Part shown: positions 1-64,000 of the stretch, piece after piece
Position numbering within the stretch: the first letter of the stretch is position 1
Layout of the letters: the number at the start of each line of letters is the position of its first letter
From: Pseudomonas tructae
GTDB taxonomy: Bacteria > Pseudomonadota > Gammaproteobacteria > Pseudomonadales > Pseudomonadaceae
Length of the DNA: 64,000 bases
Direction: 5' to 3'
NCBI RefSeq assembly: GCF_004214895.1
Contig: NZ_CP035952.1
Span: 3,854,501 to 3,918,500, forward strand
Program-made: the position numbers and the translations under genes
The notes under the pieces: generated by a model
What the model was told of the DNA's origin: nothing
Databases searched by the model: none
Seen by the model: only the letters and a program-made list of their open reading frames with translations

Positions 1-252
1 CGCGCTGTAATATAGAATCTTTTTCTTGCCTAATTCTGACTGCTGGCCATCATCACCCGCCATTTTGGGGGCAATCAAATCTTTCAGCGCCCGCGACAAG
101 CGGGTCTTCCCCGTGCCATTGAAGGCGTAGATAAGTTGGACCTTTGGAAGGGGCCTAACTTCCTCTACAACTTTTATTGTTTCGGGAACAGTTTTTTTAA
201 CCGTCTTCGGAGTACTCAGTTGCTTGGCGATGTCTCTGAGCGTCGTGCTCAT
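1..252 (-). CDS. P-loop ATPase, N-terminal part (runs off left edge)
   Basis: Only the first 84 codons are in the window. A charged Lys/Pro/Val-rich leader of about 40 residues is followed by a strand and a P-loop, FNGTGKT at about residues 44-50, then an amphipathic helix ([10 protein letters not shown]), which is the start of an ATP-binding domain. The ATG lies 1 nt beyond the hsdS stop, so the gene is translated in one operon with hsdM and hsdS. Accessory ATPases are common in type I restriction loci, and some of them (PrrC/RloC type) are anticodon nucleases. The visible part cannot tell whether this is one of those, so the function is left open. Confidence 0.75.
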
Positions 253-253
253 T

Positions 254-1345
254 TTATGCCTCTACTTCTTCCGGCTTGGGATAGGTCAACAGCAAATCTC
301 GACAATACACGTATTGCTTATGGCGCAACTCGACTTCTCGCCGCAACCCTTCAATTAGCGAATTGGAGAGGGCATTAACCTTTTCGAGAATACTAATGAT
401 GCGCTCTTGTTCGTCGATAGAGGGGACGGGGATCTTCAGTTCGTTCAAAACAGACTGAGTCTGACTTGGCACACCGCCAGCTTTATTCATCCCGCCCAGA
501 CCTACTGTCATTAAGAAGTAGTAAAGGAATTTCGGGCGGATCTGCGCTTCGTCAATTTCCGTATAGAAGATGGTGTCAACGTTCCAGAACGGAACGTCCA
601 CATAAAACAGATTGCCAAGCGAGCCTTTCCTCGGAATTAAGACTGAAGGTTTATTATAGGCATAAGTGTTGGCGTATCGCATGATACCACCAGATCCGTA
701 AACTGGAAATTCTCCATCACCAAGACTCTTATGGTCCCTACCGTTCTTAATGCGCACAACATCGCCAAGACGCTTAAGCGCGACTTCCTTCCCTTCAAAG
801 TTCAACAACCAGCCGAGGTAATAGTTGTACTGTTTTTTGCGTGCTTCAAGTTCACCAGTAAGCTCGTCGGTGAGTTCGTTTTTAAGCTCGGCGAAGGAGT
901 CTAGTATCCTGACGACTTCGTCCTGCACTTCAAATGGTGGAATGGGGATTTCCAGTTCGTTCAATACAGACTGAGTCTGGCTTGGTACGCCACCTGCTTT
1001 GTTCATCTCGCCAAGGCCTACTGTCATTAAGAAGTAGTAAAGGAATTTCGGACGAATCTGCGCCTCGTCAATTTCCGTATAGAAGATGGTATCAACATTC
1101 CAGAACGGAACGTCCACGAAAAACAGATTGCCAAGCGAGCCTTTCCTCGGAATTAAGACAGAAGGCCTATTGTAGGCGTAAGTATCGGCGTAACGCATGA
1201 TACCACCGGACCCATAAACCGGAATTTCTCCATCGCCAAGGCTCTTGTGGTCCCTACCGTTCTTAATGCGCACAATGTCGCCAAGACGCTTGAACTTCAC
1301 CCCGTCCGAGCAGAGTTCTGCGATTAGGTCATTAACACGACTCAT
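254..1345 (-). CDS. hsdS: Type I restriction-modification specificity subunit with two near-identical TRDs
   Basis: HsdS chooses the DNA sequence that HsdM methylates and HsdR cuts. The 363-residue protein has the usual layout: target-recognition domain 1 at about residues 19-137, a helical spacer to about 190, TRD2 at about 191-308, and a distal helical spacer. Normally the two TRDs differ and read different half-sites. Here they differ at only about 8 of 118 aligned positions, and the DNA copies (about 442-786 and 954-1298) are clearly related by duplication. The ATG at 1345 overlaps the hsdM stop as ATGA, which favours it over the upstream in-frame ATG at 1363. The identification is firm. 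A target with two like half-sites is an inference from the repeat. Confidence 0.95.
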
Positions 1346-2898
1346 GCCTCCTGCTCCTCGCATTCAATCTCCGCGACGAGGGCGTCGATATTCTTACGCA
1401 ACTGGTCGATTCTGGCGATGGTGGTTTTCAGCTCGGCATTGAGCTGGGCAATGTCCACTACTTCGCTACTGTCCTTGGGTTCCACGTAGCTGCTAACCGA
1501 TAGGTTATATTCGTTAGCGGCGACTTTTTCAAATGGTACGGATTGGGCAAAATGATCGACATTGGCCTTGCTGTCGAACGCGTCCATGATGTCCTTGACA
1601 TGCGAGTCCAGCAGGACGTTGTTATTGGTTTCTTTCTTGAACAGGCCGCTGGCGTCGATAAACTGGGTGGCGGTGTCGGTTTTGTGTTTGGATAGCACGA
1701 GAATATTTACGGCAATTGTGGTACCGAAGAATAGATTGGGTGCCAGCGAAATCACCGTCTCGACATAGTTGTTGTCCACCAGGTACTTGCGGATTTTTTG
1801 CTCGGCACCTCCACGGTAGAAGACGCCAGGAAAGCAGACGATAGCAGCGCGGCCTTTGCTCGATAAGTAACTGAGGGCGTGCAATACAAAAGCGAAGTCG
1901 GCCTTAGATTTAGGCGCAAGCACTCCGGCCGGAGCAAAGCGCTCATCGTTAATAAGCGTCGGGTCATCCGAGCCGATCCACTTCACTGAATACGGCGGGT
2001 TGGAAACGATGGCGTCGAAGGGTTTGTCGTCGCCAAAATGCGGGGCGATCAGGGTGTTGCCGAGCTGGACGTTGAACTTGTCATAGTTGATGTTATGCAA
2101 GAACATGTTCATCCGCGCCAGATTGTAAGTGGTGTGGTTGATTTCTTGCCCGAAGAAGCCGTCTTCGATGATGTGCGCGTCAAAGTGCTTTTTAGCTTGC
2201 AGCAGCAGTGAGCCAGATCCACACGCTGGGTCGTAAATCTTGTTGACGCTGGTCTGCCTGTGCATGGCGAGCTGAGCAATTAGCTTTGAGACATGCTGCG
2301 GCGTGAAGAACTCACCGCCAGACTTACCTGCGTTGGCTGCATAGTTGGAGATGAGAAACTCGTAGGCATCGCCGAAGAGATCGATGTTGCTGCCTTGAAA
2401 ATCAGAAAAGTTCAGCTCGGCTACACCTTTGAGCACTGCGGCCAGGCGAAGGTTTTTATCCTTAACCGTGTTGCCCAGACGGTTACTTGTGGTGTCGAAA
2501 TCAGCAAACAGGCCTCTGATGTCGCGCTCCGACGGGTAACCGTTAGCGGAGGTCTCAATGGCAGCAAAGATGGTTGCCAAGTCGGTGTTCAGACTCTCGT
2601 TGTTGTTGGCGCTTGCCGCGATGGTGAAAAATAGCTGGCTGGGGTAGATGAAATATCCCTTGGTCTTGATTGCGTCATCTTTAATCTCTGGGGTGATGAC
2701 GCTATCGTCCAGCTTGGCATAATGAATGCTGTCGTCACCGCCTTCGATGTAAGCCTCAAAGTTTTCGCTGATGAAGCGATAGAACAGGGTACCGAGCACA
2801 TACTGCTTGAAATCCCAGCCGTCGACCGCACCACGAACATCGTTGGCGATTTGCCAGATCCGGCGTTGTAGTTCAGCGCGTTGTTGAATGCTGGTCAT
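1342..2898 (-). CDS. hsdM: Type I restriction-modification N6-adenine methyltransferase subunit
   Basis: HsdM is the SAM-dependent methylase of the type I complex. The 518-residue product has the N-terminal helical HsdM domain (about 10-130), the SAM-binding motif DPACGSGS at 223-230 and the catalytic NPPY at 300-303, which is the signature of gamma-class N6-adenine methylases. The length is normal for the family and no key motif is missing. The start (2898) overlaps the end of the small upstream helix-turn-helix gene by 4 nt and the stop overlaps hsdS by 4 nt, so the three genes are translationally coupled. Confidence 0.97.
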
Positions 2899-3122
2899 GG
2901 TTGGTTTCCTGTCGAATTGATCATTTTTTCTTCATCCGCTCCACCGGCGCGCACCCAGTCATCCACCTCGGAAAGCTGAAATTTCCACAGCCTCCCGATT
3001 TTGTGTGCTGGCAGCCCCTTGTACTCGCGCCAACGGTAAACGGTGTCCTTCACGACGCCCAGATGGCGGGCAACATCGATTGCGGTGACCCAAGGTTCGG
3101 TGCTCATGGCATTGGAGCTCAT
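2895..3122 (-). CDS. Small excisionase/MerR-type helix-turn-helix protein heading the hsd operon
   Basis: A 75-residue protein with one winged-helix domain: the stretch [20 protein letters not shown], then [13 protein letters not shown] and an ending VDDWV are typical of the excisionase/AlpA 'helix-turn-helix domain' group. The stop overlaps the hsdM start, so it belongs to the operon and may regulate restriction-modification expression. That role is inferred from position. Starts at 3143 (TTG), 3122 (ATG) and 3107 (ATG) are all possible, and none has a convincing Shine-Dalgarno sequence. The domain lies wholly downstream of 3107. Confidence 0.7.
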
Positions 3123-3294
3123 GGAGGTTGTAAAGTAGTTCAAAGTAGTCTTAAGTCTGCCAGAAGGCTACTAGTGTCGCTATCTTTAAATGGTCATGAA
3201 CCTGGCTTCACGATTAAGCGAGGTGCCGCTTTAAAGGACATGGCTTTGCCACACAATGCATTTTCAGTGGTCAACAACTCGCGGACACGGAATT

Positions 3295-3790
3295 GGTTTC
3301 TTTCAGCAACAGACGGCGGCACGAAACCGTTGGGCTGGTGCGGCCTTGTCCATTTTTACCACTGCATGAGATAGCGGCCGCTCCCCTGCTCGGCCAACGC
3401 TGTCGCCCTGTATCCCACCGTTGGCGCCCACTCCGTTTTCACGCTAAGGAACAGCCACGCCATGTGGGTTTTGTCATAGCAGCCCCCCCCCCCCGACGGC
3501 TCATGCTTTGAGTCACTCGACACTGCCATAGCCGCTGCCGGAAACTGGGGCTGCCATACTCGCTACCCTGGTCATGATGGAGCAGGACACCTTAGGGGCT
3601 GCCACGCATCTCCCAAGGCGTGTGGAGCGCCTTGATGACCAAGTCGGAGCCAGGTTTGGCGGACATCGCCCAGACCACCACTCTGCGGTCTTAAAAGCCC
3701 AAGACGATAGCAAGGTAACTCTATCGGCCCTGTGTCAGGATATAGGTAATGCGACCGCAACGAACTTTGTTCGCTATGCTCTCGAAGGCG
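3295..3790 (-). pseudogene. Decayed IS3-family transposase (OrfB) remnant
   Basis: Joining the minus-strand frames rebuilds the C-terminal DDE domain of an IS3-family OrfB. It reads about RRVVVWAMSAK, then LLHHDQGSEYGSPSFRQRLW (the HSDxGSQY block), then QSMSRRG, LKTEWxP-like residues, RYLMQW and RPHQPNG, ending PPSVAE. Stops and frameshifts interrupt it several times, so no product can be made. A run of 12 G (plus strand C at about 3481-3492) sits where the family normally has SRRGNCYDN and is one of the lesions. No intact terminal repeats or OrfA were seen. It marks the block left of tRNA-Pro as mobile-element territory. Confidence 0.8.
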
Positions 3791-4380
3791 GTGATTTCCC
3801 AACTGGATGCTCTAGTAGAGAAGCACGGCTGAAAACGTGCGCAGATCAATTAGAGTCCAGCGGGGATAGAGACTGATGCTGGCATATACCTCGCCGAGGC
3901 TCTGAATGCCAGCAGATATTCCGCAATTAGCAATACAGAGCGCCACGGCATCCCCAGTAGAAATCCAGCCATCTGGTATTCCCAAAGGCATTCCAGAACA
4001 ATATGAAATATAGATTTTATATTTTATTTCAACATGATATTCATTTATTTCAGATCACCCCGGCACATTGATAACCAGCCGCTTGAGTCTTTCATCAAAG
4101 CTCGTCAGAACAAAACTCTGACAGGAGAAAGCCTACACCCTGCTCACTCTGGGCCTGCCTCTATCAGGATTCACGAGCTAGACCCGAGGAAAGCCGCAAG
4201 GCAACGCTCGAGGGCATGAACAAGTGCCTTACCAGCCACAACTTGAGCGCCGAACTCGGCCAGTTAATCGAAGCGGCGAACAAGGTCGGCAACCGATTCA
4301 CGCGGGCTGGTGCTGACAATTCTGAAGAGGAGAATCGGATGAGGAAAAATGCGAAGTCACTCGAAAAGTCACTATGCCCA
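3791..4380. other. No supportable gene between the IS remnant and tRNA-Pro
   Basis: About 600 bp with mixed composition, including an AT-rich patch at 4000-4050 (TATTTTATTTCA-like). Short open frames occur on both strands, but none has a ribosome binding site with a recognisable domain. The segment from 4060 to 4360 could be the decayed end of a transferred element next to tRNA-Pro, which is only a guess from position. Confidence 0.5.
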
Positions 4381-4382
4381 GA

Positions 4383-4409
4383 AACAACAAAACCACCCGA
4401 AGGTGGCTT
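4383..4409 (-). terminator. Rho-independent terminator after tRNA-Pro
   Basis: Read leftwards, a CCACC / GGTGG stem with a UUCG loop is followed by TTTTGTTGTT, about 16 nt beyond the tRNA 3' end. Confidence 0.75.
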
Positions 4410-4424
4410 AGTCGTTCTAAATAA

Positions 4425-4501
4425 TGGTCGGGACGGAGTGATTCGAACACTCGACCCCTTGCACCCCATGCAAGTGCGCTACCGGGCTGCGCTACGCCCC
4501 G
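4425..4501 (-). tRNA. tRNA-Pro (anticodon GGG)
   Basis: The 77-nt reverse complement folds as a tRNA: a 7-bp acceptor stem CGGGGCG/CGTCCCG, anticodon loop ATGGGGT (anticodon GGG) on a CTTGC/GCAAG stem, T-loop TTCGAAT, and an encoded CCA end. It reads CCC/CCU proline codons. It sits just downstream of the ihfA-MerR genes, a common place in Pseudomonas, and its 3' side faces the hsd/IS accessory block, so it is a plausible island integration site. Confidence 0.97.
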
Positions 4502-4607
4502 ACTGGGCTTGAAGCATGTTCCCCTGGTTGCTGAGAACGTTGAAGAATGTACCCTAACCTTTTGAATTATGGAAGCATTTTTTCCAAAATTCCGGGCCCG
4601 ATAAGGG

Positions 4608-4964
4608 TTACTTCTTCAGCACCACCAGAACGTCTTCCAGTTCGACAATCATCTGCCGGATCAGTTGCTTGTACTGGGTGGTGTCGTCCTTGGCTTCATC
4701 GCCAGAGAGGCGCAGGCGCGCCCCGCCGATGGTGAAGCCTTGGTCGTACAGCAGCGCGCGGATCTGGCGGATCATCAGCACGTCTTGTCGCTGATAGTAC
4801 CGCCGGTTACCGCGGCGCTTTACCGGGTTGAGTTGCGGGAATTCCTGCTCCCAGTAGCGGAGCACGTGCGGTTTTACCGCACAAAGCTCGCTCACTTCAC
4901 CAATGGTGAAGTAGCGTTTGCCTGGAATCGGCGGAAGCTCGTCGTTATGCCTTGGTTCCAGCAT
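4608..4964 (-). CDS. MerR-family regulator next to ihfA
   Basis: A 118-residue protein. The N-terminal winged helix (about residues 18-85: [20 protein letters not shown], then the MerR hallmark RRGNRRYY) is complete, followed by a helical stretch ending in VLVVLKK. There are no metal-binding Cys residues and no effector domain, so it belongs to the short MerR-like proteins of unknown signal. The ATG at 4964 is 18 nt inside the end of ihfA, so it is translated with the phe-ihf operon. This gene follows ihfA in many gammaproteobacteria and its target is not known from sequence. An ATG at 4973 is an alternative start. Confidence 0.9.
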
Positions 4965-5247
4965 AGGCCTCAACTCGGGCTTTCAGTTTTTGCCCTGGAC
5001 GAAAGGTGACGACTCGACGCGCCGTGATCGGGATCTCTTCCCCAGTTTTGGGGTTGCGGCCCGGCCGCTGGCGTTTGTCACGCAGGTCGAAATTGCCGAA
5101 TCCGGACAATTTGACCTGCTCGTTGTCTTCAAGAGCGTGCCTGATTTCCTCAAAAAACAGCTCGACCAATTCCTTGGCCTCGCGCTTGTTCAGGCCCAGC
5201 TCCTCGTACAGCCGTTCGGCCATCTCAGCTTTCGTCAGAGCACCCAT
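4945..5247 (-). CDS. ihfA: Integration host factor alpha subunit
   Basis: A 100-residue HU/IHF-fold DNA-bending protein that works as a heterodimer with IhfB in nucleoid structure, sigma-54 promoters and site-specific recombination. The beginning [20 protein letters not shown], the central [20 protein letters not shown] beta arm with its intercalating Pro, and [14 protein letters not shown] are all standard. It starts 3 nt after the pheT stop, the usual phe-ihfA arrangement, so it is expressed with the synthetase subunits. Confidence 0.98.
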
Positions 5248-5250
5248 ACG

Positions 5251-7626
5251 CTATTTCCTTAACGTGGTGTTCAACCTTTGTTCGAGCGAGGTGAGGATGT
5301 TCTGGGTTGCAGTGTTCACCTCTTCATCATTAAGAGTGCGCGATGGATGCTGCCAGGTCAAGCCGACGGCCAGGCTTTTTCTATCAGGATCAATGCCTTT
5401 ACCCTGATAAACATCAAACAGCCTGAGGTCCGTGAGCCATTCGCCTGCGTTGTCACGAATTACTTCAAGCACCGAGCTCGAAGCAACATCACGTCCTGCC
5501 ACCAAAGCCAGGTCACGACGCACTTCCGGGAATTTCGACAGCTCGCTGAAGGTCGGCAGGCGGCCTTCGGCCACTTCGGCCAATACCAGCTCGAAGACGA
5601 ACACCGGACGGTCCAGGCCCAGGGTCTTGGCCAGCTCTGGGTGGATGGCACCCAGGTAGCCGACTTCGCGGCCGTCGCGCTCGATGCGCGCGGTCTGGCC
5701 CGGGTGCAGCGCCGGGTGTTTGCCCGGGACGAAGCTGAACTCGGCAAGCGAACCCGAGAAGCCCAGTACGGCTTCGACATCGGCCTTCACGTCGAAGAAG
5801 TCGATGCTGTCACGGCTGTTGGCCCAACCTTCTGGCAGGCGGCTGCCGCACACCACACCGGCGAGCATCGGCTGCTGCTTGAGGTCGCCCAGTTGGCCGA
5901 CGAAGCGCTGGCCGCTTTCGAACAGGCGCACGCGGTCTTGCTGGCGGTTGAGGTTGTGCTGCAGCGACTTGACCAGGCCCGGCCACAGCGAGGCACGCAT
6001 GGCCGCCATGTCGTTGGAGATCGGGTTGGCCAGCAGCAGCGGCTCGACGCCCGGGCTGAACAGTTCGAACAGTTTCGGGTCGATGAAGCTGAAGGTGATG
6101 GCTTCCTGGTAACCACGGGCCACCAGCAGGCGGCGCAGGGCTGGCAGTTCGCCACGGGCTTCAGGCTTGCCCTGCGGGGCCAGGCGCGCTTGCGGGTAAC
6201 GGACCGGCAGGCGGTTGTAGCCGTACAGGCGGGCCAGTTCTTCGATCAGGTCGACTTCCAGGCTGATGTCGAAGCGATGGCTTGGTACTTCGACCTGCCA
6301 CTGCCCTTCCCCAGCGGTGGTTTTCAGGCCCAGGCCGTTGAGCAGTTGCTCGACTTCGGCACTGGCCATTTCCATGCCCAGCATCTGGGTCAGGCGCTCG
6401 GCACGCAGGGTGACCGGTTCAACCTTGGGCAGGTGCGCTTGGCTGGTGACGTCGATGACCGGGCCGGCTTCGCCGCCAACGATGTCCAGCAGCAGGCCGG
6501 TGGCGCGCTCGATGGCTTCGCGGGCCAGTTGCGAGTCGACGCCGCGCTCGTAGCGGTGCGAGGCATCGGTGTGCAGGCCGTAGGAGCGTGCCTTGCCAGC
6601 CACGGAAATCGGCTCGAAGAAGGCGCTCTCCAGGAAGATGTCGCGGGTGCCAGCAGCAACGCCGCTGTGCTCGCCACCCATCACGCCGGCAATGGCCAGG
6701 GCGCGGGTGTGGTCGGCGATCACCAGGGTGTCGGGACGCAGGGTGACTTCCTGGCCGTCGAGCAGGACCAGCTTCTCGCCCTCCTCGGCCATGCGCACGC
6801 GGATGCCGCCGTTGATTTCGGCAAGATCGAAGGCGTGCATCGGCTGACCCAGTTCGAGCATCACGTAGTTGGTGATGTCGACGGCAGCGTCGATGCTGCG
6901 CACGTCGGAGCGACGCAGGCGCTCGACCATCCACAGCGGGGTTGGCCTGGACAGGTCGACGTTACGGATGACGCGGCCCAGGTAGCGTGGGCAGGCCGCC
7001 GGGGCCAGCACTTCAACCGGGCGCACTTCGTCGTGGACGGCAGCAATGGCCGGCACCACCGGGCGGGTGACCGCCACGTCGTACAGCGCGCCGACGTCAC
7101 GGGCCAGACCCGCCACCGACAGGCAGTCGCCACGGTTCGGGGTCAGGCCGATCTCGATGCTGGCGTCGTCCAGGTCCAGGTACACGCGAATGTCTTCGCC
7201 AACCGGGGCGTCGGCTGCCAGTTCCAGCAGGCCGTCGTTTTCTTCGCTGATCTGCAGCTCGGCTGCCGAGCACAACATGCCGTTGGATTCAACGCCACGC
7301 AGCTTGGCCTTCTTGATCTTGAAGTCGCCCGGCAGTTCGGCGCCGATCATGGCGAAGGGGATTTTCAGGCCAGGGCGCACGTTGGGCGCGCCGCACACGA
7401 CCTGGAAGGTCTCGCTGCCGCTGCTGACCTGGCACACGCGCAGTTTGTCGGCATCGGGGTGCTGTTCGGTGCTCAGCACCTCGCCGACGACGATGCCGCT
7501 GAACTGGCCAGCGGCCGGGGTGACGCTGTCGACCTCAAGGCCGGCCATCGACAGACGGGCGACCAGATCGTCACGGGATACCTGCGGGTTGACCCAACCG
7601 CGCAGCCACTTTTCACTGAATTTCAT
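5251..7626 (-). CDS. pheT: Phenylalanine-tRNA ligase beta subunit
   Basis: The large subunit of the (alpha-beta)2 enzyme that charges tRNA-Phe. It is 791 residues long, close to the family norm. Domains in order: N-terminal tRNA-binding (OB) domain at about 39-150, B3/B4 editing region at about 210-370 that hydrolyses mischarged Tyr-tRNA, B5 DNA-binding-like domain at about 400-470, the catalytic-like core, and a C-terminal ferredoxin-like anticodon-binding domain (about 700-791, ending LEQRLNTTLRK). Starts with MKFSEKWLRGWVNP. It lies 36 nt downstream of pheS and 3 nt upstream of ihfA. Confidence 0.99.
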   Translation of the reverse strand: MKFSEKWLRGWVNPQVSRDDLVARLSMAGLEVDSVTPAAGQFSGIVVGEVLSTEQHPDADKLRVCQVSSGSETFQVVCGAPNVRPGLKIPFAMIGAELPGDFKIKKAKLRGVESNGMLCSAAELQISEENDGLLELAADAPVGEDIRVYLDLDDASIEIGLTPNRGDCLSVAGLARDVGALYDVAVTRPVVPAIAAVHDEVRPVEVLAPAACPRYLGRVIRNVDLSRPTPLWMVERLRRSDVRSIDAAVDITNYVMLELGQPMHAFDLAEINGGIRVRMAEEGEKLVLLDGQEVTLRPDTLVIADHTRALAIAGVMGGEHSGVAAGTRDIFLESAFFEPISVAGKARSYGLHTDASHRYERGVDSQLAREAIERATGLLLDIVGGEAGPVIDVTSQAHLPKVEPVTLRAERLTQMLGMEMASAEVEQLLNGLGLKTTAGEGQWQVEVPSHRFDISLEVDLIEELARLYGYNRLPVRYPQARLAPQGKPEARGELPALRRLLVARGYQEAITFSFIDPKLFELFSPGVEPLLLANPISNDMAAMRASLWPGLVKSLQHNLNRQQDRVRLFESGQRFVGQLGDLKQQPMLAGVVCGSRLPEGWANSRDSIDFFDVKADVEAVLGFSGSLAEFSFVPGKHPALHPGQTARIERDGREVGYLGAIHPELAKTLGLDRPVFVFELVLAEVAEGRLPTFSELSKFPEVRRDLALVAGRDVASSSVLEVIRDNAGEWLTDLRLFDVYQGKGIDPDRKSLAVGLTWQHPSRTLNDEEVNTATQNILTSLEQRLNTTLRK

Positions 7627-7662
7627 CCTGCTCTCCTGAAAGATTCGTTACGGGTGCGCGAC

Positions 7663-9140
<1,478 letters not shown>

Positions 9141-9169
9141 GAGTAACTTCCTCTATCTTTAACCAAAAA

Positions 9170-9364
9170 TTAACGAATGCGCAGCATGCGCTCGACTTTT
9201 GCCACGTCCGACGGGTGCAGCAGGCTGCTACCACGAAGTTGACGCTTACGCTTGGTCGACATTTTGGTCAGGATGTGGCTTTTGAAAGCGTGTTTGTGCT
9301 TGATGCCGTTAGCCGTTTTCAAGAAACGCTTGGCTGCACCGCTTTTGGTTTTCATCTTTGGCAT
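9170..9364 (-). CDS. rpmI: Large ribosomal subunit protein bL35
   Basis: A 64-residue basic protein with the standard opening [20 protein letters not shown], which matches the bL35 family over its whole length. It lies between infC and rplT in the operon; the 60-nt gap to infC holds a clear ribosome binding site. Confidence 0.99.
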
Positions 9365-9424
9365 GTTCGGATACTCCGCATTCAGTTGATAAACATAACC
9401 GCAAGGCCTGCCGTGCCCTGGTGG

Positions 9425-9976
9425 TTATTTCTTTTTCTTGGGTGCGATGACCATGATCAGCTGGCGTCCTTCCATCTTAGGATGCTGTTCGACGGTACCG
9501 TATTCGGCGAGGTCAACTTCAACCCGCTTCAGCAGTTCCATACCCAGCTCCTGGTGGGCCATCTCACGACCGCGAAATCTCAAGGAAATCTTGGCCCTGT
9601 CCCCATCACTTAGGAAACGTACCAGGTTGCGTAGTTTTACCTGGTAATCCCCATCCTCCGTCCCTGGACGAAACTTGATTTCTTTAATCTGGACCTGCTT
9701 CTGGTTCTTCTTGGCCTCGTTGGCTTGCTTCTTCTTTTCGAAGAGGTGCTTGCCGTAGTCCATGACCTTGCAGACAGGCGGTACTGCGTCGGCAGAAATT
9801 TCTACCAGGTCCAGCTTCGCTTCTTCAGCGATACGAAGCGCTTCATCAATCGAGACGATGCCAATCTGCTCGCCGTCAGCGCCAATTAACCGAACCTCGC
9901 GTGCCGAGATATTCTCGTTGATCGGGGCCTTCGGTGCAGTTCGTTTATCGTTTCTCATTTCACGCTTAATAGTAAT
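9425..9976 (-). CDS. infC: Translation initiation factor IF-3 (ATT start)
   Basis: IF3 keeps the 30S subunit free and proofreads the start codon. Both domains are present: N-terminal [20 protein letters not shown], a Lys-rich linker, and a C-terminal domain with [20 protein letters not shown] and the ending APKKKK. An in-frame ATG at 9958 would give 177 residues, but the frame stays open six codons upstream to an ATT at 9976, giving 183 residues as in other pseudomonads. That ATT overlaps the last base of the thrS stop TAA. A second ATT at 9970 is better spaced from GGAG and is an alternative. Non-ATG starts are the known basis of IF3 self-control. Confidence 0.9.
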
Positions 9977-11898
9977 TACTCCGATTCTTGGCGACCACGC
10001 CGGGAAACCGACTGCGCAAGGAACTCCGCGAACTGGGCGACCGGCATGGAGCCAAGGTCTGCGCCTTCTCGGGTACGTACGGCGACGGTTTGCGTTTCGA
10101 CTTCGCGATCACCTATAACCAAAAGGTAAGGGACCTTGAGCAAAGTATGCTCGCGGATTTTAAAGCCGATTTTCTCATTTCTCAAGTCGGACTTGGCACG
10201 GAACCCGCTTTCGTTGAGAATTTTTTCAACATTCTGGGCGAATTCGGCCTGCTTGTCGGTGATATTCATGATCACCGCCTGGGTTGGCGCCAGCCAAGCC
10301 GGGAATGCACCTTCGTAGTGCTCGATGAGAATTCCGACGAAACGCTCGAACGAACCGAGGATTGCCCGGTGCAACATCACCGGATGCTTGCGGCCGTTGT
10401 CTTCGGAAACGAACTCTGCACCCAGGCGGATCGGCAGGTTGAAGTCGAGCTGCAGGGTACCACACTGCCAGACACGGCCCAGGCAATCCTTGAGCGAGAA
10501 CTCGATCTTCGGCCCGTAGAAGGCGCCTTCGCCCGGCTGCAGGTCGTACGGCAGGCCAGCGCTGTCGAGAGCGGCGGCCAGTGCAGCTTCGGCGCGATCC
10601 CACAGCTCATCGGAACCGACGCGCTTTTCAGGGCGGGTCGAGAGCTTCATTTCGATGTCTTTGAAGCCGAAGTCGCGGTAGACATCCATGGTCAGCTTGA
10701 TGAAAGCGGCTGATTCGGACTGCATCTGCTCTTCGGTGCAGAAGATGTGCGCGTCGTCCTGGGTGAAGCCACGCACGCGCATGATGCCGTGCAGGGCGCC
10801 CGACGGCTCGTTACGGTGGCAGGCACCGAATTCGGCCAGACGCAGCGGCAGCTCGCGGTAGCTCTTCAGGCCCTGGTTGAACACCTGCACGTGGCATGGG
10901 CAGTTCATCGGCTTGATGGCGTAGTCGCGGTTTTCCGACTGGGTGGTGAACATGTTGTCGGCGTAGTTGGCCCAGTGGCCAGACTTCTCCCACAGCGAAC
11001 GGTCAACCACCTGCGGGGTCTTGATCTCCAGGTAGCCGTTGTCGCGCTGCACCTTGCGCATGTACTGCTCGAGCACCTGGTACAGGGTCCAGCCGTTGGG
11101 GTGCCAGAACACCATGCCCGGCGCTTCTTCCTGGAGGTGGAACAGGCCCAGGCGCTTGCCGATTTTACGGTGGTCGCGTTTTTCTGCTTCTTCGATGCGC
11201 TGAATATAAGCAGCCAGCTGCTTCTTGTCGGCCCAGGCGGTGCCGTAGACGCGCTGCAGCTGCTCGTTTTTAGCGTCGCCGCGCCAGTAGGCGCCGGACA
11301 GCTTGGTCAGCTTGAAGGATTTGAGGAAACGGGTGTTCGGCACGTGCGGGCCGCGGCACATGTCGACGTATTCTTCGTGGTAGTACAGGCCCATGGCCTG
11401 TTCGTCGGGCATGTCCTCGACCAGGCGCAGCTTGTAGTCTTCGCCGCGGGCCTTGAACACTTCGATCACTTCGGCGCGCGGCGTGACCTTCTTGATGACG
11501 TCGTAGTCGGTGTCGATCAGCTGCTGCATGCGCTGTTCGATGGCCGCCATGTCTTCGGGCGTGAAAGGACGCTCGTAGGCGATATCGTAGTAAAAGCCTT
11601 CGTCGATGACCGGACCGATGACCATTTTCGCGGTGGGGTACAGCTGCTTGACCGCGTGGCCGACCAGGTGGGCGCACGAGTGACGGATGATCTCCAGCCC
11701 CTCTTCGTCCTTGGGCGTGATGATTTGCAGGCGGGCATCGTGTTCGATCAGGTCGCAAGCGTCGACCAGCTTGCCGTCGACCTTGCCGGCGACGGTGGCT
11801 TTGGCGAGGCCTGCACCAATGGATGCGGCGACTTCGGCAACCGAAACTGCCTTGTCGAATGAACGTTGACTGCCATCGGGAAGAGTAATAATGGGCAT
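9976..11898 (-). CDS. thrS: Threonine-tRNA ligase
   Basis: A class II synthetase of 640 residues. It has an N-terminal TGS domain ([20 protein letters not shown]), a second editing domain with the zinc-type [12 protein letters not shown] motif (about residues 72-83) that removes mis-charged serine, the catalytic core (motif 2 [21 protein letters not shown]) and the anticodon-binding C-terminus. The ATG at 11898 follows GGAGGCGCC and matches the family start; open frame upstream of it is ignored. First gene of the thrS-infC-rpmI-rplT cluster. Confidence 0.99.
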
Positions 11899-12219
11899 GG
11901 CGCCTCCTCTCCTAGTGGTGACCCCTACCAAAGGTCACGTGGGTTGGGATGAGCCAGTACGCGATCCGCCCCTGCCTTTGCATGCGCAAAGCCTGCCTCA
12001 CAGTGGCAGAAGCCCGAAGGCCTGCCAGGGAACGAACCAGAGTGACTGGAGTAAAACAAACGAAGGTCACGGGGCGGCAGAAAAGCTGCCGAACATCCCG
12101 AGCCAGACATGCTAGCACAAAGCATTGCGGCGACTGCGGGGAACTTGAGCGGAATTTTTCTGCTCAGAGTTTTTGAAGCGGCCTACTCTTGTAAGACTCG
12201 ACCCAAGGAGTGTTTGGAT
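11899..12219. promoter_or_regulatory. Divergent intergenic region thrS / secreted small protein
   Basis: 321 nt between two outward-facing genes, so it must hold both promoters. It contains a short inverted repeat CTTTGC-ATGC-GCAAAG at about 11976-11991 and AAGGAG at 12205-12210, the ribosome binding site of the rightward gene. ThrS leaders are autoregulated in E. coli. No clear tRNA-like operator was recognised here. Confidence 0.45.
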
Positions 12220-12516
12220 ATGCGACTTCAGTCTCTTCTGGCCCTGGCGGCTGCCTCTGCCCTGCTGCTGCCATTGGGCGCCCATGCTGGCAAGCTGCCC
12301 GCCAACTACCAGACGACCTGCGTAGCGCAGGCGCAGAAGCAAGGCCTGGCAAAGGATAAAGCCGAACAGCACTGCCAATGCGCAGGCGAGGTGCTGCAGA
12401 AAAACCTCAGCGACAAAGAGATGAAAGACCTGGACACCCTGGAGGATGGCGTGGATGCTGCGGTAATGGAGCGTGCGCAAAAAAATATTGCAGCGGTCTG
12501 CGGCCCGAAAAAATAG
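12220..12516 (+). CDS. Small secreted protein of unknown function
   Basis: 98 residues. A signal peptide (MRLQSLLALAAASALLLPLG, cut after AHA) leads a mature protein with four Cys (in TTCVAQ, HCQCAG and VCGPKK) and a helical, charged middle (KEMKDLDTLEDGV). It is probably a periplasmic helical protein with two disulphides, as in small conserved Pseudomonas proteins. AAGGAG at 12205-12210 supports the ATG at 12220 over upstream in-frame starts. No function can be named. Confidence 0.8.
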   Translation: MRLQSLLALAAASALLLPLGAHAGKLPANYQTTCVAQAQKQGLAKDKAEQHCQCAGEVLQKNLSDKEMKDLDTLEDGVDAAVMERAQKNIAAVCGPKK

Positions 12517-12676
12517 GGCCTTTGGCCCGTTATCCATCGCTAATTTGCGCCAGATCAGCATTCTGCGAAGGTAAAAGGGGCTACAAGCCCATAATTATAC
12601 TATGATGGTCAGCGTGCACCCTGTTGGCCTCGGCAACACCGCACTACTGAAAATCATGTTTCTTGGAGATACACCC

Positions 12677-12889
12677 ATGTCTAATCGCCAAACCGGCACC
12701 GTAAAATGGTTCAACGATGAGAAAGGCTTCGGCTTCATCACTCCACAAGGTGGCGGCGACGACCTGTTCGTTCACTTCAAGGCTATCGAATCCGACGGTT
12801 TCAAAAGCCTGAAGGAAGGCCAGACTGTCTCCTTCGTTGCCGAAAAAGGCCAGAAGGGCATGCAGGCTGCACAAGTTCGTCCAGAGTAA
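12677..12889 (+). CDS. Cold-shock domain protein (CspA family)
   Basis: 70 residues, a single cold-shock OB fold with both RNA-binding motifs: KGFGFIT (RNP1) and DLFVHF (RNP2). It binds single-stranded RNA/DNA as a chaperone. The start [15 protein letters not shown] is standard and is preceded by TTGGAG. A strong terminator follows 15 nt after the stop, so it is monocistronic. The sequence does not show which csp paralogue it is or whether it is cold-induced. Confidence 0.97.
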
Positions 12890-12901
12890 GCTCTGACCGA
12901 A

Positions 12902-12937
12902 TAAAAAAACCCGTCCTTGTGGCGGGTTTTTTTGTGC
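12902..12937 (+). terminator. Rho-independent terminator after the cold-shock gene
   Basis: AACCCGTC / GGCGGGTT stem with a short loop, flanked by A7 and followed by T7. It could also act on the converging lipoprotein gene. Confidence 0.9.
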
Positions 12938-12964
12938 CCGAGATTCGGGCCTGTGGGAGCGGGC

Positions 12965-13285
12965 TCAGCCGCAGTTGACGCGGGTGATCACGCCCTTTTC
13001 ATCGGCGTTGAGGTTCAGGCGCTCGGAGCGGTATTCCAGGGTCATGACGTCGTGCGGCTTGAGCACACGGGCCAGTTGCGAACCACTGGCCTTGCGCGCT
13101 TGCTCGAGCAGCTCGGGGCTGGCTGGCTTGCCGACGGCGAACTCGGCGCCGCTGGCCTGGCAGCGGCCATCGGTATTGGCAGCCACCGCCTCGGGGGCCT
13201 TCGACGAAGAGCCGCCAGTGCTGCTGCAACCTGCCAATACGGCGACAGCCAACAGGCTTACCAATGATGCACGCGTGCGGAACAT
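12965..13285 (-). CDS. Lipoprotein with a peptidase inhibitor I78-type domain
   Basis: 106 residues. Lipoprotein signal with lipobox LAGC (Cys20) and a Ser/Gly linker. The mature part carries the I78 pattern: GRCQAS, then AVGKP, a helix, a central strand block around VLKPHDVMTLEYRSERLN, then DEKGVITRVNCG at the end with two conserved Cys. Family members inhibit serine proteases such as subtilisin. Here it is probably anchored in the outer membrane, facing the periplasm. Inhibitor activity is inferred from the family pattern. Confidence 0.8.
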   Translation of the reverse strand: MFRTRASLVSLLAVAVLAGCSSTGGSSSKAPEAVAANTDGRCQASGAEFAVGKPASPELLEQARKASGSQLARVLKPHDVMTLEYRSERLNLNADEKGVITRVNCG

Positions 13286-13415
13286 GAATCCTCCTTAAAT
13301 ACTTGAATGCTGCCTATGTGACAGCACTGCTGGTTTTTCGTTGCAAAACCGCAGCATTGTGCCCGAGCCAGAGCCTTCAAGGCCCAAGGCAATCGTGACC
13401 GGATTTTGCACAACT

Positions 13416-13718
13416 CTAATACAAGTCGATGTAATCGCTGCTCGGGTTCGGCCAGTTGTTGCGCAGGGCGTTGAACACCTGCAATACCCAGCGCTGATCA
13501 TCCGCCACCTGCGGGCCGACGCAACCCGAGCCCGCAGCCCAGGTTTCCAGACGAAAGGACAGGCCGTCGAGCTCACGCCCACCAGTGACCTGGGACAACC
13601 AGGCGATGCCGGCACGATTGACCCGCAACTGGTTGTGGACGTGGCCATTGCCAGCCTCGAGCAAGGCCCGAACGTGCTCAAGGGTAAAGTCCTGTGGATT
13701 GTTCAGATCGATCTGCAC
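13416..13718 (-). CDS. Conserved hypothetical protein, 100 aa
   Basis: Starts MQIDLNNPQDFTLEHVRALL and ends PNPSSDYIDLY; soluble, no signal peptide or membrane segment. The N-terminal helix plus the pattern HNQLRVNRAGIAWLSQVTGG suggests a small alpha/beta protein. Frame, codon use and a clear start support a real gene. No function was recognised. Confidence 0.7.
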   Translation of the reverse strand: MQIDLNNPQDFTLEHVRALLEAGNGHVHNQLRVNRAGIAWLSQVTGGRELDGLSFRLETWAAGSGCVGPQVADDQRWVLQVFNALRNNWPNPSSDYIDLY

Positions 13719-13909
13719 TGCGCTGTCCCGGCAAGCTAAAACACCGTTAGTTTGCCACGCCGTCGCGCTTATGCCTAAGTCGCAGTGCGATGCCGGCCCT
13801 CGGCATGATTTACTGCAGGCAGTGGCGGAGCGCAGGCCAGCCTCCCCTTCAAACGCCAGGGCCCGGCATTTGAACCCACAGCGCGCGCAGGTTTCACTCG
13901 AGAATGTTC

Positions 13910-14122
13910 ATGACAAGCCACACCATCGATGCCGACATCAAGGTCAAATGGGCCGAGGGCCAAAGCGCCTATAGCCCGGCCAGTGCCGAGGAGTTGCTGC
14001 TGATCGCCCTGGATCTGCTGGTCAAAGACCTGGGCCCGGAGGAGGCACGCAACTACCTCGACCAGGTCTTTGAACGCTACACCCAGCCGCAGGTTATGGA
14101 AGACGTTTCAGGCGCGTACTGA
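13910..14122 (+). CDS. Conserved hypothetical protein, 70 aa
   Basis: A small acidic helical protein (EELLLIALDLLVKDLGPEEARNYL is its core, cited here only as a helix region at about residues 24-47). It is read towards the nucleoside hydrolase gene and their 3' ends overlap by 29 nt. GAG at 13899-13901 fits the ATG at 13910 better than the one at 13904. No function was recognised. Confidence 0.65.
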   Translation: MTSHTIDADIKVKWAEGQSAYSPASAEELLLIALDLLVKDLGPEEARNYLDQVFERYTQPQVMEDVSGAY

Positions 14123-15104
14123 GCAGATCGAAAAAGCCCTGGGCATCACCCTCTGTAATCCAGGTGACGTTGGCCGGCGCCTTCAGGCTGCCATACCAGT
14201 CGGGAATGGTCTGGCCAAAGGTCGGGCCCTCGCGGCTGTCGACCACCATCGACACCTGGCGCCCCTTGAACAGCTCGGGCTTGAGCAGGTAGGCGATCAC
14301 CGTGGTGTCGTGCACCGGGCCACCCGGGATACCGTAGTGCACCATGTCGGCCTTGACGTAGGCATTGAGAATATCCACCACGCGCTTGCTCGCCGCATTC
14401 TTGAGGTCGGCGATTTGCTTGAGCCGCGCCTCGCTGGTCAGCACTTTGTGGGTGACGTCCAGTGGCAGGTAGGTCAGTTTGACGCCGCTTTTAAGCACCA
14501 CTTCGGCTGCCTGGGGGTCGGCGAACAGGTTGAACTCGGCCACCGGCGTGATGTTGCCGCCGTTAAAATGAGCGCCGCCCATGACCACCACCTCCTTGAT
14601 GCCATTGACGATCTCTGGCTTCTGCACCAGTGCCAGGGCCAGGTTGGTCTGCGGGCCAAGCATGGCGACGGTGATGCTGTGTGGCTTGGCAGTGCTCAGG
14701 GTGTCGATCAGGTACTGGACGGCATTGCCCTTGGCCAGGCCCTTTTTCGGCTCGCTGACGGTAACGCCCGGCAAGCCTTCTTCGCCGTGAATATTGGCGG
14801 CGTAGATCGGTGTGCGCATGAGCGGCCGGGGTGCGCCGGCATACACCGGGATGTCTTCGCGCCCGGCCCATTCGCGCGCCAGGCGGGCATTGCGCGAGGT
14901 CTTGTCGAGGCGCACGTTGCCCGCCACGGTGGTGATGGCGCGGATCTTCAGCTCGTCCGGCGAGCCCATGGCCATGAACAGCGCCACCACGTCGTCGGCG
15001 CCAGGGTCGGTATCGATGATCAGGTCAATGGGCGCCGCCTGGGCGCCGGCTGACAACACGGACATCAGCAGTACTCCTTGGAGCAAACGTTTGGCACAAA
15101 ACAT
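14094..15104 (-). CDS. Exported nucleoside hydrolase (IUNH family)
   Basis: Splits N-ribosides into base and ribose. The family's calcium/ribose motif DTDPGADD is at about residues 31-38, with GPQTNLALAL, VVVMGGAHFN and the late histidine region (HDTTV) also present. A signal peptide (to about AGAQAA) means it acts in the periplasm, unlike most bacterial homologues. It is the last gene of the rbs operon (31 nt after rbsD), so it most likely supplies ribose from nucleosides to RbsBAC. The start at 15104 has AAGG at a 9-nt spacing; the ATG at 15113 would touch that AAGG. Confidence 0.93.
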   Translation of the reverse strand: MFCAKRLLQGVLLMSVLSAGAQAAPIDLIIDTDPGADDVVALFMAMGSPDELKIRAITTVAGNVRLDKTSRNARLAREWAGREDIPVYAGAPRPLMRTPIYAANIHGEEGLPGVTVSEPKKGLAKGNAVQYLIDTLSTAKPHSITVAMLGPQTNLALALVQKPEIVNGIKEVVVMGGAHFNGGNITPVAEFNLFADPQAAEVVLKSGVKLTYLPLDVTHKVLTSEARLKQIADLKNAASKRVVDILNAYVKADMVHYGIPGGPVHDTTVIAYLLKPELFKGRQVSMVVDSREGPTFGQTIPDWYGSLKAPANVTWITEGDAQGFFDLLSTRLKRLP

Positions 15105-15135
15105 ACGACACATCCTTATGAACAGGTAAAAAACG

Positions 15136-15540
15136 CTAGAAGGTTACCCCGGCGACCAGGGCGATATTGCTGTACGGCTGGCACTCACCAGTGCGCACGA
15201 TGGCCCGGGCACTGCGGCTCAGCTGCTTGAACTGCTCATGGCTGAGCAGGCTGCGACTGCCCAGTTCACCCTGAGCGCTCAGTTGCTCGATCGCCGCCAG
15301 GCCCGGCGGCTGATGCTGGAAGATTTCATCCGCCAGCACATGGCTTTCAACCTGCATTTCACTGAGCACCACCCGCAGGGTACTGGCGAAGTCCGGGATA
15401 CCCGGGGTCAGTGCCAGGTCGATCAGTTCCACCCCCGGCGGCACCGGCAAACCGGCATCGCCGATCAGCAGGATGTCGCCATGGCCAAGGGAGGCGATCA
15501 GCCGCGACAGGGCAACGTTGAGCAATGGTGTTTTCTTCAT
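15136..15540 (-). CDS. rbsD: D-ribose pyranase
   Basis: Interconverts the pyranose forms of ribose so that furanose is available to ribokinase. 134 residues, the normal length. The conserved start [20 protein letters not shown] with catalytic His20, GDAGLPVP with Asp28, and the C-terminal [10 protein letters not shown] block are present. Its ATG overlaps the rbsK stop by 4 nt. Confidence 0.98.
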
Positions 15541-16445
15541 GGCTGCACCTCGGCCAGGTGCGGGATCGAAGGCTGCGCACCGGCGCGGGTGACCGACAGG
15601 GCCGCCGCACGTTGACCGAAGGCGATGGCGGCGCCCTCCTCTTCGCCACGTGCCAGGGCCGCGGCGAAACCGCCGACAAAGGTATCACCCGCGGCCGTGG
15701 TGTCCACCGCTTTCACCAGCGGCGCCGGGAAATGCCTGAAGCCCTGGCCATTGGCAAACACCGCGCCCTGGGCACCGAGGGTGACGATCACCTTGCCGAC
15801 GCCCAGTCCCAGCAGATGAGTGGCGGCAGCCTTGGCGCTGGCCAGATCATTGACCGGCAACCCGGTCAAGGCCTCGGCTTCGCTTTCATTGGGGATCAGG
15901 TAATCGATGTTAGCAAAGCACTGCGCCGGCAGCGGGCCGCTGGCCGGCGCCGGGTTGAGGATCACGGTCTTGCCCAGCGCCCTGCCCCGCTCAAGGGTGT
16001 AGGCGACGGTGGCCATGGGCACTTCCAGCTGACAGATGATCACCTGCGCCGCTTGCAGCAAGGCATCGAAACACTGCACCGACTCGGGCAGCAACTGGCC
16101 ATTGCCACCGGCGATGATAACGATGGCGTTCTGGCTGGCCGCATCCACCACAATCAGCGCCACGCCGGTGGGCACCCCGGCGGCAATGCTGACGGCCTGG
16201 TTGTCGATTTGCTCGTCCGTCAGGGCCTGGCGCAATTGCTGGCCGTAGGCGTCGTCACCGACGCAGCCGACCATCGCCACCTGCGCCCCCAGGCGCGCCG
16301 CGGCCACCGCCTGGTTGGCGCCCTTGCCCCCCGGCACGGTGGCAAAGGATTCACCCACCAGGGTCTCACCGCCACGGGGCAGACGCTCGGCGCGGGTGAC
16401 CAGGTCCATGTTCAGGCTACCTACCACTACTACATTGGCTTGCAT
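15537..16445 (-). CDS. rbsK: Ribokinase
   Basis: Phosphorylates ribose to ribose-5-phosphate. 302 residues, PfkB family: N-terminal signature [15 protein letters not shown], and C-terminal signature [13 protein letters not shown] with the catalytic Asp in GD. Starts [14 protein letters not shown]; longer frame upstream overlaps rbsR and is ignored. It lies between rbsR and rbsD. Confidence 0.98.
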
Positions 16446-16458
16446 GTGCGGGCTCGTC

Positions 16459-17481
16459 TCAGCGGTAATCATTGAAAAGGTCGGGGCGCGGCGCGGTGGA
16501 CTCGCGCAGGACGATGCTCGGCGCCACGATGCGCTGCTCGGGTGCCCCACGCAGCGGTTCGGCGATACGCCGCAGCAACAGCTCGGCGGCGCTCTCGCCC
16601 AGCTCGCGGATCGACTGGCCGACGGTGGTCAGGGCCGGGAACACGTACTGGCTGATCTGGATATCGTCGAAGCCGATCACCGACAGCTCGCTGGGCACGC
16701 AGATGTTGCGCTCGGCGGCGGCGCGCAACACGCCGATGCCGATCATGTCGTTGCCGGCAAAAATCGCCGTCGGCCGCTCGCCTTCCAGCAACAGCGCCGC
16801 CGCCGCGTATCCGCCCAGGCTGGTGAAATCGCTGTGCAGCAGCCAGGCGTCACGGGCCGTGACCCCGGCCTCGGCCAGCGCCCGATGAAACCCGGCCAGA
16901 CGCAACTGGGCCACGCTGGTGTGGGCCGGGCCGCCGATGCAGGCAATGTCGCGATGGCCCAGCTCGAGCAGATGGCGGGTCGCAAGATATGCGCCCTGCT
17001 CATGGTCGATGCGTACCAGGTCCGCCTCCACACCTTCCAGCGCCCGATCGACGATGACCATGGGGGTGCGCACGCTGGCCAGGCTGCCCTGCAGGTCGTG
17101 GTCTTCACCGACCGAGGCGACGATCAGGCCGTCGATGCGCTTCTCCAGCAGCACGCGCAGGTAGCTGCGCTGCTTTTGCGGGTTGTCGTCGGAGTTGCAG
17201 AGGATCACGCAGTAGCCATTGCGCTCGCAGCCGTCCTCGATACCCCGGGCCAGCTCGGCGAAGTACGGGTTGACGCTGTTGGGCACCAGCAGGCCGATGG
17301 TCGCGGTGCTGCGCGCTTTTAGCGAACGAGCCACGGCACTGGGCACGTAGTCGAGCTCGGCGATCGCCGCCTCGACCTTCAGGCGCACCGGCTCGCTGAC
17401 CGGTCGGGTCTTGTTCAGTACATGGGACACGGTGGTGTAGGAAATCCCCGCCAGTGCCGCGACATCTTTGATGGTTGCCAT
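16459..17481 (-). CDS. rbsR: Ribose operon repressor, LacI family
   Basis: 340 residues. N-terminal LacI headpiece (MATIKDVAALAGISYTTVSH, hinge region to about 60) followed by a periplasmic-binding-protein-like sugar domain. It should bind the CGCAAACGTTTGCG palindrome in front of rbsB and be released by ribose. Here rbsR is inside the operon between rbsC and rbsK, as in other pseudomonads, so it is also under its own control. Confidence 0.97.
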   Translation of the reverse strand: MATIKDVAALAGISYTTVSHVLNKTRPVSEPVRLKVEAAIAELDYVPSAVARSLKARSTATIGLLVPNSVNPYFAELARGIEDGCERNGYCVILCNSDDNPQKQRSYLRVLLEKRIDGLIVASVGEDHDLQGSLASVRTPMVIVDRALEGVEADLVRIDHEQGAYLATRHLLELGHRDIACIGGPAHTSVAQLRLAGFHRALAEAGVTARDAWLLHSDFTSLGGYAAAALLLEGERPTAIFAGNDMIGIGVLRAAAERNICVPSELSVIGFDDIQISQYVFPALTTVGQSIRELGESAAELLLRRIAEPLRGAPEQRIVAPSIVLRESTAPRPDLFNDYR

Positions 17482-17485
17482 TGTT

Positions 17486-18478
17486 TCAGTTCCGCCTGCG
17501 CGCGCGCCGGCTGCGGTAAGTGTCGAGGACCACGGCGATGACGATCACCGCCCCGGTGATGATGCGTTTGGTCGGCTCCGAAGCACCGATCTGCGCCAGC
17601 CCTGCGGCCAGCACCGAGATGATCAGCACGCCGAAAAAGGTACTGATCACCGAACCGCGGCCACCCATCAGGCTGGTGCCGCCGATCACCACGGCGGCGA
17701 TCACCTGCAGTTCGAGGCCGGAGCCGGCATTGGGGTCGGCGGCTTCCAGGCGCGAAATCTGGAACAGCGCGGCAAGCCCGGCGAGCAGGCCCATCAGCGC
17801 GAACACCAGGATCTTGTACGGGCGCGGGTCGATGCCGGCCAGGCGTACCGCTTCTTCGTTGGTGCCGATGCCGATCAGGTAGCGGCCGAACACCGTACGG
17901 GTCAGCACCATCTGGGCGAGGATGATCACCAGCAAGGCAATGATGAACGACGGCGAGACGCCGAACGCCAAGGGGTTGGACAGCCAGGCAAAGGCATCGC
18001 CGATGTAGGCGGTGCGCGAACCGGTCAACTGATAAGCCATGCCCCGGGCCATCTCCAGCACGCCAAGGGAGACGATGAACGAGGGAATGCGCCAGGCCAC
18101 GGTGATCGAGCCGGTGATGCTGCCCGCCAGCGCCGCCACGCCCATGCCGAGCAAGGCGGCGGGCATCACGCTCCAGCCCCAGCCGAGCATCGCCACGCTG
18201 ACGGCGGAACCGGCCAGGGCCAGCACCGAGCCCACCGACAGGTCGATACCGCCGATGATCAGGACGAAGGTCATGCCCACCGCCAACACCATCAGGTCGG
18301 GGATCTGGTTGGCCAGGGTGCTGAAGGTGGCGTAAGACAGAAAGTGGCTGCTCAGCAACGAGAACAGCACGATCATCGCCAGCAAGGCGCCGGCCAGGCC
18401 CAGGTAGGTACCCAGGCCAAAGTAGTTGCCGCTGCGCTTGGCGCTGGGGGCGGCGGTGTGCAGTTGCGTGGTTTTCAT
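17486..18478 (-). CDS. rbsC: Ribose ABC transporter permease
   Basis: 330 residues with about 8-10 hydrophobic segments and the BPD_transp_2 pattern, including GGIDLSVGSVLALAG (about residue 76) and a late VIGGTSLMGGRGSV loop that docks to the ATPase. It forms the inner-membrane channel for ribose. Overlaps rbsA by 4 nt and is followed by rbsR after 4 nt. Confidence 0.97.
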   Translation of the reverse strand: MKTTQLHTAAPSAKRSGNYFGLGTYLGLAGALLAMIVLFSLLSSHFLSYATFSTLANQIPDLMVLAVGMTFVLIIGGIDLSVGSVLALAGSAVSVAMLGWGWSVMPAALLGMGVAALAGSITGSITVAWRIPSFIVSLGVLEMARGMAYQLTGSRTAYIGDAFAWLSNPLAFGVSPSFIIALLVIILAQMVLTRTVFGRYLIGIGTNEEAVRLAGIDPRPYKILVFALMGLLAGLAALFQISRLEAADPNAGSGLELQVIAAVVIGGTSLMGGRGSVISTFFGVLIISVLAAGLAQIGASEPTKRIITGAVIVIAVVLDTYRSRRARRRN

Positions 18479-20025
18479 GGGGTAGTCCTGGGTGCCGCTT
18501 CATGCAGCAACGCATCACGTTTCTGATAGCCGGCAAAGGCTGCGGCCAATAATTGATCCTGGGTCCAGTTGTCGCGCTTGAAGGTCTCGATCAGCCGGCC
18601 GGCACTGAGCACGCCGATGCGGTCACAAATCAGCATCAGCTCGCGCAGGTCGCTGGACACCACCACCAACGCCTTGCCCTGGCGCGCCAGTTCGGCCATC
18701 AAACCGTAGATATCGAACTTGGCGCCGACGTCGATGCCACGGGTGGGCTCATCGAACAGCAACACTGCACAATCGCGCTCCAGCCAACGGCCGATCACCA
18801 CTTTTTGCTGGTTGCCGCCCGACAGCTCGCCGACCACCTGCTCGGGGCTGGAGCTGCGGATGCGCATGGCGGCGATCTGCCGTTCAGCCAGTGCGCGCTC
18901 GGCAGCGCTGCTGACCACCCCGGCGCGGGAAATCGCCGGCAGGTTGCCCAGGGCGATATTGGCGCTGATCGACTGGCTCAGCAGCAGGCCTTCGCCCTTG
19001 CGGTCCTCGGTGATCAGGGCGATGCCCTGGCGCACGGCGTCCACGGGCGAATCGACCCGCACCGGGAGCAAGGGATCGCCCAGTTCCATGCTGCCGCTGT
19101 CGGCGCTATCGGCGCCGTAGATCAGCCGCAACAGCTCTGTGCGCCCGGCACCGATCAGCCCGGAGATACCGAAAATCTCGCCGCTGCGCACCTCGAACGA
19201 CACCTGTTTGACCTTGTCGCCACGGCTGAGCTTGTGGACCTTGAGGATCGGCGCACCAATGTTGCGTACGCCCAGGTCGATATGCTCGCCCAGCTCGCGA
19301 CCCACCATCAGGTTGACCAGTTGATCGCTGTTGTAACGCTGCATCGGCTCGACACACACCAGCTTGCCGTCGCGCAGCACGGCGATGCGCTGGGCGATGC
19401 GCTTGAGCTCTTCGAGCCGGTGGGAGATGTAGACGATGGCCACGCCGCGCTGCTGCAGGCGTTCGATCTGGGTGAACAGCAGCTCCACCTCGCGGGCGGT
19501 GAGCATCGCCGTGGGCTCATCGAAGATCAGCACATGGCAATCGCCAATCAGGTTGCGGGCGATCTCGACCATTTGCTGGTGGCCGATGCCCAGCTCGCCG
19601 ACCGGGGTATCCGGGTCAATGGCTTCAAGGCCGACCTGGGCCATGGCCGCCTGGGCCAATTGGCGCAGGCGCTTGCGGTTGATCCAGCCGGCGCGCCCGG
19701 GCAAGTTGTCGAGAAACAGGTTCTCGGCCACGGTCAGCGTCGGCAGCAGGTTGAGCTCCTGCATGACCATGCGTACGCCCAGGCGCTCGGCGGCGGCGCG
19801 GCTGCCAGGCTGATAGGCCTGGCCCTGGTAGAGCATGTGCCCGGTGGTGGCGGCTTCAAGGCCGCCGATGATCTTCGACAGGGTGCTCTTGCCCGCGCCG
19901 TTTTCGCCGGTCAGGGCCAGCACCTCGCCCCGGTAAAGGCTCAGGTCGACATCGCCCAGCACCGGCTGGGCGTAGGTCTTGCCGATGGCGCTGACTGAAA
20001 GTACGACATCCGCAGTCGCTGACAT
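18475..20025 (-). CDS. rbsA: Ribose ABC transporter ATP-binding protein
   Basis: 516 residues with two fused ABC domains. Domain 1 has the intact Walker A GENGAGKST (about 39-47). Domain 2 has a degenerate P-loop (GLIGAGRTELL), as is usual in RbsA, with signature LSGGNQQKVVIGRWL. It energises the RbsC channel. It lies 27 nt after rbsB. Confidence 0.98.
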   Translation of the reverse strand: MSATADVVLSVSAIGKTYAQPVLGDVDLSLYRGEVLALTGENGAGKSTLSKIIGGLEAATTGHMLYQGQAYQPGSRAAAERLGVRMVMQELNLLPTLTVAENLFLDNLPGRAGWINRKRLRQLAQAAMAQVGLEAIDPDTPVGELGIGHQQMVEIARNLIGDCHVLIFDEPTAMLTAREVELLFTQIERLQQRGVAIVYISHRLEELKRIAQRIAVLRDGKLVCVEPMQRYNSDQLVNLMVGRELGEHIDLGVRNIGAPILKVHKLSRGDKVKQVSFEVRSGEIFGISGLIGAGRTELLRLIYGADSADSGSMELGDPLLPVRVDSPVDAVRQGIALITEDRKGEGLLLSQSISANIALGNLPAISRAGVVSSAAERALAERQIAAMRIRSSSPEQVVGELSGGNQQKVVIGRWLERDCAVLLFDEPTRGIDVGAKFDIYGLMAELARQGKALVVVSSDLRELMLICDRIGVLSAGRLIETFKRDNWTQDQLLAAAFAGYQKRDALLHEAAPRTTP

Positions 20026-20052
20026 TGCCTGTTCTCCTGGCGCGCTACGCGA

Positions 20053-21012
20053 CTACTTTTGGGTGACCAGCTCGACCGGCGTCTGGATGACGTTGTCGGC
20101 ATCGACTTCAGGCTTTTCGCCCTTGAGCATCTTCAGCGCCGCCTCGATGCCGAACACCGCCTGCTTGGCGGCGTACTGGTCGGCGGTGGCAAGCACGCGG
20201 CCGTCCTTGAGCATCGGTTTGATGGCATTGATGTTGTCGTAACCGACCACCTGCACCTGCCCGGCCTTGCCGGCGGCACGCACTGCCGACACCGCGCCCA
20301 GGGCCATGCTGTCGTTGCCGGCCAGCAGCGCCTTGAGCCCTGGGTTGGCGTTGAGCATGGAGGCGGCGACGGCATTGCCCTTGGCAATCTCCCAGTCGCC
20401 CGACTGCACCGAGACCACCTCGATCTGCGCCGCCTGCATCGCATCCTTGAAGCCTGCGGTGCGCTGCTGGGCGTTGGTGGTGGTCGAGACGCCTTCGATA
20501 ATGCCGACCTGGTCACCGGCCTTGAGCTTCTCCTTGGCCAGGTACTCACCGACCAGGCGCGCGCCCTTGCGGTTGTCGGGGCCTACGAACGGCACGCTGA
20601 GGTTCTTGCTCTTGAGCACCTCAGGGTCGAGGCGGTTGTCGATGTTGATCACGGTGATGCCGGCGTCCATGGCTTTCTTCACCACCGGCACCAGGGCCTT
20701 GGAGTCGGCCGGGGCAATGACCAGGGCGTTGACCCCCGAGACAATCATTTGCTCGACGATGCGGATCTGGTTACCGGCATCGGTCTCGTCCTTGATGCCG
20801 TTGGACACCAGTTCGAAATCATCAGCGTGGTCTTTCTGATAGGCCTTGGCGCCGTCTTCCATGGTCAGGAAGAATTCGTTGGCCAGCGACTTCATCACCA
20901 GCGCCACTTTGGGCTTGGTTTCATCGGCGAGGGCTTGAGACAAGGGTGCGGCGAGGGACAGCGAGGACAGTACGGCGACCGCCAGCAGGCGACCAGCAAA
21001 GGGCAGCTTCAT
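20053..21012 (-). CDS. rbsB: Periplasmic ribose-binding protein
   Basis: 319 residues. Signal peptide MKLPFAGRLLAVAVLSSLSL, then a type I periplasmic binding fold (VALVMKSLANEFFLTMEDGA, NIDNRLDPEVL, GNDSMALGAVSA, VVGYDNINAI). Captures ribose for RbsAC. First gene of the operon. The ATG at 21012 follows CCGGAG; the frame upstream of it crosses the promoter and is not coding. Confidence 0.97.
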   Translation of the reverse strand: MKLPFAGRLLAVAVLSSLSLAAPLSQALADETKPKVALVMKSLANEFFLTMEDGAKAYQKDHADDFELVSNGIKDETDAGNQIRIVEQMIVSGVNALVIAPADSKALVPVVKKAMDAGITVINIDNRLDPEVLKSKNLSVPFVGPDNRKGARLVGEYLAKEKLKAGDQVGIIEGVSTTTNAQQRTAGFKDAMQAAQIEVVSVQSGDWEIAKGNAVAASMLNANPGLKALLAGNDSMALGAVSAVRAAGKAGQVQVVGYDNINAIKPMLKDGRVLATADQYAAKQAVFGIEAALKMLKGEKPEVDADNVIQTPVELVTQK

Positions 21013-21046
21013 GGGTTTACTCCGGATCTTATGATTTTTATCGGGT

Positions 21047-21096
21047 CGCAAACGTTTGCGTTGACTCACTATGCGAATGCCACCCGGTTTTGTCAA
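21047..21096 (-). promoter_or_regulatory. rbs promoter with RbsR operator
   Basis: Read leftwards: -35 TTGACA (21096-21091), 17-nt spacer, -10 CATAGT (21073-21068), then the perfect palindrome CGCAAACGTTTGCG at 21060-21047, which would lie over the start site. The palindrome is a LacI-family operator, and RbsR in the same operon is the obvious ligand. Confidence 0.85.
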
Positions 21097-21263
21097 TTCG
21101 ACCCGAGCAGTTTTGCTGGCGTAGCGCGTGTAGGAATTATCCTCAAAAACATCGGAAAACCGAACACTTATACACTGAATATTCGGAATCCCGAACCAGA
21201 TGATTCCTTGGCAGCACTTTAGCCGCCCGCTCAGACCCAATAAAATCAAGTGATTGAAGATGA

Positions 21264-22436
<1,173 letters not shown>

Positions 22437-22455
22437 TCGAGTTACCCCCAAGCGC

Positions 22456-22479
22456 TTGCCCGTCCTGTAGGACGGGCAA
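22456..22479 (+). terminator. Perfect 10-bp hairpin after the glutaminase gene
   Basis: TTGCCCGTCC-TGTA-GGACGGGCAA, 20 nt after the stop. No T tract follows directly, so it may be a weak terminator or an mRNA 3'-end stabiliser. Confidence 0.6.
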
Positions 22480-22597
22480 ACCTGCCTCCCTGACCCTTGC
22501 AAAAAAAACTTTAAACAAGCCGCAGCAAACCGCGCGGTTTGCGGTCACATGCGCTCTTTCACCGACGAGCTGTTGCGAAATTGCGTACAGTAAAATA

Positions 22598-22613
22598 CTG
22601 TATGCGCATACAG
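22598..22613 (+). promoter_or_regulatory. LexA-type SOS box
   Basis: CTGTATGCGCATACAG is a perfect palindrome that fits CTGTAT-N4-ATACAG. It ends 18 nt before the GTG of the DUF1654-like gene, so LexA bound here would block that transcript. Confidence 0.7.
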
Positions 22614-22631
22614 CTAAAAAAGGAACGCTTC

Positions 22632-22871
22632 GTGGCCACCCCTTCCGCCCCTGCCAGCAGTTACCAACAGCTGGGCATCCGCATCCAGAAAATCATCAAT
22701 TCCCCCACTGCGCAAAAAGCCCGGGCCGCGCTGATCTTCCGCCTGGAGCATGAAACACCCGAAGACTGGGCCACCCTGCTCGACGAAATCGCCGAGAACG
22801 ACAACGTCACCCTCGCCTACCGCGATGACGGCGGCGTGCAGATTTTCTGGGTAGTGCCGAAGGAAGATTGA
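22632..22871 (+). CDS. DUF1654-like small protein, probably SOS-controlled
   Basis: 79 residues. The pattern YQQLGIRIQKIINSPTAQKA, a helix, then LLDEIAENDNVTL and DDGGVQIFW fits the Pseudomonas DUF1654 family, whose function is unknown. The GTG at 22632 follows AGGAA; an upstream ATG at 22602 lies inside the palindromic LexA-type box and is therefore unlikely. The gene ends 6 nt before endA, so the nuclease may be co-transcribed. Family name is from memory of the pattern. Confidence 0.8.
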   Translation: MATPSAPASSYQQLGIRIQKIINSPTAQKARAALIFRLEHETPEDWATLLDEIAENDNVTLAYRDDGGVQIFWVVPKED

Positions 22872-22877
22872 AAGCGC

Positions 22878-23570
22878 ATGAGATTTCCGGTTTTTGCAGT
22901 AGCTTGTCTGTTGTTCAGTGTCACCACCGCCCACGCCGATGCACCGCGCACCTTCAGCGAAGCCAAGAAGCTCGCCTGGCGCCTGTATGCGCCGCAGTCC
23001 ACCGAGTTTTACTGCGGCTGCAAGTACAGCGGCAACAAGGTCGACCTGGATGCCTGCGGTTATGTGCCGCGCAAGAATGCCAACCGCGCCGCGCGCATCG
23101 AGTGGGAGCATATTGTTCCGGCCTGGCAGATCGGCCACCAGCGCCAATGCTGGCAAAGTGGCGGGCGCAAGAATTGCTCGCGCAATGACAAGGTCTACCA
23201 GCGCGCCGAGGCCGACCTGCACAACCTGGTGCCGAGCATCGGCGAGGTCAACGGCGATCGCAGCAACTTCAGTTTCGGCTGGCTGCCCGAGCAGCGCGGG
23301 CAATATGGCTCATGCCTGACCCAGGTGGACTTCAAGGCCAAGAAGGTCATGCCGCGGCCGTCCATCCGCGGGATGATCGCGCGCACCTACTTCTATATGA
23401 GCAAGCAGTACAACCTCAAGCTGTCCAAACAGGACCGCCAGCTGTACGAAGCCTGGAACAAGACCTACCCGCCGCAGCCGTGGGAGCGCCAGCGCAACCA
23501 GCGGGTCGCCTGCGTGATGGGCCATGGCAATGAGTTCGTCGGCCCGGTGAGCCTCAGCGCTTGCGGCTGA
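22878..23570 (+). CDS. endA: Endonuclease I, secreted DNase
   Basis: 230 residues. Signal peptide MRFPVFAVACLLFSVTTAHA. The His-Me-finger core is IEWEHIVPAWQIG with its catalytic His, plus ADLHNLVPSIGEVNGDRSN, and conserved Cys pairs are present. The family degrades double-stranded DNA in the periplasm or outside the cell. It lies directly after the DUF1654-like gene. Confidence 0.96.
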   Translation: MRFPVFAVACLLFSVTTAHADAPRTFSEAKKLAWRLYAPQSTEFYCGCKYSGNKVDLDACGYVPRKNANRAARIEWEHIVPAWQIGHQRQCWQSGGRKNCSRNDKVYQRAEADLHNLVPSIGEVNGDRSNFSFGWLPEQRGQYGSCLTQVDFKAKKVMPRPSIRGMIARTYFYMSKQYNLKLSKQDRQLYEAWNKTYPPQPWERQRNQRVACVMGHGNEFVGPVSLSACG

Positions 23571-23573
23571 GGC

Positions 23574-23999
23574 TCAGGCCAGCGCCTGCAGGTAGGCGCT
23601 GGCCTGCTGGTAACGGGCCAGGCGCGCAAGGTCGGCCGGGCCCGGGATGGCGATACGCGACAGGTCGCTGTTGTCGGCAAGGTCGGCCAGCTTGACCACC
23701 CGTGCCAGCGGGTCATGGCCCAGGCGCACGACAAAGTCCTGGTAGCTTTCGTCATCGCGCCGGCTCAGCGCCAGCACTGCCGCCAGGATCTTCAGGGCGA
23801 AGCCTTCGCGGGCAAGGTCGGAGAGGGTCAGCGGCGAGTCCTCGAGCACATCATGCAGCACCGCGACGATGCGCTGCTCTGGCGTCGAAACCCGGAGCAT
23901 CACCCGCAACGGGTGCAGTATGTACGCCGCCCCGCCCTTGTCGTGCTGCCCCTCATGCGCCCTTGCCGCCACCGCAATGGCCCGCTCCAGCGTCGACAT
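23574..23999 (-). CDS. HD-domain (SpoT/RelA hydrolase-like) protein
   Basis: 141 residues, a stand-alone HD fold: ARAHEGQHDKGGAAYILHPLRV, then VAVLHDVLEDSPLTL (the HD motif) and VKLADLADNSDLSR. This is the pattern of small alarmone or nucleotide pyrophosphohydrolases (MESH1-like). The substrate is not provable from sequence. The start at 23999 is taken because the extension to 24053 lacks family similarity. Converges with endA, 3 nt apart. Confidence 0.85.
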   Translation of the reverse strand: MSTLERAIAVAARAHEGQHDKGGAAYILHPLRVMLRVSTPEQRIVAVLHDVLEDSPLTLSDLAREGFALKILAAVLALSRRDDESYQDFVVRLGHDPLARVVKLADLADNSDLSRIAIPGPADLARLARYQQASAYLQALA

Positions 24000-24012
24000 A
24001 TGGCCCTCCCGC

Positions 24013-24315
24013 TCAGCGTTGGCGCCGTCGCAGACGCGCCATGCTGTAGACATCGATCAACTCACCGTCACGCATAGCATAGTCAATCAATTGACCTTCA
24101 ACCGTGAAACCAAAGCGCTTGTACAAGGCCAGCGCCGGTTGATTGTCGGTGTACACCGTCAGCTCGACCCGCTGCAGGCCCATCCAGTTATCGGCCACCT
24201 CCAGTATCTGCAGCACCTGACGCGCCACCCGCGGGTCGTTGTACAGCACAGTCAGGCTCTCGACATGCTGTTCGGTACAGCGTTGCAGGGTAATGGCAGC
24301 GGATGAATCACTCAT
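24013..24315 (-). pseudogene. GNAT acetyltransferase with an internal in-frame deletion
   Basis: Only 100 codons, against the roughly 165 expected. The N-terminus (ITLQRCTEQHVESLTVLYNDP) and the C-terminal motif B region (RVELTVYTDNQPALALYKRF, then GFTVEG) are those of a GNAT enzyme. They are joined directly at VARQVLQ/ILEVADNW, so the central sheet and the acetyl-CoA pyrophosphate loop (motif A, Q/RxxGxG/A) are missing. The frame is kept, but acetyltransferase activity is very unlikely. It is 13 nt from the HD gene and may be co-transcribed with it. Confidence 0.75.
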
Positions 24316-24369
24316 GACGGCTCTCCTTGCGTATGAGCCGCCAGTGTACGAGGTAGCCGAAGGCGCTGA

Positions 24370-24942
24370 CTAGCGCGGGGCGTCGTGCTGGATAACGATC
24401 GAATCGGTGCCCAGGCGGGCCATGACGTCGGCTTGTTGCGCCTCGGCTTGCGCCCTGTCGGGATAAGGGCCGAGCAGCACCACCGGCTTGCCGTTGCGGT
24501 AGACCACCGAGGACGGGATCTGCTTCTCGATCAGGCGCGCAGTCATGTCGCTGAGGGCGCCCATGTTCGCGCCCTGGACAATCTCCACATCCCAGCCTTC
24601 AGGGGCAGGTTTGTCAGCCGCAGCATCGGCGGCGCGCTGCAGGTCGGCGCCACCGCAAAGTTCGCGGATTTCCAGGATCGTGCTGCTGTCGGCAACAAGA
24701 ATTTCGAAGCCGCCCGTGGGCTGCTTGACGGCCGCGTAGCTGCGGTAGGGCTGGAATGTGCCGGCATCATCTTTGCCACGCACCTGGCCACAGATGATGC
24801 CATCCGGGTCGAGTCGCACGTTGGCGAACTTGGCTGTCTTGGGATTCTGCAGGTGTTCGGCCACCTGCTGGTGCACGCCTTCGACTTCGTTTTCGCAACC
24901 GGCCAGAGCCAGCACCGCCATTACCACCGCCACTTTGCGCAC
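24370..24942 (-). CDS. Lipoprotein with a C-terminal SPOR-like domain
   Basis: 190 residues from a GTG at 24942 (AGGAG 9 nt before). Lipobox LAGC (Cys16) follows a short signal. The N-terminal domain has EHLQNPKTAKFANVRLDPDG and CGQVRGKDDAG, resembling small conserved secreted modules. The C-terminal about 75 residues (GWDVEIVQGANMG... GPYPDRAQAEAQ) look like a SPOR fold, which binds septal peptidoglycan. Domain assignment is moderate. Another in-frame start far upstream would lose the lipoprotein signal. Confidence 0.75.
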   Translation of the reverse strand: MRKVAVVMAVLALAGCENEVEGVHQQVAEHLQNPKTAKFANVRLDPDGIICGQVRGKDDAGTFQPYRSYAAVKQPTGGFEILVADSSTILEIRELCGGADLQRAADAAADKPAPEGWDVEIVQGANMGALSDMTARLIEKQIPSSVVYRNGKPVVLLGPYPDRAQAEAQQADVMARLGTDSIVIQHDAPR

Positions 24943-25082
24943 GCGTATTATCTCCTGAATGCAAGCGGCGGATTTTAGCATTCTTGGTAGGAGCGGGCTT
25001 GCCCCGCGATGCAATGTGACTGACAGAATGCTATCGCGGGGCAAGTCGAATCGTCGCACCGCCGCTCCCACATCCGCAATGC

Positions 25083-25114
25083 AAAAAGGGCGATCCTTGC
25101 GGATCGCCCTTTTT
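25083..25114. terminator. Bidirectional terminator after tRNA-Val
   Basis: AAAAAGGGCGATCC, TTGC loop, and the exact complement ending T5. It serves the leftward tRNA-Val transcript and could act in both directions. Confidence 0.85.
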
Positions 25115-25141
25115 GGTACCACACAGCAGTGTGGATTTGTT

Positions 25142-25217
25142 TGGTAGGCACAATTGGATTCGAACCAACGACCCCCACCATGTCAAGGTGGTGCTCTAAC
25201 CAACTGAGCTATGTGCC
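25142..25217 (-). tRNA. tRNA-Val (anticodon GAC)
   Basis: A 76-nt tRNA on the minus strand: acceptor GGCACAT, D-arm GCTCAGTTGGTTAGAGC, anticodon stem CCACC with loop TTGACAT (anticodon GAC), T-loop TTCGAAT and encoded CCA. It is intact. A truncated second copy follows at 25377, so this locus originally had tandem tRNA-Val genes. Confidence 0.98.
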
Positions 25218-25316
25218 TGCTGTGGGGCGCATAATACGCAGGTATGTAACCTTCGTAAAGCGAAATTTCATAAAAAAATCAGCAGCTTTGCTTTACCGGC
25301 AAAAGTGCCCGCAAAC

Positions 25317-25347
25317 AAAAAAGGCGACCCTCGCGGATCGCCTTTTT
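25317..25347. terminator. Terminator of the second tRNA-Val copy
   Basis: GGCGACCC / GGATCGCC stem (one mismatch) flanked by A6 and T5. It repeats the layout of the terminator at 25083, so tRNA and terminator were duplicated together. Confidence 0.8.
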
Positions 25348-25376
25348 GTGTACCGCCAGCAGGGGCGGATTTGATT

Positions 25377-25426
25377 TGGTAGGCACAATTGGATTCGAAC
25401 CAACGACCCCCACCATGTCAAGGTGG
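25377..25426 (-). repeat. Left prophage attachment site: 3' part of tRNA-Val
   Basis: 50 bp identical to the 3' two-thirds of tRNA-Val at 25142-25191 (CCA end, T-arm, variable loop, half of the anticodon stem), after which the match stops abruptly inside the anticodon arm. This is what a tRNA-targeting integrase leaves at attL when the phage carries its own tRNA 3' end. The rebuilt gene and attR should lie beyond the right edge. Confidence 0.85.
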
Positions 25427-25619
25427 CAATTGGTAAGCACATAACCGATTGATATCAATAAAAAAACTGGCAAAGCACAACCCATCTAAAAATGCTGATT
25501 CAGGCTAAATTAATCAATAACTTAGCAAGGGGTTTTGCAAAAAAATCAGCGCCTTGATGTGTTTGAAATAAAAAACAGCTTGCCACCAGAGGCCCCCTGC
25601 TCAGACAGAAATGACACCG

Positions 25620-25735
25620 CCGTTTCCAGCAACCGCTCGAATCCAATTCGCTGCCGCCGATCAGCCAGCAACCCCGTACCGTCACCTCTGAGGCTGTCTA
25701 CCTTGCACAGCCCGGCGGTTGCAGCTAAGTTGATC
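25620..25735 (-). pseudogene. Fragment of a phage gene (copy 1 of a diverged repeat)
   Basis: The minus-strand frame contains GLxKxDSL ... LLAxRRQRIGFE, the same C-terminal block as the fragment at 28405-28520. Upstream codons do not form a proper gene. It lies in the 25427-25773 stretch just inside attL, which otherwise holds nothing recognisable except AT-rich DNA. Confidence 0.5.
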
Positions 25736-25773
25736 CTCTACCACACTGAATTTGAGTTTTTCCGCCAGTAGCC

Positions 25774-25971
25774 ATGCCAGCGGGGTGCCCGGCTACGGAG
25801 CCTGAAATCATCCACATACCTGAACTGGCCAAGCTACTCGGCCGTTCCGAATCCGCCATACGGAGCGCCATGCAGACCCGAGCGGCATGGCTGCCACCGT
25901 CCTTCAAACAGGGACAGCGGATCTGTTGGCGGCTTGAATCTGTTAGGTTGTTTCTCAAAGAATGGGAGTAA
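25774..25971 (+). CDS. Small helix-turn-helix protein (AlpA/Xis-like)
   Basis: 65 residues with one winged-helix motif: IIHIPELAKLLGRSESAIRS, a basic turn, and a C-terminal VRLFLKEW. Proteins of this type act as excisionases or as activators of integrase genes. It lies near attL on the strand opposite to the late genes. No good ribosome binding site precedes the ATG, so the exact start is uncertain. Confidence 0.6.
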   Translation: MPAGCPATEPEIIHIPELAKLLGRSESAIRSAMQTRAAWLPPSFKQGQRICWRLESVRLFLKEWE

Positions 25972-26063
25972 AGCGGCGGGCAGCGATCGAAGCCTGGGCG
26001 CAAGCGGAAACAACCGCCCACGCTTACTAGGGTCAAGTAGTCAATCGTAATTCGGAGGTCTGC

Positions 26064-26282
26064 ATGATTTCAGCTGCGACTGATCGCTTCATGCGGCTTA
26101 ATGAAGTTATAGCCGTCACGGGGTTGGGAAGGAACACCATATACACCCGAATGCGCGAAGGTACCTTCCCACAACAGGTTCACTTGGGGCCGCATTCCGT
26201 TGCCTGGCTTCAGTCGAGCATTTCGGAATGGATGACATCCGTCGTGGATGGCGCTTCGTCAGTCAACAAGAACTCCCTGTAA
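26064..26282 (+). CDS. AlpA-family phage regulator
   Basis: 72 residues: FMRLNEVIAVTGLGRNTIYT followed by GTFPQQVHLGPHSVAW and SISEWM is the AlpA pattern (compare RLxEVxxxxGLSrsTIYxxxxxGxFPxpvxLGxrxVaWxxxEvxxW). AlpA of P4-like elements activates the integrase gene. GGAGG 9 nt before the ATG. A second, weaker relative lies 92 nt upstream, so the two may act in the same excision switch. Confidence 0.85.
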   Translation: MISAATDRFMRLNEVIAVTGLGRNTIYTRMREGTFPQQVHLGPHSVAWLQSSISEWMTSVVDGASSVNKNSL

Positions 26283-26378
26283 ATCCAGGGTTATTATGAT
26301 TCCGGTCGCTGCGGGAATCATCATGATCACGCCCCGCGCTTCGCTGCACGAATGTAAAAGGCCCCGCGGCGACCTTCC

Positions 26379-26522
26379 TCATATCCCTTTTAGAGCTTCC
26401 GCTCGACGCGAATCAATGTGTTCGGCCAGATCAGCCACATACACACCGTGAGCTGACTTCTGCCTTCGCTCCATCGCAATGAGCGGTAGCCGTATCTCGC
26501 CCCGAGCAATTTTCAGCTTCAT
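26379..26522 (-). CDS. Possible small phage ORF, 47 aa
   Basis: Reads MKLKIARGEIRLPLIAMERR and continues to EALKGI-stop. It is basic and helical, with coding-like codon use. The ribosome binding site is weak. It lies downstream of the Xis-like gene in the same direction. If it is rejected, 26283-26627 is otherwise empty. Confidence 0.4.
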   Translation of the reverse strand: MKLKIARGEIRLPLIAMERRQKSAHGVYVADLAEHIDSRRAEALKGI

Positions 26523-26627
26523 TTCTCAGGACTTAGATGGGGAAAGTAGTCCGCGCAGACCTTGTCCAGCGGAATTACTGCTAGGGCATCGTACTGAGCT
26601 AGCAAAAGGGACTCTTTTCTCCTGAGC

Positions 26628-26945
26628 TCACCTCCTGCGTTTCACAAGCTCTAACGCCTTCTGGAATTCAGACCTGGACTGCTCGGCTCGTTTCTCTTCG
26701 GCTCGCTTACGCGCACTTGCTGACAAGCCAGTGCGGCCAACCCCCTTGTCGATAGCATTTTCAGCTATGTAACTGTCAGCCCACTCATCGAGCTCATACC
26801 TATCGAAACCCACACCTTGAGCACCGATCGGGAACTCCTTTACGAAAGGCCGTACGGTTTTGTTGAACTCAGCTTTACACATCCCCAGATAACTCGGGGC
26901 CAACCGCCATCTCAAAATACGCGGCGGGATCTGCTGGTCCTTCAT
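26628..26945 (-). CDS. Excisionase-like DNA-binding protein, 105 aa
   Basis: An N-terminal winged-helix-like part (PPRILRWRLAPSYLGMCKAE, then FPIGAQGVGFDRYELDEWAD) ends in a long basic helix rich in Arg/Lys/Glu (SARKRAEEKRAEQSRSEF). The pattern fits the AlpA/Xis superfamily with an added basic tail. GGGGAG 9 nt before the ATG at 26945 favours that start. The function as an excision or integration accessory protein is inferred from fold and position. Confidence 0.65.
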   Translation of the reverse strand: MKDQQIPPRILRWRLAPSYLGMCKAEFNKTVRPFVKEFPIGAQGVGFDRYELDEWADSYIAENAIDKGVGRTGLSASARKRAEEKRAEQSRSEFQKALELVKRRR

Positions 26946-27023
26946 GATCGTCACTCCCCAGGGCCTGGAAACGTAAGTTCGTTTTAGCGAATACAGACAG
27001 AAAGGGATAGAGCATCCCATCAG

Positions 27024-27236
27024 TTACGTCAGGTGAGACGCTCCAATTTCAAGAAAAGACCACACCCTGACCGACTCAGCCAACTCCAGTATGTCCAGCA
27101 GGTAGCCTTCGTCGATTTCCTGCTGCCAGTGCGCGGCATAGGCCATCTCGCTGAGCACTGCCGCGCGGCCATCCGGGTCTTCAACGACCTGATCATCCAG
27201 TTCGACCACCCAGGCCTGCGGAAGGTCAGTTGCCAT
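27024..27236 (-). CDS. Hypothetical phage protein, 70 aa
   Basis: An acidic protein starting MATDLPQAWVVELDDQVVED and containing EIDEGYLLDILELAESVRVW. No domain was recognised. It sits 19 nt after the broken, SOS-boxed gene and was probably in the same leftward transcript. Confidence 0.55.
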   Translation of the reverse strand: MATDLPQAWVVELDDQVVEDPDGRAAVLSEMAYAAHWQQEIDEGYLLDILELAESVRVWSFLEIGASHLT

Positions 27237-27255
27237 ACTGGCCTACCGCCCTGCA

Positions 27256-27534
27256 TCACCACGACTGCGCGTAGAAAGCGCCATCCACTTCTTCGATCCC
27301 GGTCAGGTTCATTCCGACCTGGGCCATGCCGGTGATCTTCACGTCGAGCAGCCGCGGGAAAGCGTCAGGGCCTGGCCCTGAACTGAAGATTCAGGCGCTG
27401 ATTGTCGAACACCCCAAGCTGTCGCTATGGCACTCGCTGATCTGGATGTCGTCGGCCAGCGGCTGCATCTTCCGCAGCTGATCAGCCGGAATGGCAACGC
27501 CCAGCTTTCGCCGGCGCAGGATGAGGAAGCGCAT
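27256..27534 (-). pseudogene. Frameshifted small phage gene behind a LexA-type box
   Basis: From the ATG at 27534 the frame reads MRFLILRRRKLGVAIPADQL ... SECHSDSLG and then stops. The continuation is found in the other frames: VFDNQRLNLQF, then DAFPRLLDVKITGMAQVG ... EEVDGAFYAQSW-stop. Two small shifts have broken a protein of about 92 residues. The three parts are collinear, so this is a recent decay. Function unknown. Confidence 0.65.
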
Positions 27535-27545
27535 GCTGGTCACCA

Positions 27546-27561
27546 CTGTACAAAAAAACAG
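27546..27561 (-). promoter_or_regulatory. LexA-type SOS box in the prophage
   Basis: CTGTACAAAAAAACAG: the CTG-N10-CAG core with the preferred T and A next to it. It ends 12 nt before the ATG of the broken gene, so the leftward small-gene cluster would be damage-inducible. Confidence 0.65.
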
Positions 27562-27805
27562 CATTCTATGGATTTGCCGGGGCCGGGTAATTACCGATCA
27601 GCTGCTAATCAGGCCGGCTTCTGGGTGCCCCTCATTGCCGAATGCCCGCTGTTGGAATTCGCACGTTCGCTATTACTGGCTCAAGATATGGCAAGCTATT
27701 ATAGAGCCGCTAACAGTTTATGGCATCTCGTGCCTGGTCAGCCTGAAGGGTGGCACAGGCGGTGTATACTAAATTTCTTTATACCTTAAACATTGAGGTG
27801 AAAAA

Positions 27806-28396
27806 ATGCCTTCCGCGTCCGAAAGAGATATCACCAGAAGTGCTTTGATGGCCAATGCGTTCAAATTAGTTGCAGAATCACTTATCAATGAGTCCGATAG
27901 AGGGACAATTGTTTTAGCAACTGCCTGGCTAGACGAGTCTCTAACTAAAGTTCTTACTAAATACATGAGGCCAGCAGGGAAAACGGACGACCTGCTGAAT
28001 CCAGGAAAGCCGATAGGGGACTTTGGCACAAAAATAATGCTCGCCGAAAGACTGGGACTCGTTGCCCCGAACCTCCTAAAGTCCCTGAACCGCTGTCGAA
28101 AATTGAGAAACGATTTCGCGCATATCGCGAGTGAGCTGACATTCGAAACCCCATCAGTTCGAGACCGTATTCAATTGATTCTGGACGAAAATGAGGATCT
28201 ACTTATAGTAATGGGCGATACTCTTAGAGATGCAGGAATGGAATTTGAGAATGGCAACGATCCTTTGATTCTCAAGCACATACTCGACAGACTTGGTTCC
28301 AAGCCCCTCTTTCAATATGCATGTGCATTCTTGAATTCGGCTCTTGCCTTGATTGAATTCGATATCGAACCAGTCGAGCCGCAGTTTCATTTTTAG
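27806..28396 (+). CDS. MltR-family protein with a HEPN-like R-x4-H motif
   Basis: 196 residues, all-helical. The pattern GTIVLATAWLDESLTKVLT, then LNPGKPIGDFGTKIMLAERL, then LNRCRKLRNDFAH is that of the MltR (mannitol operon repressor) family. The RNDFAH stretch fits the R-x4-H signature of HEPN proteins, some of which are RNases in defence systems. AGGTG precedes the ATG. It is AT-rich compared with the core genome and is read against the late genes, typical of an independently expressed prophage cargo gene. Regulation of mannitol use is unlikely here; a protective or toxin role is inferred. Confidence 0.75.
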   Translation: MPSASERDITRSALMANAFKLVAESLINESDRGTIVLATAWLDESLTKVLTKYMRPAGKTDDLLNPGKPIGDFGTKIMLAERLGLVAPNLLKSLNRCRKLRNDFAHIASELTFETPSVRDRIQLILDENEDLLIVMGDTLRDAGMEFENGNDPLILKHILDRLGSKPLFQYACAFLNSALALIEFDIEPVEPQFHF

Positions 28397-28404
28397 CGAG
28401 CTAC

Positions 28405-28520
28405 TTAAAAGCAGGCCTCATTTGAGGCTAGCAATTGCTTTTCATAACCAATTCGCTGCCTGCGCTCAGCCAGCAACGTCAGCACCTTCACCTCGAGACT
28501 GTCGGTCTTGCGCAGGCCGG
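28405..28520 (-). pseudogene. Fragment of a phage gene (copy 2 of a diverged repeat)
   Basis: The frame reads GLRKTDSLEVKVLTLLAERR then QRIGYEKQL and stops. It matches the fragment near 25620-25735 at DNA level over about 75 bp (roughly three-quarters identical). Upstream of it no domain or start is convincing. Confidence 0.5.
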
Positions 28521-28643
28521 CTCCGTCCGAGACGGGACACCCACCAATGGCCCGCGGCACGACATCTGTTCTGGCGTCTCGACACGTACAGCGCAAATTG
28601 CCGGTCAACCTGTCCCGCGCAGTCTCATCAAGACTTTAGTCCT

Positions 28644-29450
28644 CTATTTTACAGAGCTTGGCCAAGGCCACACTTCATCGAGATAAGAGTTATAGAAACT
28701 TATTGTTACCGAGCCACCAAAGTCGCAGGAGGCAGAAGTAACAATGGTTAGACTTTTAGGTCTGGGGAAGCCTGGACCGATAGGAATTCTACCAGGCGCT
28801 CTTGGGGACCCATCAATCGGTTCGGTCGCATAGACCTTGATGCCTTTTGAATCCCAGCCTTTAAGCTCAGTATAAACCGGGCTTCCAGAAGTACCAATTA
28901 AGGTGACTTCTCCAAGCCCTAAGTAACCCTGAACATTCTCTAGATTTTTGCCGAAAGTCAATTTTGACTTAATGCCGAGTTCAAGCTTAAGAAAGCAATC
29001 ATCTATTGCAGTACACACGGCCATACGCGCGACCCCCTCTACCACACCACTAGCCTTGGTGAATGGAAAGTTAAGCGTAATAGAGCCTTGACCAGAAGGT
29101 GATATCAGAAGATTTTCAAGGTTATGGCTATACACTCCAGAGATAGAAGCAATAACTAAGGGACTTCCAGTGAAATTATTAACCCTCAATACTAGTGGAT
29201 TAAGTTGTTGCCGCTCTCCTTCCTCGCGCCTACTTCTGATGGTTGAGAATATAGTTTGTAAATTTGAGCCAATACCCAAAAACAGCGAAGCCAGATCAAA
29301 CCCCCCAAACCCAATGCCTCTCTCTTGGTTGCTTCGTTGCGTTTTCAAGTACGCCCGATGGTGCGCTACAAGAGCTCTTTGCTTATCATCGCCTTCAATA
29401 CAATAAACGGCTGATGGTGCTTCTCCCATTGAGTCCTTCAAGTTAGACAT
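28644..29450 (-). CDS. Unknown prophage cargo protein B, 268 aa
   Basis: Starts MSNLKDSMGEAPSAVYCIEG. The N-terminal 60 residues are helical and basic, and a Gly-rich hydrophobic stretch (GIGFGGFDLASLFLGIGSNL) follows. The rest is predicted mostly as beta strands (LRVNNFTGSPLVIASISG, GQGSITLNFPF, SLTIVTSASCDFGGSVTISF). There is no signal peptide and no named domain. It starts 1 nt after gene A ends, so the two are one unit. AT-rich. The beta-rich layout with NFTGSP and GSITLNF is echoed in gene A, so the pair may be paralogues. A two-component pore-former or exclusion system is a guess. Confidence 0.75.
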   Translation of the reverse strand: MSNLKDSMGEAPSAVYCIEGDDKQRALVAHHRAYLKTQRSNQERGIGFGGFDLASLFLGIGSNLQTIFSTIRSRREEGERQQLNPLVLRVNNFTGSPLVIASISGVYSHNLENLLISPSGQGSITLNFPFTKASGVVEGVARMAVCTAIDDCFLKLELGIKSKLTFGKNLENVQGYLGLGEVTLIGTSGSPVYTELKGWDSKGIKVYATEPIDGSPRAPGRIPIGPGFPRPKSLTIVTSASCDFGGSVTISFYNSYLDEVWPWPSSVK

Positions 29451-29451
29451 A

Positions 29452-30225
29452 CTATGCCTCTCCATCCATGATTGTAATACTTGCCCCGAATTGATTGTTT
29501 TTCCCAGAAACAATTATCCTGTACAGAAACGGTAGAATGGCTATTGCTATGTTATGGAATTTCCGATCACCACTGGTGTTCTTTATTTCTGCCAGCCTCA
29601 GCTCTACAGGTGGGGTATTAGCATTTTGAGCCGACCTAACGAACTCGCCCCTCATCACGAACTTGTCGTAGCAGCTGTTGTTTTTTTCATAGCGCAGCAC
29701 TTCTAAGATTGTTGGTTCGAAGCAGCACTCTCTTTGATCAAAGCTGTACGGCACTTTGCCTTTAAGCGTTAGTGAGTAGTGATTCTCTTCTATGTCATTG
29801 AACAGAGCGAAGCCAACTTCTAGCTCTCGAAATTGAGCAAGATCTTCTTTGAAGGTAAGTGTTAGAGCGCCTGTATCGCCAGGATTTAGGGCGAAAAACG
29901 TATCTTGTGGTTTTATGTCGACGTGGCTGGTATTTATTCTGTACATATAGACGGAGAAGCTCGATGTATTACTGAAATTAATCGATACTGTGTTTTCTCC
30001 CGAGGGACTTGCCGGCTCACCATTAAGATTTGCGCCCACAACCCCTGCCAGCGCTGAAAAAGTCCCCATTACAGCATTACTATCACCAACAACATCCGAT
30101 GCCGAATACCTCGTGGCTTCATTTTTTCTGAACAACTCAGTAATTCTTTTTTGAGATTCTTGAGCTGTGTACATATGCAGAATACCATTGCTTTCTTCGC
30201 GATATTTATATTTATTTCCTTCCAT
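29452..30225 (-). CDS. Unknown prophage cargo protein A, 257 aa
   Basis: Starts MEGNKYKYREESNGILHMYT; AGGAGA precedes the ATG at 30225. A helical N-terminus (QESQKRITELFRKNEATRYS) and a hydrophobic Gly/Ala stretch (VMGTFSALAGVVGANLNGEP) are followed by beta-rich sequence: TVSINFSNTSSFSVYMYRIN, FFALNPGDTGALTLTFKED. The order helix, small hydrophobic stretch, then NFx-G/S ... PG-x-GAL/SITL-x-F is the same as in gene B. First gene of the two-gene unit. Function unknown. Confidence 0.75.
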   Translation of the reverse strand: MEGNKYKYREESNGILHMYTAQESQKRITELFRKNEATRYSASDVVGDSNAVMGTFSALAGVVGANLNGEPASPSGENTVSINFSNTSSFSVYMYRINTSHVDIKPQDTFFALNPGDTGALTLTFKEDLAQFRELEVGFALFNDIEENHYSLTLKGKVPYSFDQRECCFEPTILEVLRYEKNNSCYDKFVMRGEFVRSAQNANTPPVELRLAEIKNTSGDRKFHNIAIAILPFLYRIIVSGKNNQFGASITIMDGEA

Positions 30226-30282
30226 AGAAACCGTCTCCTGACTTGTCGATAGGCAAGTCAAAGGCTAGTAGCTATTTTTTTG

Positions 30283-30723
30283 GTGTCAAAATATCAGCAT
30301 CACAGTACTGGCGTTCCGGTGTCTGCTACTGAAATCCCAACAGCTCATCACCCTGAACGGGAAAAAATTGCCATAGCCCGATTGCTGCATATCCAAACAG
30401 TACTGATGGATGGCACCCTGATCATCGAAGACGACGGTTTTGCGCTGGGCATGCCCACGCCTGCTCAAATGTTGCGCCAGCACGCTCGCCTGGTTGAGGT
30501 CGAGTGTGAACAGCTACGGTATGAGCTCGAGCGAGCCCGGGAGAACATTGAGAAGCTGGTCGCCATCCATCAGGACCAGGCCGCCGAGATCACCAAGCTG
30601 AATGCCAGGATCGAGCGCATGACTTGGGAGCTGTCCGACGCCCTGGTGGAAAACACCGAACTGAAGAATCGACACATTGGGGGCTGCCCTGACACCTGGG
30701 GCGCAATGCCGCCTAAGGGCTAG
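30283..30723 (+). CDS. Coiled-coil phage protein of unknown function
   Basis: About 146 residues. From about residue 55 onward it is a continuous coiled coil (LVEVECEQLRYELERARENI, EITKLNARIERMTWELSDAL). A TTG at 30280 and a GTG at 30283 are the only starts that keep the full frame, and neither has a good ribosome binding site. Read against the neighbours, its 3' end meets the Rz gene (4-nt overlap). Coding-like codon use supports it; the start is uncertain. Confidence 0.55.
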   Translation: MSKYQHHSTGVPVSATEIPTAHHPEREKIAIARLLHIQTVLMDGTLIIEDDGFALGMPTPAQMLRQHARLVEVECEQLRYELERARENIEKLVAIHQDQAAEITKLNARIERMTWELSDALVENTELKNRHIGGCPDTWGAMPPKG

Positions 30724-31232
30724 GGTCGAGTCGTACCCAGCGCAGTATAGGACGCCTCGCACGCCAGCCCAGCTATTCGGGCTCGGTCATACGCTTTCGC
30801 CAGCTCTCCCGCTCGAGCATCAGACCGTGAGAGCAGGTCGGAGAGCACCATGGCGGCGCGGGTGGCTGCCTGGCTTCGGGCGGCAGCGGCGGTATCTGCG
30901 TCGCACTTGCCCGCGACGGCGGCATATCGGGCAGCTTCGTCGCGCATCCGCTGACCAGCAGCATCGGCACCATCAGCGCCAGCAGCTGCAATCTGTTCTT
31001 GTTCCCGGGCATTCGCTCTCGCCTCTTCCTGTGCCGCTGCGCGGCGTTGCTCTTCTTTCCGCGCCTTGGACTCTTCCAGCGCCCAAGCCTGCTGATCGCC
31101 TGCATCACGGACAGCCCAGCGCGCCTGCCACTCGGCCTCCATGGTCGAGCGGCCGTGCTGGTAGGTGCCCCAGAATGCCCAGGCTATAAGCGCCAGCGAC
31201 ACTGCCGCACCGATCGTGCGCGCGCTGATCAC
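30720..31232 (-). CDS. Rz-type inner-membrane spanin
   Basis: 170 residues. A single N-terminal membrane segment (IGAAVSLALIAWAFWGTYQH) precedes a long helical, Glu/Ala/Arg-rich periplasmic domain. Rz and Rz1 together fuse the inner and outer membranes at the last step of lysis. The GTG at 31232 overlaps the endolysin stop (GTGA). An Rz1 frame is nested inside, which supports the call. Confidence 0.85.
   Translation of the reverse strand: MISARTIGAAVSLALIAWAFWGTYQHGRSTMEAEWQARWAVRDAGDQQAWALEESKARKEEQRRAAAQEEARANAREQEQIAAAGADGADAAGQRMRDEAARYAAVAGKCDADTAAAARSQAATRAAMVLSDLLSRSDARAGELAKAYDRARIAGLACEASYTALGTTRP
30773..31012 (-). CDS. Rz1-type outer-membrane spanin lipoprotein nested in Rz
   Basis: 79 residues in a different frame wholly inside Rz. 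Lipobox LLVSGC (Cys23) after a hydrophobic signal (LQLLALMVPM), a Pro-rich middle (PPLPPEARQPPAPPW) and the end RESWRKRMTEPE are classical Rz1 features. AGGAAGAGG lies before the ATG at 31012. The nested arrangement is as in lambda. Confidence 0.88.
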   Translation of the reverse strand: MPGNKNRLQLLALMVPMLLVSGCATKLPDMPPSRASATQIPPLPPEARQPPAPPWCSPTCSHGLMLERESWRKRMTEPE

Positions 31233-31888
31233 GCCAACACCTTCAAAGCACGGTCATGCAGCGCCTTTCGCTCAGCGGCGCCGTGCGGCACCCGGCCAGG
31301 TTTGCCGGTGTTGATCACGCTGCCGATGTCCTGGAAGCGGCCGGCGTCGGCCAGGTCGTTCAGGCCGTGAGTCGACCACCACCAGGCGGCGGACATCGCG
31401 GCGTGCTCCGGCTGCTCGAGCAGTTCGGGATGTTGGACCAGGTCCAGGCCCAAGGCGGCGCCGCACGGGATGTGATTCGCCAGGCCGGTAATCTGGATCA
31501 GGCCACGGCCGCGGTACAACCAACCATCACCGGGCTTCTTGTTGCCGAGGCTCTTCGCGCCCCACGCGCCACCGTAGATACAGTTGGCGATGGCCTGTTG
31601 ATTTGCTGGGCGCCCGGCGGTACGACCGTAGGCCTTGGCATCGACCTCGCTGATGCGATCGCGGCTGAACTTCGCCTGCAGGGCCTCGGTACTGTAATTC
31701 AGGTTCTCCACCAGGTTGCGCAGCTGGCCCGACTCATGCCCGATCTGAGCCAGGAACGCAGCTGTGCGCACCGGGCTGTCGATCTTGTAGCGCGCCATGG
31801 CCCGGCCCAGTGCAGGCAAAAAAATGCCCGCGACTGGGCGGGCGTTGGGGAGGATCTGCAGCAACTGCTGCTCGGTCAAAGGGGGCAT
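31229..31888 (-). CDS. Endolysin, glycoside hydrolase 19 (chitinase-like muramidase)
   Basis: 219 residues, a single GH19 domain with no signal peptide. The catalytic Glu of AFLAQIGHESGQ (about residue 52), the NYST block, and WLYRGRGLIQITG plus SAAWWW are family marks. It hydrolyses peptidoglycan once the holin opens the inner membrane. GGAG 8-9 nt before the ATG and a terminator upstream separate it from the tail genes, while Rz/Rz1 follow by overlap. Confidence 0.95.
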   Translation of the reverse strand: MPPLTEQQLLQILPNARPVAGIFLPALGRAMARYKIDSPVRTAAFLAQIGHESGQLRNLVENLNYSTEALQAKFSRDRISEVDAKAYGRTAGRPANQQAIANCIYGGAWGAKSLGNKKPGDGWLYRGRGLIQITGLANHIPCGAALGLDLVQHPELLEQPEHAAMSAAWWWSTHGLNDLADAGRFQDIGSVINTGKPGRVPHGAAERKALHDRALKVLA

Positions 31889-31902
31889 TCACTTTCTCCA
31901 GG

Positions 31903-31930
31903 CAAAAATAAACCCGCTCGGTGGCGGGTG
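31903..31930 (-). terminator. Terminator between tail fibre and endolysin
   Basis: Leftwards: ACCCGC, 6-nt loop, GCGGGT, then TTATTTTT, directly followed by the endolysin ribosome binding site (GCCTGGAG). Confidence 0.75.
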
Positions 31931-31931
31931 G

Positions 31932-33092
31932 TCAGGGCTCAGTTCTTGGAATGGCCGGCGGTGTCGGCGGCGGCATGTCCAGGCGGACGTCGATCCAGCT
32001 GTTCAGGGGGACATCCAAAGGCACACCCTTGCTCAACAGCAGTTCGCCGTCATCGGTGAGCGTCCAGCGCTGCTTGAACAGGCGAACCGTAACGGCGCCA
32101 TCGTCGCTCTGCTCGCTCTCGGTGATACCCAGCGGCCTGCCGCCATCCGGTGAGCATGGGTCCTGTGTGCGCCACCCTTCGACAGCCAGGCCCAGGCTTC
32201 CAGCGATGCGATACTCACCCAGCGCCAAACGCTCAACCTGAACGCCGCGGGCCTCGTCATTGGCCACGCCCCAGGCGCCAGCACCCTGGAAGGTTTGCTC
32301 CTGCAGGTCGCGGCGCTCGCTGTCGGATACGTTCGCGATGCGCACAATCGGCGACGCCGCAGACAGCGCGCCACCGGAGCCGCGGGTTGTGTTGCCGGTG
32401 TGGTATAGCTCAGCCCAGGCAGAGGCTACCGACTGGTCCTTCATGATCGAGCGGAAAAAGGCTCGGTTCGAGCTGACAGCAATACCGAACTGAGTCTGCC
32501 AGCGGTTGTCGACACCCCAGTCGCTGGAAAGCATGTTGAATGCGGTCACCGGGGTGTTGACGTTGGAGTTGAAGCCGTAGAACCCCGACTGCCTGGCGGA
32601 GTTGGCGTTGCCATCCACAACAGAGGCTCCGCCGACGCCGAGCGCGCCCACCTCCAGCAGGTTGCCGCCAGCGGTCCCCACTGCTCGCGTGGCGGCCGCT
32701 CCCAATCCCAGAGCGCCACGTGCCGCAGCCGGCGTTGTAGCACCGGTACCACCCTTCAGGACGGGCACGACATTCTCGGTTGCCACAGCGCCGAGGCTCG
32801 CAAGTGTGCTCCCCCACTGGTCAACAATCTGCCGCAGGCGGTCCACTGCCTCTTTGACATAGCCCTGCATGGGGGCCAGGCCGTACACACCGCCAGAGAC
32901 GGTCGCCCCCTGATACGCCGGGAGGATGCCCAGCACCGCAGCACTGGCAATGTTGGCCACCTCGTACCAGCGCCCGTCAGGTCCCTGGAACGCATCGCCC
33001 ACCCGGGCATTCAGAGAGAAGCTAGTGTTCGAGCCGGTCACTGTATTCTGGCCGGTCGTGATCGCGACCGTGCCCTGTCTGTACCACGGCAT
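31932..33092 (-). CDS. Phage tail fibre / collar protein
   Basis: 386 residues starting MPWYRQGTVAITTGQNTVTG, the typical N-terminus of siphovirus fibre proteins that attach to the tail tip (GDAFQGPDGRWYEVANIASA). The middle carries GGTGATTPAAARGALGLG, a fibre repeat found in many tail fibre and collar proteins. It probably sets host range. Last gene of the tail operon before the lysis genes. Confidence 0.88.
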   Translation of the reverse strand: MPWYRQGTVAITTGQNTVTGSNTSFSLNARVGDAFQGPDGRWYEVANIASAAVLGILPAYQGATVSGGVYGLAPMQGYVKEAVDRLRQIVDQWGSTLASLGAVATENVVPVLKGGTGATTPAAARGALGLGAAATRAVGTAGGNLLEVGALGVGGASVVDGNANSARQSGFYGFNSNVNTPVTAFNMLSSDWGVDNRWQTQFGIAVSSNRAFFRSIMKDQSVASAWAELYHTGNTTRGSGGALSAASPIVRIANVSDSERRDLQEQTFQGAGAWGVANDEARGVQVERLALGEYRIAGSLGLAVEGWRTQDPCSPDGGRPLGITESEQSDDGAVTVRLFKQRWTLTDDGELLLSKGVPLDVPLNSWIDVRLDMPPPTPPAIPRTEP

Positions 33093-33102
33093 GCATTACT
33101 CC

Positions 33103-34155
33103 TTATATTAAACTTGGCCTACCGGCGAACAATGTCCGGCCGTTTGGGTAAACCGCACTTATGCCGCTTGGGTTGTCAGTCCATGCCTGCAATATGCTTC
33201 GATTCCCCTTGAACCAACCGGCGGCGTTGAATCTATATGGGCTTGATGTGCCGAAATTGATATAGACGCATGACAACAGCGCGTTCGCCAAAAAGTAGTC
33301 ACTGAAGTTGTTTGTCCACGCCATCTGTGAGCTGGCGTAGTAATAGCCAGTACCAGGAATGGAAGTCCCGCCCGCAGCAAATGAGTTTGAAAAGGGCTGA
33401 CTTTTCATTTGCGCAATGTCGTTTGTGGTCGAGAAGATCTCAACGCCCTGGGCATCACGCACCCTCGCCCCGTGTGAGCCTTGCGGTATTACTCCGGGGG
33501 AGTAGCTTGCGACAAACCAATTAACGACAACTTGCTCTTTCCAGTCTATGCCTGTGTAGTTCGGGTTATCGAACCTACCCACCCTCCACCCCGTCCAGTT
33601 ACCAGGGCTTCCGAGGACGGAAAAGTAATAGAAGAAGCCACCATCCGGAGTGTTTAGAAAAACGAAAGGCCGCTCGTGCGTGGTGATCGGTACAGGGAAG
33701 TCGAAGCCGTTGATCCAGCCCGGCGGGGTTGGATTTTGATATCCGTAGAACGTAAAGCTGCCCTTGTGCAGAACATTCAGCGCCCGATTCGACGAGTCAA
33801 TCTGCGTACGGATGAGGTCGTTGGTGGTTCGAATTCCGTAGGCATCAGCGGCAGTAGGCCCGGCATCGGTAGACAAGATCGAGACTTGCCAAGTACTGCT
33901 TTCACCACGCCTGATCAACAGATTCCCTGGCGAGTACCAGGCCTGAGGCGACCAGGTGGTATTGGTCGAATCAAACCTGAGCGTGTCGACTACAACGAAT
34001 GAGCCCGCCGTGATCTCGGGAATCGCGAAGTTCTGCTCGAAGCTCCCGTTGCAGGTTACTTGCCGCATCGTCAACGAGCGGATTGTCGAGATCGATGTGT
34101 CAAGGGTAGTGACCCCCGACGCGTTTCTGGTCCTGAATCCATATTGCACCGCCAT
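33103..34155 (-). CDS. Virion-associated protein downstream of J
   Basis: 350 residues, beta-rich and Gly/Asn/Tyr-rich (YGFRTRNASGVTTLDTSIST at the start, FGTSSPYRFNAAGWFKGNRS near the end). No named domain. The ATG at 34155 overlaps the J stop, so it is translationally coupled and probably a tail-tip component. Confidence 0.75.
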   Translation of the reverse strand: MAVQYGFRTRNASGVTTLDTSISTIRSLTMRQVTCNGSFEQNFAIPEITAGSFVVVDTLRFDSTNTTWSPQAWYSPGNLLIRRGESSTWQVSILSTDAGPTAADAYGIRTTNDLIRTQIDSSNRALNVLHKGSFTFYGYQNPTPPGWINGFDFPVPITTHERPFVFLNTPDGGFFYYFSVLGSPGNWTGWRVGRFDNPNYTGIDWKEQVVVNWFVASYSPGVIPQGSHGARVRDAQGVEIFSTTNDIAQMKSQPFSNSFAAGGTSIPGTGYYYASSQMAWTNNFSDYFLANALLSCVYINFGTSSPYRFNAAGWFKGNRSILQAWTDNPSGISAVYPNGRTLFAGRPSLI

Positions 34156-37100
34156 CAAGCCAGCCTCCCGACTGCCGTCCTTTCGACACCGTTCGCGTCG
34201 TACGTGTAGATGCCGCCGTTGTTGATGATCGTCTGACCATTGGCGTCCTGGCCGCGTACAGTGAACATGCCACTGACCATGTTCAGCTCGATCAGCGGCA
34301 AGCCCTGAGCGTTGACCGCCTGCGACCGGAGCGTCATACCCAGCACGATCTGCTGGATGAACGCCTGGTTAATGAGCGCCTGATTGATGAATACCTGCCC
34401 GCCCTGCACCACGAACGGGGAAGACAGCGCACCGTTGATGCCATTCACCACAGCGAAGCGGTCGGCACTGACCAGGAGCTGACTTTGCAGGCCCCCTGGA
34501 CCGTTCTCGATGCCGAGACCAATGCTGGCTGCCACATACTGGCCCTGGGCATTGAGCTGCATCTTCACGGCCCACATCGTGCTCATCTTCCCTTCGGCCG
34601 TCACCTGCGCCTGGCTGATTGTCTGCACGGCTGCATTGGTGCTACCCAGCGATGCCTCAAGGGTTTCCGTCTTGCGCACAAGCGCCTCATCGCGGGAGGC
34701 GCTGGCTTTGACTTCAGCTGCAAAGGCTGCCGTCGAATCCCACTGATTCAACGCTCCAGCAAGGTCGCCCTCGGCATCGTCATCACGCGAGGAAGCGCGC
34801 AGCGCCTGCAGGCTCTCGGCCGTGGCCGTGACCTTGCCGTCCACTTCGGTGATGTTGGTTTTGTTGGTGGCCACCTGCTGGGCCAGGCCGTTGATGGACT
34901 CAACAGATTGACCCACATCGGTCCATAGCGCCGGATTGGGCGGCGCGTTGCCGCCTGCTGGGTCAGCTGGGATAGCCTGCTTGGCCTGGTAGATCCTGCC
35001 GTCAACCACGACCATCTGGTCTTTGCTGTAAGGCTCTTCAGGGTTGTAGACCTTCAACCCATCCAGGGCGTCGATCTGGTCCTGCAGCCCGTCGATCTTC
35101 TTGACCAGCTCCTGGCCGAGCTCGCTCTCGGTGATCTGGCCGGCGATCATGTCGAGGATCGGAGACGCGTCCGTGCTGGCAATCCCCCGTACCGCATTCG
35201 GCGCCACCGGGAACCAAGGACCTATGTTGCCGGTGCGGTCCACCAGGCGCGCCCAGAAGAAGAATGCAGCACCAGCGGCCAGCCCCTGCAGCTTGAAGTC
35301 TCGCTGTGGGTAGGCCAGGTCGGTGAGTTTGGTCGCCTGGGCCAGGTCGGTGTTGGGGCTGTACCAGATCTCCGTTCGCTGGGTGTCCTCGGCGCCAGGA
35401 GGAAAGCCCCACTTAAGGCCAATGGCGAACAGTTCGCTAGTGGCGGTGAGGGATGTCACCGCCGGCGGCAAACCGGCCTTTCCCTTCAGCTCAGTGAGGC
35501 TGGAACTCTTCCAAGTCGACGAGATATCGAACGCACTCACCGCCCGCACCCGAGCCAGGTAGGCCCCGGCGTAGATCCCGGTCACATCGACCGAGGTCGC
35601 GCCTGTGCGCTGCAGCTTGATCCAGTTGCCATTATCCTTGCGCCACTCCACGTCATAGGCCACGGCGCCGTTCACGGCCGGCCAGGCGATGGTCATGGTG
35701 TTGACCGCGATGCCCTGGTCCACGGCGTAGTTCGAGGTCAGGGTTACGCTCGCGGGCGGCGGAACGGTCGTCACCGGGATGACGCTGATCGGCCGCTCCT
35801 CAAGCTTGGCGCCGGTATCGATGGCGGCAAACTTGCTGGGGTTGAACTCTAGGGCGGTGAACTCGTACTCGCCCTCAGTGGTGCGCACGCGCTTCAACAC
35901 ACGGAACAGCTGGACAGCCAGGTCCTCGTAGTCGATCGCCCACTGCAGCTCACGCTCCGGCTGCAGCGCGTAGACGGTGGTCACCGTAACGTCTCGCCCG
36001 TTCACCGACTGCACAGTCCTGCCCTGGGCGGTACCGTTGGGCAGGTTGATGATCAGTCGATCGCCAGTCTTGATCGGTGTGTCCCGGTCCAGGGTTATCA
36101 CCCGACCAATCGCCGCCGAGATGCGCCCGCCGTTCGGGCGGCCCGCGACCAATTCGTCAGCCACCGGGATGACGAAGCCCGGCAGCACGTTCGCCCCTTC
36201 CATGCCCGTCTTGAACGAGACGGTGCGATCCTGGCTGTTGCTCAACAGTGCCCACTTGCCGCGGCGCTGGGCCTCACTGGCACGCGTGCAGCCGATGGCC
36301 GAGATTTCAATGGGCCGATCACGGAACCGGCGTTGCAGCGCAATGTCGGTTACCGGAATCGCGTCGGTGTCGTAGTTGTTGGCCGGGTTGTCGTAGCTCA
36401 CCAATGCGCGGCTGTAGTGCGTGTCGCGACCGGCGCCACCATAGACGAAATCGCCGTCGATGACGTTCGACCTGGTGAAGACGTAGTCGATGTCCTGCGC
36501 ACGCGGCATGTCGGCCTGCATATACAGCGAGCCCTGAGCCCAGTAGACCATGCCCCTGTAAATTGCCGAAAGATCGCGCAGGAGCGTCCAAGCCTCGGCC
36601 TTGCCCTGCAAGTTCAGGTCACACAGGTAGCGTGGCTCCTGGCCGCCCACACCGTCTGGCACGAGCTGGTCGCAGTACTGCGAGATACGGTACATCTCCC
36701 ATTTGTCGACCATCCAGGGCTGGATGCGCTTCCCTAGGCCGAACCGGTCGTTGACGCACAGGCCATAAGTTGCCCAAACCGGATTGTTGGTCCAAGCCTG
36801 CTTGAATGTGCCATCCCACACGCCGGTATAGGTGCGTGTCACGGGGTCGTAGTTGCTCGGCACAGGCCAGCGCTGCGCCTTGCAGTTGACCGTTACCGCT
36901 GGGATATTATGGAACTGCTCGGCATTGAACTCGATGTAAAGCAGCGCGGTGTTCGGGTAGCGCAGCTTCTGGTCGATGATCTCGGTGTAACCCGCGATCA
37001 GCATCTGGTCCGCAATCGTGCCGCTGTTGGCGTTTGGCGTGATGCGGCGAATCCGGAAGGCCCACCCGGAGGTGGCTGGCGGCAGACTGACGGGCTCCGA

Positions 37101-37625
37101 TCGCTGGTAGCCATTGGTGGTTTTGCCGTCCACGGCGCCACGAAGAGACTCGACGAACGCCCCACCGTCAGTAGCAACGTCGATGGCGTATTCGATGCGA
37201 TAGCCGTTTGTGCCGTTTTCGTCCTGGCTGGCAAGACGGGGCCAGGAGAACCGCACGCGGAACCTGGAGAGCTGGAGATTGCTCAGGGTGCGAGTGAAGG
37301 GCGTGTCGCTGCGCAGCTCGACGTTTACTGTCGTCTCGTTCTCGATCGCCGGAATACCCTGAATGTAGTCCTGTTCGATCGAGCCTGAGCGCCACTCCCA
37401 CTTGACACCCGGGAAGTTCACGTTGCCGCTGGCATCCACGATCGGCGTGTTATCCAGATAGATATCGCGGTCCGTAGGAGTGTCGTCGAACTCGCCCTCG
37501 CCCACCGCCAGCAGGATCTTGGCGATGTTCGTCGACTGCAGGCTATCCGGTGCTTCAACCGGACTTTTCGGCTTCTTCTCGCCACTCTTGGCGCCGGTAA
37601 TTTCTGACTGAAGTGCTACGCCCAT
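34155..37625 (-). CDS. Tail tip / host specificity protein J
   Basis: 1156 residues, the lambda gpJ family: the start carries SLQSTNIAKILLAVGEGEFD, then repeated fibronectin-III-like strands (about 650-850) and a C-terminal DUF1983-type region with coiled coil (ESLQALRASSRDDDAEGDLA, then GLGIENGPGGLQSQLLVSAD). It forms the tail-tip hub and fibre that bind the receptor. GGAGGAAAGT precedes the ATG. Confidence 0.95.
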   Translation of the reverse strand: MGVALQSEITGAKSGEKKPKSPVEAPDSLQSTNIAKILLAVGEGEFDDTPTDRDIYLDNTPIVDASGNVNFPGVKWEWRSGSIEQDYIQGIPAIENETTVNVELRSDTPFTRTLSNLQLSRFRVRFSWPRLASQDENGTNGYRIEYAIDVATDGGAFVESLRGAVDGKTTNGYQRSEPVSLPPATSGWAFRIRRITPNANSGTIADQMLIAGYTEIIDQKLRYPNTALLYIEFNAEQFHNIPAVTVNCKAQRWPVPSNYDPVTRTYTGVWDGTFKQAWTNNPVWATYGLCVNDRFGLGKRIQPWMVDKWEMYRISQYCDQLVPDGVGGQEPRYLCDLNLQGKAEAWTLLRDLSAIYRGMVYWAQGSLYMQADMPRAQDIDYVFTRSNVIDGDFVYGGAGRDTHYSRALVSYDNPANNYDTDAIPVTDIALQRRFRDRPIEISAIGCTRASEAQRRGKWALLSNSQDRTVSFKTGMEGANVLPGFVIPVADELVAGRPNGGRISAAIGRVITLDRDTPIKTGDRLIINLPNGTAQGRTVQSVNGRDVTVTTVYALQPERELQWAIDYEDLAVQLFRVLKRVRTTEGEYEFTALEFNPSKFAAIDTGAKLEERPISVIPVTTVPPPASVTLTSNYAVDQGIAVNTMTIAWPAVNGAVAYDVEWRKDNGNWIKLQRTGATSVDVTGIYAGAYLARVRAVSAFDISSTWKSSSLTELKGKAGLPPAVTSLTATSELFAIGLKWGFPPGAEDTQRTEIWYSPNTDLAQATKLTDLAYPQRDFKLQGLAAGAAFFFWARLVDRTGNIGPWFPVAPNAVRGIASTDASPILDMIAGQITESELGQELVKKIDGLQDQIDALDGLKVYNPEEPYSKDQMVVVDGRIYQAKQAIPADPAGGNAPPNPALWTDVGQSVESINGLAQQVATNKTNITEVDGKVTATAESLQALRASSRDDDAEGDLAGALNQWDSTAAFAAEVKASASRDEALVRKTETLEASLGSTNAAVQTISQAQVTAEGKMSTMWAVKMQLNAQGQYVAASIGLGIENGPGGLQSQLLVSADRFAVVNGINGALSSPFVVQGGQVFINQALINQAFIQQIVLGMTLRSQAVNAQGLPLIELNMVSGMFTVRGQDANGQTIINNGGIYTYDANGVERTAVGRLA

Positions 37626-37642
37626 ACTTTCCTCCAGGCAAC

Positions 37643-37666
37643 AAAAAACCGCCCGGAGGCGGTTTT
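37643..37666 (-). terminator. Terminator upstream of J
   Basis: CCGCC-TCCG-GGCGG stem followed by T6 on the minus strand, then the J ribosome binding site. One of a set of similar hairpins in the late operon. Confidence 0.8.
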
Positions 37667-37682
37667 CTGAAGCACAATTTTA

Positions 37683-38129
37683 TCAGTTATGAAGCGAGAT
37701 TTTTATCTTGCTCTTCGAAATTCCATACCTAACGTGAAGCGCCTGTTCAGCCTCTTCGATTGTCAGGTACACCGGCAATTCATCAGGCCGGGTGATCGCG
37801 CACCTATCACGTACAATTTCTTCGAGCTCCCCTTCATTGGCTGGGTTGATCAAGATCACGCGATCGGAGCCCCCGCCCAAATCCATTTGAAATGAATCCA
37901 CCTCATAGATTGCGCCGAAGCTTACCCGCCAACTGGCGGCCTTCTTCCCTGGAGTAACCGAGATGCTGGAGACCTTCGCCAAAAATTTTGGTTTATTTCC
38001 AATTTTAGCCACGAAGTAGCAGAACCTATGCACATCAACATTATTAACTGGCTCAGCAAATGTGAACCCCCAGTCAAGGCGCACAGCATCAAGCTCTTCA
38101 ATTCTGAAATTAACTATTACACCTATCAC
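37683..38129 (-). CDS. Inserted hypothetical gene between tail genes I and J
   Basis: 148 residues from a GTG at 38129 (GGAGG 5 nt before); an ATG at 38141 lies upstream of that site. No domain was recognised. It has strands and a charged tail (AEQALHVRYGISKSKIKISL). It separates I and J, which are adjacent in lambda, is more AT-rich than its neighbours and is followed by a terminator, so it looks like a moron. Confidence 0.65.
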   Translation of the reverse strand: MIGVIVNFRIEELDAVRLDWGFTFAEPVNNVDVHRFCYFVAKIGNKPKFLAKVSSISVTPGKKAASWRVSFGAIYEVDSFQMDLGGGSDRVILINPANEGELEEIVRDRCAITRPDELPVYLTIEEAEQALHVRYGISKSKIKISLHN

Positions 38130-38177
38130 GGCTGCCTCCATTCAATTGACGCGGGAGCCAGGATGTTACGACAGACG

Positions 38178-38762
38178 CTAAAGCTTGTCCTCCGCGTAGA
38201 TCGAGGCGGAGATAATCGCTCCGCCCCAGCGGCGCTTGCCGATGCAGATCGGGACAGGATTGCCACTGGTAGTGGTGTTTTTAGCGCTGCCGAAGGCGTA
38301 GGACGGCAGGTTTTCTGGAGCGCCGCTTTGCGAAAGACCTTTGGCCTGGGGGCTGAGCATCTGAATTACCCCGCCCGCAACCATAGCCACCCCGACAGGC
38401 GCCAAGGCTGGAAACCAGATACTGGCGACTAAAATGACCGCGCCGACGATGGTTTGGAGGATGCCGCCACGCTTGCTACCCCCAACAACTGGGACGATCC
38501 GAATCTCCCTGGTACCGGCCCGGTCAAACCCCTTGGCCCCGGTGTTTTTCCCATTCCGAAAGATCGCAAACCTCATTCCCAGACCGTCGAGCCTCCGAAT
38601 CTCCTCTTCGAACCCTTCAAGGGTGCACTTCAAGGCCTTGAAGACCTCCCACGATTGGCCAGAGTCAAGCAGGCGTCGGTGCAGGCGCCCGAATTTCCTA
38701 GCCAGTGAGCCGGACAACTTGATGGTGGTCATGGATTCATGGTGAGCTGCAGTCGCTGCCAT
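38178..38762 (-). CDS. Tail assembly protein I
   Basis: 194 residues of the lambda gpI type: MTTIKLSGSLARKFG after a short leader, RIVPVVGGSKRGGILQTIVG, a Gly/Ala hydrophobic segment (AVILVASIWFPALAPVGVAM) and the C-terminal block VPICIGKRRWGGAIISASIY. gpI helps build the tail tip with K and J. The ATG at 38762 has GGAG 6 nt before it. Confidence 0.9.
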   Translation of the reverse strand: MAATAAHHESMTTIKLSGSLARKFGRLHRRLLDSGQSWEVFKALKCTLEGFEEEIRRLDGLGMRFAIFRNGKNTGAKGFDRAGTREIRIVPVVGGSKRGGILQTIVGAVILVASIWFPALAPVGVAMVAGGVIQMLSPQAKGLSQSGAPENLPSYAFGSAKNTTTSGNPVPICIGKRRWGGAIISASIYAEDKL

Positions 38763-38777
38763 ACTTTTCTCCAGGCA

Positions 38778-38801
38778 ATAAAAAACCGCCCAGAGGCGGT
38801 T
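38778..38801 (-). terminator. Terminator upstream of tail gene I
   Basis: CCGCC-TCTG-GGCGG stem followed by T6 leftwards, then GCCTGGAG of gene I. Confidence 0.75.
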
Positions 38802-38814
38802 GTAGAAAGCTCTT

Positions 38815-39159
38815 TTAGAGGCAGGATCGAACGGCTGACTCTATTCCGCTGCGACCAGGCATTGCAGACCACGCCATTCGCTGCCGAAGGGTGACCGAGC
38901 TACCCGAAGCAATTTTTCTGATATCCAGCAGTTCATCGGCCATATTGTTACTCGCCACCCACAGTCGATAGTCATCCTCTGTTTCCGCCATCGAGGCATC
39001 CGTGCGAGACGCCTGCCATTTGGGGAAAACGCAAAGCGCGTATCGTTTTGGATCTTTCGAAGTGCTGGCTGCAATGCTTGGCTTGTTCTGCTCTAGGTCA
39101 GCCGTAGATACACACCCCGCCAGCATTACAAGCCCCACAGCTACCACCAGAATTCGCAT
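38815..39159 (-). CDS. Small lipoprotein inside the tail operon (moron candidate)
   Basis: 114 residues. Signal VVAVGLVMLAGC with lipobox Cys16. The mature part is helical with two further Cys (ALCVFPKW and SCL-end). It has its own ribosome binding site (AAAGGAGGGATGAC) and a terminator after it. It sits between K and I, which is not its place in lambda. Prophage lipoproteins at such sites (lambda-family Cor) block phage receptors. That role is proposed from position and signal only. Confidence 0.7.
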   Translation of the reverse strand: MRILVVAVGLVMLAGCVSTADLEQNKPSIAASTSKDPKRYALCVFPKWQASRTDASMAETEDDYRLWVASNNMADELLDIRKIASGSSVTLRQRMAWSAMPGRSGIESAVRSCL

Positions 39160-39189
39160 GTCATCCCTCCTTTGAAAGGGCTGAATGTA

Positions 39190-39945
39190 TCACCTCGCAG
39201 CGCGGTGGCGCAGCACGAGCCGAGTTCGGTCGAGCCAAGGCCCACCAAACACGATAATTTCTGATGGTCTGCCGTACAGGTGGTGTAGCAGGAATGGACC
39301 CTGGCCGAACACCTGGACCTGCTCGCCAGGTAGTTGCGGGTCGGCGCCGAGGTAGATCCCGGCATGGTTCGGGTGCGCCGTACGCCCCACCTCCATGACG
39401 ATCATGTCGCCGCGCTGTGGCCGGTCGACCTGATAGAAGCCTGCCGCCTCATAGGCCTGCTCGTACAGGCTGGGCCCGGCGGCCTGCTCCCACCAACCGT
39501 CCTCACGGGCGTAGACCGGGAACTCCAGCCTCCACTCACGCTGATACCAGTCCGCGCAGGCCTGCCAGCAGTCCCAGGCGCCGTGCACGAATGGCCGGCC
39601 CAGCAGCGGCGCGCTGCCGTTTGGGGTGATGGTGCGCAGATCGCCTTCAGGCCAGGACAGGATGTGCCAGGGCAGTGCCGTGGCTTCGCACATGGCCAGG
39701 TCACGCGGTGACGGCCTGCTGGTGGCGTCGGGGTGCGAGTGCACAATGCCGATCACCTCGCCCCGGTCTTCCGCTGCGGCGTATTCCTCTGGGGCAATCC
39801 GGAACTCTTCGCTCGGGTCGCTCGCAGTGTTGGTACACGACACATAGATCTGCTTGCGACCTATAGCCAGGATCAGCCCGCAGCACTCGCGCGGGTACTC
39901 AGTTGCCGCGTGCGCTTGCACGGTGGCCAGGATGTGTTTGCGCAT
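39190..39945 (-). CDS. Tail assembly protein K (JAB/MPN + NlpC/P60)
   Basis: 251 residues with two peptidase domains. The N-terminal JAB/MPN domain has Glu20 and the JAMM metal motif HSHPDATSRPSPRD (H69, H71, S79, D82). The C-terminal NlpC/P60 domain has its Cys in AWDCWQACADW and its His in HPNHAGIYLG. Lambda K is the same fusion and is needed for tail tip assembly. Confidence 0.95.
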   Translation of the reverse strand: MRKHILATVQAHAATEYPRECCGLILAIGRKQIYVSCTNTASDPSEEFRIAPEEYAAAEDRGEVIGIVHSHPDATSRPSPRDLAMCEATALPWHILSWPEGDLRTITPNGSAPLLGRPFVHGAWDCWQACADWYQREWRLEFPVYAREDGWWEQAAGPSLYEQAYEAAGFYQVDRPQRGDMIVMEVGRTAHPNHAGIYLGADPQLPGEQVQVFGQGPFLLHHLYGRPSEIIVFGGPWLDRTRLVLRHRAAR

Positions 39946-39947
39946 GG

Positions 39948-40697
39948 TCAGCTCCGTGCGATCAGGGATACGGCCGGGAAGCCGCCGAAGGGCAGTGGGT
40001 TGCCAATGCCGAAACGAGGCACGCATCCGGTGCCCAAGCAGCCATCGCACTCGTCCAGTTCAGGGTTGTCAGTGAGGTTGCCGTCCTTGTCACGGTACGG
40101 CCCCGTGTAGCCGCAGCTGGGTCCTCGGTAGCCATTGGTCATGGCCCAGTGGCACAGCGTGGTCATTTGCCTACCGATCGTTTCCCCGCCCACGTCGCCG
40201 GGGCTGGCCAGCTCCCAGGAAACCGTCTGACCGCTCTCCGATACTTTCTGGTCGACGTACCAAACCTCAATTCCTTCTTGGCTCGGGTCGGCTTCGGGGT
40301 TGCCATCCGGGAAGTTGGCTGCGTCCAGGAACTGCCCGAGCGTGTTCCGGATGGTCAGTTTGAACTCGAGTAGATCGTCGAAGGCTAAGCACAGCGCGGT
40401 GATCCGGCCATTCACGTTACCGACCGACAGCGTCGGGCGCACTGCGGTGCCGTCCGAGTTTGCTTCGATGCCATCGACCTTCAGCGGCCAGGCGCCGTAC
40501 TCCTCGCCCTGCCACCAGATCGCCTTGGCGGGCAACTGATCCGCGTCAGCACCAGCATCAGCGAGCTCCTGTGGTGTGTGCGGAATGGCGTGGCCATGGA
40601 AGCGCAGCACATCGGCGCCGAAGTCTGAGCCGTCCAGCTCGAACAGCAGTACCTCGGAGCCTGGCTCCAGCTTCTGAATATGTGAAACCAGGCTCAT
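39948..40697 (-). CDS. Minor tail protein L
   Basis: 249 residues matching the lambda gpL type: starts MSLVSHIQKLEPGSEVLLFE and ends in a Cys-rich region (LCHWAM, SCGYTG, DECDGCLGTGC) that in lambda binds an iron-sulphur cluster at the tail tip. Adjacent to M (4-nt overlap) and K. Confidence 0.92.
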   Translation of the reverse strand: MSLVSHIQKLEPGSEVLLFELDGSDFGADVLRFHGHAIPHTPQELADAGADADQLPAKAIWWQGEEYGAWPLKVDGIEANSDGTAVRPTLSVGNVNGRITALCLAFDDLLEFKLTIRNTLGQFLDAANFPDGNPEADPSQEGIEVWYVDQKVSESGQTVSWELASPGDVGGETIGRQMTTLCHWAMTNGYRGPSCGYTGPYRDKDGNLTDNPELDECDGCLGTGCVPRFGIGNPLPFGGFPAVSLIARS

Positions 40698-41032
40698 GGG
40701 TGGTATGCCCTCTCGAAGGTCAGGTTGATTACGGCAATGCCGCCGGGTCGGCGTTGCTGGCCGATCCTTTCGCAGCGATACAGGCCCAACCCGCCGCCGG
40801 GCGGCGTCCACAGAAATGAGCGGAAGCCGCGGTGGGTGCGGATGAAGTCAACGATTGGCTTCACTTCCTCGGCAGCACCGCCAAAAGACAGTGTCCAGCT
40901 GTCGGTCTCGGCGTTGATCCCGTCTCCCACCACCTGGGCGTAGTTGTCGCCGAACTGCGACTTCCGGGTCTTCAGCATGCTCTCGCCGCTGGCCTCGTCA
41001 TCAGGCGACCAGGTGAATGTCTCGATAGCCAC
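40694..41032 (-). CDS. Minor tail protein M
   Basis: 112 residues, Phage_tail_M/minor tail family: MAIETFTWSPDDEASGES, then KSQFGDNYAQVVGDGINAET, ending NLTFERAYHP. The GTG at 41032 has GGGGAGG 6 nt before it; no ATG fits. It connects the tube to the tail tip. Confidence 0.88.
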   Translation of the reverse strand: MAIETFTWSPDDEASGESMLKTRKSQFGDNYAQVVGDGINAETDSWTLSFGGAAEEVKPIVDFIRTHRGFRSFLWTPPGGGLGLYRCERIGQQRRPGGIAVINLTFERAYHP

Positions 41033-41034
41033 TG

Positions 41035-44000
41035 CTACCTCCCCTTCGTGTTTCGATAGCTTGAACCGCCTGGGCGCCAAGAGGCGGCGATTGCGCGATC
41101 AGCGACACCCTGCATCTGTTGCTGAAGGTTCTGCTCGAGCGCGGCAGTATCGAGCTGCATGCCCTCCGAGCTGCGGTCTTCAACGGTGATGCTCATCGGA
41201 GCGTTGACCTGCACCACCGTCCCGCCACCCGGGTTGCCGCCAACGACCTGCACGCCCAGCGACCCATCCGCGCCGCGGGCGAGCGGCATGATTGCCTCCG
41301 GCCCTGCTTCCCCCGCAATGCCCAGGCCTCCGTTGGCCATGCCGAAGCTCGTGGGCTTGGTCAGCACGCTGTTGGTGAAGGCGCCGCCCTTGGCGAACAT
41401 CTGCACACCGCCGTCCCACGCGCCCCCCAATGCCTGGAAATAGGCGCTGGAATAGCCGGCCTGGGAGGCGCCAAGGTTCGAGGAGACCGCGCCAGCAGAA
41501 CCCGCCGGCAAGCCATTGCCACCGCCGAAGTAGCTACCAGCCGCCGAGATGCCCATACCTACCAAGCCGCTGAGCAACGAACTCGCGGCCTGCTGACTGG
41601 CGATCCGGGCCATGTCGCTGAGGATGCTGGCGGTGAAGTCCTTGAACTTCATCTTGCCGGTCATGGCGAAGTTCGCCAGCGAGGTGCTTGCCGAATCGAA
41701 GCCCGCTGTCAGAGTGCGATCCGTTGCGCCCGCCACGTCAGCTGCATCTGCCTTGATGTTGGCCCATGCCCGCCGTGCGCCGTTGCGGTAATCGCGCTGG
41801 GCTTCAAGACGGGCGCCGTGGCCATCCACCTCCATCTGCAGTTCGCGCGCCTGATAGTCGGCCAGGTCCGCCAAGCGTTCTTCATAGGCCTGCTGGCTGA
41901 GCCGGCGAGAAACGTCCTCTTGCTGCTCCTCCAGTTGACGGCGCGCCTCGGCGTACTTCTGCCGCACTGCGTTCAAACGGTCGGCCTGCTCGCGCTCGTC
42001 GTCGCCCATGCCGACCCCGGCCACGTCCGCGTTGATCGCGTCCTGCCGAGTCTGCAGCACCACCTCCATGGCTTTGCGGTAGGCCTCAGCACTGTTACGC
42101 CTCTGCTCTGCCAGCTTCCGTTCAGCCTCAGTACGCTGCTGAATGGTCGTATCGCCGTAGGCAGTGTTCAGGTTCTTGATGCCGAGCTCCATCTCGGCGG
42201 CGGTGATCTTGCCTGCCGCCTGAGCTTTGCGTAGCCCCTGCACGCCCTCGGTCAGATCCTCGAGGCGTTTTCTCTCAGGTAGCGCCCTGTCAATGATTGC
42301 GTCGAGCGCCTTGATCTCGTCATTCAGAGCCTTGGCGCGGCTCTTGCTACTGTCCGTGGCGTCCTTGTTGGCCTTCTTCTGTGACTCGATCGCGCTTGCC
42401 GCCGACAGAATCGCCTGCCGATCAGTCTCTGTAAGGTCGGCGTTCTCCGCGATGTGCCGGTTGGCGATCTTGATCGCATCACCATTGTCCTGAAGACCAG
42501 CCAACTGCTTCTGCAGCGTTTCAAGGTAGGTCTGTCCCGCCGAACTCATGCCAGCCTTGGCGGCATTGTTGGCGTGGGTGGCCGACGTGTTCTGCTCCGT
42601 AACCCCAGTCAGCACGCGCAGGGTCTCGGCGATCAGGCCCGAACGCTGATCGGCGTCACTGACCGCGCCAGCCTGGGTGATCCACTGCTGCACCGTGTTA
42701 GCCGGCAGGTTCAGGCGTTCGCCTACTTCGCGAAGTACCGGCGACAGGTCAGACCCAGCCGCACGGGCCTCCTTCAGCCGGTCGACCACCTCCTGGTAGG
42801 CGCGTAACTGCTGACCGTACTGGCCGCCTGAGTCTCTGGCCGGCGCTGTGACCACAGCCTGGCGGATAGACTGGGCCAGACCACCATAGGCGCTGCGCAC
42901 CGCATCAGCGGCACCAACCTGTTCCTGCTGCCATTTGACCAGCGAGGCCTCGCGCTGGTCGCGATTGAGCTTGGCGAATTCCTCGCGCAGCTGTGAAACC
43001 GGCTTGTGCATGTCCTCCAGGCTGATACCGGCTTGGTCTGCGTTGTTGCTCAGCATTAGAAAGCTGGCCGCCGCTGTGCCAGCCAGCAGCGCCAGGCCCA
43101 TCGGCCCACCTAAGATTCCGAGCAGACTGGCGCCCACAGTGCGAAGACCAGCCTGGGCAGTGGCTACCGCTGCGGTGGCCACTGCTTCGCGCTGCCGGGC
43201 TTGAGCCAGCTGGATAGACATCTGCGTCTGAACTGCCGTGCCACGCGCTGCAGCGGCCTCGCGAGCGGCAAGGATAGTCACGGTTTCGGCCTTGCGTTGG
43301 TCGGCAATAGCCGCCTGCAGCACGGCCTCGGCCTGGGCGATACGCGCCGCCCGCTCCGCCAGAGCAGCCTTCACAGCCAGCCCAGATTTCGCTACGTAGT
43401 TGGTCAATGCCGCAACGCCCGCGCCGGCCATGGCCACGGCCACCAGGTCGACGTTGTCGGCCAGGGTAATGAGTACGCTTGAAAGGCCTGCAACGGCGCC
43501 GGTCTGTTCTTCCATGCCGCCCAGGAATACTTGGATGGCGTTACTGATATTCACCATGGCGTCTTGAACGCTGGTGGACATATCCGCTGCCGCTTTTCGA
43601 TTCACTTCAACTGTGCGTAGCAGGCCCGTATTGATGTCATCGATAGACAGCTTGCCCTGAACGCCGAGCTTGCGAACTTCATCGGCGCTCTTTCCGGTCG
43701 CGCTGGCGATAGCATCGACGATTGTCGGCATTGCGCTCTGGATCGAAACCCAGCCATCAGCTTCCACTTTGCCAGTCTGCAGCGCCTTCGAGTAGGCATC
43801 CAGAGCAGAACCAGCCTTATCGGCAGCCGCGGCGTTGGTTACCAGCAGGAAGCTAAAGCTGTCAGTAATGTCGAGCGTCTGCTGGGTGTTGAAGCCGAGG
43901 CTACGCATCACATCTGCAGTGCGGATGTACAGCTCCTGGGCTTCAGCCAAGGGGCGGTAAGTATCCTGGGCGGTTTTTAGTAGGTGCTCCTGCACCATCT

Positions 44001-44310
44001 GATATTCGCCGGCACTGCCAGCGGCAACCTTCATCCTGTCGGACATCTGCCCGTAAGCGTCGACCTGCTTGATGATGCCGCCGATCAGGCCGGCGCCAGC
44101 CACAGCAGCGAACGCGCCGCGCATGAGCACGCCTGCGGATTGGGCTGCGGCCCCTGCCCTGTCAAAAGCCGAATCGACGGTTGCCAGGTTGCGGTCGATC
44201 GCCTGCGTGCTGCGCGCAACCACTTGGTCAGCGTTCGCCAACTCCCGGCGCAATTGGGCAGTGGTCGCCTCGATCTGGACCAACATCCCCTGGACTTGCT
44301 GATCAGCCAT
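41035..44310 (-). CDS. Tape measure protein H
   Basis: 1091 residues and mostly helical, setting the tail length (about 160 nm if 1.5 angstrom per residue). N-terminal tape-measure domain at about residues 70-260 (ADVMRSLGFNTQQTLDITDS; SIQSAMPTIVDAIASATGKS), a hydrophobic centre (LLGILGGPMGLALLAGTAAA), long coiled coils and a Gly-rich C-terminal domain. The ATG at 44310 has TTGGAG before it. Confidence 0.95.
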   Translation of the reverse strand: MADQQVQGMLVQIEATTAQLRRELANADQVVARSTQAIDRNLATVDSAFDRAGAAAQSAGVLMRGAFAAVAGAGLIGGIIKQVDAYGQMSDRMKVAAGSAGEYQMVQEHLLKTAQDTYRPLAEAQELYIRTADVMRSLGFNTQQTLDITDSFSFLLVTNAAAADKAGSALDAYSKALQTGKVEADGWVSIQSAMPTIVDAIASATGKSADEVRKLGVQGKLSIDDINTGLLRTVEVNRKAAADMSTSVQDAMVNISNAIQVFLGGMEEQTGAVAGLSSVLITLADNVDLVAVAMAGAGVAALTNYVAKSGLAVKAALAERAARIAQAEAVLQAAIADQRKAETVTILAAREAAAARGTAVQTQMSIQLAQARQREAVATAAVATAQAGLRTVGASLLGILGGPMGLALLAGTAAASFLMLSNNADQAGISLEDMHKPVSQLREEFAKLNRDQREASLVKWQQEQVGAADAVRSAYGGLAQSIRQAVVTAPARDSGGQYGQQLRAYQEVVDRLKEARAAGSDLSPVLREVGERLNLPANTVQQWITQAGAVSDADQRSGLIAETLRVLTGVTEQNTSATHANNAAKAGMSSAGQTYLETLQKQLAGLQDNGDAIKIANRHIAENADLTETDRQAILSAASAIESQKKANKDATDSSKSRAKALNDEIKALDAIIDRALPERKRLEDLTEGVQGLRKAQAAGKITAAEMELGIKNLNTAYGDTTIQQRTEAERKLAEQRRNSAEAYRKAMEVVLQTRQDAINADVAGVGMGDDEREQADRLNAVRQKYAEARRQLEEQQEDVSRRLSQQAYEERLADLADYQARELQMEVDGHGARLEAQRDYRNGARRAWANIKADAADVAGATDRTLTAGFDSASTSLANFAMTGKMKFKDFTASILSDMARIASQQAASSLLSGLVGMGISAAGSYFGGGNGLPAGSAGAVSSNLGASQAGYSSAYFQALGGAWDGGVQMFAKGGAFTNSVLTKPTSFGMANGGLGIAGEAGPEAIMPLARGADGSLGVQVVGGNPGGGTVVQVNAPMSITVEDRSSEGMQLDTAALEQNLQQQMQGVADRAIAASWRPGGSSYRNTKGR

Positions 44311-44326
44311 GCATTTCTCCAAGCAC

Positions 44327-44347
44327 AAAAAACCGCCCGCAGGCGGC
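44327..44347 (-). terminator. Terminator upstream of the tape measure gene
   Basis: GCCGCC-TGC-GGGCGG stem followed by T6 leftwards, 5 nt after the stop of the T frame. Confidence 0.75.
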
Positions 44348-44350
44348 GAA

Positions 44351-44617
44351 CTACTCTTCTCGGCGGCCCCGGAAGAAGGACTTCAGCTTGTCGGCTACAC
44401 TCACCGGCCTGGGCGACGCGGCGCGCTGGCCAGAAGGCTGACCCTGGGCCTGGCCTCGACCAGTCCAGTCAAGCCTTGCATCAAGGGCGAGCATGATCTG
44501 GGGGATTGGGGTACGCCACGCAGCCTCAGGCGGCCAGCCAAGCCAGCCGGTGGCCACGCCGAAAAGATAGTCGACGTAGCTGCCGTCCTTCACTGCGCTG
44601 TGCTGCCCGCCTCTTCC
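44351..44617 (-). CDS. Tail assembly T domain, made by -1 frameshift from G
   Basis: 80 codons are open from a GTG at 44593, but the frame stays open upstream to the slippery site at 44617-44623 with no stop in between (GGA AGA GGC GGG CAG and so on). In lambda, gpT exists only as the gpGT fusion made by -1 frameshifting, and that is the likely product here, G residues 1 to about 106 fused to T. The T part (SYVDYLFGVATGWLGWPPEA) matches the family and recruits tube protein to the tape measure. No good RBS precedes the GTG. Confidence 0.85.
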   Translation of the reverse strand, partial: GRGGQHSAVKDGSYVDYLFGVATGWLGWPPEAAWRTPIPQIMLALDARLDWTGRGQAQGQPSGQRAASPRPVSVADKLKSFFRGRREE

Positions 44618-44934
44618 TTTCCCCGGGCGGCCACGCTCGGCGGTACTGGATTGAGTAGCACGGTGATGAAATCAGTCAGGCGAGCCGACACCTTCGCCAC
44701 GCCGGTCTGGAACACCTCAGCGGCGACCTGGGCATGCTGGTCGGCCTGCAGGCCGGCGCCGGCGATGATGATGTCGGCGCTGGCAGCGATGCCCATCAAC
44801 CGCATCGACTCGAGCGCAGCGCGCAGACCGCCGAACCGGCTTTCGATCAATAGCGCCGCCTCGAGGGTCGGGCGCAGGGTGTAAGTTCGAGCACCGACCA
44901 CCAGGGTGGTGGTGCCATACAGAGCTTCGCTCAT
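44590..44934 (-). CDS. Tail assembly chaperone G
   Basis: 114 residues: MSEALYGTTTLVVGARTYTL, then PTLEAALLIESRFGGLRAAL and a helical core. It coats the tape measure before the tube polymerises. The 3' end holds the slippery sequence that gives the GT fusion at low frequency. It lies 40 nt downstream of the tube gene. Confidence 0.88.
   Translation of the reverse strand: MSEALYGTTTLVVGARTYTLRPTLEAALLIESRFGGLRAALESMRLMGIAASADIIIAGAGLQADQHAQVAAEVFQTGVAKVSARLTDFITVLLNPVPPSVAARGKEEAGSTAQ
44617..44623 (-). promoter_or_regulatory. Programmed -1 frameshift site G GGA AAG
   Basis: Heptamer G-GGA-AAG in the G reading frame (CGG|GGA|AAG; X=G, Y=A, Z=G), identical to the lambda G/GT slippery sequence, 10 codons before the G stop. 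The -1 frame is open into the T coding region. Confidence 0.88.
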
Positions 44935-44974
44935 GGGGGTCTCTCAACTGAGGACAGGGCCGTAGCCCCATCAA

Positions 44975-45475
44975 TCAAGGGGTGGCCGGACCGGCCACGA
45001 TCTCGAGGATGTCGGTGTTAATGCCGAGCGTGATGTTGCGGCGCACCACGTTGTCGGCAGAGCCTGCGGCCACGGTGTTGTTCATCACCTTCACCGCGAA
45101 GTAGAACGTGGTCGGCAGGATGGGCGGAGTCGCGCCCGGGTCGCCGTCGTTGAGCGTGACCTTGATGTTGTAGTTGCCCTTGGTGCGGTCCTTGTGTGCG
45201 ACGGCGACGGCCTTCTGGCCGATGTCGCCGTTGTCCAGGCCCACGGTCAGGGTCATGTTGCCGGCGTCAGCGGTGCCCTTGTACTTACGCACCCGGCCAT
45301 CCGCCAGGGAGGTGAAGTTCACCGGGTTGAAGGTGTCGCCGAACTCGCCCAGGTCTTCGATCTCGCCCACATCGACGTAGGTGTCGGCCTTGTATTCGGT
45401 TTCAGTGTCGGCGCCGGTCTTGCCGCCAATCGCAAGGCGGCAGCCGGCGGCTGTATTGAGGTTGTCATCGGCCAT
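44975..45475 (-). CDS. Major tail tube protein V
   Basis: 166 residues, siphovirus tube family: MADDNLNTAAGCRLAIGGKT, then VNFTSLADGRVRKYKGTADA and a beta-rich C-terminus ending VAGPATP. It stacks as hexamers to form the tube. GGAGGAACCCCC precedes the ATG. The highly expressed slot between U and G fits. Confidence 0.92.
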   Translation of the reverse strand: MADDNLNTAAGCRLAIGGKTGADTETEYKADTYVDVGEIEDLGEFGDTFNPVNFTSLADGRVRKYKGTADAGNMTLTVGLDNGDIGQKAVAVAHKDRTKGNYNIKVTLNDGDPGATPPILPTTFYFAVKVMNNTVAAGSADNVVRRNITLGINTDILEIVAGPATP

Positions 45476-45530
45476 GGGGGTTCCTCCAAAGGCACATTGG
45501 ATAAAAGCCGCGGCGCGGCCGGTGTTGAAT

Positions 45531-45917
45531 TCAATGGGTGGTGATCACGCGAACCGTGATCGAACCCTGGTAGGTGATGCCGTCGGCGTCCCGCTGGGCG
45601 TCAGCCTGCTCGACGCGCACCGACACGGCGCGGCCGATGGCCAGCGGCAGCCGGCGCTCATCCAGGGCGTTGATGATCTCGCCGTTGATGCGCTTGACCT
45701 CGGCCTGGCCTATGGCATCGGACCACACCGACAGGTAGATCAGGCGCTGCTCACGCTTGCGCCCCGCAATCGGTCGAGAGTTCGTCGAGATTTCCCGGTC
45801 AATGGAGACGTATGGCTTCGGCGTGTTCATCGGCACGCCGTCGAAGATCGGGCAGCTGACCTCTGCCTCGAGGCGAGCAAACAGCGCCTCCTGCAATGCA
45901 ACCGATGGATCAGCCAC
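45531..45917 (-). CDS. Tail terminator protein U
   Basis: 128 residues of the DUF3168/gpU group: MADPSVALQEALFARLEAEV, then PKPYVSIDREISTNSRPIAG, DERRLPLAIGRAVSVRVEQ and the ending VRVITTH. It caps the tube at the head-proximal end. Overlaps the upstream gp10-like gene by 8 nt. Confidence 0.88.
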   Translation of the reverse strand: MADPSVALQEALFARLEAEVSCPIFDGVPMNTPKPYVSIDREISTNSRPIAGRKREQRLIYLSVWSDAIGQAEVKRINGEIINALDERRLPLAIGRAVSVRVEQADAQRDADGITYQGSITVRVITTH

Positions 45918-46482
45918 TCCCTACCCCCTGACTTGCTTTGCGCAACGTGCGGGTGACCGCCGCCTCGATCTCTGCCAGAACGAACTCCCGATTAACCTGC
46001 ATCGCAGGCCTGAGCCATGGGTGAGCTGGCCTGGCTGGGATATCCGGGTACTTGCCGAAGAAGGTGGTGCCGTCACTTTTGTTTTTCGTATCGCGGCGCC
46101 CAAGTCGGTTCTTACCGCTGAGTTTCGAGCGATCACGATTGGTGGTGTGTATGCCCGACACCGCGTTGATATCGGCTCGGTGGTACAGCTTGCCGGAGTA
46201 ACCTTTCGTGCCGTACTCCAGGAACCGCAAGTAGAAATAGCGCTGGTTATTGAGCTTGCCCCGCAATCCAACCTCGGCGTTTAACCCGCTTGCGGAAACA
46301 AACGCCGTCAGGGCTCCGGCAGCTGCACCAGTGCCCTTAGGAACCAAGTCCTTCATTGTCTGCAACACACGGTCGGCGCCACTCTGCATGGCTGGCTTAA
46401 GCTCGTTATCCATCATGGTGTGGATGTTGCGCAGCGTGCGCCGGAGCTTGAAGTCTCCCGACATCCTGGAACGGCGGGCCAT
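45910..46482 (-). CDS. HK97 gp10-like tail completion protein
   Basis: 190 residues. N-terminal part SGDFKLRRTLRNIHTMMDNE, then a core with FLEYGTKGYSGKL and a basic C-terminal helix (FVLAEIEAAVTRTLRKASQG). The HK97 gp10 family joins head connector and tail. GGAG precedes the ATG at 46482. Confidence 0.88.
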   Translation of the reverse strand: MARRSRMSGDFKLRRTLRNIHTMMDNELKPAMQSGADRVLQTMKDLVPKGTGAAAGALTAFVSASGLNAEVGLRGKLNNQRYFYLRFLEYGTKGYSGKLYHRADINAVSGIHTTNRDRSKLSGKNRLGRRDTKNKSDGTTFFGKYPDIPARPAHPWLRPAMQVNREFVLAEIEAAVTRTLRKASQGVGSG

Positions 46483-46485
46483 GGC

Positions 46486-46656
46486 CTACTCCTTCGCCGA
46501 ACCAGCCTTGGCTGGGGCGGCGGGTTTACCGGGGACCTCCTCGGCGTAGCCGCGGGCAATCAGCCCCTTGCCGACTTCAGCCGTTACATCGAAGGTCTCG
46601 CCCTTCGTCCGCTCGCCGACAGCGCCGGAGAGCGGGCCCAGTGCTCGAATCTTCAT
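46486..46656 (-). CDS. Small head-tail module protein, 56 aa
   Basis: Reads MKIRALGPLSGAVGERTKGE ... ENTIRE product ends KAGSAKE-stop. A helical core TFDVTAEVGKGLIARGYAEE precedes a Lys/Pro/Ala tail. GAGGTG lies before the ATG. Such tiny genes between gp10 and the head closure gene are usual in lambda/HK97-like phages and may be minor capsid or joining parts. Its spacing to both neighbours is 3-9 nt. Confidence 0.8.
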   Translation of the reverse strand: MKIRALGPLSGAVGERTKGETFDVTAEVGKGLIARGYAEEVPGKPAAPAKAGSAKE

Positions 46657-46665
46657 TGGTACACC

Positions 46666-46986
46666 TCATGGGTTGGGAATGGTGGAACACAGCAGGCGCT
46701 GCATCGTGCGGTCGTTGTCCAGCAATGCAGCCTCGACCTTGTAGGTGACGCCATCGCACGCCAGGCGCCAGCCAGCAACGATGTCTGCCCGGGGCCTGAT
46801 GCGGATTTCCGCACTGATCACCGCCTGCAGCTGTTCAGCGACTGGAGTGACACGGCCGGTTGGCATGGTGATTTCCGCCCAGACTTTACCGGCATCCAGC
46901 CAGGTCTCAGTGGCACCGCCAGAAGCATTCTTCTGTCGGTGCGGCTTCGTCACCACGCACCGGTGTTTAAGGGGGCCTGCTCTCAT
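46666..46986 (-). CDS. Head closure protein (head-tail joining)
   Basis: 106 residues. PLKHRCVVTKPHRQKNASGG and VWAEITMPTGRVTPVAEQLQ with a beta-barrel C-terminus fit the phage head-tail adaptor (PF05521-type) pattern. It seals the connector after packaging. Overlaps the connector gene by 1 nt. Confidence 0.85.
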   Translation of the reverse strand: MRAGPLKHRCVVTKPHRQKNASGGATETWLDAGKVWAEITMPTGRVTPVAEQLQAVISAEIRIRPRADIVAGWRLACDGVTYKVEAALLDNDRTMQRLLCSTIPNP

Positions 46987-47285
46987 CAGAATCGCTTCCT
47001 GTACCAGAGCAGCCTTTCGACCGCGAGAGGAACTGCGGTGGAGATGGTGCCAATGACCACGGCTTCGCGGTTTGCGTACCAGTGACCGACCAGTAGCAGG
47101 ATCGCCTGCTCAACATCCGGGGTCATCCCCATCTCTTCTGGCCCGGCTGGATCGCCTTCGACCAATACACGATCACAATGCATCGCGACGTGCGCCTTGG
47201 CCGCCTCGATGTAGCCGATGATGATCGAGTCTTCTTCATCACCATCCAGGCGCAGGTGAAGCTTCACGCGGGACAGGTCGAGCAT
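46986..47285 (-). CDS. Head-tail connector protein
   Basis: 99 residues, gp6-like: MLDLSRVKLHLRLDGDEEDS, IIGYIEAAKAHVAMHCDRVL and a basic helical end (LLVGHWYANREAV). It binds the portal at the neck. The run of 0-9 nt gaps across 45531-47642 marks one translational unit. Confidence 0.88.
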   Translation of the reverse strand: MLDLSRVKLHLRLDGDEEDSIIIGYIEAAKAHVAMHCDRVLVEGDPAGPEEMGMTPDVEQAILLLVGHWYANREAVVIGTISTAVPLAVERLLWYRKRF

Positions 47286-47642
47286 TTACTTGGCCTCAGC
47301 TGCTGCTTTGTCGGCAGCAGCCTTGTCAGCGGCGGCTTTATCGGCGGCCTCCTTTTCAGCAGCTGCTTTGTCTGCTGCGGCCTTCTCGGCAGCGGCTTTC
47401 TCAACTGCTGCTTTGTCGGCAGCAGCCTTGTCTTCCTTCGGAATTGCAGACTTGGTTTCCTTGGGCTTGACCACCCGCGGTTTGCCGTTGGCATCGAGCT
47501 CCACAGCCAGGCCCTTGCCGATTAGGGTGTGCGCGTACTCGTCATCAGCATCCTCGAAAGTCGCGCCGGCCTTTACCTTGTTCGAGTCGGCGCCAAGCAA
47601 CAGGCCGTTACCCACGAAGCCCCACAGAATCTTGATTTTCAT
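47286..47642 (-). CDS. Ala/Lys-repeat protein of the head module
   Basis: 118 residues. A folded N-terminal half of about 65 residues (MKIKILWGFVGNGLLLGADS; AHTLIGKGLAVELDANGKP) is followed by eleven repeats of A-A-[AEV]-[DE]-K, which form a long charged helix. The repeat is also visible in the DNA (units near GCAGCTGCTTTGTCGGCAGC). The folded part may be a capsid decoration-type domain; the tail could act as a spacer. Function unknown. Confidence 0.75.
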   Translation of the reverse strand: MKIKILWGFVGNGLLLGADSNKVKAGATFEDADDEYAHTLIGKGLAVELDANGKPRVVKPKETKSAIPKEDKAAADKAAVEKAAAEKAAADKAAAEKEAADKAAADKAAADKAAAEAK

Positions 47643-47661
47643 ACTGCCTCCAGAAACGAAG

Positions 47662-47682
47662 AGGCCGGCAATGTGCCGGCCT
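47662..47682 (-). terminator. Hairpin after the major capsid gene
   Basis: AGGCCGGCA-CAT-TGCCGGCCT, a perfect 9-bp stem 14 nt beyond the capsid stop, followed leftwards by TCTTCG. A partial terminator or stabiliser. Confidence 0.65.
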
Positions 47683-47696
47683 TCGCAGTGGTTGAG

Positions 47697-48896
47697 TTAT
47701 GCGCCAGTCGGGAACCGGCCTTTGACCAGGGCTTCCCTGCGGCGCACACCGAGACCCAGGCGCTCCTCGACCAGTAGCGCGCGTTCGTTCTTGATGAACT
47801 GATCGTTGATCAAGCCCATCTTGAACAGGAAAGACATACGGTCAAACAGCGTGGTGGAGCGCGCGAAGTTCGCGGTCAGGAACTCGCCGCCGGTGTCAGC
47901 ATCGCCTTCGTCCATGCTGTCGGAGGTGATCACTGGGCGGCCCCAGAGGATTGGAGTAACCAGGCCTTGCAGGTTGGCGAACAGGTAGCGGTTCTCGCCA
48001 TCCTTCTGCAGCTCGATGTTCATCCAGTCAAGCTCGGTCATTACCACGCCGTCGGCCGACATCTGCGATTGTTTGCGCACCTGGTAGATCGAACGGCGCA
48101 CCAGGTCGATCGCGGTATCGCCGGCCTTGCTCAGCGCGGTGTTGTAGGCAGTCGCTTGGGTCATCAGGCCATTCAGGTTCTCGCCGGCACCGTCGCCCTT
48201 GAGAATCTGCGCCTCCTCCTCAAGCTTGAGGTCATAACGCAGCAGCTGCTGCAGGTAGGCGAACAGCTGAGGCACGTCATCCAGCGCTTCATCGGTGACC
48301 GGCATCCAGACCGCGATCTTCTTCACGCGGTCGGTTTCGGTAGTGAAGGTCACGTTGCTGGTCGGCTTCAGGCCGCCCTCGGCCACGGGCGCGGCACCGC
48401 GGGTGTGCACGTTCTCGCGGAAGTAGGTGTAGTTTTGACCAGACACCGGCACGGCGGTCAGCAGGTCACGGATGCGCAGCTCTTGGCGGATTCCAGGCTG
48501 GATCACCGGATCATACTGCGGCACCACAATGCCAGCACTGGTGACCTTCATTTCCTTCATGCTGGCCATGTCGGACTTGGTCACGTCGAGTTCGGCAAGG
48601 CCGCCACCCTTCTTCAGGGATTTGTAGCTCTCATCGCCCTGGATGAGGTCAATGAAGCTTTTGCCCTCGGTCGGCTGGCCGCGCAGCATGACGCCCTTCT
48701 GCTCCAGGTCCTGGACCTGGTCGATGACGCGCTGCAGCTCACCCTTCTGATTGTCGATCTGGCTCTTCAGGTCAGTAGTGACCTTGTTGCCCTTCTCGAC
48801 CTCAGTGATGACTGCATCGTACTTGGTTTGCAGGCTCTCGAAGCCGCTCTTCAGCTGCAGCTCCAGGGAGTCCTTCAGTTCTTTTACTTCGCTCAT
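47697..48896 (-). CDS. Major capsid protein, HK97 fold
   Basis: 399 residues. A delta/scaffold coiled coil (about 1-100: VKELKDSLELQLKSGFESLQ ... LQRVIDQVQDLE) would be removed by the protease. The mature part has E-loop and A/P-domain patterns (VVPQYDPVIQPGIRQELRIR; TYFRENVHTRGAAPVAEGG; DEALDDVPQLFAYLQQLLRY). Overlaps the protease gene by 4 nt. Confidence 0.95.
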   Translation of the reverse strand: MSEVKELKDSLELQLKSGFESLQTKYDAVITEVEKGNKVTTDLKSQIDNQKGELQRVIDQVQDLEQKGVMLRGQPTEGKSFIDLIQGDESYKSLKKGGGLAELDVTKSDMASMKEMKVTSAGIVVPQYDPVIQPGIRQELRIRDLLTAVPVSGQNYTYFRENVHTRGAAPVAEGGLKPTSNVTFTTETDRVKKIAVWMPVTDEALDDVPQLFAYLQQLLRYDLKLEEEAQILKGDGAGENLNGLMTQATAYNTALSKAGDTAIDLVRRSIYQVRKQSQMSADGVVMTELDWMNIELQKDGENRYLFANLQGLVTPILWGRPVITSDSMDEGDADTGGEFLTANFARSTTLFDRMSFLFKMGLINDQFIKNERALLVEERLGLGVRRREALVKGRFPTGA

Positions 48897-49534
48897 GGCG
48901 ATACTCCGAAATGGTGGGTGAACAGGTTGGAAATGTCTTTCAGCTCATCCACGATCGCCGTGGCCTCGCTTCCGCCGTCACGGCGTAGCGCGGGGTAGCC
49001 GAGCGAAGCGACTGCTGCCGCTTCCTTCTGCGAAAGCCCCATGCGTTCGCGCAGGGCATTCTCGAAAAGTCGAATGTCAGATTTCACAGTGAGGACATGC
49101 GCCTCAGGGTTCATGCCGAAAGGCACGAATGAGGCCTCCCAGAGCTCGGCCTCCTTGATGACTCGAACGCGCCGACCCGCCCGCTCTTCGAAGTCAGCTT
49201 TGATGGTGTTGAAGCCAATCGACATGCTGTCGAGAATCTCGGCCTTCATCAGCTCGTAGGCATCACGGGCATAGCTGACGGCCAGATTGACCTTGCCCTT
49301 CACCAGCAACCCATGGTCGTCCTGGGTGTAATCGGCGGCACCCACCAGCCGGGTGAGGTCGTGGTACAGCGCTAGCTTCAACTTGCCACTCCGGGTCGCC
49401 TTCACTTGGGTGAAGGCCCCAGGCAGGATGACGTCGTCGCCCAGGTCGACGTTGTTGAACACTGCGGCGTAACCTTCAAAGTTGCCGACGTCATCAACAG
49501 ACTTGAGCTCAAACGGAACTTCAAGATTCGCCAT
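48893..49534 (-). CDS. Prohead protease, HK97 family
   Basis: 213 residues of the herpesvirus-assemblin-like S78 family: FEGYAAVFNNVDLGDDVILP, catalytic His in ALYHD, catalytic Ser in LDSMSIGF, then VIKEAELWEASFVPFGMNPE. It trims the capsid delta domain during maturation. Overlaps the portal gene by 14 nt. Confidence 0.95.
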   Translation of the reverse strand: MANLEVPFELKSVDDVGNFEGYAAVFNNVDLGDDVILPGAFTQVKATRSGKLKLALYHDLTRLVGAADYTQDDHGLLVKGKVNLAVSYARDAYELMKAEILDSMSIGFNTIKADFEERAGRRVRVIKEAELWEASFVPFGMNPEAHVLTVKSDIRLFENALRERMGLSQKEAAAVASLGYPALRRDGGSEATAIVDELKDISNLFTHHFGVSP

Positions 49535-50735
49535 TTTTGTCCATCTCCCACCGGGTTACCCGGTTGTATTCGTCGCCCTCCAGGGGAGGCAGGTTTTCCT
49601 TTACGCGGACTTCGTTGATGAACATCCAGCCGGAGCCGCCCGAGCCGCCCAGCGCCGCCTTGTAGTAGGCAGCACGCCCTGCGCTGTCCGCGCGCAGTAG
49701 GCCCTCTACCGCAAACTCGACGAAGCGGGAGGTGGATCGGTAAATCTTGTCGTTGAATTCGTCCTCCACCGCATCGATGAAAGGCTTCAAGCCGAAGGTG
49801 ATGTACCCGGTCAGCTGCTGCTCAAGGTTCGAGCCCATGATCGAGGTCTTACCGGCGCGGTTGGCCAGCCAAAGCGGCACACCGTAGATGCCCGCCAGGG
49901 CCTCCTCCTGGAACTGCTGAGACTCGATGAACTGGGCGTCCTTCTGGCTGATACCCGCCGGGACGATCTTGGGGTTGCCTTGCAGGACGGCCATCTTGCC
50001 GATGTCGTCGGTGTCGGCCTTGCGCACATCAGGGAACTTCGCCATCACCTGGGCCTGCTGGGCCTGGGTCAGGAACTGTTCGTAGATCACGTACCCGCCA
50101 GTGAAGCCACCCTTGCGCATGAAGCGGGCCGACCACTGCTGCCCTGCCTTGGCCAGCCCCATGGTCTCGGCCTGGTGCTCGATGGGCGACAAACCGACAA
50201 CGCCGTCGAGACTGAACAGCTTGAAGTGGAGCATGTGCTCTGGAGATACCGGGAATGGGTCACCCTTGCTGGGCGTTACCAAGTAGATGAGATCACCCTC
50301 GGCGTCGATGCTGACAGTCTTCCAGTCCAGCGGCACAAGACCGATCGGATCACCGTGGACATTGCGCTCGATCAGTGCGAACGCATTGCCACGTAACGCC
50401 ATGTTCACGACTACGAACTTGAGGAAGTTCAGCATCGTCATGTAAGGGTTCGGCTTGCGCAGTAACTTGAGCATCCGATCATTGCCGGTAACCAGCTCCC
50501 GCCCGCCCTTCTTGTCCTCGTACAACTTCAGCGGCAAGCCGCTGAGAGACTCGGAAAGGATCTTGACGCAGGACCAAACCATGCTAATGGATAGCGCGGT
50601 TTTGGCTGTGACCCGAACTCCCGCCTTCGTACGCTTGCCGCCGACCTCAAGATCAACTTCGACGTAGTCGCCCGTGGCTGGATCGGTGTAGCCGAAAAAT
50701 CCCCAGGTCCTGGGGTTGTACCATTTGAATGCCAT
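49521..50735 (-). CDS. Portal protein, HK97 gp3 family
   Basis: 404 residues: MAFKWYNPRTWGFFGYTDPA, then ALSISMVWSCVKILSESLSG, LPLKLYEDKKGG, and FMRKGGFTGGYVIYEQFLTQ. Twelve copies form the DNA entry ring. It lies 2 nt after terL. Confidence 0.95.
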   Translation of the reverse strand: MAFKWYNPRTWGFFGYTDPATGDYVEVDLEVGGKRTKAGVRVTAKTALSISMVWSCVKILSESLSGLPLKLYEDKKGGRELVTGNDRMLKLLRKPNPYMTMLNFLKFVVVNMALRGNAFALIERNVHGDPIGLVPLDWKTVSIDAEGDLIYLVTPSKGDPFPVSPEHMLHFKLFSLDGVVGLSPIEHQAETMGLAKAGQQWSARFMRKGGFTGGYVIYEQFLTQAQQAQVMAKFPDVRKADTDDIGKMAVLQGNPKIVPAGISQKDAQFIESQQFQEEALAGIYGVPLWLANRAGKTSIMGSNLEQQLTGYITFGLKPFIDAVEDEFNDKIYRSTSRFVEFAVEGLLRADSAGRAAYYKAALGGSGGSGWMFINEVRVKENLPPLEGDEYNRVTRWEMDKNGES

Positions 50736-50737
50736 GG

Positions 50738-52423
50738 TCAGCCTATTAGTCCGAAGAAGCCGTTATCCAGATAATCAGCCATGCCGCCCTGGGCTTCAGG
50801 GTTGAGGGCCATGAGCGTCACGGCGTTAAACAGGGCCATCAGCGGGTCAATCTTCGCTGAGCCGCTGGCCTGCTTGGTGATGAGGATGGCGTTGCCTCGC
50901 GGCTCGACCCGGGCATTGCCACAGCACCAGGCCATCATGGGCTGGCCGCCGTGCCACAGCCCGCCCTCGGCAAGCTTCCGCTCGGCAGTTTTGATTGCGC
51001 CTCCTAAGGTGTAACCCTGCTTCACGCCGCCAATTTTCTCGCGGGGGATACCCTTGAGCTCCAAGGCATCAAGGATCGCGCCGATCCCTACTGGGTCGAG
51101 CCCAACTTGGTCGAGCAGGCCGGCCTCCTCCACCTCAGCGACAAGATCGGCAATCTGGTCCACGTCATCGCCGATACGTTCAACCAGGGTCAGGTGTCCG
51201 TCCTGGGCGAAGTCTCGTATACGAGGAGCCTCAGCCTTGCGGCGCTCCAGCACTGAGGGGTGCGCCCAGGCGTGAGTCCAGACCAGCCAGCGCCGACTTT
51301 CTCGCTCACGCCCCACCGCGGCGAAGCCGAGCAAGTCATCAAGGCCGCCGCCATCGATGCCGATGTCGATCACCTCGCAACGCTCGATCAGATCCTCCAG
51401 CGTTCGGCAACTCTTCGAAACCTGCTGCTCCCAGTAGTCGGCGCCGGCCCAGCGATCCGAAAGCAGTGCCAAGCCGATTTCAACGTTGAGGTGCTTTGCC
51501 AGAAAGCCTCGGAACGACTCTTCACCATCCATCTGCGCCTGGGCATAGCCTCGCTCAATGAACGGCTCGTCGACCGACAGCCCCAGGTTGGGGTTGGTGA
51601 TGTAGGCGTTCGAGAAGTCTCGATGGGCGCCCACGTCGAGCAAGGCCTTCGGAAACTCATACAGAACCGGCAGGAACGATTTATCGACGATCTCACCGTC
51701 CCGAACCTTGCGGGCATACATCAACTTCTGCCGGAACACCCCAGCAGGTGGAGCATCGGACTGAGTCGTTGCCCAGATGATGAAACCTTCAGGGCGGGAA
51801 GCCAGCCCGCCGGTAGCCTCACGAAGCATCGCTTCGGCGTTGTTCCGCTTGCCGAACACCCAGAGCTCATCGATGAAAACGCCAATGGCCTTCTTGCCAG
51901 ACACTGTCTCGCTGTCGGCAGCTACCACCTTAAGGGTGGCGTTTGTCTGGTGATGGGTCACGGTGCGGATGTGATCCTGCACCTTGAGGAGCGCCGAAAG
52001 CTCCTCGTCGGCCCGAACCATGTCGCGGATCGGGATGTAGGAGTTGTCGGCAATCTCCTTGGTCGGCGCCAAGATGATGAATTCGCCCGATGGCCGCCAG
52101 TTGAGGATCAGCGCTGTGAGCATGATCCCCGCAGCGATGGTCGACTTACCGTTCTTTTTACTGATCAACAGCATGAACTCGCTGACCAGGCGCCGGCCTT
52201 CGTCAGGGTCATAGGCACCGAAGATCGCCGCAACGAACTGGTTGACCCAATCGCGGACCGTCTCGCACATCAGCGGGCTGCCAGTGGCATCGACCATCCG
52301 CAGTGCGCCGAACACTTCCAGGGCTTCTTCAGCCTCGGTCGGGAACAGCGGGTCGAAGGGAATCAGGCTCTGGCGCGCAACGATGCGCTGCTCCCAGTCG
52401 GGGCATGCAGTTGTCCACTCCAT
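50738..52423 (-). CDS. terL: Terminase large subunit
   Basis: 561 residues, packaging ATPase and nuclease. Walker A-like SKKNGKST (about 88-95), FIILAPTKEIADNSYIP, Walker B GVFIDELWVFG, and C-terminal nuclease Asp residues in DIGIDGGGLDDLLG. The start at 52423 overlaps the terS stop (TGATG); a GTG at 52426 is the alternative. The HK97/lambda-type order terS-terL-portal-protease-capsid is kept. Confidence 0.95.
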   Translation of the reverse strand: MEWTTACPDWEQRIVARQSLIPFDPLFPTEAEEALEVFGALRMVDATGSPLMCETVRDWVNQFVAAIFGAYDPDEGRRLVSEFMLLISKKNGKSTIAAGIMLTALILNWRPSGEFIILAPTKEIADNSYIPIRDMVRADEELSALLKVQDHIRTVTHHQTNATLKVVAADSETVSGKKAIGVFIDELWVFGKRNNAEAMLREATGGLASRPEGFIIWATTQSDAPPAGVFRQKLMYARKVRDGEIVDKSFLPVLYEFPKALLDVGAHRDFSNAYITNPNLGLSVDEPFIERGYAQAQMDGEESFRGFLAKHLNVEIGLALLSDRWAGADYWEQQVSKSCRTLEDLIERCEVIDIGIDGGGLDDLLGFAAVGRERESRRWLVWTHAWAHPSVLERRKAEAPRIRDFAQDGHLTLVERIGDDVDQIADLVAEVEEAGLLDQVGLDPVGIGAILDALELKGIPREKIGGVKQGYTLGGAIKTAERKLAEGGLWHGGQPMMAWCCGNARVEPRGNAILITKQASGSAKIDPLMALFNAVTLMALNPEAQGGMADYLDNGFFGLIG

Positions 52424-52965
52424 CACTTCACCGCTCGCAGCGGGCCGCGGCGGGCGCCGAACTTGCCAGACGCTGCATCAGCAGCCTTCTCTTTTGCCTG
52501 CTCTTTCTTCCCGCTCTCGCCTTTCCGGGGGTGTACGAAGGGCATCAAGGCCTTCGCCGCGTCCACACGAAGCTTCGCCTCGGTGCCCATGTCGTTCATG
52601 ACAGCGAGCAGGAAGTCTTTCGGGTCCTTGTGAGACAGCGCTCGAGAGAGGTCAAAGCCAGCTGGCTCCCACTCACCCTCAACGCTTTGAGCATCAGCTG
52701 CGGGGCCTGACGACGGCGAATCAAGGGTGGGCCTGACGTCCCCACCTTTAGCATCGCCTTTAACATCCGCTTTAACATCGCCCGGCATAAGACCGAGCGC
52801 TCGAAGCTTGTTCACCTCGGCAACGACATCGGGGTCCTTGGCCAGCCGCGACCCAGCTGCAGACGCCGATTTTTCTGGGCATCCAGCCGCAATGGCTGCG
52901 TCTCGATTGGACGCGCCTCCCCTGAGAGCGTCAACGAATCGGCGCTTTTTGGGTGTTAAAGCCAT
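52423..52965 (-). CDS. terS: Terminase small subunit
   Basis: 180 residues: an N-terminal HTH (TPKKRRFVDALRGGASNRDA, IAAGCPEKSASAAGSRLAKD) recognises the packaging site, followed by a low-complexity linker and a C-terminal basic part. The linker carries a repeated V-K-[AG]-D motif with matching DNA repeats around 52740-52790. Confidence 0.93.
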   Translation of the reverse strand: MALTPKKRRFVDALRGGASNRDAAIAAGCPEKSASAAGSRLAKDPDVVAEVNKLRALGLMPGDVKADVKGDAKGGDVRPTLDSPSSGPAADAQSVEGEWEPAGFDLSRALSHKDPKDFLLAVMNDMGTEAKLRVDAAKALMPFVHPRKGESGKKEQAKEKAADAASGKFGARRGPLRAVK

Positions 52966-53123
52966 TTAACAAAAATCCTGTGAGGGAAAAAAATCTGTGC
53001 ATGGGGTCGAGGGCGGTCTAGCTAGATGAGAATCGCTATATTTCGACCTCCCCCCACCAAAGAAGCACGCCATTGACGTGCTTCGGAAGCGCCCCAGCCG
53101 ACCTCGCGCCATTTCTATGACGG
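52966..53123. promoter_or_regulatory. terS-HNH gap, probable cos/packaging region
   Basis: 158 nt with no gene. It has an inverted repeat GAAGCACG/CGTGCTTC (53063-53085) and a poly-C/poly-G patch. Position next to terS and an HNH nuclease fits a cos site, but the cut site cannot be seen directly. Confidence 0.4.
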
Positions 53124-53462
53124 TCAGCCCGCTAGGCCAGCAGCCTCCTCGGCCTGCTTGACCGAGTCGTGGCAGGGCTTGCACAACGGCTGCCAGTTAC
53201 CCTGATCCCAGAAGAGGTTCATGTCGCCGCGGTGCGCCACGACGTGGTCGACAACCCCGGCTGCAACTGTGTGGCCTTGCCGAGCGCAGTAGACGCACAG
53301 CGGGTTGTCCCGCAGGTACTGCTCTCTCGCCTTCTGCCACTTGTAGCCGTAGCCACGCTGGGTGCTGGTCTTGTCGCCTCGCCAGCTGCCTGGGGTGACG
53401 GCCTTCAGCCGAGAGCTTTGCCCTTCCTTAACTCGGGAGCCGAGCGTCTTGAGCCTGGCCAT
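53124..53462 (-). CDS. HNH endonuclease of the packaging module
   Basis: 112 residues. Zinc-type Cys pairs (LCVYC and CKPCH) and the HNH core VVDHVVAHRGD, NLFWDQGNWQPLC, HDSVKQ. In HK97-like phages an adjacent HNH protein (gp74) is needed with terminase for cos cutting. Starts 1 nt after the holin stop region. Confidence 0.93.
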   Translation of the reverse strand: MARLKTLGSRVKEGQSSRLKAVTPGSWRGDKTSTQRGYGYKWQKAREQYLRDNPLCVYCARQGHTVAAGVVDHVVAHRGDMNLFWDQGNWQPLCKPCHDSVKQAEEAAGLAG

Positions 53463-53785
53463 CAGCCTTCAACCTTCCGACTCATGAACCGGTCGGAATA
53501 CTCGCGCAGCTTCTCCACGCCGATGAAGCCGACCATGCAGCCAGCGAATACAGCGAGGTTGGTGGGCAGCGAGAAGTACTCGAGCACTGGCATCAGGCTC
53601 GTGCCGATCAAGCCGCACAGGATTCCTTCAAGGAACATCTTGCGGCGACCGCCACCACCGTAGATAACGCGACACATCGCAACAGCTGCGGCTGTTCCGC
53701 CGGTATACAGCTGCGGCTGATGGGCGATCGCCCAGGCAATCACTGCGGCCCACAGGCCGGGGTCCTTCTCGGGCATGTTTGGCAT
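53462..53785 (-). CDS. Phage holin
   Basis: 107 residues with about three membrane segments (WAAVIAWAIAHQPQLYTGGT, MFLEGILCGLIGTSLMPVLE, NLAVFAGCMVGFIGVEKL) and a charged C-terminus. This is the lambda-S-like holin superfamily layout. It opens the inner membrane for the endolysin, which lies 21 kb away at the other end of the late region. GGAGG 8 nt before the ATG at 53785. Confidence 0.85.
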   Translation of the reverse strand: MPNMPEKDPGLWAAVIAWAIAHQPQLYTGGTAAAVAMCRVIYGGGGRRKMFLEGILCGLIGTSLMPVLEYFSLPTNLAVFAGCMVGFIGVEKLREYSDRFMSRKVEG

Positions 53786-53817
53786 CTCGTTTCCTCCCGT
53801 TCCAGGGAGCACAAATG

Positions 53818-53842
53818 AAAAAGGCCCACCGTATGGGGGCCT
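53818..53842 (-). terminator. Terminator upstream of the holin
   Basis: AAGGCCC(C) / GGGCCTT stem followed by TTTTTC leftwards; lies between the DUF2513-like gene and the holin. Confidence 0.75.
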
Positions 53843-53869
53843 TGGGGTTTACGATGCAGGATCGGATGG

Positions 53870-54169
53870 TTAACCGTGTGCAAGGAAAGGGTTGTTGAGT
53901 AAAGCTTTGCGCTTCTTGACCCCATCTAGGTACTCATAACCATTCCAGGTGACGCGAACGATGACGGATCCGTTGCTCTCGACTTCAATAAATCCTGCAT
54001 CAGCGAGCAGCCAAACATGACCTGCGACTAGGTATTCCGGCCACTCCTGCTGCTTGTCAACCGACAAGTTGTTGTACAGCTCGCTCACTGACATATTTAG
54101 CGTCCAATCGGACGTGCCAGTCACGCAGTAATGCAAGATTGACGCAAGCAAATCAGGGCTTCTTTCCAT
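53870..54169 (-). CDS. DUF2513-like protein
   Basis: 99 residues. MERSPDLLASILHYCV starts a winged-helix-like fold with YLVAGHVWLLADAGFIEVES and VRVTWNGYEYLD, the DUF2513 pattern found in many phages and mobile elements. Function not established; DNA or protein binding is likely from the fold. Confidence 0.75.
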   Translation of the reverse strand: MERSPDLLASILHYCVTGTSDWTLNMSVSELYNNLSVDKQQEWPEYLVAGHVWLLADAGFIEVESNGSVIVRVTWNGYEYLDGVKKRKALLNNPFLAHG

Positions 54170-54263
54170 AGGTTTCCTCGTCAGCGCTGACTGCGCAACG
54201 AGATGGTATCCGAAGCCGCCTAGAAAATAAAAAGTCCTGGCAGTAGTCGAGACCTAGAAACGA

Positions 54264-54286
54264 CAAAGCCCCGCAGTGCGGGGCCT
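54264..54286 (-). terminator. Terminator after the small membrane protein gene
   Basis: AGGCCCCGC-A-CTGCGGGGCTTTGT: a 7-8 bp GC stem with a short T run leftwards. Confidence 0.75.
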
Positions 54287-54295
54287 TGGCCGAGG

Positions 54296-54520
54296 TTAAA
54301 CCTCTTGTCGAGTGGGGATCGTGCCGTTTGCCATAATGCCGCACCAGATGGAGATGATTGGTGTAGCAAAGCAGGTGAAGCCATACATTAGGAGCTGTTT
54401 GATCATCAGGTTATCCTCAGTTGTGTGTTGCATGATCGCGATGAGTTGTTCTGGTTTGGAGCTGAGAGCGGTCAATATGACCGCGAGAATGAACAAGATC
54501 GCCAACTGGGAGGCCGTCAT
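54296..54520 (-). CDS. Small two-segment membrane protein
   Basis: 74 residues starting MTASQLAILFILAVILTALS. Two hydrophobic stretches (AILFILAVILTAL and YGFTCFATPIISIWCGIM) are joined by a polar loop (QHTTEDNLMIKQ). It lies just upstream of the lysis/packaging genes, so an antiholin or second holin is possible. The start at 54520 is preferred since the upstream extension is polar and unlike a membrane N-terminus. Confidence 0.65.
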   Translation of the reverse strand: MTASQLAILFILAVILTALSSKPEQLIAIMQHTTEDNLMIKQLLMYGFTCFATPIISIWCGIMANGTIPTRQEV

Positions 54521-54870
54521 GGCCGGATTCGAACCGTTTGATCCCCGGAAACTGGGTGGCAGGTAGTCATCCCTGCTCGTGGTCACATGATACCAATGTT
54601 CAGGCCAGATCTAAACAAACAAGCCCGAATTTTTAGCAGGGCTTTCGGGGCCACTCCTCACCACACGCAGAAATGATAGGAGGGGCAGTGTTGCTCAGAC
54701 GCTCAATGGCAACTAAAAAGTGCAGAGGGCCGGTGCTTACCCGGCTTGATGGGCTGGATCGCCGGGTCACGTACCCCCGCCTCTCATCGCGTTGCCGATC
54801 AGGGAGCGCACTTTGATCGGCGCCACTACCGACTTAGCCCAGCTGCCTGGGCGCGTCATCTGCAGAAACG
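54521..54870. other. Intergenic region before the lysis/packaging module
   Basis: No gene recognised over about 350 nt. It contains an AAGCCC...GGGCTT inverted repeat near 54635-54660, and could hold a late promoter and Q-utilisation site, but no element could be assigned with confidence. Confidence 0.4.
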
Positions 54871-54897
54871 AAAAAGCCCAGCGCAATGGCCGGGCTT
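54871..54897 (-). terminator. Terminator after the 183-aa gene
   Basis: AAGCCCGGC / GCTGGGCTT stem with a 7-nt loop, followed by TTTTTCG leftwards. Confidence 0.75.
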
Positions 54898-54916
54898 ACT
54901 GTCAAAACTCTGACTT

Positions 54917-55468
54917 TTAACACAAATTTCGCATATCAGGCTCTACCGGATGTAACTGGCCTGTGCTCTTGTATCCAAACTGAAGAACATCAACATGATC
55001 ATCGCGGAGATGGTTCAACCAGAGCGTCAAGGAAGCTACTTCAGCGCCCACCTCAGATCGGTGGGAATCCAAACTGCGACGGTTCTCTGGCTGGTTGAAG
55101 AAATCGGCCAATCTGTGGCCGGAGCGCTCATCTGCGACTTTGAAATACCAGCAGGACTCACCCTCAACATCTACAAACCGCCCAAGCTCGGTTTCTTCTG
55201 CTTTGTAGCGTTTAAGGAAGTGGACGTGGAGATCGCCAGCCTGATCATCATCCGACTCTCTGCCTACCGTGACTACCGGCACCGCTCCCCTTGCAACGGC
55301 GAGGAGCTTTTCCTGAAGCCTCAATCGGATTTCATCGGTCTGCTCGGCCGTGAGAGAGTTCGAGCAAAGAGGAAGCCCTTTCGTAACCCCTTCCAACTCT
55401 CCACCCTCTAACATCCACGTTAGCGCATTAAAGAGCGTCTGAACTTCGTCTGCAATTCCGTGATTCAT
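54917..55468 (-). CDS. Hypothetical phage protein, 183 aa
   Basis: Starts MNHGIADEVQTLFNALTWML. Charged and soluble. A possible beta-sheet core lies around GDLHVHFLKRYKAEETELGR and SCWYFKVADERSGHRLADFF. No domain was recognised. It lies between two terminators, so it may be separately expressed. Confidence 0.7.
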   Translation of the reverse strand: MNHGIADEVQTLFNALTWMLEGGELEGVTKGLPLCSNSLTAEQTDEIRLRLQEKLLAVARGAVPVVTVGRESDDDQAGDLHVHFLKRYKAEETELGRFVDVEGESCWYFKVADERSGHRLADFFNQPENRRSLDSHRSEVGAEVASLTLWLNHLRDDHVDVLQFGYKSTGQLHPVEPDMRNLC

Positions 55469-55524
55469 CTATAGGCACTCGTTCCATTGAGTCTAGAGAA
55501 TGATCTGTCGTAACCCAAAACGCA

Positions 55525-55552
55525 AAACCCCGGCTCATTGGCCGGGGTTTCT
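55525..55552. terminator. Bidirectional terminator
   Basis: AAACCCCGGC...GCCGGGGTTT, a 9-10 bp stem with A/T tracts at both sides. Confidence 0.85.
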
Positions 55553-55621
55553 CTGTGTCGCGTTGTTGCAAGCTGGACACGCTGCTATGAAAGCAGGTGT
55601 TTATCCGTACTGAAAGCGATT

Positions 55622-56203
55622 TCAAGCACGAATCAAGATTTCGATCTGCGCCTCAGATACCTCGAAACGACGAGCCAATCCTCGTTTAGCTTCATCGATT
55701 GAAATCCCCTGCAAAATACTCCCACTCTCCTCGCTTTCGGCCGATGCCTCTGCTGCCTGGTAGTCATCTCCAGCAGCATGCGTATCCAGCATGGATGAAG
55801 AGATGTAGGTGGTAAATTTGAGGCGCTGGAGATCTCTCTGCGTGTTAATCCCGAAATCGCCCAGCGTCATGTACGCAACAGGATTGCGGTTACCATCCCA
55901 CATATCGGGCACGGAGATCTCTGCGGATTTAGAAAACACGATCTTCTGACGGGCAGCATCTTCCTCCGACGGAACGATCTTCTCTATCTTGCCGATCATG
56001 AACGCGGTTTTATGTGGAGCTGATGGTCCACCCCAGCTTCCATTTCGATTCTGCACGCAAACCACGTACTCGCATTTCGCAGCGCGGGACGCATCCATAC
56101 GCCATGCGTTGCTACCGCCCTCCGCCCACAGGCGATCTTTACCCCTATTGGTAAACACTACGACGCAGCGGGTGCTTGCGACACTGGCCTCAGGTGACAA
56201 CAT
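55622..56203 (-). CDS. Hypothetical phage protein, 193 aa
   Basis: Starts MLSPEASVASTRCVVVFTNR. An alpha/beta N-terminus (SNAWRMDASRAAKCEYVVCV, HKTAFMIGKIEKIV) is followed by an acidic low-complexity stretch (about 145-165) and a C-terminal helix that resembles an HTH-like tail (IDEAKRGLARRFEVSEAQIE). It has its own upstream region with CACTAG repeats. No function can be assigned. Confidence 0.7.
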   Translation of the reverse strand: MLSPEASVASTRCVVVFTNRGKDRLWAEGGSNAWRMDASRAAKCEYVVCVQNRNGSWGGPSAPHKTAFMIGKIEKIVPSEEDAARQKIVFSKSAEISVPDMWDGNRNPVAYMTLGDFGINTQRDLQRLKFTTYISSSMLDTHAAGDDYQAAEASAESEESGSILQGISIDEAKRGLARRFEVSEAQIEILIRA

Positions 56204-56295
56204 ACAGATCCACTCCTTGAAAAGTGAAGCTACCCTAACACTAAAAAGACACTAGTCAATCACTAGCGCAGTGTCCGAATAGCTCCATGGGATAG
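56204..56295 (-). promoter_or_regulatory. Upstream region with CACTAG repeats
   Basis: Contains CACTAG-TCAAT-CACTAG (direct repeats around 56251-56267) in an AT-rich segment before the 193-aa gene. It looks like a promoter with a regulator site; the ligand is unknown. Confidence 0.45.
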
Positions 56296-56682
56296 CTACT
56301 CCAGGGTCACCCCTGACTGCAGCGCCCCATCAATCCATGCCACTCCCGCCTTTATCAGCTCCCAGGCTTTCCGCTCGGACATATCATTCTCTCGCCCGAT
56401 TCGGTTAGCCGGCCACTTCGCGCCGAAGTAAAACCACACGAAGTCGCCCATCTGCTGATTGCGCTTGATCAGCTTGGCCAGGGCTCCGTCCACCAGCTCT
56501 GCGACTTCATCCTTGATCGTGTAGCTCTTGGTGGTTGATATAAGGTTGGCCTGGCTCATCACCGCCGCCATCTGCGAGACGTATCCAGGCACGCCCATCC
56601 CATCCATCCGCCACCAGCCCCATTGCTCCAGCAGGTACTCAGTGTCGCCCAGGGGCTTGTCCAGGTAAGTTCGTTTCTTCAT
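56296..56682 (-). CDS. Q-type late antiterminator
   Basis: 128 residues of the Phage_antitermQ pattern: YLLEQWGWWRMDGMGVPGY in the N-terminal part, KDEVAELVDGALAKLIKRNQ in the middle and RIGRENDMSERKAWELIKAG with AWIDGAL at the end. It would load on RNA polymerase at the late promoter and let it read the late operon through its many terminators. Confidence 0.85.
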   Translation of the reverse strand: MKKRTYLDKPLGDTEYLLEQWGWWRMDGMGVPGYVSQMAAVMSQANLISTTKSYTIKDEVAELVDGALAKLIKRNQQMGDFVWFYFGAKWPANRIGRENDMSERKAWELIKAGVAWIDGALQSGVTLE

Positions 56683-56966
56683 GCAGCCCTCCGTGGGGTC
56701 GGATCTTGGTCAAGGCCGAACAGCTCTCGCAGTAGCTTGTTGGCATGTTTGTTCTTGGCGTTGCCTTCGGTGATCCAGCTCTTTGCGAACTGCTCGAAGC
56801 CGATACTCGCTCTGGTGCCGTGCCAGTCGGCGACGATGTCCATCAGCGCTGCCGAGGCAATACGGCCATTGGTCTGCTCCAGCAGCATTCGGTTGCCGAC
56901 CTTGAGGAACTTGCGCTCAACATCGGTCAAGCTCTTGCGCGGCAGGGCCGCAGTTACGTTACCCAT
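56679..56966 (-). CDS. Hypothetical protein between the helicase and Q genes
   Basis: 95 residues starting MGNVTAALPRKSLTDVERKF. Helical and basic, with NGRIASAALMDIVADWHGTR. It lies in the nin-like region after replication genes. Overlaps the helicase stop by 8 nt and the Q start by 4 nt, so it is coupled. No domain was recognised. Confidence 0.7.
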   Translation of the reverse strand: MGNVTAALPRKSLTDVERKFLKVGNRMLLEQTNGRIASAALMDIVADWHGTRASIGFEQFAKSWITEGNAKNKHANKLLRELFGLDQDPTPRRAA

Positions 56967-58350
56967 GGGGTTTGTCTCCCTTGTAGCGACTGGCATAGCT
57001 CCCCCGCGCCATCTCGACCTCATCGTCGGTTAGCATGCGGTTGTCTGCGAAGTTGGCGAATCGACCAAACTGGCCCTCCTGCTGGAGAACACAGCTACCC
57101 ACGCGGGCATGCCGACACTTGGTCATCAAGATCTCGGTGAGGCCGTTCTGCCCCTCCTCGGTGTCCATGTCGCGGTGCACCATCAGAATGCAGCTGGCGT
57201 CGGCCTCTATCTCGCCCGAGTCGCGCAGGTCGCTCGACTGAGGCTTCTTCCCGGGACGCTTGGTAGAGTCGCGGTTGAGCTGGGCCAGCTCGATGACGGG
57301 AATACCCATCTCCTTGGCCAGTTGCAGCAGCGCCTTGCTGATCTTTCCGACCTCCTCGCTCCGGGTACGACCTTGACGCTCGCTTCGCACCAGCCCCAAG
57401 TAATCCACCACGATTCCGGCAAGCCCATGCTCACGCTGGCACCGCCTGGCGGTTGCGCGGATGCTGGCCGGGGTTTGAACTGGCTCATCGCAGACGAAGA
57501 GAGGGGCTTCTAGCGCGATGGCCACGGCATTGGACATCCTTGACCAGTCGTCATCCTGCATCTTCACCGGATCATCCAGCTTGCGCAGGTCCACACCGCC
57601 CAACGACGCGATAGCCCGCAGACCGAGCTCCTCGCCTGGCATCTCAATGGAAAACACCAGCCAGGGCTTACGCACCTTGATCGCGTTGTGCTGAGCAATC
57701 TGCAGCGCCAGCGTGGTCTTCCCGCTACCTGGAAGTCCCGCAACGACCGTGACCTTCTTCGGGCGGATGCCCTGCACCAGGTCGTCCAGGTCAGCCAGCC
57801 CCGTCGACGGCCACTTGGGCGCGACACCGCGATACTTCTCGTCCACGAGATCAGCGGCATCGCCCATCCACTGATCCAGCCGCTTGAAGCCTTTCGCTTC
57901 ACCGTCGAGACTGCGTAGATCGGCCATGGCCTGCTGCGACGCGGCGATCACCTCTGCGGTTGGTGCGCCGGCCTGAACCAGCTCTTGCGCCTGGCCAGCG
58001 ATGTCGAAAATGCGGCGGATCACCCCCCACTCCTTGACGTGCTTGGCGTAGGTCCGCCAGTTGGCTATCGACGGCACGTTGTTCGTGATCTCGGCCGCGT
58101 AGGCTATGGTGAACTGGCCGCTAGGCAGAGAGCGCTGAATCGAGCCTATGGTGACTGGGTCAACCGGCACACCCTGGTCATGGATACCAAGGATTACCTC
58201 AAACAGCGCCGCGTTGTCGGCGTGGTAGAAGTCGCCCGATTCCATTTGGCCGAGGATGTCCTCAACCAAGCCGGCGTCCTGCTGCAGGGAGGCCTGCATG
58301 ACCGCCCCCAACACACCGTGCTCAGCCTCGATGCTGAATAGCTCCCTCAT
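56959..58350 (-). CDS. Phage replicative DNA helicase (DnaB family)
   Basis: 463 residues. An N-terminal DnaB domain (about 1-105: EHGVLGAVMQASLQQDAG; NVPSIANWRTYAK) precedes a RecA-like motor with Walker A GLPGSGKT at 205-212, Walker B DYLGL, and the later ELAQLNRDSTKRPGKKPQSS block. It unwinds phage DNA. Follows the DnaC-like loader by 4-nt overlap. Confidence 0.95.
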   Translation of the reverse strand: MRELFSIEAEHGVLGAVMQASLQQDAGLVEDILGQMESGDFYHADNAALFEVILGIHDQGVPVDPVTIGSIQRSLPSGQFTIAYAAEITNNVPSIANWRTYAKHVKEWGVIRRIFDIAGQAQELVQAGAPTAEVIAASQQAMADLRSLDGEAKGFKRLDQWMGDAADLVDEKYRGVAPKWPSTGLADLDDLVQGIRPKKVTVVAGLPGSGKTTLALQIAQHNAIKVRKPWLVFSIEMPGEELGLRAIASLGGVDLRKLDDPVKMQDDDWSRMSNAVAIALEAPLFVCDEPVQTPASIRATARRCQREHGLAGIVVDYLGLVRSERQGRTRSEEVGKISKALLQLAKEMGIPVIELAQLNRDSTKRPGKKPQSSDLRDSGEIEADASCILMVHRDMDTEEGQNGLTEILMTKCRHARVGSCVLQQEGQFGRFANFADNRMLTDDEVEMARGSYASRYKGDKPHG

Positions 58351-59147
58351 GCACAGGCCCTCATCGAGGACCAGGTGAAACCGACCGCCATGCCGCCGTT
58401 CTGGCGCAGACGGTCCAGGGCGCGGTCGCCGATGTAGGACTTCAGGTTCTCGCGGGCCAGATTGCTGATCAGCACCGTCGGCAGCACGGCCTGGTAACGG
58501 CGATCAATGATGGCGTGTAGCAGGCCCAGCTCGTAGTCACTGCCCTTCTGACAACCAACCTCATCGATCACCAGCAAGTCCAGGCCGCCCAGATGCACCA
58601 CCACGTCGCGATCGGTATAGCCCGACCCCGGCACCATCGAGGCGCGGGCGATGCTGATGATGTCGCTTGCGGGGACGATCAGCGCCCTGCACTGGTCAGC
58701 CACCACAGTGCGCACAATCGCGCTGCCCAAGTGGGTCTTCCCGCAGCCGACATTGCCGGTCAGCAGCAGCGATCGGCCGGCGCGGAAGTGGCTCGGGAAC
58801 TGCTCGGCATAGTCCCGGCACTTGGCCAGGGCCTTGTGGTGCTGGTCGGACTCGGCGACATACCCATCGAACGTGGCGTCGGCGAAGCGCGGCGTGATCC
58901 CAGCGCAGATCAGTGCGGCAGTGGTCCGCTCGGCATCGGCCTGGACCCTGGCCAGGGCGTAGGGCTCGCTGTCACGGGGAGCCATGTGCAAGGCCTCCCA
59001 CTGGCAGCGCTTGCAGCCACGCGCCAGCATCGATCCGTCCAGTTGCTCGACCTCACTCATGTCGACTTCGCCGTGGACTGGGCACTCGCCAGCGAAAGCG
59101 CGCTTGGCCGGGGTGCGATGGAAGAGATCAGAAATTTGCGCGGCCAT
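58347..59147 (-). CDS. DnaC-like helicase loader ATPase
   Basis: 266 residues. An N-terminal zinc finger (C22, H25, C45, C48) precedes an AAA+ domain with Walker A GNVGCGKT (131-138), LLVIDEVGCQKGSDYE (Walker B), and an ending HTH-like region. Loads the phage helicase at the origin. The ATG at 59147 is 20 nt inside the O-like gene end; open frame upstream of it is not coding. Confidence 0.9.
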   Translation of the reverse strand: MAAQISDLFHRTPAKRAFAGECPVHGEVDMSEVEQLDGSMLARGCKRCQWEALHMAPRDSEPYALARVQADAERTTAALICAGITPRFADATFDGYVAESDQHHKALAKCRDYAEQFPSHFRAGRSLLLTGNVGCGKTHLGSAIVRTVVADQCRALIVPASDIISIARASMVPGSGYTDRDVVVHLGGLDLLVIDEVGCQKGSDYELGLLHAIIDRRYQAVLPTVLISNLARENLKSYIGDRALDRLRQNGGMAVGFTWSSMRACA

Positions 59148-59880
59148 CGTGGCTCTCCTGGTACATGTCGGGGGTGTGTTGCGGGAGGTCGTTGAAGGAC
59201 CCGGGGCGGGCGCCGCCGGCTGGCTGCAGAACGTCGTGCCAGCGCTCACCGTTGAGCCAGGTGGCCGGGTTCGGGATGAACTGTCCGCCATCCTTGGTCC
59301 AGTCGAGGGATGCACAGTGGTTGGCCAGGACGGCGATCATGGCGGCCTGGAGGTCAGCGTCGGGGTTGAGTTTGTTCCAAGCCTTGAGGGCGTCCTTGCG
59401 GCTTTTCTTCTTCGGGTACAGCTTCCAGAATTTCTCGAATCCAGCGTCCACTTCTGTGCCTGATGCACGTAAGTCTTTAACCCTCTTTGTATTACTCATA
59501 GATGTATTACTCCCCTTCGTGTTTTCCGAAGGGGGTTCGCCGCCTTTTCCGAAGGGGTTCACAGCGTTTTCCGAAGGGGTCTTCGGTTTTTCGAAGGGGT
59601 TGGAAAGGCGAATCCGGCGCTCGACGACCCGCTTGCCTTCCCTGATCTGGTCGATATTGATCAGGCCGCGCTCTGCCAGCCCGCTGATGATCTCGGACAC
59701 CCGAGACACCGACAGGCCGAAGAACTCTGCGAAGTGAGCGTTGGTGGCGTAGCAGCCACGAACGTCATCCTCGAGACTACCGATCTCCACCAGCATCACC
59801 TTCTCGTTTGTCGACAGCGAATGGTCCAGCCACAACGAGGCGGGGATCCAAACGCCCTGGAACTTGCGTTGCGTGCTCAC
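59128..59880 (-). CDS. Replication initiation protein O-like, with origin iterons inside
   Basis: 250 residues. The N-terminal winged helix (MSTQRKFQGVWIPASLWLDH; FAEFFGLSVSRVSEIISGLA) binds the origin. A flexible middle (about 95-135, Pro/Ser/Asn/Gly-rich) is encoded by the iteron DNA. The C-terminal DnaD-like part (FEKFWKLYPKKKSRKDALKA; HCASLDWTKDGGQFIPNPAT) contacts the helicase loader. Lambda O has the same layout. Confidence 0.9.
   Translation of the reverse strand: MSTQRKFQGVWIPASLWLDHSLSTNEKVMLVEIGSLEDDVRGCYATNAHFAEFFGLSVSRVSEIISGLAERGLINIDQIREGKRVVERRIRLSNPFEKPKTPSENAVNPFGKGGEPPSENTKGSNTSMSNTKRVKDLRASGTEVDAGFEKFWKLYPKKKSRKDALKAWNKLNPDADLQAAMIAVLANHCASLDWTKDGGQFIPNPATWLNGERWHDVLQPAGGARPGSFNDLPQHTPDMYQESHDGRANF
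59522..59599. other. Candidate replication origin: four iterons
   Basis: TTTTCCGAAGGGG at 59522, 59545 and 59567, and a one-base variant TTTTTCGAAGGGG at 59587, spaced 23, 22 and 20 bp. They lie in the middle of the O-like gene, as do the lambda origin iterons. A partial CCCCTTCG copy lies just left (59512-59519). Confidence 0.8.
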
Positions 59881-59883
59881 AGG

Positions 59884-60111
59884 TCAGATCTCCAGCTCAG
59901 CGGTCACCCGCTTGATGAATTCGTCGTAGCTCTCGCTCATCACCAGGCCTTGGTCTTCCAGGGCGGCCCGGTAGGCCTTCGCGCTCCCGTAGAGCACCCA
60001 ACGCTCGCGCTCGGGCAGATCACGGAAGCCGGCATAGCTTGGCCACGGGCCGCTGATGATCGCGGCGCCAGCACGCTGCTGCGCCAGGGCGGGATTTGGG
60101 ATCGTGATCAT
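59884..60111 (-). CDS. Hypothetical early phage protein, 75 aa
   Basis: Starts MITIPNPALAQQRAGAAIIS; the C-terminal helix ends KRVTAELEI. No domain was recognised. It lies 3 nt from the O-like gene, and its start overlaps the next gene by 4 nt. Confidence 0.7.
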   Translation of the reverse strand: MITIPNPALAQQRAGAAIISGPWPSYAGFRDLPERERWVLYGSAKAYRAALEDQGLVMSESYDEFIKRVTAELEI

Positions 60112-60500
60112 TGCAAGGTCTCCCCGGTTGCGTTGGTGCGTCGGACTGGGAGCGCTGGAAGGCTGCTCGCCGGCGGCAGGTAGTAGACACAGGCGTCGGG
60201 CCCTAGCAGCGCCCGGATCGCCGTCTCCATGCGCCGTTTGGCGCTGTTCTTGGCCAGCCGCGCGCGGCGGTACAGCTCGTAAGAGTCAGCCGTGTAGGCG
60301 ATCACCGGGCCGTACGCGGGGTTGTCAGGGTCAATGCGCCGCCGTTGCGGCTCAGGCTCTCCAGTCGCCTGGAAGAACGCCGAGTATTCGTCGTTCAGGC
60401 GCTCGCGAAGTAGCCGCATCTGGGCCTGGACCTGATAGAAAGCCACCGCTCGTTCGGCCACCAGCTGCGTCAGCTGGGCCTTGGTCAGGTTCTTCTTCAT
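60108..60500 (-). CDS. Hypothetical early phage protein, 130 aa
   Basis: Starts MKKNLTKAQLTQLVAERAVA; a helical coiled-coil N-terminal half (QVQAQMRLLRERLNDEYSAF) precedes a basic domain (RRARLAKNSAKRRMETAIRA). The end (YYLPPASSLPALPVRRTNAT) is polar. No domain was recognised. The stop and start overlap their neighbours by 4 nt. Confidence 0.7.
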   Translation of the reverse strand: MKKNLTKAQLTQLVAERAVAFYQVQAQMRLLRERLNDEYSAFFQATGEPEPQRRRIDPDNPAYGPVIAYTADSYELYRRARLAKNSAKRRMETAIRALLGPDACVYYLPPASSLPALPVRRTNATGETLQ

Positions 60501-61219
60501 GGATGCACCTTCCCAGTCAGCCGGAACCGGCCATTGAAGTAGGGGTGGCTGGCCTGGGTGCTGTTTACCATCGCGCACTCGTCGACGAAGCGCTTGAACG
60601 CTGCAGTGACAAGGCTCTTCGTCCAGACCAGGTACTGCGATCCCTTCGCGTCCTCGTGGCCATTCCGGACCATGCCGGCGGAGTTCGGGGCGTGCGGCCA
60701 TTCCTTGAGCACGTAGTCCACGACCGCGCCCGACAGCCCATGACGCGCCAGCATCGCGGCCTTGACGCCGGTCAGCGACAGGCAGTTCTGCGGGCAGTGG
60801 TCCCAGACCGTGGTCTGGCTGAGGTCTTCAATCCGACGCTCGATCCGCTCCAGCGCCACCTGCTGCTCACGCTGCTGGCGCTCAACAGCCACCAAGTGGT
60901 TGGCGTTGGCCGCCGTGATCTCGGCCTGCGTCATCGGGCGGCCTGCCTGGCTCTCTAGCTCTTGCCAGCGATCGACAAGAGCAGCCGTGAACTCCGGCGA
61001 GAGCTGCGCGACCACGACGAAGCTGTCGCGCTTGCACACTTGGTAAATTGCAACGCTCTGACCGAGGTGATTTTTAACTTCCGTCAATGGCGGGAGTTGA
61101 ATTGTCCCTCGCTCCGCCAGCCTGGCAATCGAACGCTTCACGTCGTCATGCCGCGAGCCGACCAGCTCGGCGATCTCTTGCGAGGACATAGTCGGGGTGT
61201 TTGTAGTGACCAGGTTCAT
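60497..61219 (-). CDS. Rha-family phage regulator with C-terminal domain
   Basis: 240 residues. The N-terminal Rha domain (MSSQEIAELVGSRHDDVKRS; VCKRDSFVVVAQLSPEFTAA) is followed by a coiled coil (about 110-135) and a C-terminal domain with WDHCPQNCLSLTGVKAAMLA and TKSLVTAAFKRFVDECAMV. Rha-type proteins of lambdoid phages interfere with growth in hosts lacking IHF and act as antirepressor-like regulators. Function here is inferred. Confidence 0.8.
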   Translation of the reverse strand: MNLVTTNTPTMSSQEIAELVGSRHDDVKRSIARLAERGTIQLPPLTEVKNHLGQSVAIYQVCKRDSFVVVAQLSPEFTAALVDRWQELESQAGRPMTQAEITAANANHLVAVERQQREQQVALERIERRIEDLSQTTVWDHCPQNCLSLTGVKAAMLARHGLSGAVVDYVLKEWPHAPNSAGMVRNGHEDAKGSQYLVWTKSLVTAAFKRFVDECAMVNSTQASHPYFNGRFRLTGKVHP

Positions 61220-61596
61220 GCAGCACCTCCCGCGCCACGATTTCGGGAAGTTGGTTTTTGTGGCGCGGAGCGCGGCAAGGAGTGGAGCTTGTACTCGGCG
61301 TTCTGGCTCTCTTCGTGAAGGCGCCCGGCGGTGTCAGCAAGATGTTGAATCAGCCAGCCAGTGCTGGTTAGAGAACCACTGCTGATCTCACCAGTAGTGC
61401 CCACCCAAGCCAAAAGCTCGCCCATCGCCGCGATGCCAGATGTCAGTAGGCTGGCGGTTTGAGAAGCCGCATCGCTAATGGTCTGCAATTGTTCAGCCTG
61501 CTCGGCAGTCAAACACGCCCCTTTCTCCCAGGCTGAGGGAAACTGCTGGTCGACACGCACCAACAAATCGTCGAAGCACGGTACTGGCTTGCTCAT
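61216..61596 (-). CDS. Hypothetical early protein, helical
   Basis: 126 residues: MSKPVPCFDDLLVRVDQQFP, then long helices (LTAEQAEQLQTISDAASQTA; LTSTGWLIQHLADTAGRLH) and a basic tail. It resembles the next protein in overall architecture, and both are typical small helical proteins of Pseudomonas prophages. Function unknown. Confidence 0.65.
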   Translation of the reverse strand: MSKPVPCFDDLLVRVDQQFPSAWEKGACLTAEQAEQLQTISDAASQTASLLTSGIAAMGELLAWVGTTGEISSGSLTSTGWLIQHLADTAGRLHEESQNAEYKLHSLPRSAPQKPTSRNRGAGGAA

Positions 61597-61925
61597 GGTT
61601 GCCCCTCCGCATTCCCGGCCGACACGCCTTTTTGAATGCTCCAAACAAGCGTGGAAACGGTCTCGCTCAGGAATTTCAAGGCTTCCATTGCATCGCAGAA
61701 AACCGGCTCGCCAAAATTTAGCGAGTCATGGACGTGCTGGCACAGTTGCGCCGCTCCGGACGAAAGAACCTTGGCAGTATGCAAGGCGTCCTCGGCGTTG
61801 ACGCCAGCCTCCACCTTGAGCAGATATAGGCCGCGGTTGTCGATCGGAGTGTCGAGGAATGAAGTCTCGACTGTCTTGGTGGGTTGCGTCGGTGATTGAG
61901 CGGTGGTATTTTTTGGGTGCGACAT
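61593..61925 (-). CDS. DUF3077-like protein
   Basis: 110 residues. A low-complexity leader (to about 20) precedes LFKVEAGVN-like sequence (YLLKVEAGVNAEDALHTAKV, LSSGAAQLCQHVHD; ALKFLSETVSTLVWSIQKG), the DUF3077 pattern of small Pseudomonas proteins. Function unknown. It overlaps the next gene by 4 nt. Confidence 0.7.
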   Translation of the reverse strand: MSHPKNTTAQSPTQPTKTVETSFLDTPIDNRGLYLLKVEAGVNAEDALHTAKVLSSGAAQLCQHVHDSLNFGEPVFCDAMEALKFLSETVSTLVWSIQKGVSAGNAEGQP

Positions 61926-61983
61926 AGCGCATCTCCTATTTGCATAGCGATGTGTATCCAAGACCTCCTGGCAGAGGTCGGTT

Positions 61984-62011
61984 AAAAGCCCGCCTGGCAG
62001 CGGGTTTTTTT
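61984..62011. terminator. Hairpin terminator between Cro and the early genes
   Basis: CCCGC-CTGGCA-GCGGG with T7 rightwards and CTTTTAAC leftwards. Placed after Cro on the leftward early transcript, where lambda has tR1. A second hairpin GACCTC-CTGGCA-GAGGTC lies just left (about 61960-61980). Confidence 0.7.
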
Positions 62012-62013
62012 GT

Positions 62014-62478
62014 GCCCTGAATTTGGGTAAACCCCATCATCCACGGAACAAAAAATATGCAACCCCCTCACCCGAGAGGGCCTTTGGCTTACCCTGGGCG
62101 GGGATGCCGAATGAATGTTCGTGCGCGCATATCACAGCTCCAAAATTTGCAAGTCACACCCTATGAGTGGTCAGGCAGTGCCCCTCATAAGGAAAGAAAT
62201 TTCTCTGAAATCTCGAATTGTCATATAAGCCGTATCTTTCGGCAGGTATGCCGCACAAATTGTGGATTTTGGGTTACTGCGCATTGCGCGGGTATTCTCC
62301 GTAAGCGCTCCCACCATACGATCTGGTCTGGCCGGATGGCTTTTAACCGCGATTAAAGATTGAGCATTGCCTTCAAAAAGATTACGCATGCGGAAACACC
62401 CAGATGTGGAGGCAGGCGTACAGGACGATGGTCGGCGAGCCGTCCCTTTTTCGTAAGGTGGTAAACACACTTGGGAAT
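62014..62478. other. cro-distal early region without a firm gene
   Basis: The leftward frame from an ATG at 62389 to 62171 (72 aa, MRNLFEGNAQSLIAVKSHPA ... RGTA) is the only candidate, in the place of lambda cII, but it has no ribosome binding site and no HTH pattern. Otherwise nothing is seen; the stretch may hold antitermination sites. Confidence 0.35.
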
Positions 62479-62772
62479 TCATACAGCACCACTTGCTGTA
62501 CTGGATGTACTAACAGCAGATTCGTTGGGCTGCGATTGATGGCTATCCGTCGGTACGCTATCAACCAACATGGGGCGATGCTCCGGGTACAAGTCAGGAC
62601 GGAGAGCGTGTCTAGAAATTCCGGTCGCCGCCTCTATACTCAAGACGTGGTGAGCAGGGATGCCCCTTACCTTCCAATGCGAAATCGCCATCGGGGTGAT
62701 CCCGACAATTTTTGCCAGCATGGCCCCTGAGCCTGCCTGGGCTATTGCTTGGTCTAGAGCGGTAGCAGACAT
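62479..62772 (-). CDS. Cro/YdaS-type repressor
   Basis: 97 residues. A single HTH at the N-terminus: MSATALDQAIAQAGSGAMLA then KIVGITPMAISHWKVRGIPA, the YdaS/Cro-like fold, followed by a polar tail. It is divergent from the CI-like repressor and starts at the edge of the operator region. It would commit the phage to lysis by repressing cI. Confidence 0.88.
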   Translation of the reverse strand: MSATALDQAIAQAGSGAMLAKIVGITPMAISHWKVRGIPAHHVLSIEAATGISRHALRPDLYPEHRPMLVDSVPTDSHQSQPNESAVSTSSTASGAV

Positions 62773-62802
62773 AAACGTTCCGGGTAAATTTCGAGCAATG
62801 AC

Positions 62803-62855
62803 TAAACAATACGTTTATTCAATAAACAGCGCAAGCCCTGTAAACTCCGTGTTTA
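62803..62855. promoter_or_regulatory. Immunity operators between cro and cI
   Basis: Two TAAAC-N5-GTTTA sites at 62803-62817 and 62841-62855, plus an overlapping 7-1-7 palindrome GTTTATTCAATAAAC at 62813-62827. They lie between the divergent starts and fit dimer binding by CI and Cro. Confidence 0.85.
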
Positions 62856-63580
62856 TGAGTAATGAACATTCAGGTCACAGACTCCGGCACGTGCTTCAGG
62901 CAAGCGGTAAAGCGCCTGCTGATTTCGCGTTTCTGATGAAGATAAGCCCGCAGACGCTGAACAATTGGTTCGTGCGAGGCGTTCCCGGCCGCCAGGTACT
63001 TACGGTCTCGAAACTGCTGCGCGTTAAACCGGAATGGCTCGAGAGTGGGATAGGACTGCCACTGTCAGACGAGGAGGTCGAAGCCAATCGGAAAGTGACG
63101 GAAATGCCTCCCGAAGAGCTTGAGGAGTGGATTAGGCAGAAAAACATCGGCCGATCCAGGCGCCCCAGCAGAGTGTTTTCTTATCCAGAAATATCCTGGG
63201 AGCTGGCAGGAGGCCCAATCGAGGACAGAGACGCTGCTGACTACGAGGATCGCATCAGACACTCCTCAGATGCTGAAGCAGGCGAACATGCATTTTGGCT
63301 GAGCGTCAAAGACGATTCGATGACCAGTCCAGGGGGAATCACTTTTCCAGCACGCTACTTAATCTTGGTCTCGCCTGATGTTGAGCCCAGGGCTGGTCAG
63401 TATGTCTTGGTTCGCATTCCTGAGTTGAACGAAGCTACCTTCAAGCAGTTGGTGATCGACGCAGGGGATTGGTACCTGAAACCCCTCAACTCAGCGTTCC
63501 CCATGAAGGCGTACGATGACAGCTGGGAGATGGTAGGGACGATCGTGGACGCGAAAATCCCACCGTCTGCTCTGAAGTAA
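62855..63580 (+). CDS. CI-like repressor with S24 autocleavage domain
   Basis: 241 residues. N-terminal HTH (GHRLRHVLQASGKAPADFAF; ISPQTLNNWFVRGVPG), linker, then LexA-like peptidase: Ala118-Gly119 cleavage site (SWELAGGP), catalytic Ser155 (KDDSM) and Lys197 (TFKQL). RecA-stimulated self-cleavage should trigger induction by DNA damage. The ATG at 62855 has no ribosome binding site and a -10-like TAAACT lies 8 nt upstream, so the mRNA may be leaderless as for lambda cI. An ATG at 62798 would lie among the operators. Confidence 0.92.
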   Translation: MSNEHSGHRLRHVLQASGKAPADFAFLMKISPQTLNNWFVRGVPGRQVLTVSKLLRVKPEWLESGIGLPLSDEEVEANRKVTEMPPEELEEWIRQKNIGRSRRPSRVFSYPEISWELAGGPIEDRDAADYEDRIRHSSDAEAGEHAFWLSVKDDSMTSPGGITFPARYLILVSPDVEPRAGQYVLVRIPELNEATFKQLVIDAGDWYLKPLNSAFPMKAYDDSWEMVGTIVDAKIPPSALK

Positions 63581-63602
63581 TCATCCCTAGCACCTCCAAG
63601 CC

Positions 63603-63626
63603 AAACCGCCTCCGGGCGGTTTTTTT
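63603..63626 (+). terminator. Terminator after the CI-like gene
   Basis: CCGCC-TCCG-GGCGG stem, then T7. Confidence 0.9.
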
Positions 63627-63669
63627 GTGCTCATCAATCCTCAATAAACATTTTGTGTTGACTGCGATG

Positions 63670-63684
63670 TAAACATATTGTTTA
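63670..63684. promoter_or_regulatory. Third TAAAC-N5-GTTTA operator
   Basis: TAAACATATTGTTTA, 36 nt before the next gene; same pattern as the two operators at the cro-cI junction, so the rightward operon is under CI control (in the place of lambda pL). Confidence 0.82.
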
Positions 63685-63720
63685 CTAATGCTCATTCCCC
63701 ACATGGATGGAGCCATTTTC

Positions 63721-64000
63721 ATGAACGTACTGACCTTCGGTAACTGGACTGGCAATCTTGGAATGGGCCTGGCTGAGCGTGAGTTGCAGTGCGTCATGGC
63801 GGTTGCCTGCGGACTGACCAGCAAGGAAGCCGCCCGCGAGTTCGGCGTAGCCAAAGATACCGTCGATAAACGTCTTCTCTCCGCCAGCACAAAGCTTGGC
63901 GTTATCAAGCGTGCCCAGCTTGTGGCCGAAGCCATGCGCCGCGGCCTGATCTCCCCGATGATCCTCACTCTCTGCGCCATCTTGGTCGGACACTCCTTTG
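63721..64000 (+). CDS. LuxR-type HTH protein (runs off right edge)
   Basis: At least 93 codons from the ATG at 63721. A GerE/LuxR-type HTH is visible: LAERELQCVMAVACGLTSKE, AAREFGVAKDTVDKRL, STKLGVIKRAQLVAEAM. No receiver or ligand domain precedes it, so it is a short DNA-binding protein. A CI-type operator just upstream makes it the first gene of the second early operon. The role is unknown; an early regulator is likely. Confidence 0.8.
   Translation, partial: MNVLTFGNWTGNLGMGLAERELQCVMAVACGLTSKEAAREFGVAKDTVDKRLLSASTKLGVIKRAQLVAEAMRRGLISPMILTLCAILVGHSF

Follow-up and report, generated by a model that had tools for sequence, protein, structure and literature searches.

The HsdS specificity subunits of EcoprrI, EcoR124I/II and EcoDXXI are described as having unlike halves and asymmetric sites (PMC3874165). 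Symmetric specificity within the type IC frame is described for NgoAV, EcoR124I HsdS(delta50) and EcoDXXI-deltaC, each with two copies of one target-recognition domain (TRD) brought together by two half-length S chains (PMC3874165), and truncated type IC S subunits are reported to act as homodimers on palindromes (PMC3874165, PMC3320862, PMC2877798). Two copies of one TRD can also lie in a single chain. The natural, full-length HsdS of Btr188II from Bibersteinia trehalosi is described as containing a single type of TRD twice, in imperfect copies, and its site, determined by methylome and cloning, is the palindrome ACGN6CGT (PMC4996451). The S subunit of M.BstXI, the modification part of BstXI, likewise has two similar TRDs in one chain and a symmetric site, CCAN6TGG; it is reviewed outside type I proper, and its copies are described simply as similar (PMC3874165). 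For Hpy99XV (JHP1422), a TRD2+TRD3 construct in which the TRDs are identical recognised the palindrome AAGN5CTT, one of two cloned allelic variants of the S gene methylated that palindromic site only, and the same source calls pairs of identical or unlike TRDs commonly accepted (PMC3936762). In H. pylori HPV225_1544, TRD e is found at both positions, but of a type IIG S gene (PMC3077401). No published account of the hsdS gene described here, or of the E. coli twin alleles with which it is compared below, was found in the portions of the literature searched.

A type IC operon with an embedded prrC-like gene

The window, a 64,000-nucleotide stretch of the Pseudomonas tructae genome (one contig of 5,685,196 bases), contains an hsdS gene at 254..1345 on the reverse strand. 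The gene encodes a 363-aa type IC specificity subunit composed of two in-register 172-aa units, with two stretches matching Pfam Methylase_S and a match to PADLOC Specificity_I at 6e-107. A profile of 30 sequences aligns with EcoR124 HsdS (7bst_A) over profile positions 1-367 (6.3e-103). The start ATG at 1345 overlaps the hsdM stop (ATGA, 1342-1345); an alternative, longer hsdS frame has a possible start at 1363.

The neighbouring genes lie on the same strand. hsdM (1342..2898) overlaps the start of hsdS and encodes a 518-aa protein with an N6_Mtase match at 1.9e-117; it aligns with EcoR124 HsdM (7bst_D) at 965 bits, with an NPPY motif visible in the alignment. A gene for a small HTH_17 protein (2895..3143; HTH_17 1e-12, mad1 3e-08) overlaps the start of hsdM and is possibly an operon regulator. 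On the other side of hsdS, the start of a prrC-like anticodon-nuclease gene occupies 1..252; its 420-aa frame extends past the left edge of the window (L103 8990-10252), adjoins both hsdS and hsdR, and matches the PrrC model at 3.6e-141. It is followed by hsdR (L103 5895-8993), which encodes a 1032-aa protein with a REase_I match and the Pfam domain EcoR124_C, scoring 1800 bits against EcoR124 HsdR (2w00_A). HsdM and HsdR both match their EcoR124 counterparts over nearly full length.

The order is thus HTH gene, hsdM, hsdS, prrC-like gene, hsdR, all overlapping or nearly touching in one run. The EcoprrI operon has the order M-S-prrC-R, as does this one. HsdM and HsdR are orthologous to those of EcoR124 (7bst_D, 2w00_A, EcoR124_C), and HsdS is of the EcoR124 kind, with two TRDs and conserved helical regions (the 7bst_A match and two long helices in the structural model). 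prrC is described as embedded in the type IC operon of EcoprrI (PMC3874165), and here too the prrC-like gene lies inside the hsd operon, between hsdS and hsdR; the likeness to EcoprrI and EcoDXXI is by description, sequence comparison having been limited to EcoR124. By its sequence, the system is apparently an intact EcoR124/EcoprrI-type (type IC) restriction-modification system. Among 84 loci with HsdS relatives (L004-L083, L149-L152), 18 have prrC-like matches, those in L074 and L009 being partial.

GC3 values of 0.54 (hsdS) and 0.67 (hsdM) lie below those of pheT (0.80) and thrS (0.78), so the hsd operon looks acquired. A tRNA-Pro(ggg) gene at 4425-4501, approximately 1.3 kb from the low-GC3 operon, is a possible integration spot; a search for a duplicate att site found the 32-base tRNA end once genome-wide at no more than three mismatches, and no att repeat. 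Beyond hsdR, the stretch L103 1754-5831 encodes a D12-class adenine methyltransferase, an Ogg-HhH glycosylase-like protein, a PfkB/nucleoside 2-deoxyribosyltransferase fusion, then a QueC-like protein and a protein with no Pfam or PADLOC match, which possibly form a further defence or nucleotide-modification cassette.

PF01420 matches this hsdS alone in the genome, revealing no second hsdS or store of TRDs, and Tandem Repeats Finder returned no rows, and hence no repeats for slippage, in window positions 1-3200. A phase-variable or multi-hsdS system was rejected on these two results.

Two near-identical TRDs in one chain

Self-alignment of HsdS delimits TRD1 at residues 19-137 (935..1291, reverse strand) and TRD2 at residues 191-309 (419..775, reverse strand), corresponding to elements 17-135 and 189-307 of the AlphaFold model. 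The two are identical at 110 of 119 residues. Over residues 19-136 and 191-308 the count is 110 of 118, in agreement with the original prediction of about eight differences in 118 positions. That prediction was also right that the coding DNA is repeated, although the positions it gave were a few bases off: 315 of 357 bases (88.2%) are identical between 935-1291 and 419-775. The starts of the repeats are 516 bases apart, an exact register of 172 codons, and at this fixed offset residues 16-187 and 188-359 share 128 of 172 residues. Across 2000 shuffles, TRD2 reached at most 19 identities with TRD1 (mean 7.8). Identity drops at once on either side of the unit: of the 18 preceding residues 1 is identical, and of the 35 following ones 12 are. 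The repeated unit is therefore one TRD, which begins with the short KRLGD motif.

The two TRDs lie in one open frame, rather than in an S gene with only one complete TRD, and in this the gene differs from the half-length S chains of NgoAV, EcoR124I HsdS(delta50) and EcoDXXI-deltaC; JHP1422, for its part, has three TRDs where this HsdS has two. The copies are separated by 42 base differences in 357, which makes an assembly artefact very unlikely as the source of the repeat.

Predicted recognition of a gapped palindrome

The reading that best fits these observations, and one we regard as very probable, is a type IC system whose symmetric S subunit recognises a gapped palindrome and whose twin state is old. 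Because the same TRD type occupies both positions, the single chain would give an S subunit with almost exact two-fold symmetry. With two HsdM subunits bound, it would direct methylation of the corresponding adenine in each of two identical half-sites arranged as inverted repeats, while HsdR would cut DNA without the mark. As in Btr188II and M.BstXI, two copies of the same TRD are present in one chain, though Btr188II is likened to this HsdS by description and not by TRD sequence. Together with Hpy99XV TRD2+TRD3 and the truncated EcoR124I and EcoDXXI subunits, these precedents lend good support, by analogy, to the earlier proposal that equal TRDs predict a palindromic bipartite site.

Small changes can alter the specificity of a TRD. 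The nine residue differences between TRD1 and TRD2 could therefore shift specificity on one side, so that two similar domains would read different half-sites, which we consider very unlikely. At 27 positions, 63 other members of the TRD family (12 close and 51 far, the ungapped members among 73 non-window TRDs, with 10 gapped ones left out) show no variation, and both TRDs conserve every one of these. When the eight differences within residues 19-136 are set against the 12 closest members, seven occupy sites of variation and one, the conservative pair R60/K232, an invariant site; the ninth (137/309) lies outside this comparison. Further, the imperfect copies of Btr188II and M.BstXI are described as still reading one half-site (PMC4996451, PMC3874165). 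In the portions of the literature searched, no member of this TRD family with a known half-site was found, the published motifs of Aeromonas veronii C4 and Photorhabdus TT01 lying outside the comparison.

For the symmetric S subunit favoured here, the distance between the half-sites may be predicted from the helical regions. The AlphaFold model (alignment of 30 sequences; mean pLDDT 86.3, pTM 0.64) has the order TRD, helix, TRD, helix. The first helix, the coiled-coil helix of conserved region 1, spans residues 138-180 (806..934, reverse strand), and the second, the C-terminal coiled-coil helix of conserved region 2, spans residues 310-352 (290..418, reverse strand); the two are predicted to be equal in length, at 43 residues each. 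Region 1 carries a degenerate TAEL-type spacer, with 17 aa between RILDSF and RKKQYNYY. The E. coli allele that carries three TAEL repeats has a spacer of equal length, whereas EcoR124 7bst_A and the E. coli two-TAEL alleles, at 13 aa, fall short of it by one 4-residue repeat. Two repeats are described as giving a 7-nt and three repeats an 8-nt interval between the methylated bases, the three-repeat class comprising EcoR124II, EcoDXXI and EcoprrI (PMC3874165). By analogy with that class, whose spacer length it shares, the present subunit is therefore predicted to place 8 bp between the two methylated adenines, a value inferred from repeats that are here degenerate. The target would be a gapped palindrome in which approximately 8 bp separate the methylated adenines; were the methylated A the last base of the half-site, it could be written xxA-N8-Txx. 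The rule linking repeats to spacing has exceptions, since one half-HsdS fusion was reported to give an unexpected spacing (PMC6158711).

Distribution of twin TRDs

The original prediction held that normal HsdS proteins carry two unlike TRDs and that recognition of an interrupted palindrome is rare in nature; twin TRDs do appear uncommon. A search of 229 gammaproteobacterial genomes yielded 89 PF01420 loci, of which 83 gave a frame of 340-650 aa; the six without a fitting frame (L154, L160, L162, L170, L177, L180) were dropped. The 89 loci are a non-random sample, high-scoring among the matches listed (29 taken from the search and 60 picked by frame length), to which several genomes contribute more than one gene. 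None of the 83 HsdS in this non-random sample has halves at least 50% alike over at least 100 columns. The highest-scoring matches between halves are 37% over 188 columns and 39% over 212 columns, and the few that reach 50-62% do so over 20-57 columns only. The twin-TRD HsdS is thus uncommon, and it is already known in nature.

Relatives of the P. tructae HsdS were collected by a scan of genome contigs, from which the best 80 of 377 loci were taken. Eleven of the 80 frames are shorter than 300 aa; among the other 69, a sample chosen by likeness to this HsdS, L065 is the only twin-like one. L065 (6001-7062) is an HsdS gene of Neptunomonas qingdaonensis in which a different TRD is present in two similar copies (61% likeness between the halves over 180 columns), and a prrC-like gene adjoins it. 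The HsdS open frames of L021, L032 and L060, at approximately 600 aa, could accommodate a fusion or an additional, third TRD. Within the best 80 of 377, loci from Acidovorax, Duganella, Shewanella and Kluyvera carry the same TRD type as P. tructae in the N position (84-92% identity), paired with an unlike C-TRD, and loci from Comamonas and Agreia carry it in the C position (71-74% identity). A scan of 45 viral-contig loci revealed no member of this TRD family at its threshold.

In E. coli, the TRD type is present in 56 of 5426 genomes and matches at two places in four of them (B379, 19SZHZ886Rt, 2017.15.02CC and TF5). In all four, both copies lie in one hsdS, so that these strains resemble P. 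tructae in repeating one TRD type within the protein. Of the remaining 52 genomes three were examined (L150, L151, L185), and each has the TRD in a single position. The B379 hsdS has three TAEL repeats and the other three strains have two; 19SZHZ886Rt, 2017.15.02CC and TF5 share a DNA-identical hsdS, whose protein differs from that of B379 by exactly one TAEL. The B379 TRDs are 84-85% identical to those of P. tructae, and the B379 locus, unlike the P. tructae operon, has no prrC-like match.

The two B379 copies are less alike than each is to an asymmetric allele. TRD1 and TRD2 are 97.1% identical in DNA, whereas TRD1 is 99.7% identical to the N-TRD of plasmid allele L151 and TRD2 is 99.4% identical to the C-TRD of O111:H8 allele L150; a tree pairs the B379 TRDs with L151 and L150 in the same way. 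Since each copy matches a different asymmetric allele, the symmetry of B379 most likely arose through the combination of two alleles by domain shuffling.

Age and origin of the twin state in P. tructae

The original prediction suggested that the repeat may reflect a recent intragenic duplication or gene conversion, in which one TRD was made from the other. The divergence of the copies does not bear this out. Over 118 codons (Nei-Gojobori), dS is 0.565 and dN 0.030, a dN/dS ratio of approximately 0.05. The 36 differing codons, 27 synonymous and 9 non-synonymous, are not clustered; the longest identical run is 13 codons (P = 0.24), and no converted tract is visible. A recent copy is not supported because of this high dS and the spread of differences along the unit, and the limits of the repeated unit at the TRD also tell against it. 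The two points in its favour, that the copies are each other's closest relatives among the TRDs compared and that a PF01420 search of the genome turned up no other hsdS as a possible donor, leave a recent event improbable.

An old twin state, the reading preferred here, could have come about in either of two ways, through copying of one TRD unit inside the gene or through an exchange of TRDs among alleles. A DNA tree of 14 TRDs groups the two P. tructae copies as sisters (100/99), joined by a shared stem of 0.12, and in a protein tree of 40 TRDs they are paired more weakly (85/83). This sister placement in the DNA tree, which is the only direct evidence of origin for this gene, favours copying inside a single lineage, although the close relatives sampled are few. 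Old copying within the gene or lineage, with both copies under purifying selection ever since, would account for the shared stem and for the low dN/dS between the copies. However, TRD1 and the Acidovorax copy (L005) have a similar ratio (dN 0.049, dS 0.94), so ordinary constraint on a TRD explains the low value without selection for symmetry, and we give old copying somewhat less than an even chance.

The alternative, that one TRD entered from another hsdS allele as a chance pairing within an exchangeable pool of TRDs, as proposed for B379, comes close to an even chance. The TRD type is found both at the N position beside an unlike C-TRD (L005, L006, L004, L007, L151, L152) and at the C position beside an unlike N-TRD (L150, L010, L035), and each TRD of B379 has its own match in a different asymmetric allele (the L151 N-TRD and the L150 C-TRD). 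Set against exchange are the sister placement of the window copies (100/99) and a search of 398 genomes of the genus (own included) that found no donor for the window allele, the best-scoring match outside its own genome being 40% identical over residues 96-363.

Implications for type I specificity

It is possible, though we hold the idea only tentatively, that the twin-TRD HsdS, seen here in P. tructae and in four E. coli strains, is a recurring state of a widely exchanged TRD type in EcoR124-like systems, with long-selected symmetry and tuned spacing. Twin HsdS would then be single-chain pseudo-homodimers, with helices of equal length in the P. tructae subunit, and the E. coli twins that are one TAEL apart would recognise a common palindrome whose gap differs in length by a single base.

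If confirmed, the symmetric target predicted for P. tructae would provide a naturally occurring example of symmetric-site recognition by a type I enzyme. The gene also indicates that a repeated TRD need not imply recent duplication, which corrects a natural first guess. Together with the E. coli twins, with two or three TAEL repeats, and the asymmetric parent-like alleles, it would provide a ready set for separating the effects of TRD identity and spacer length on the target, and the same set bears on the question of why pairs of unlike domains prevail among type I systems.
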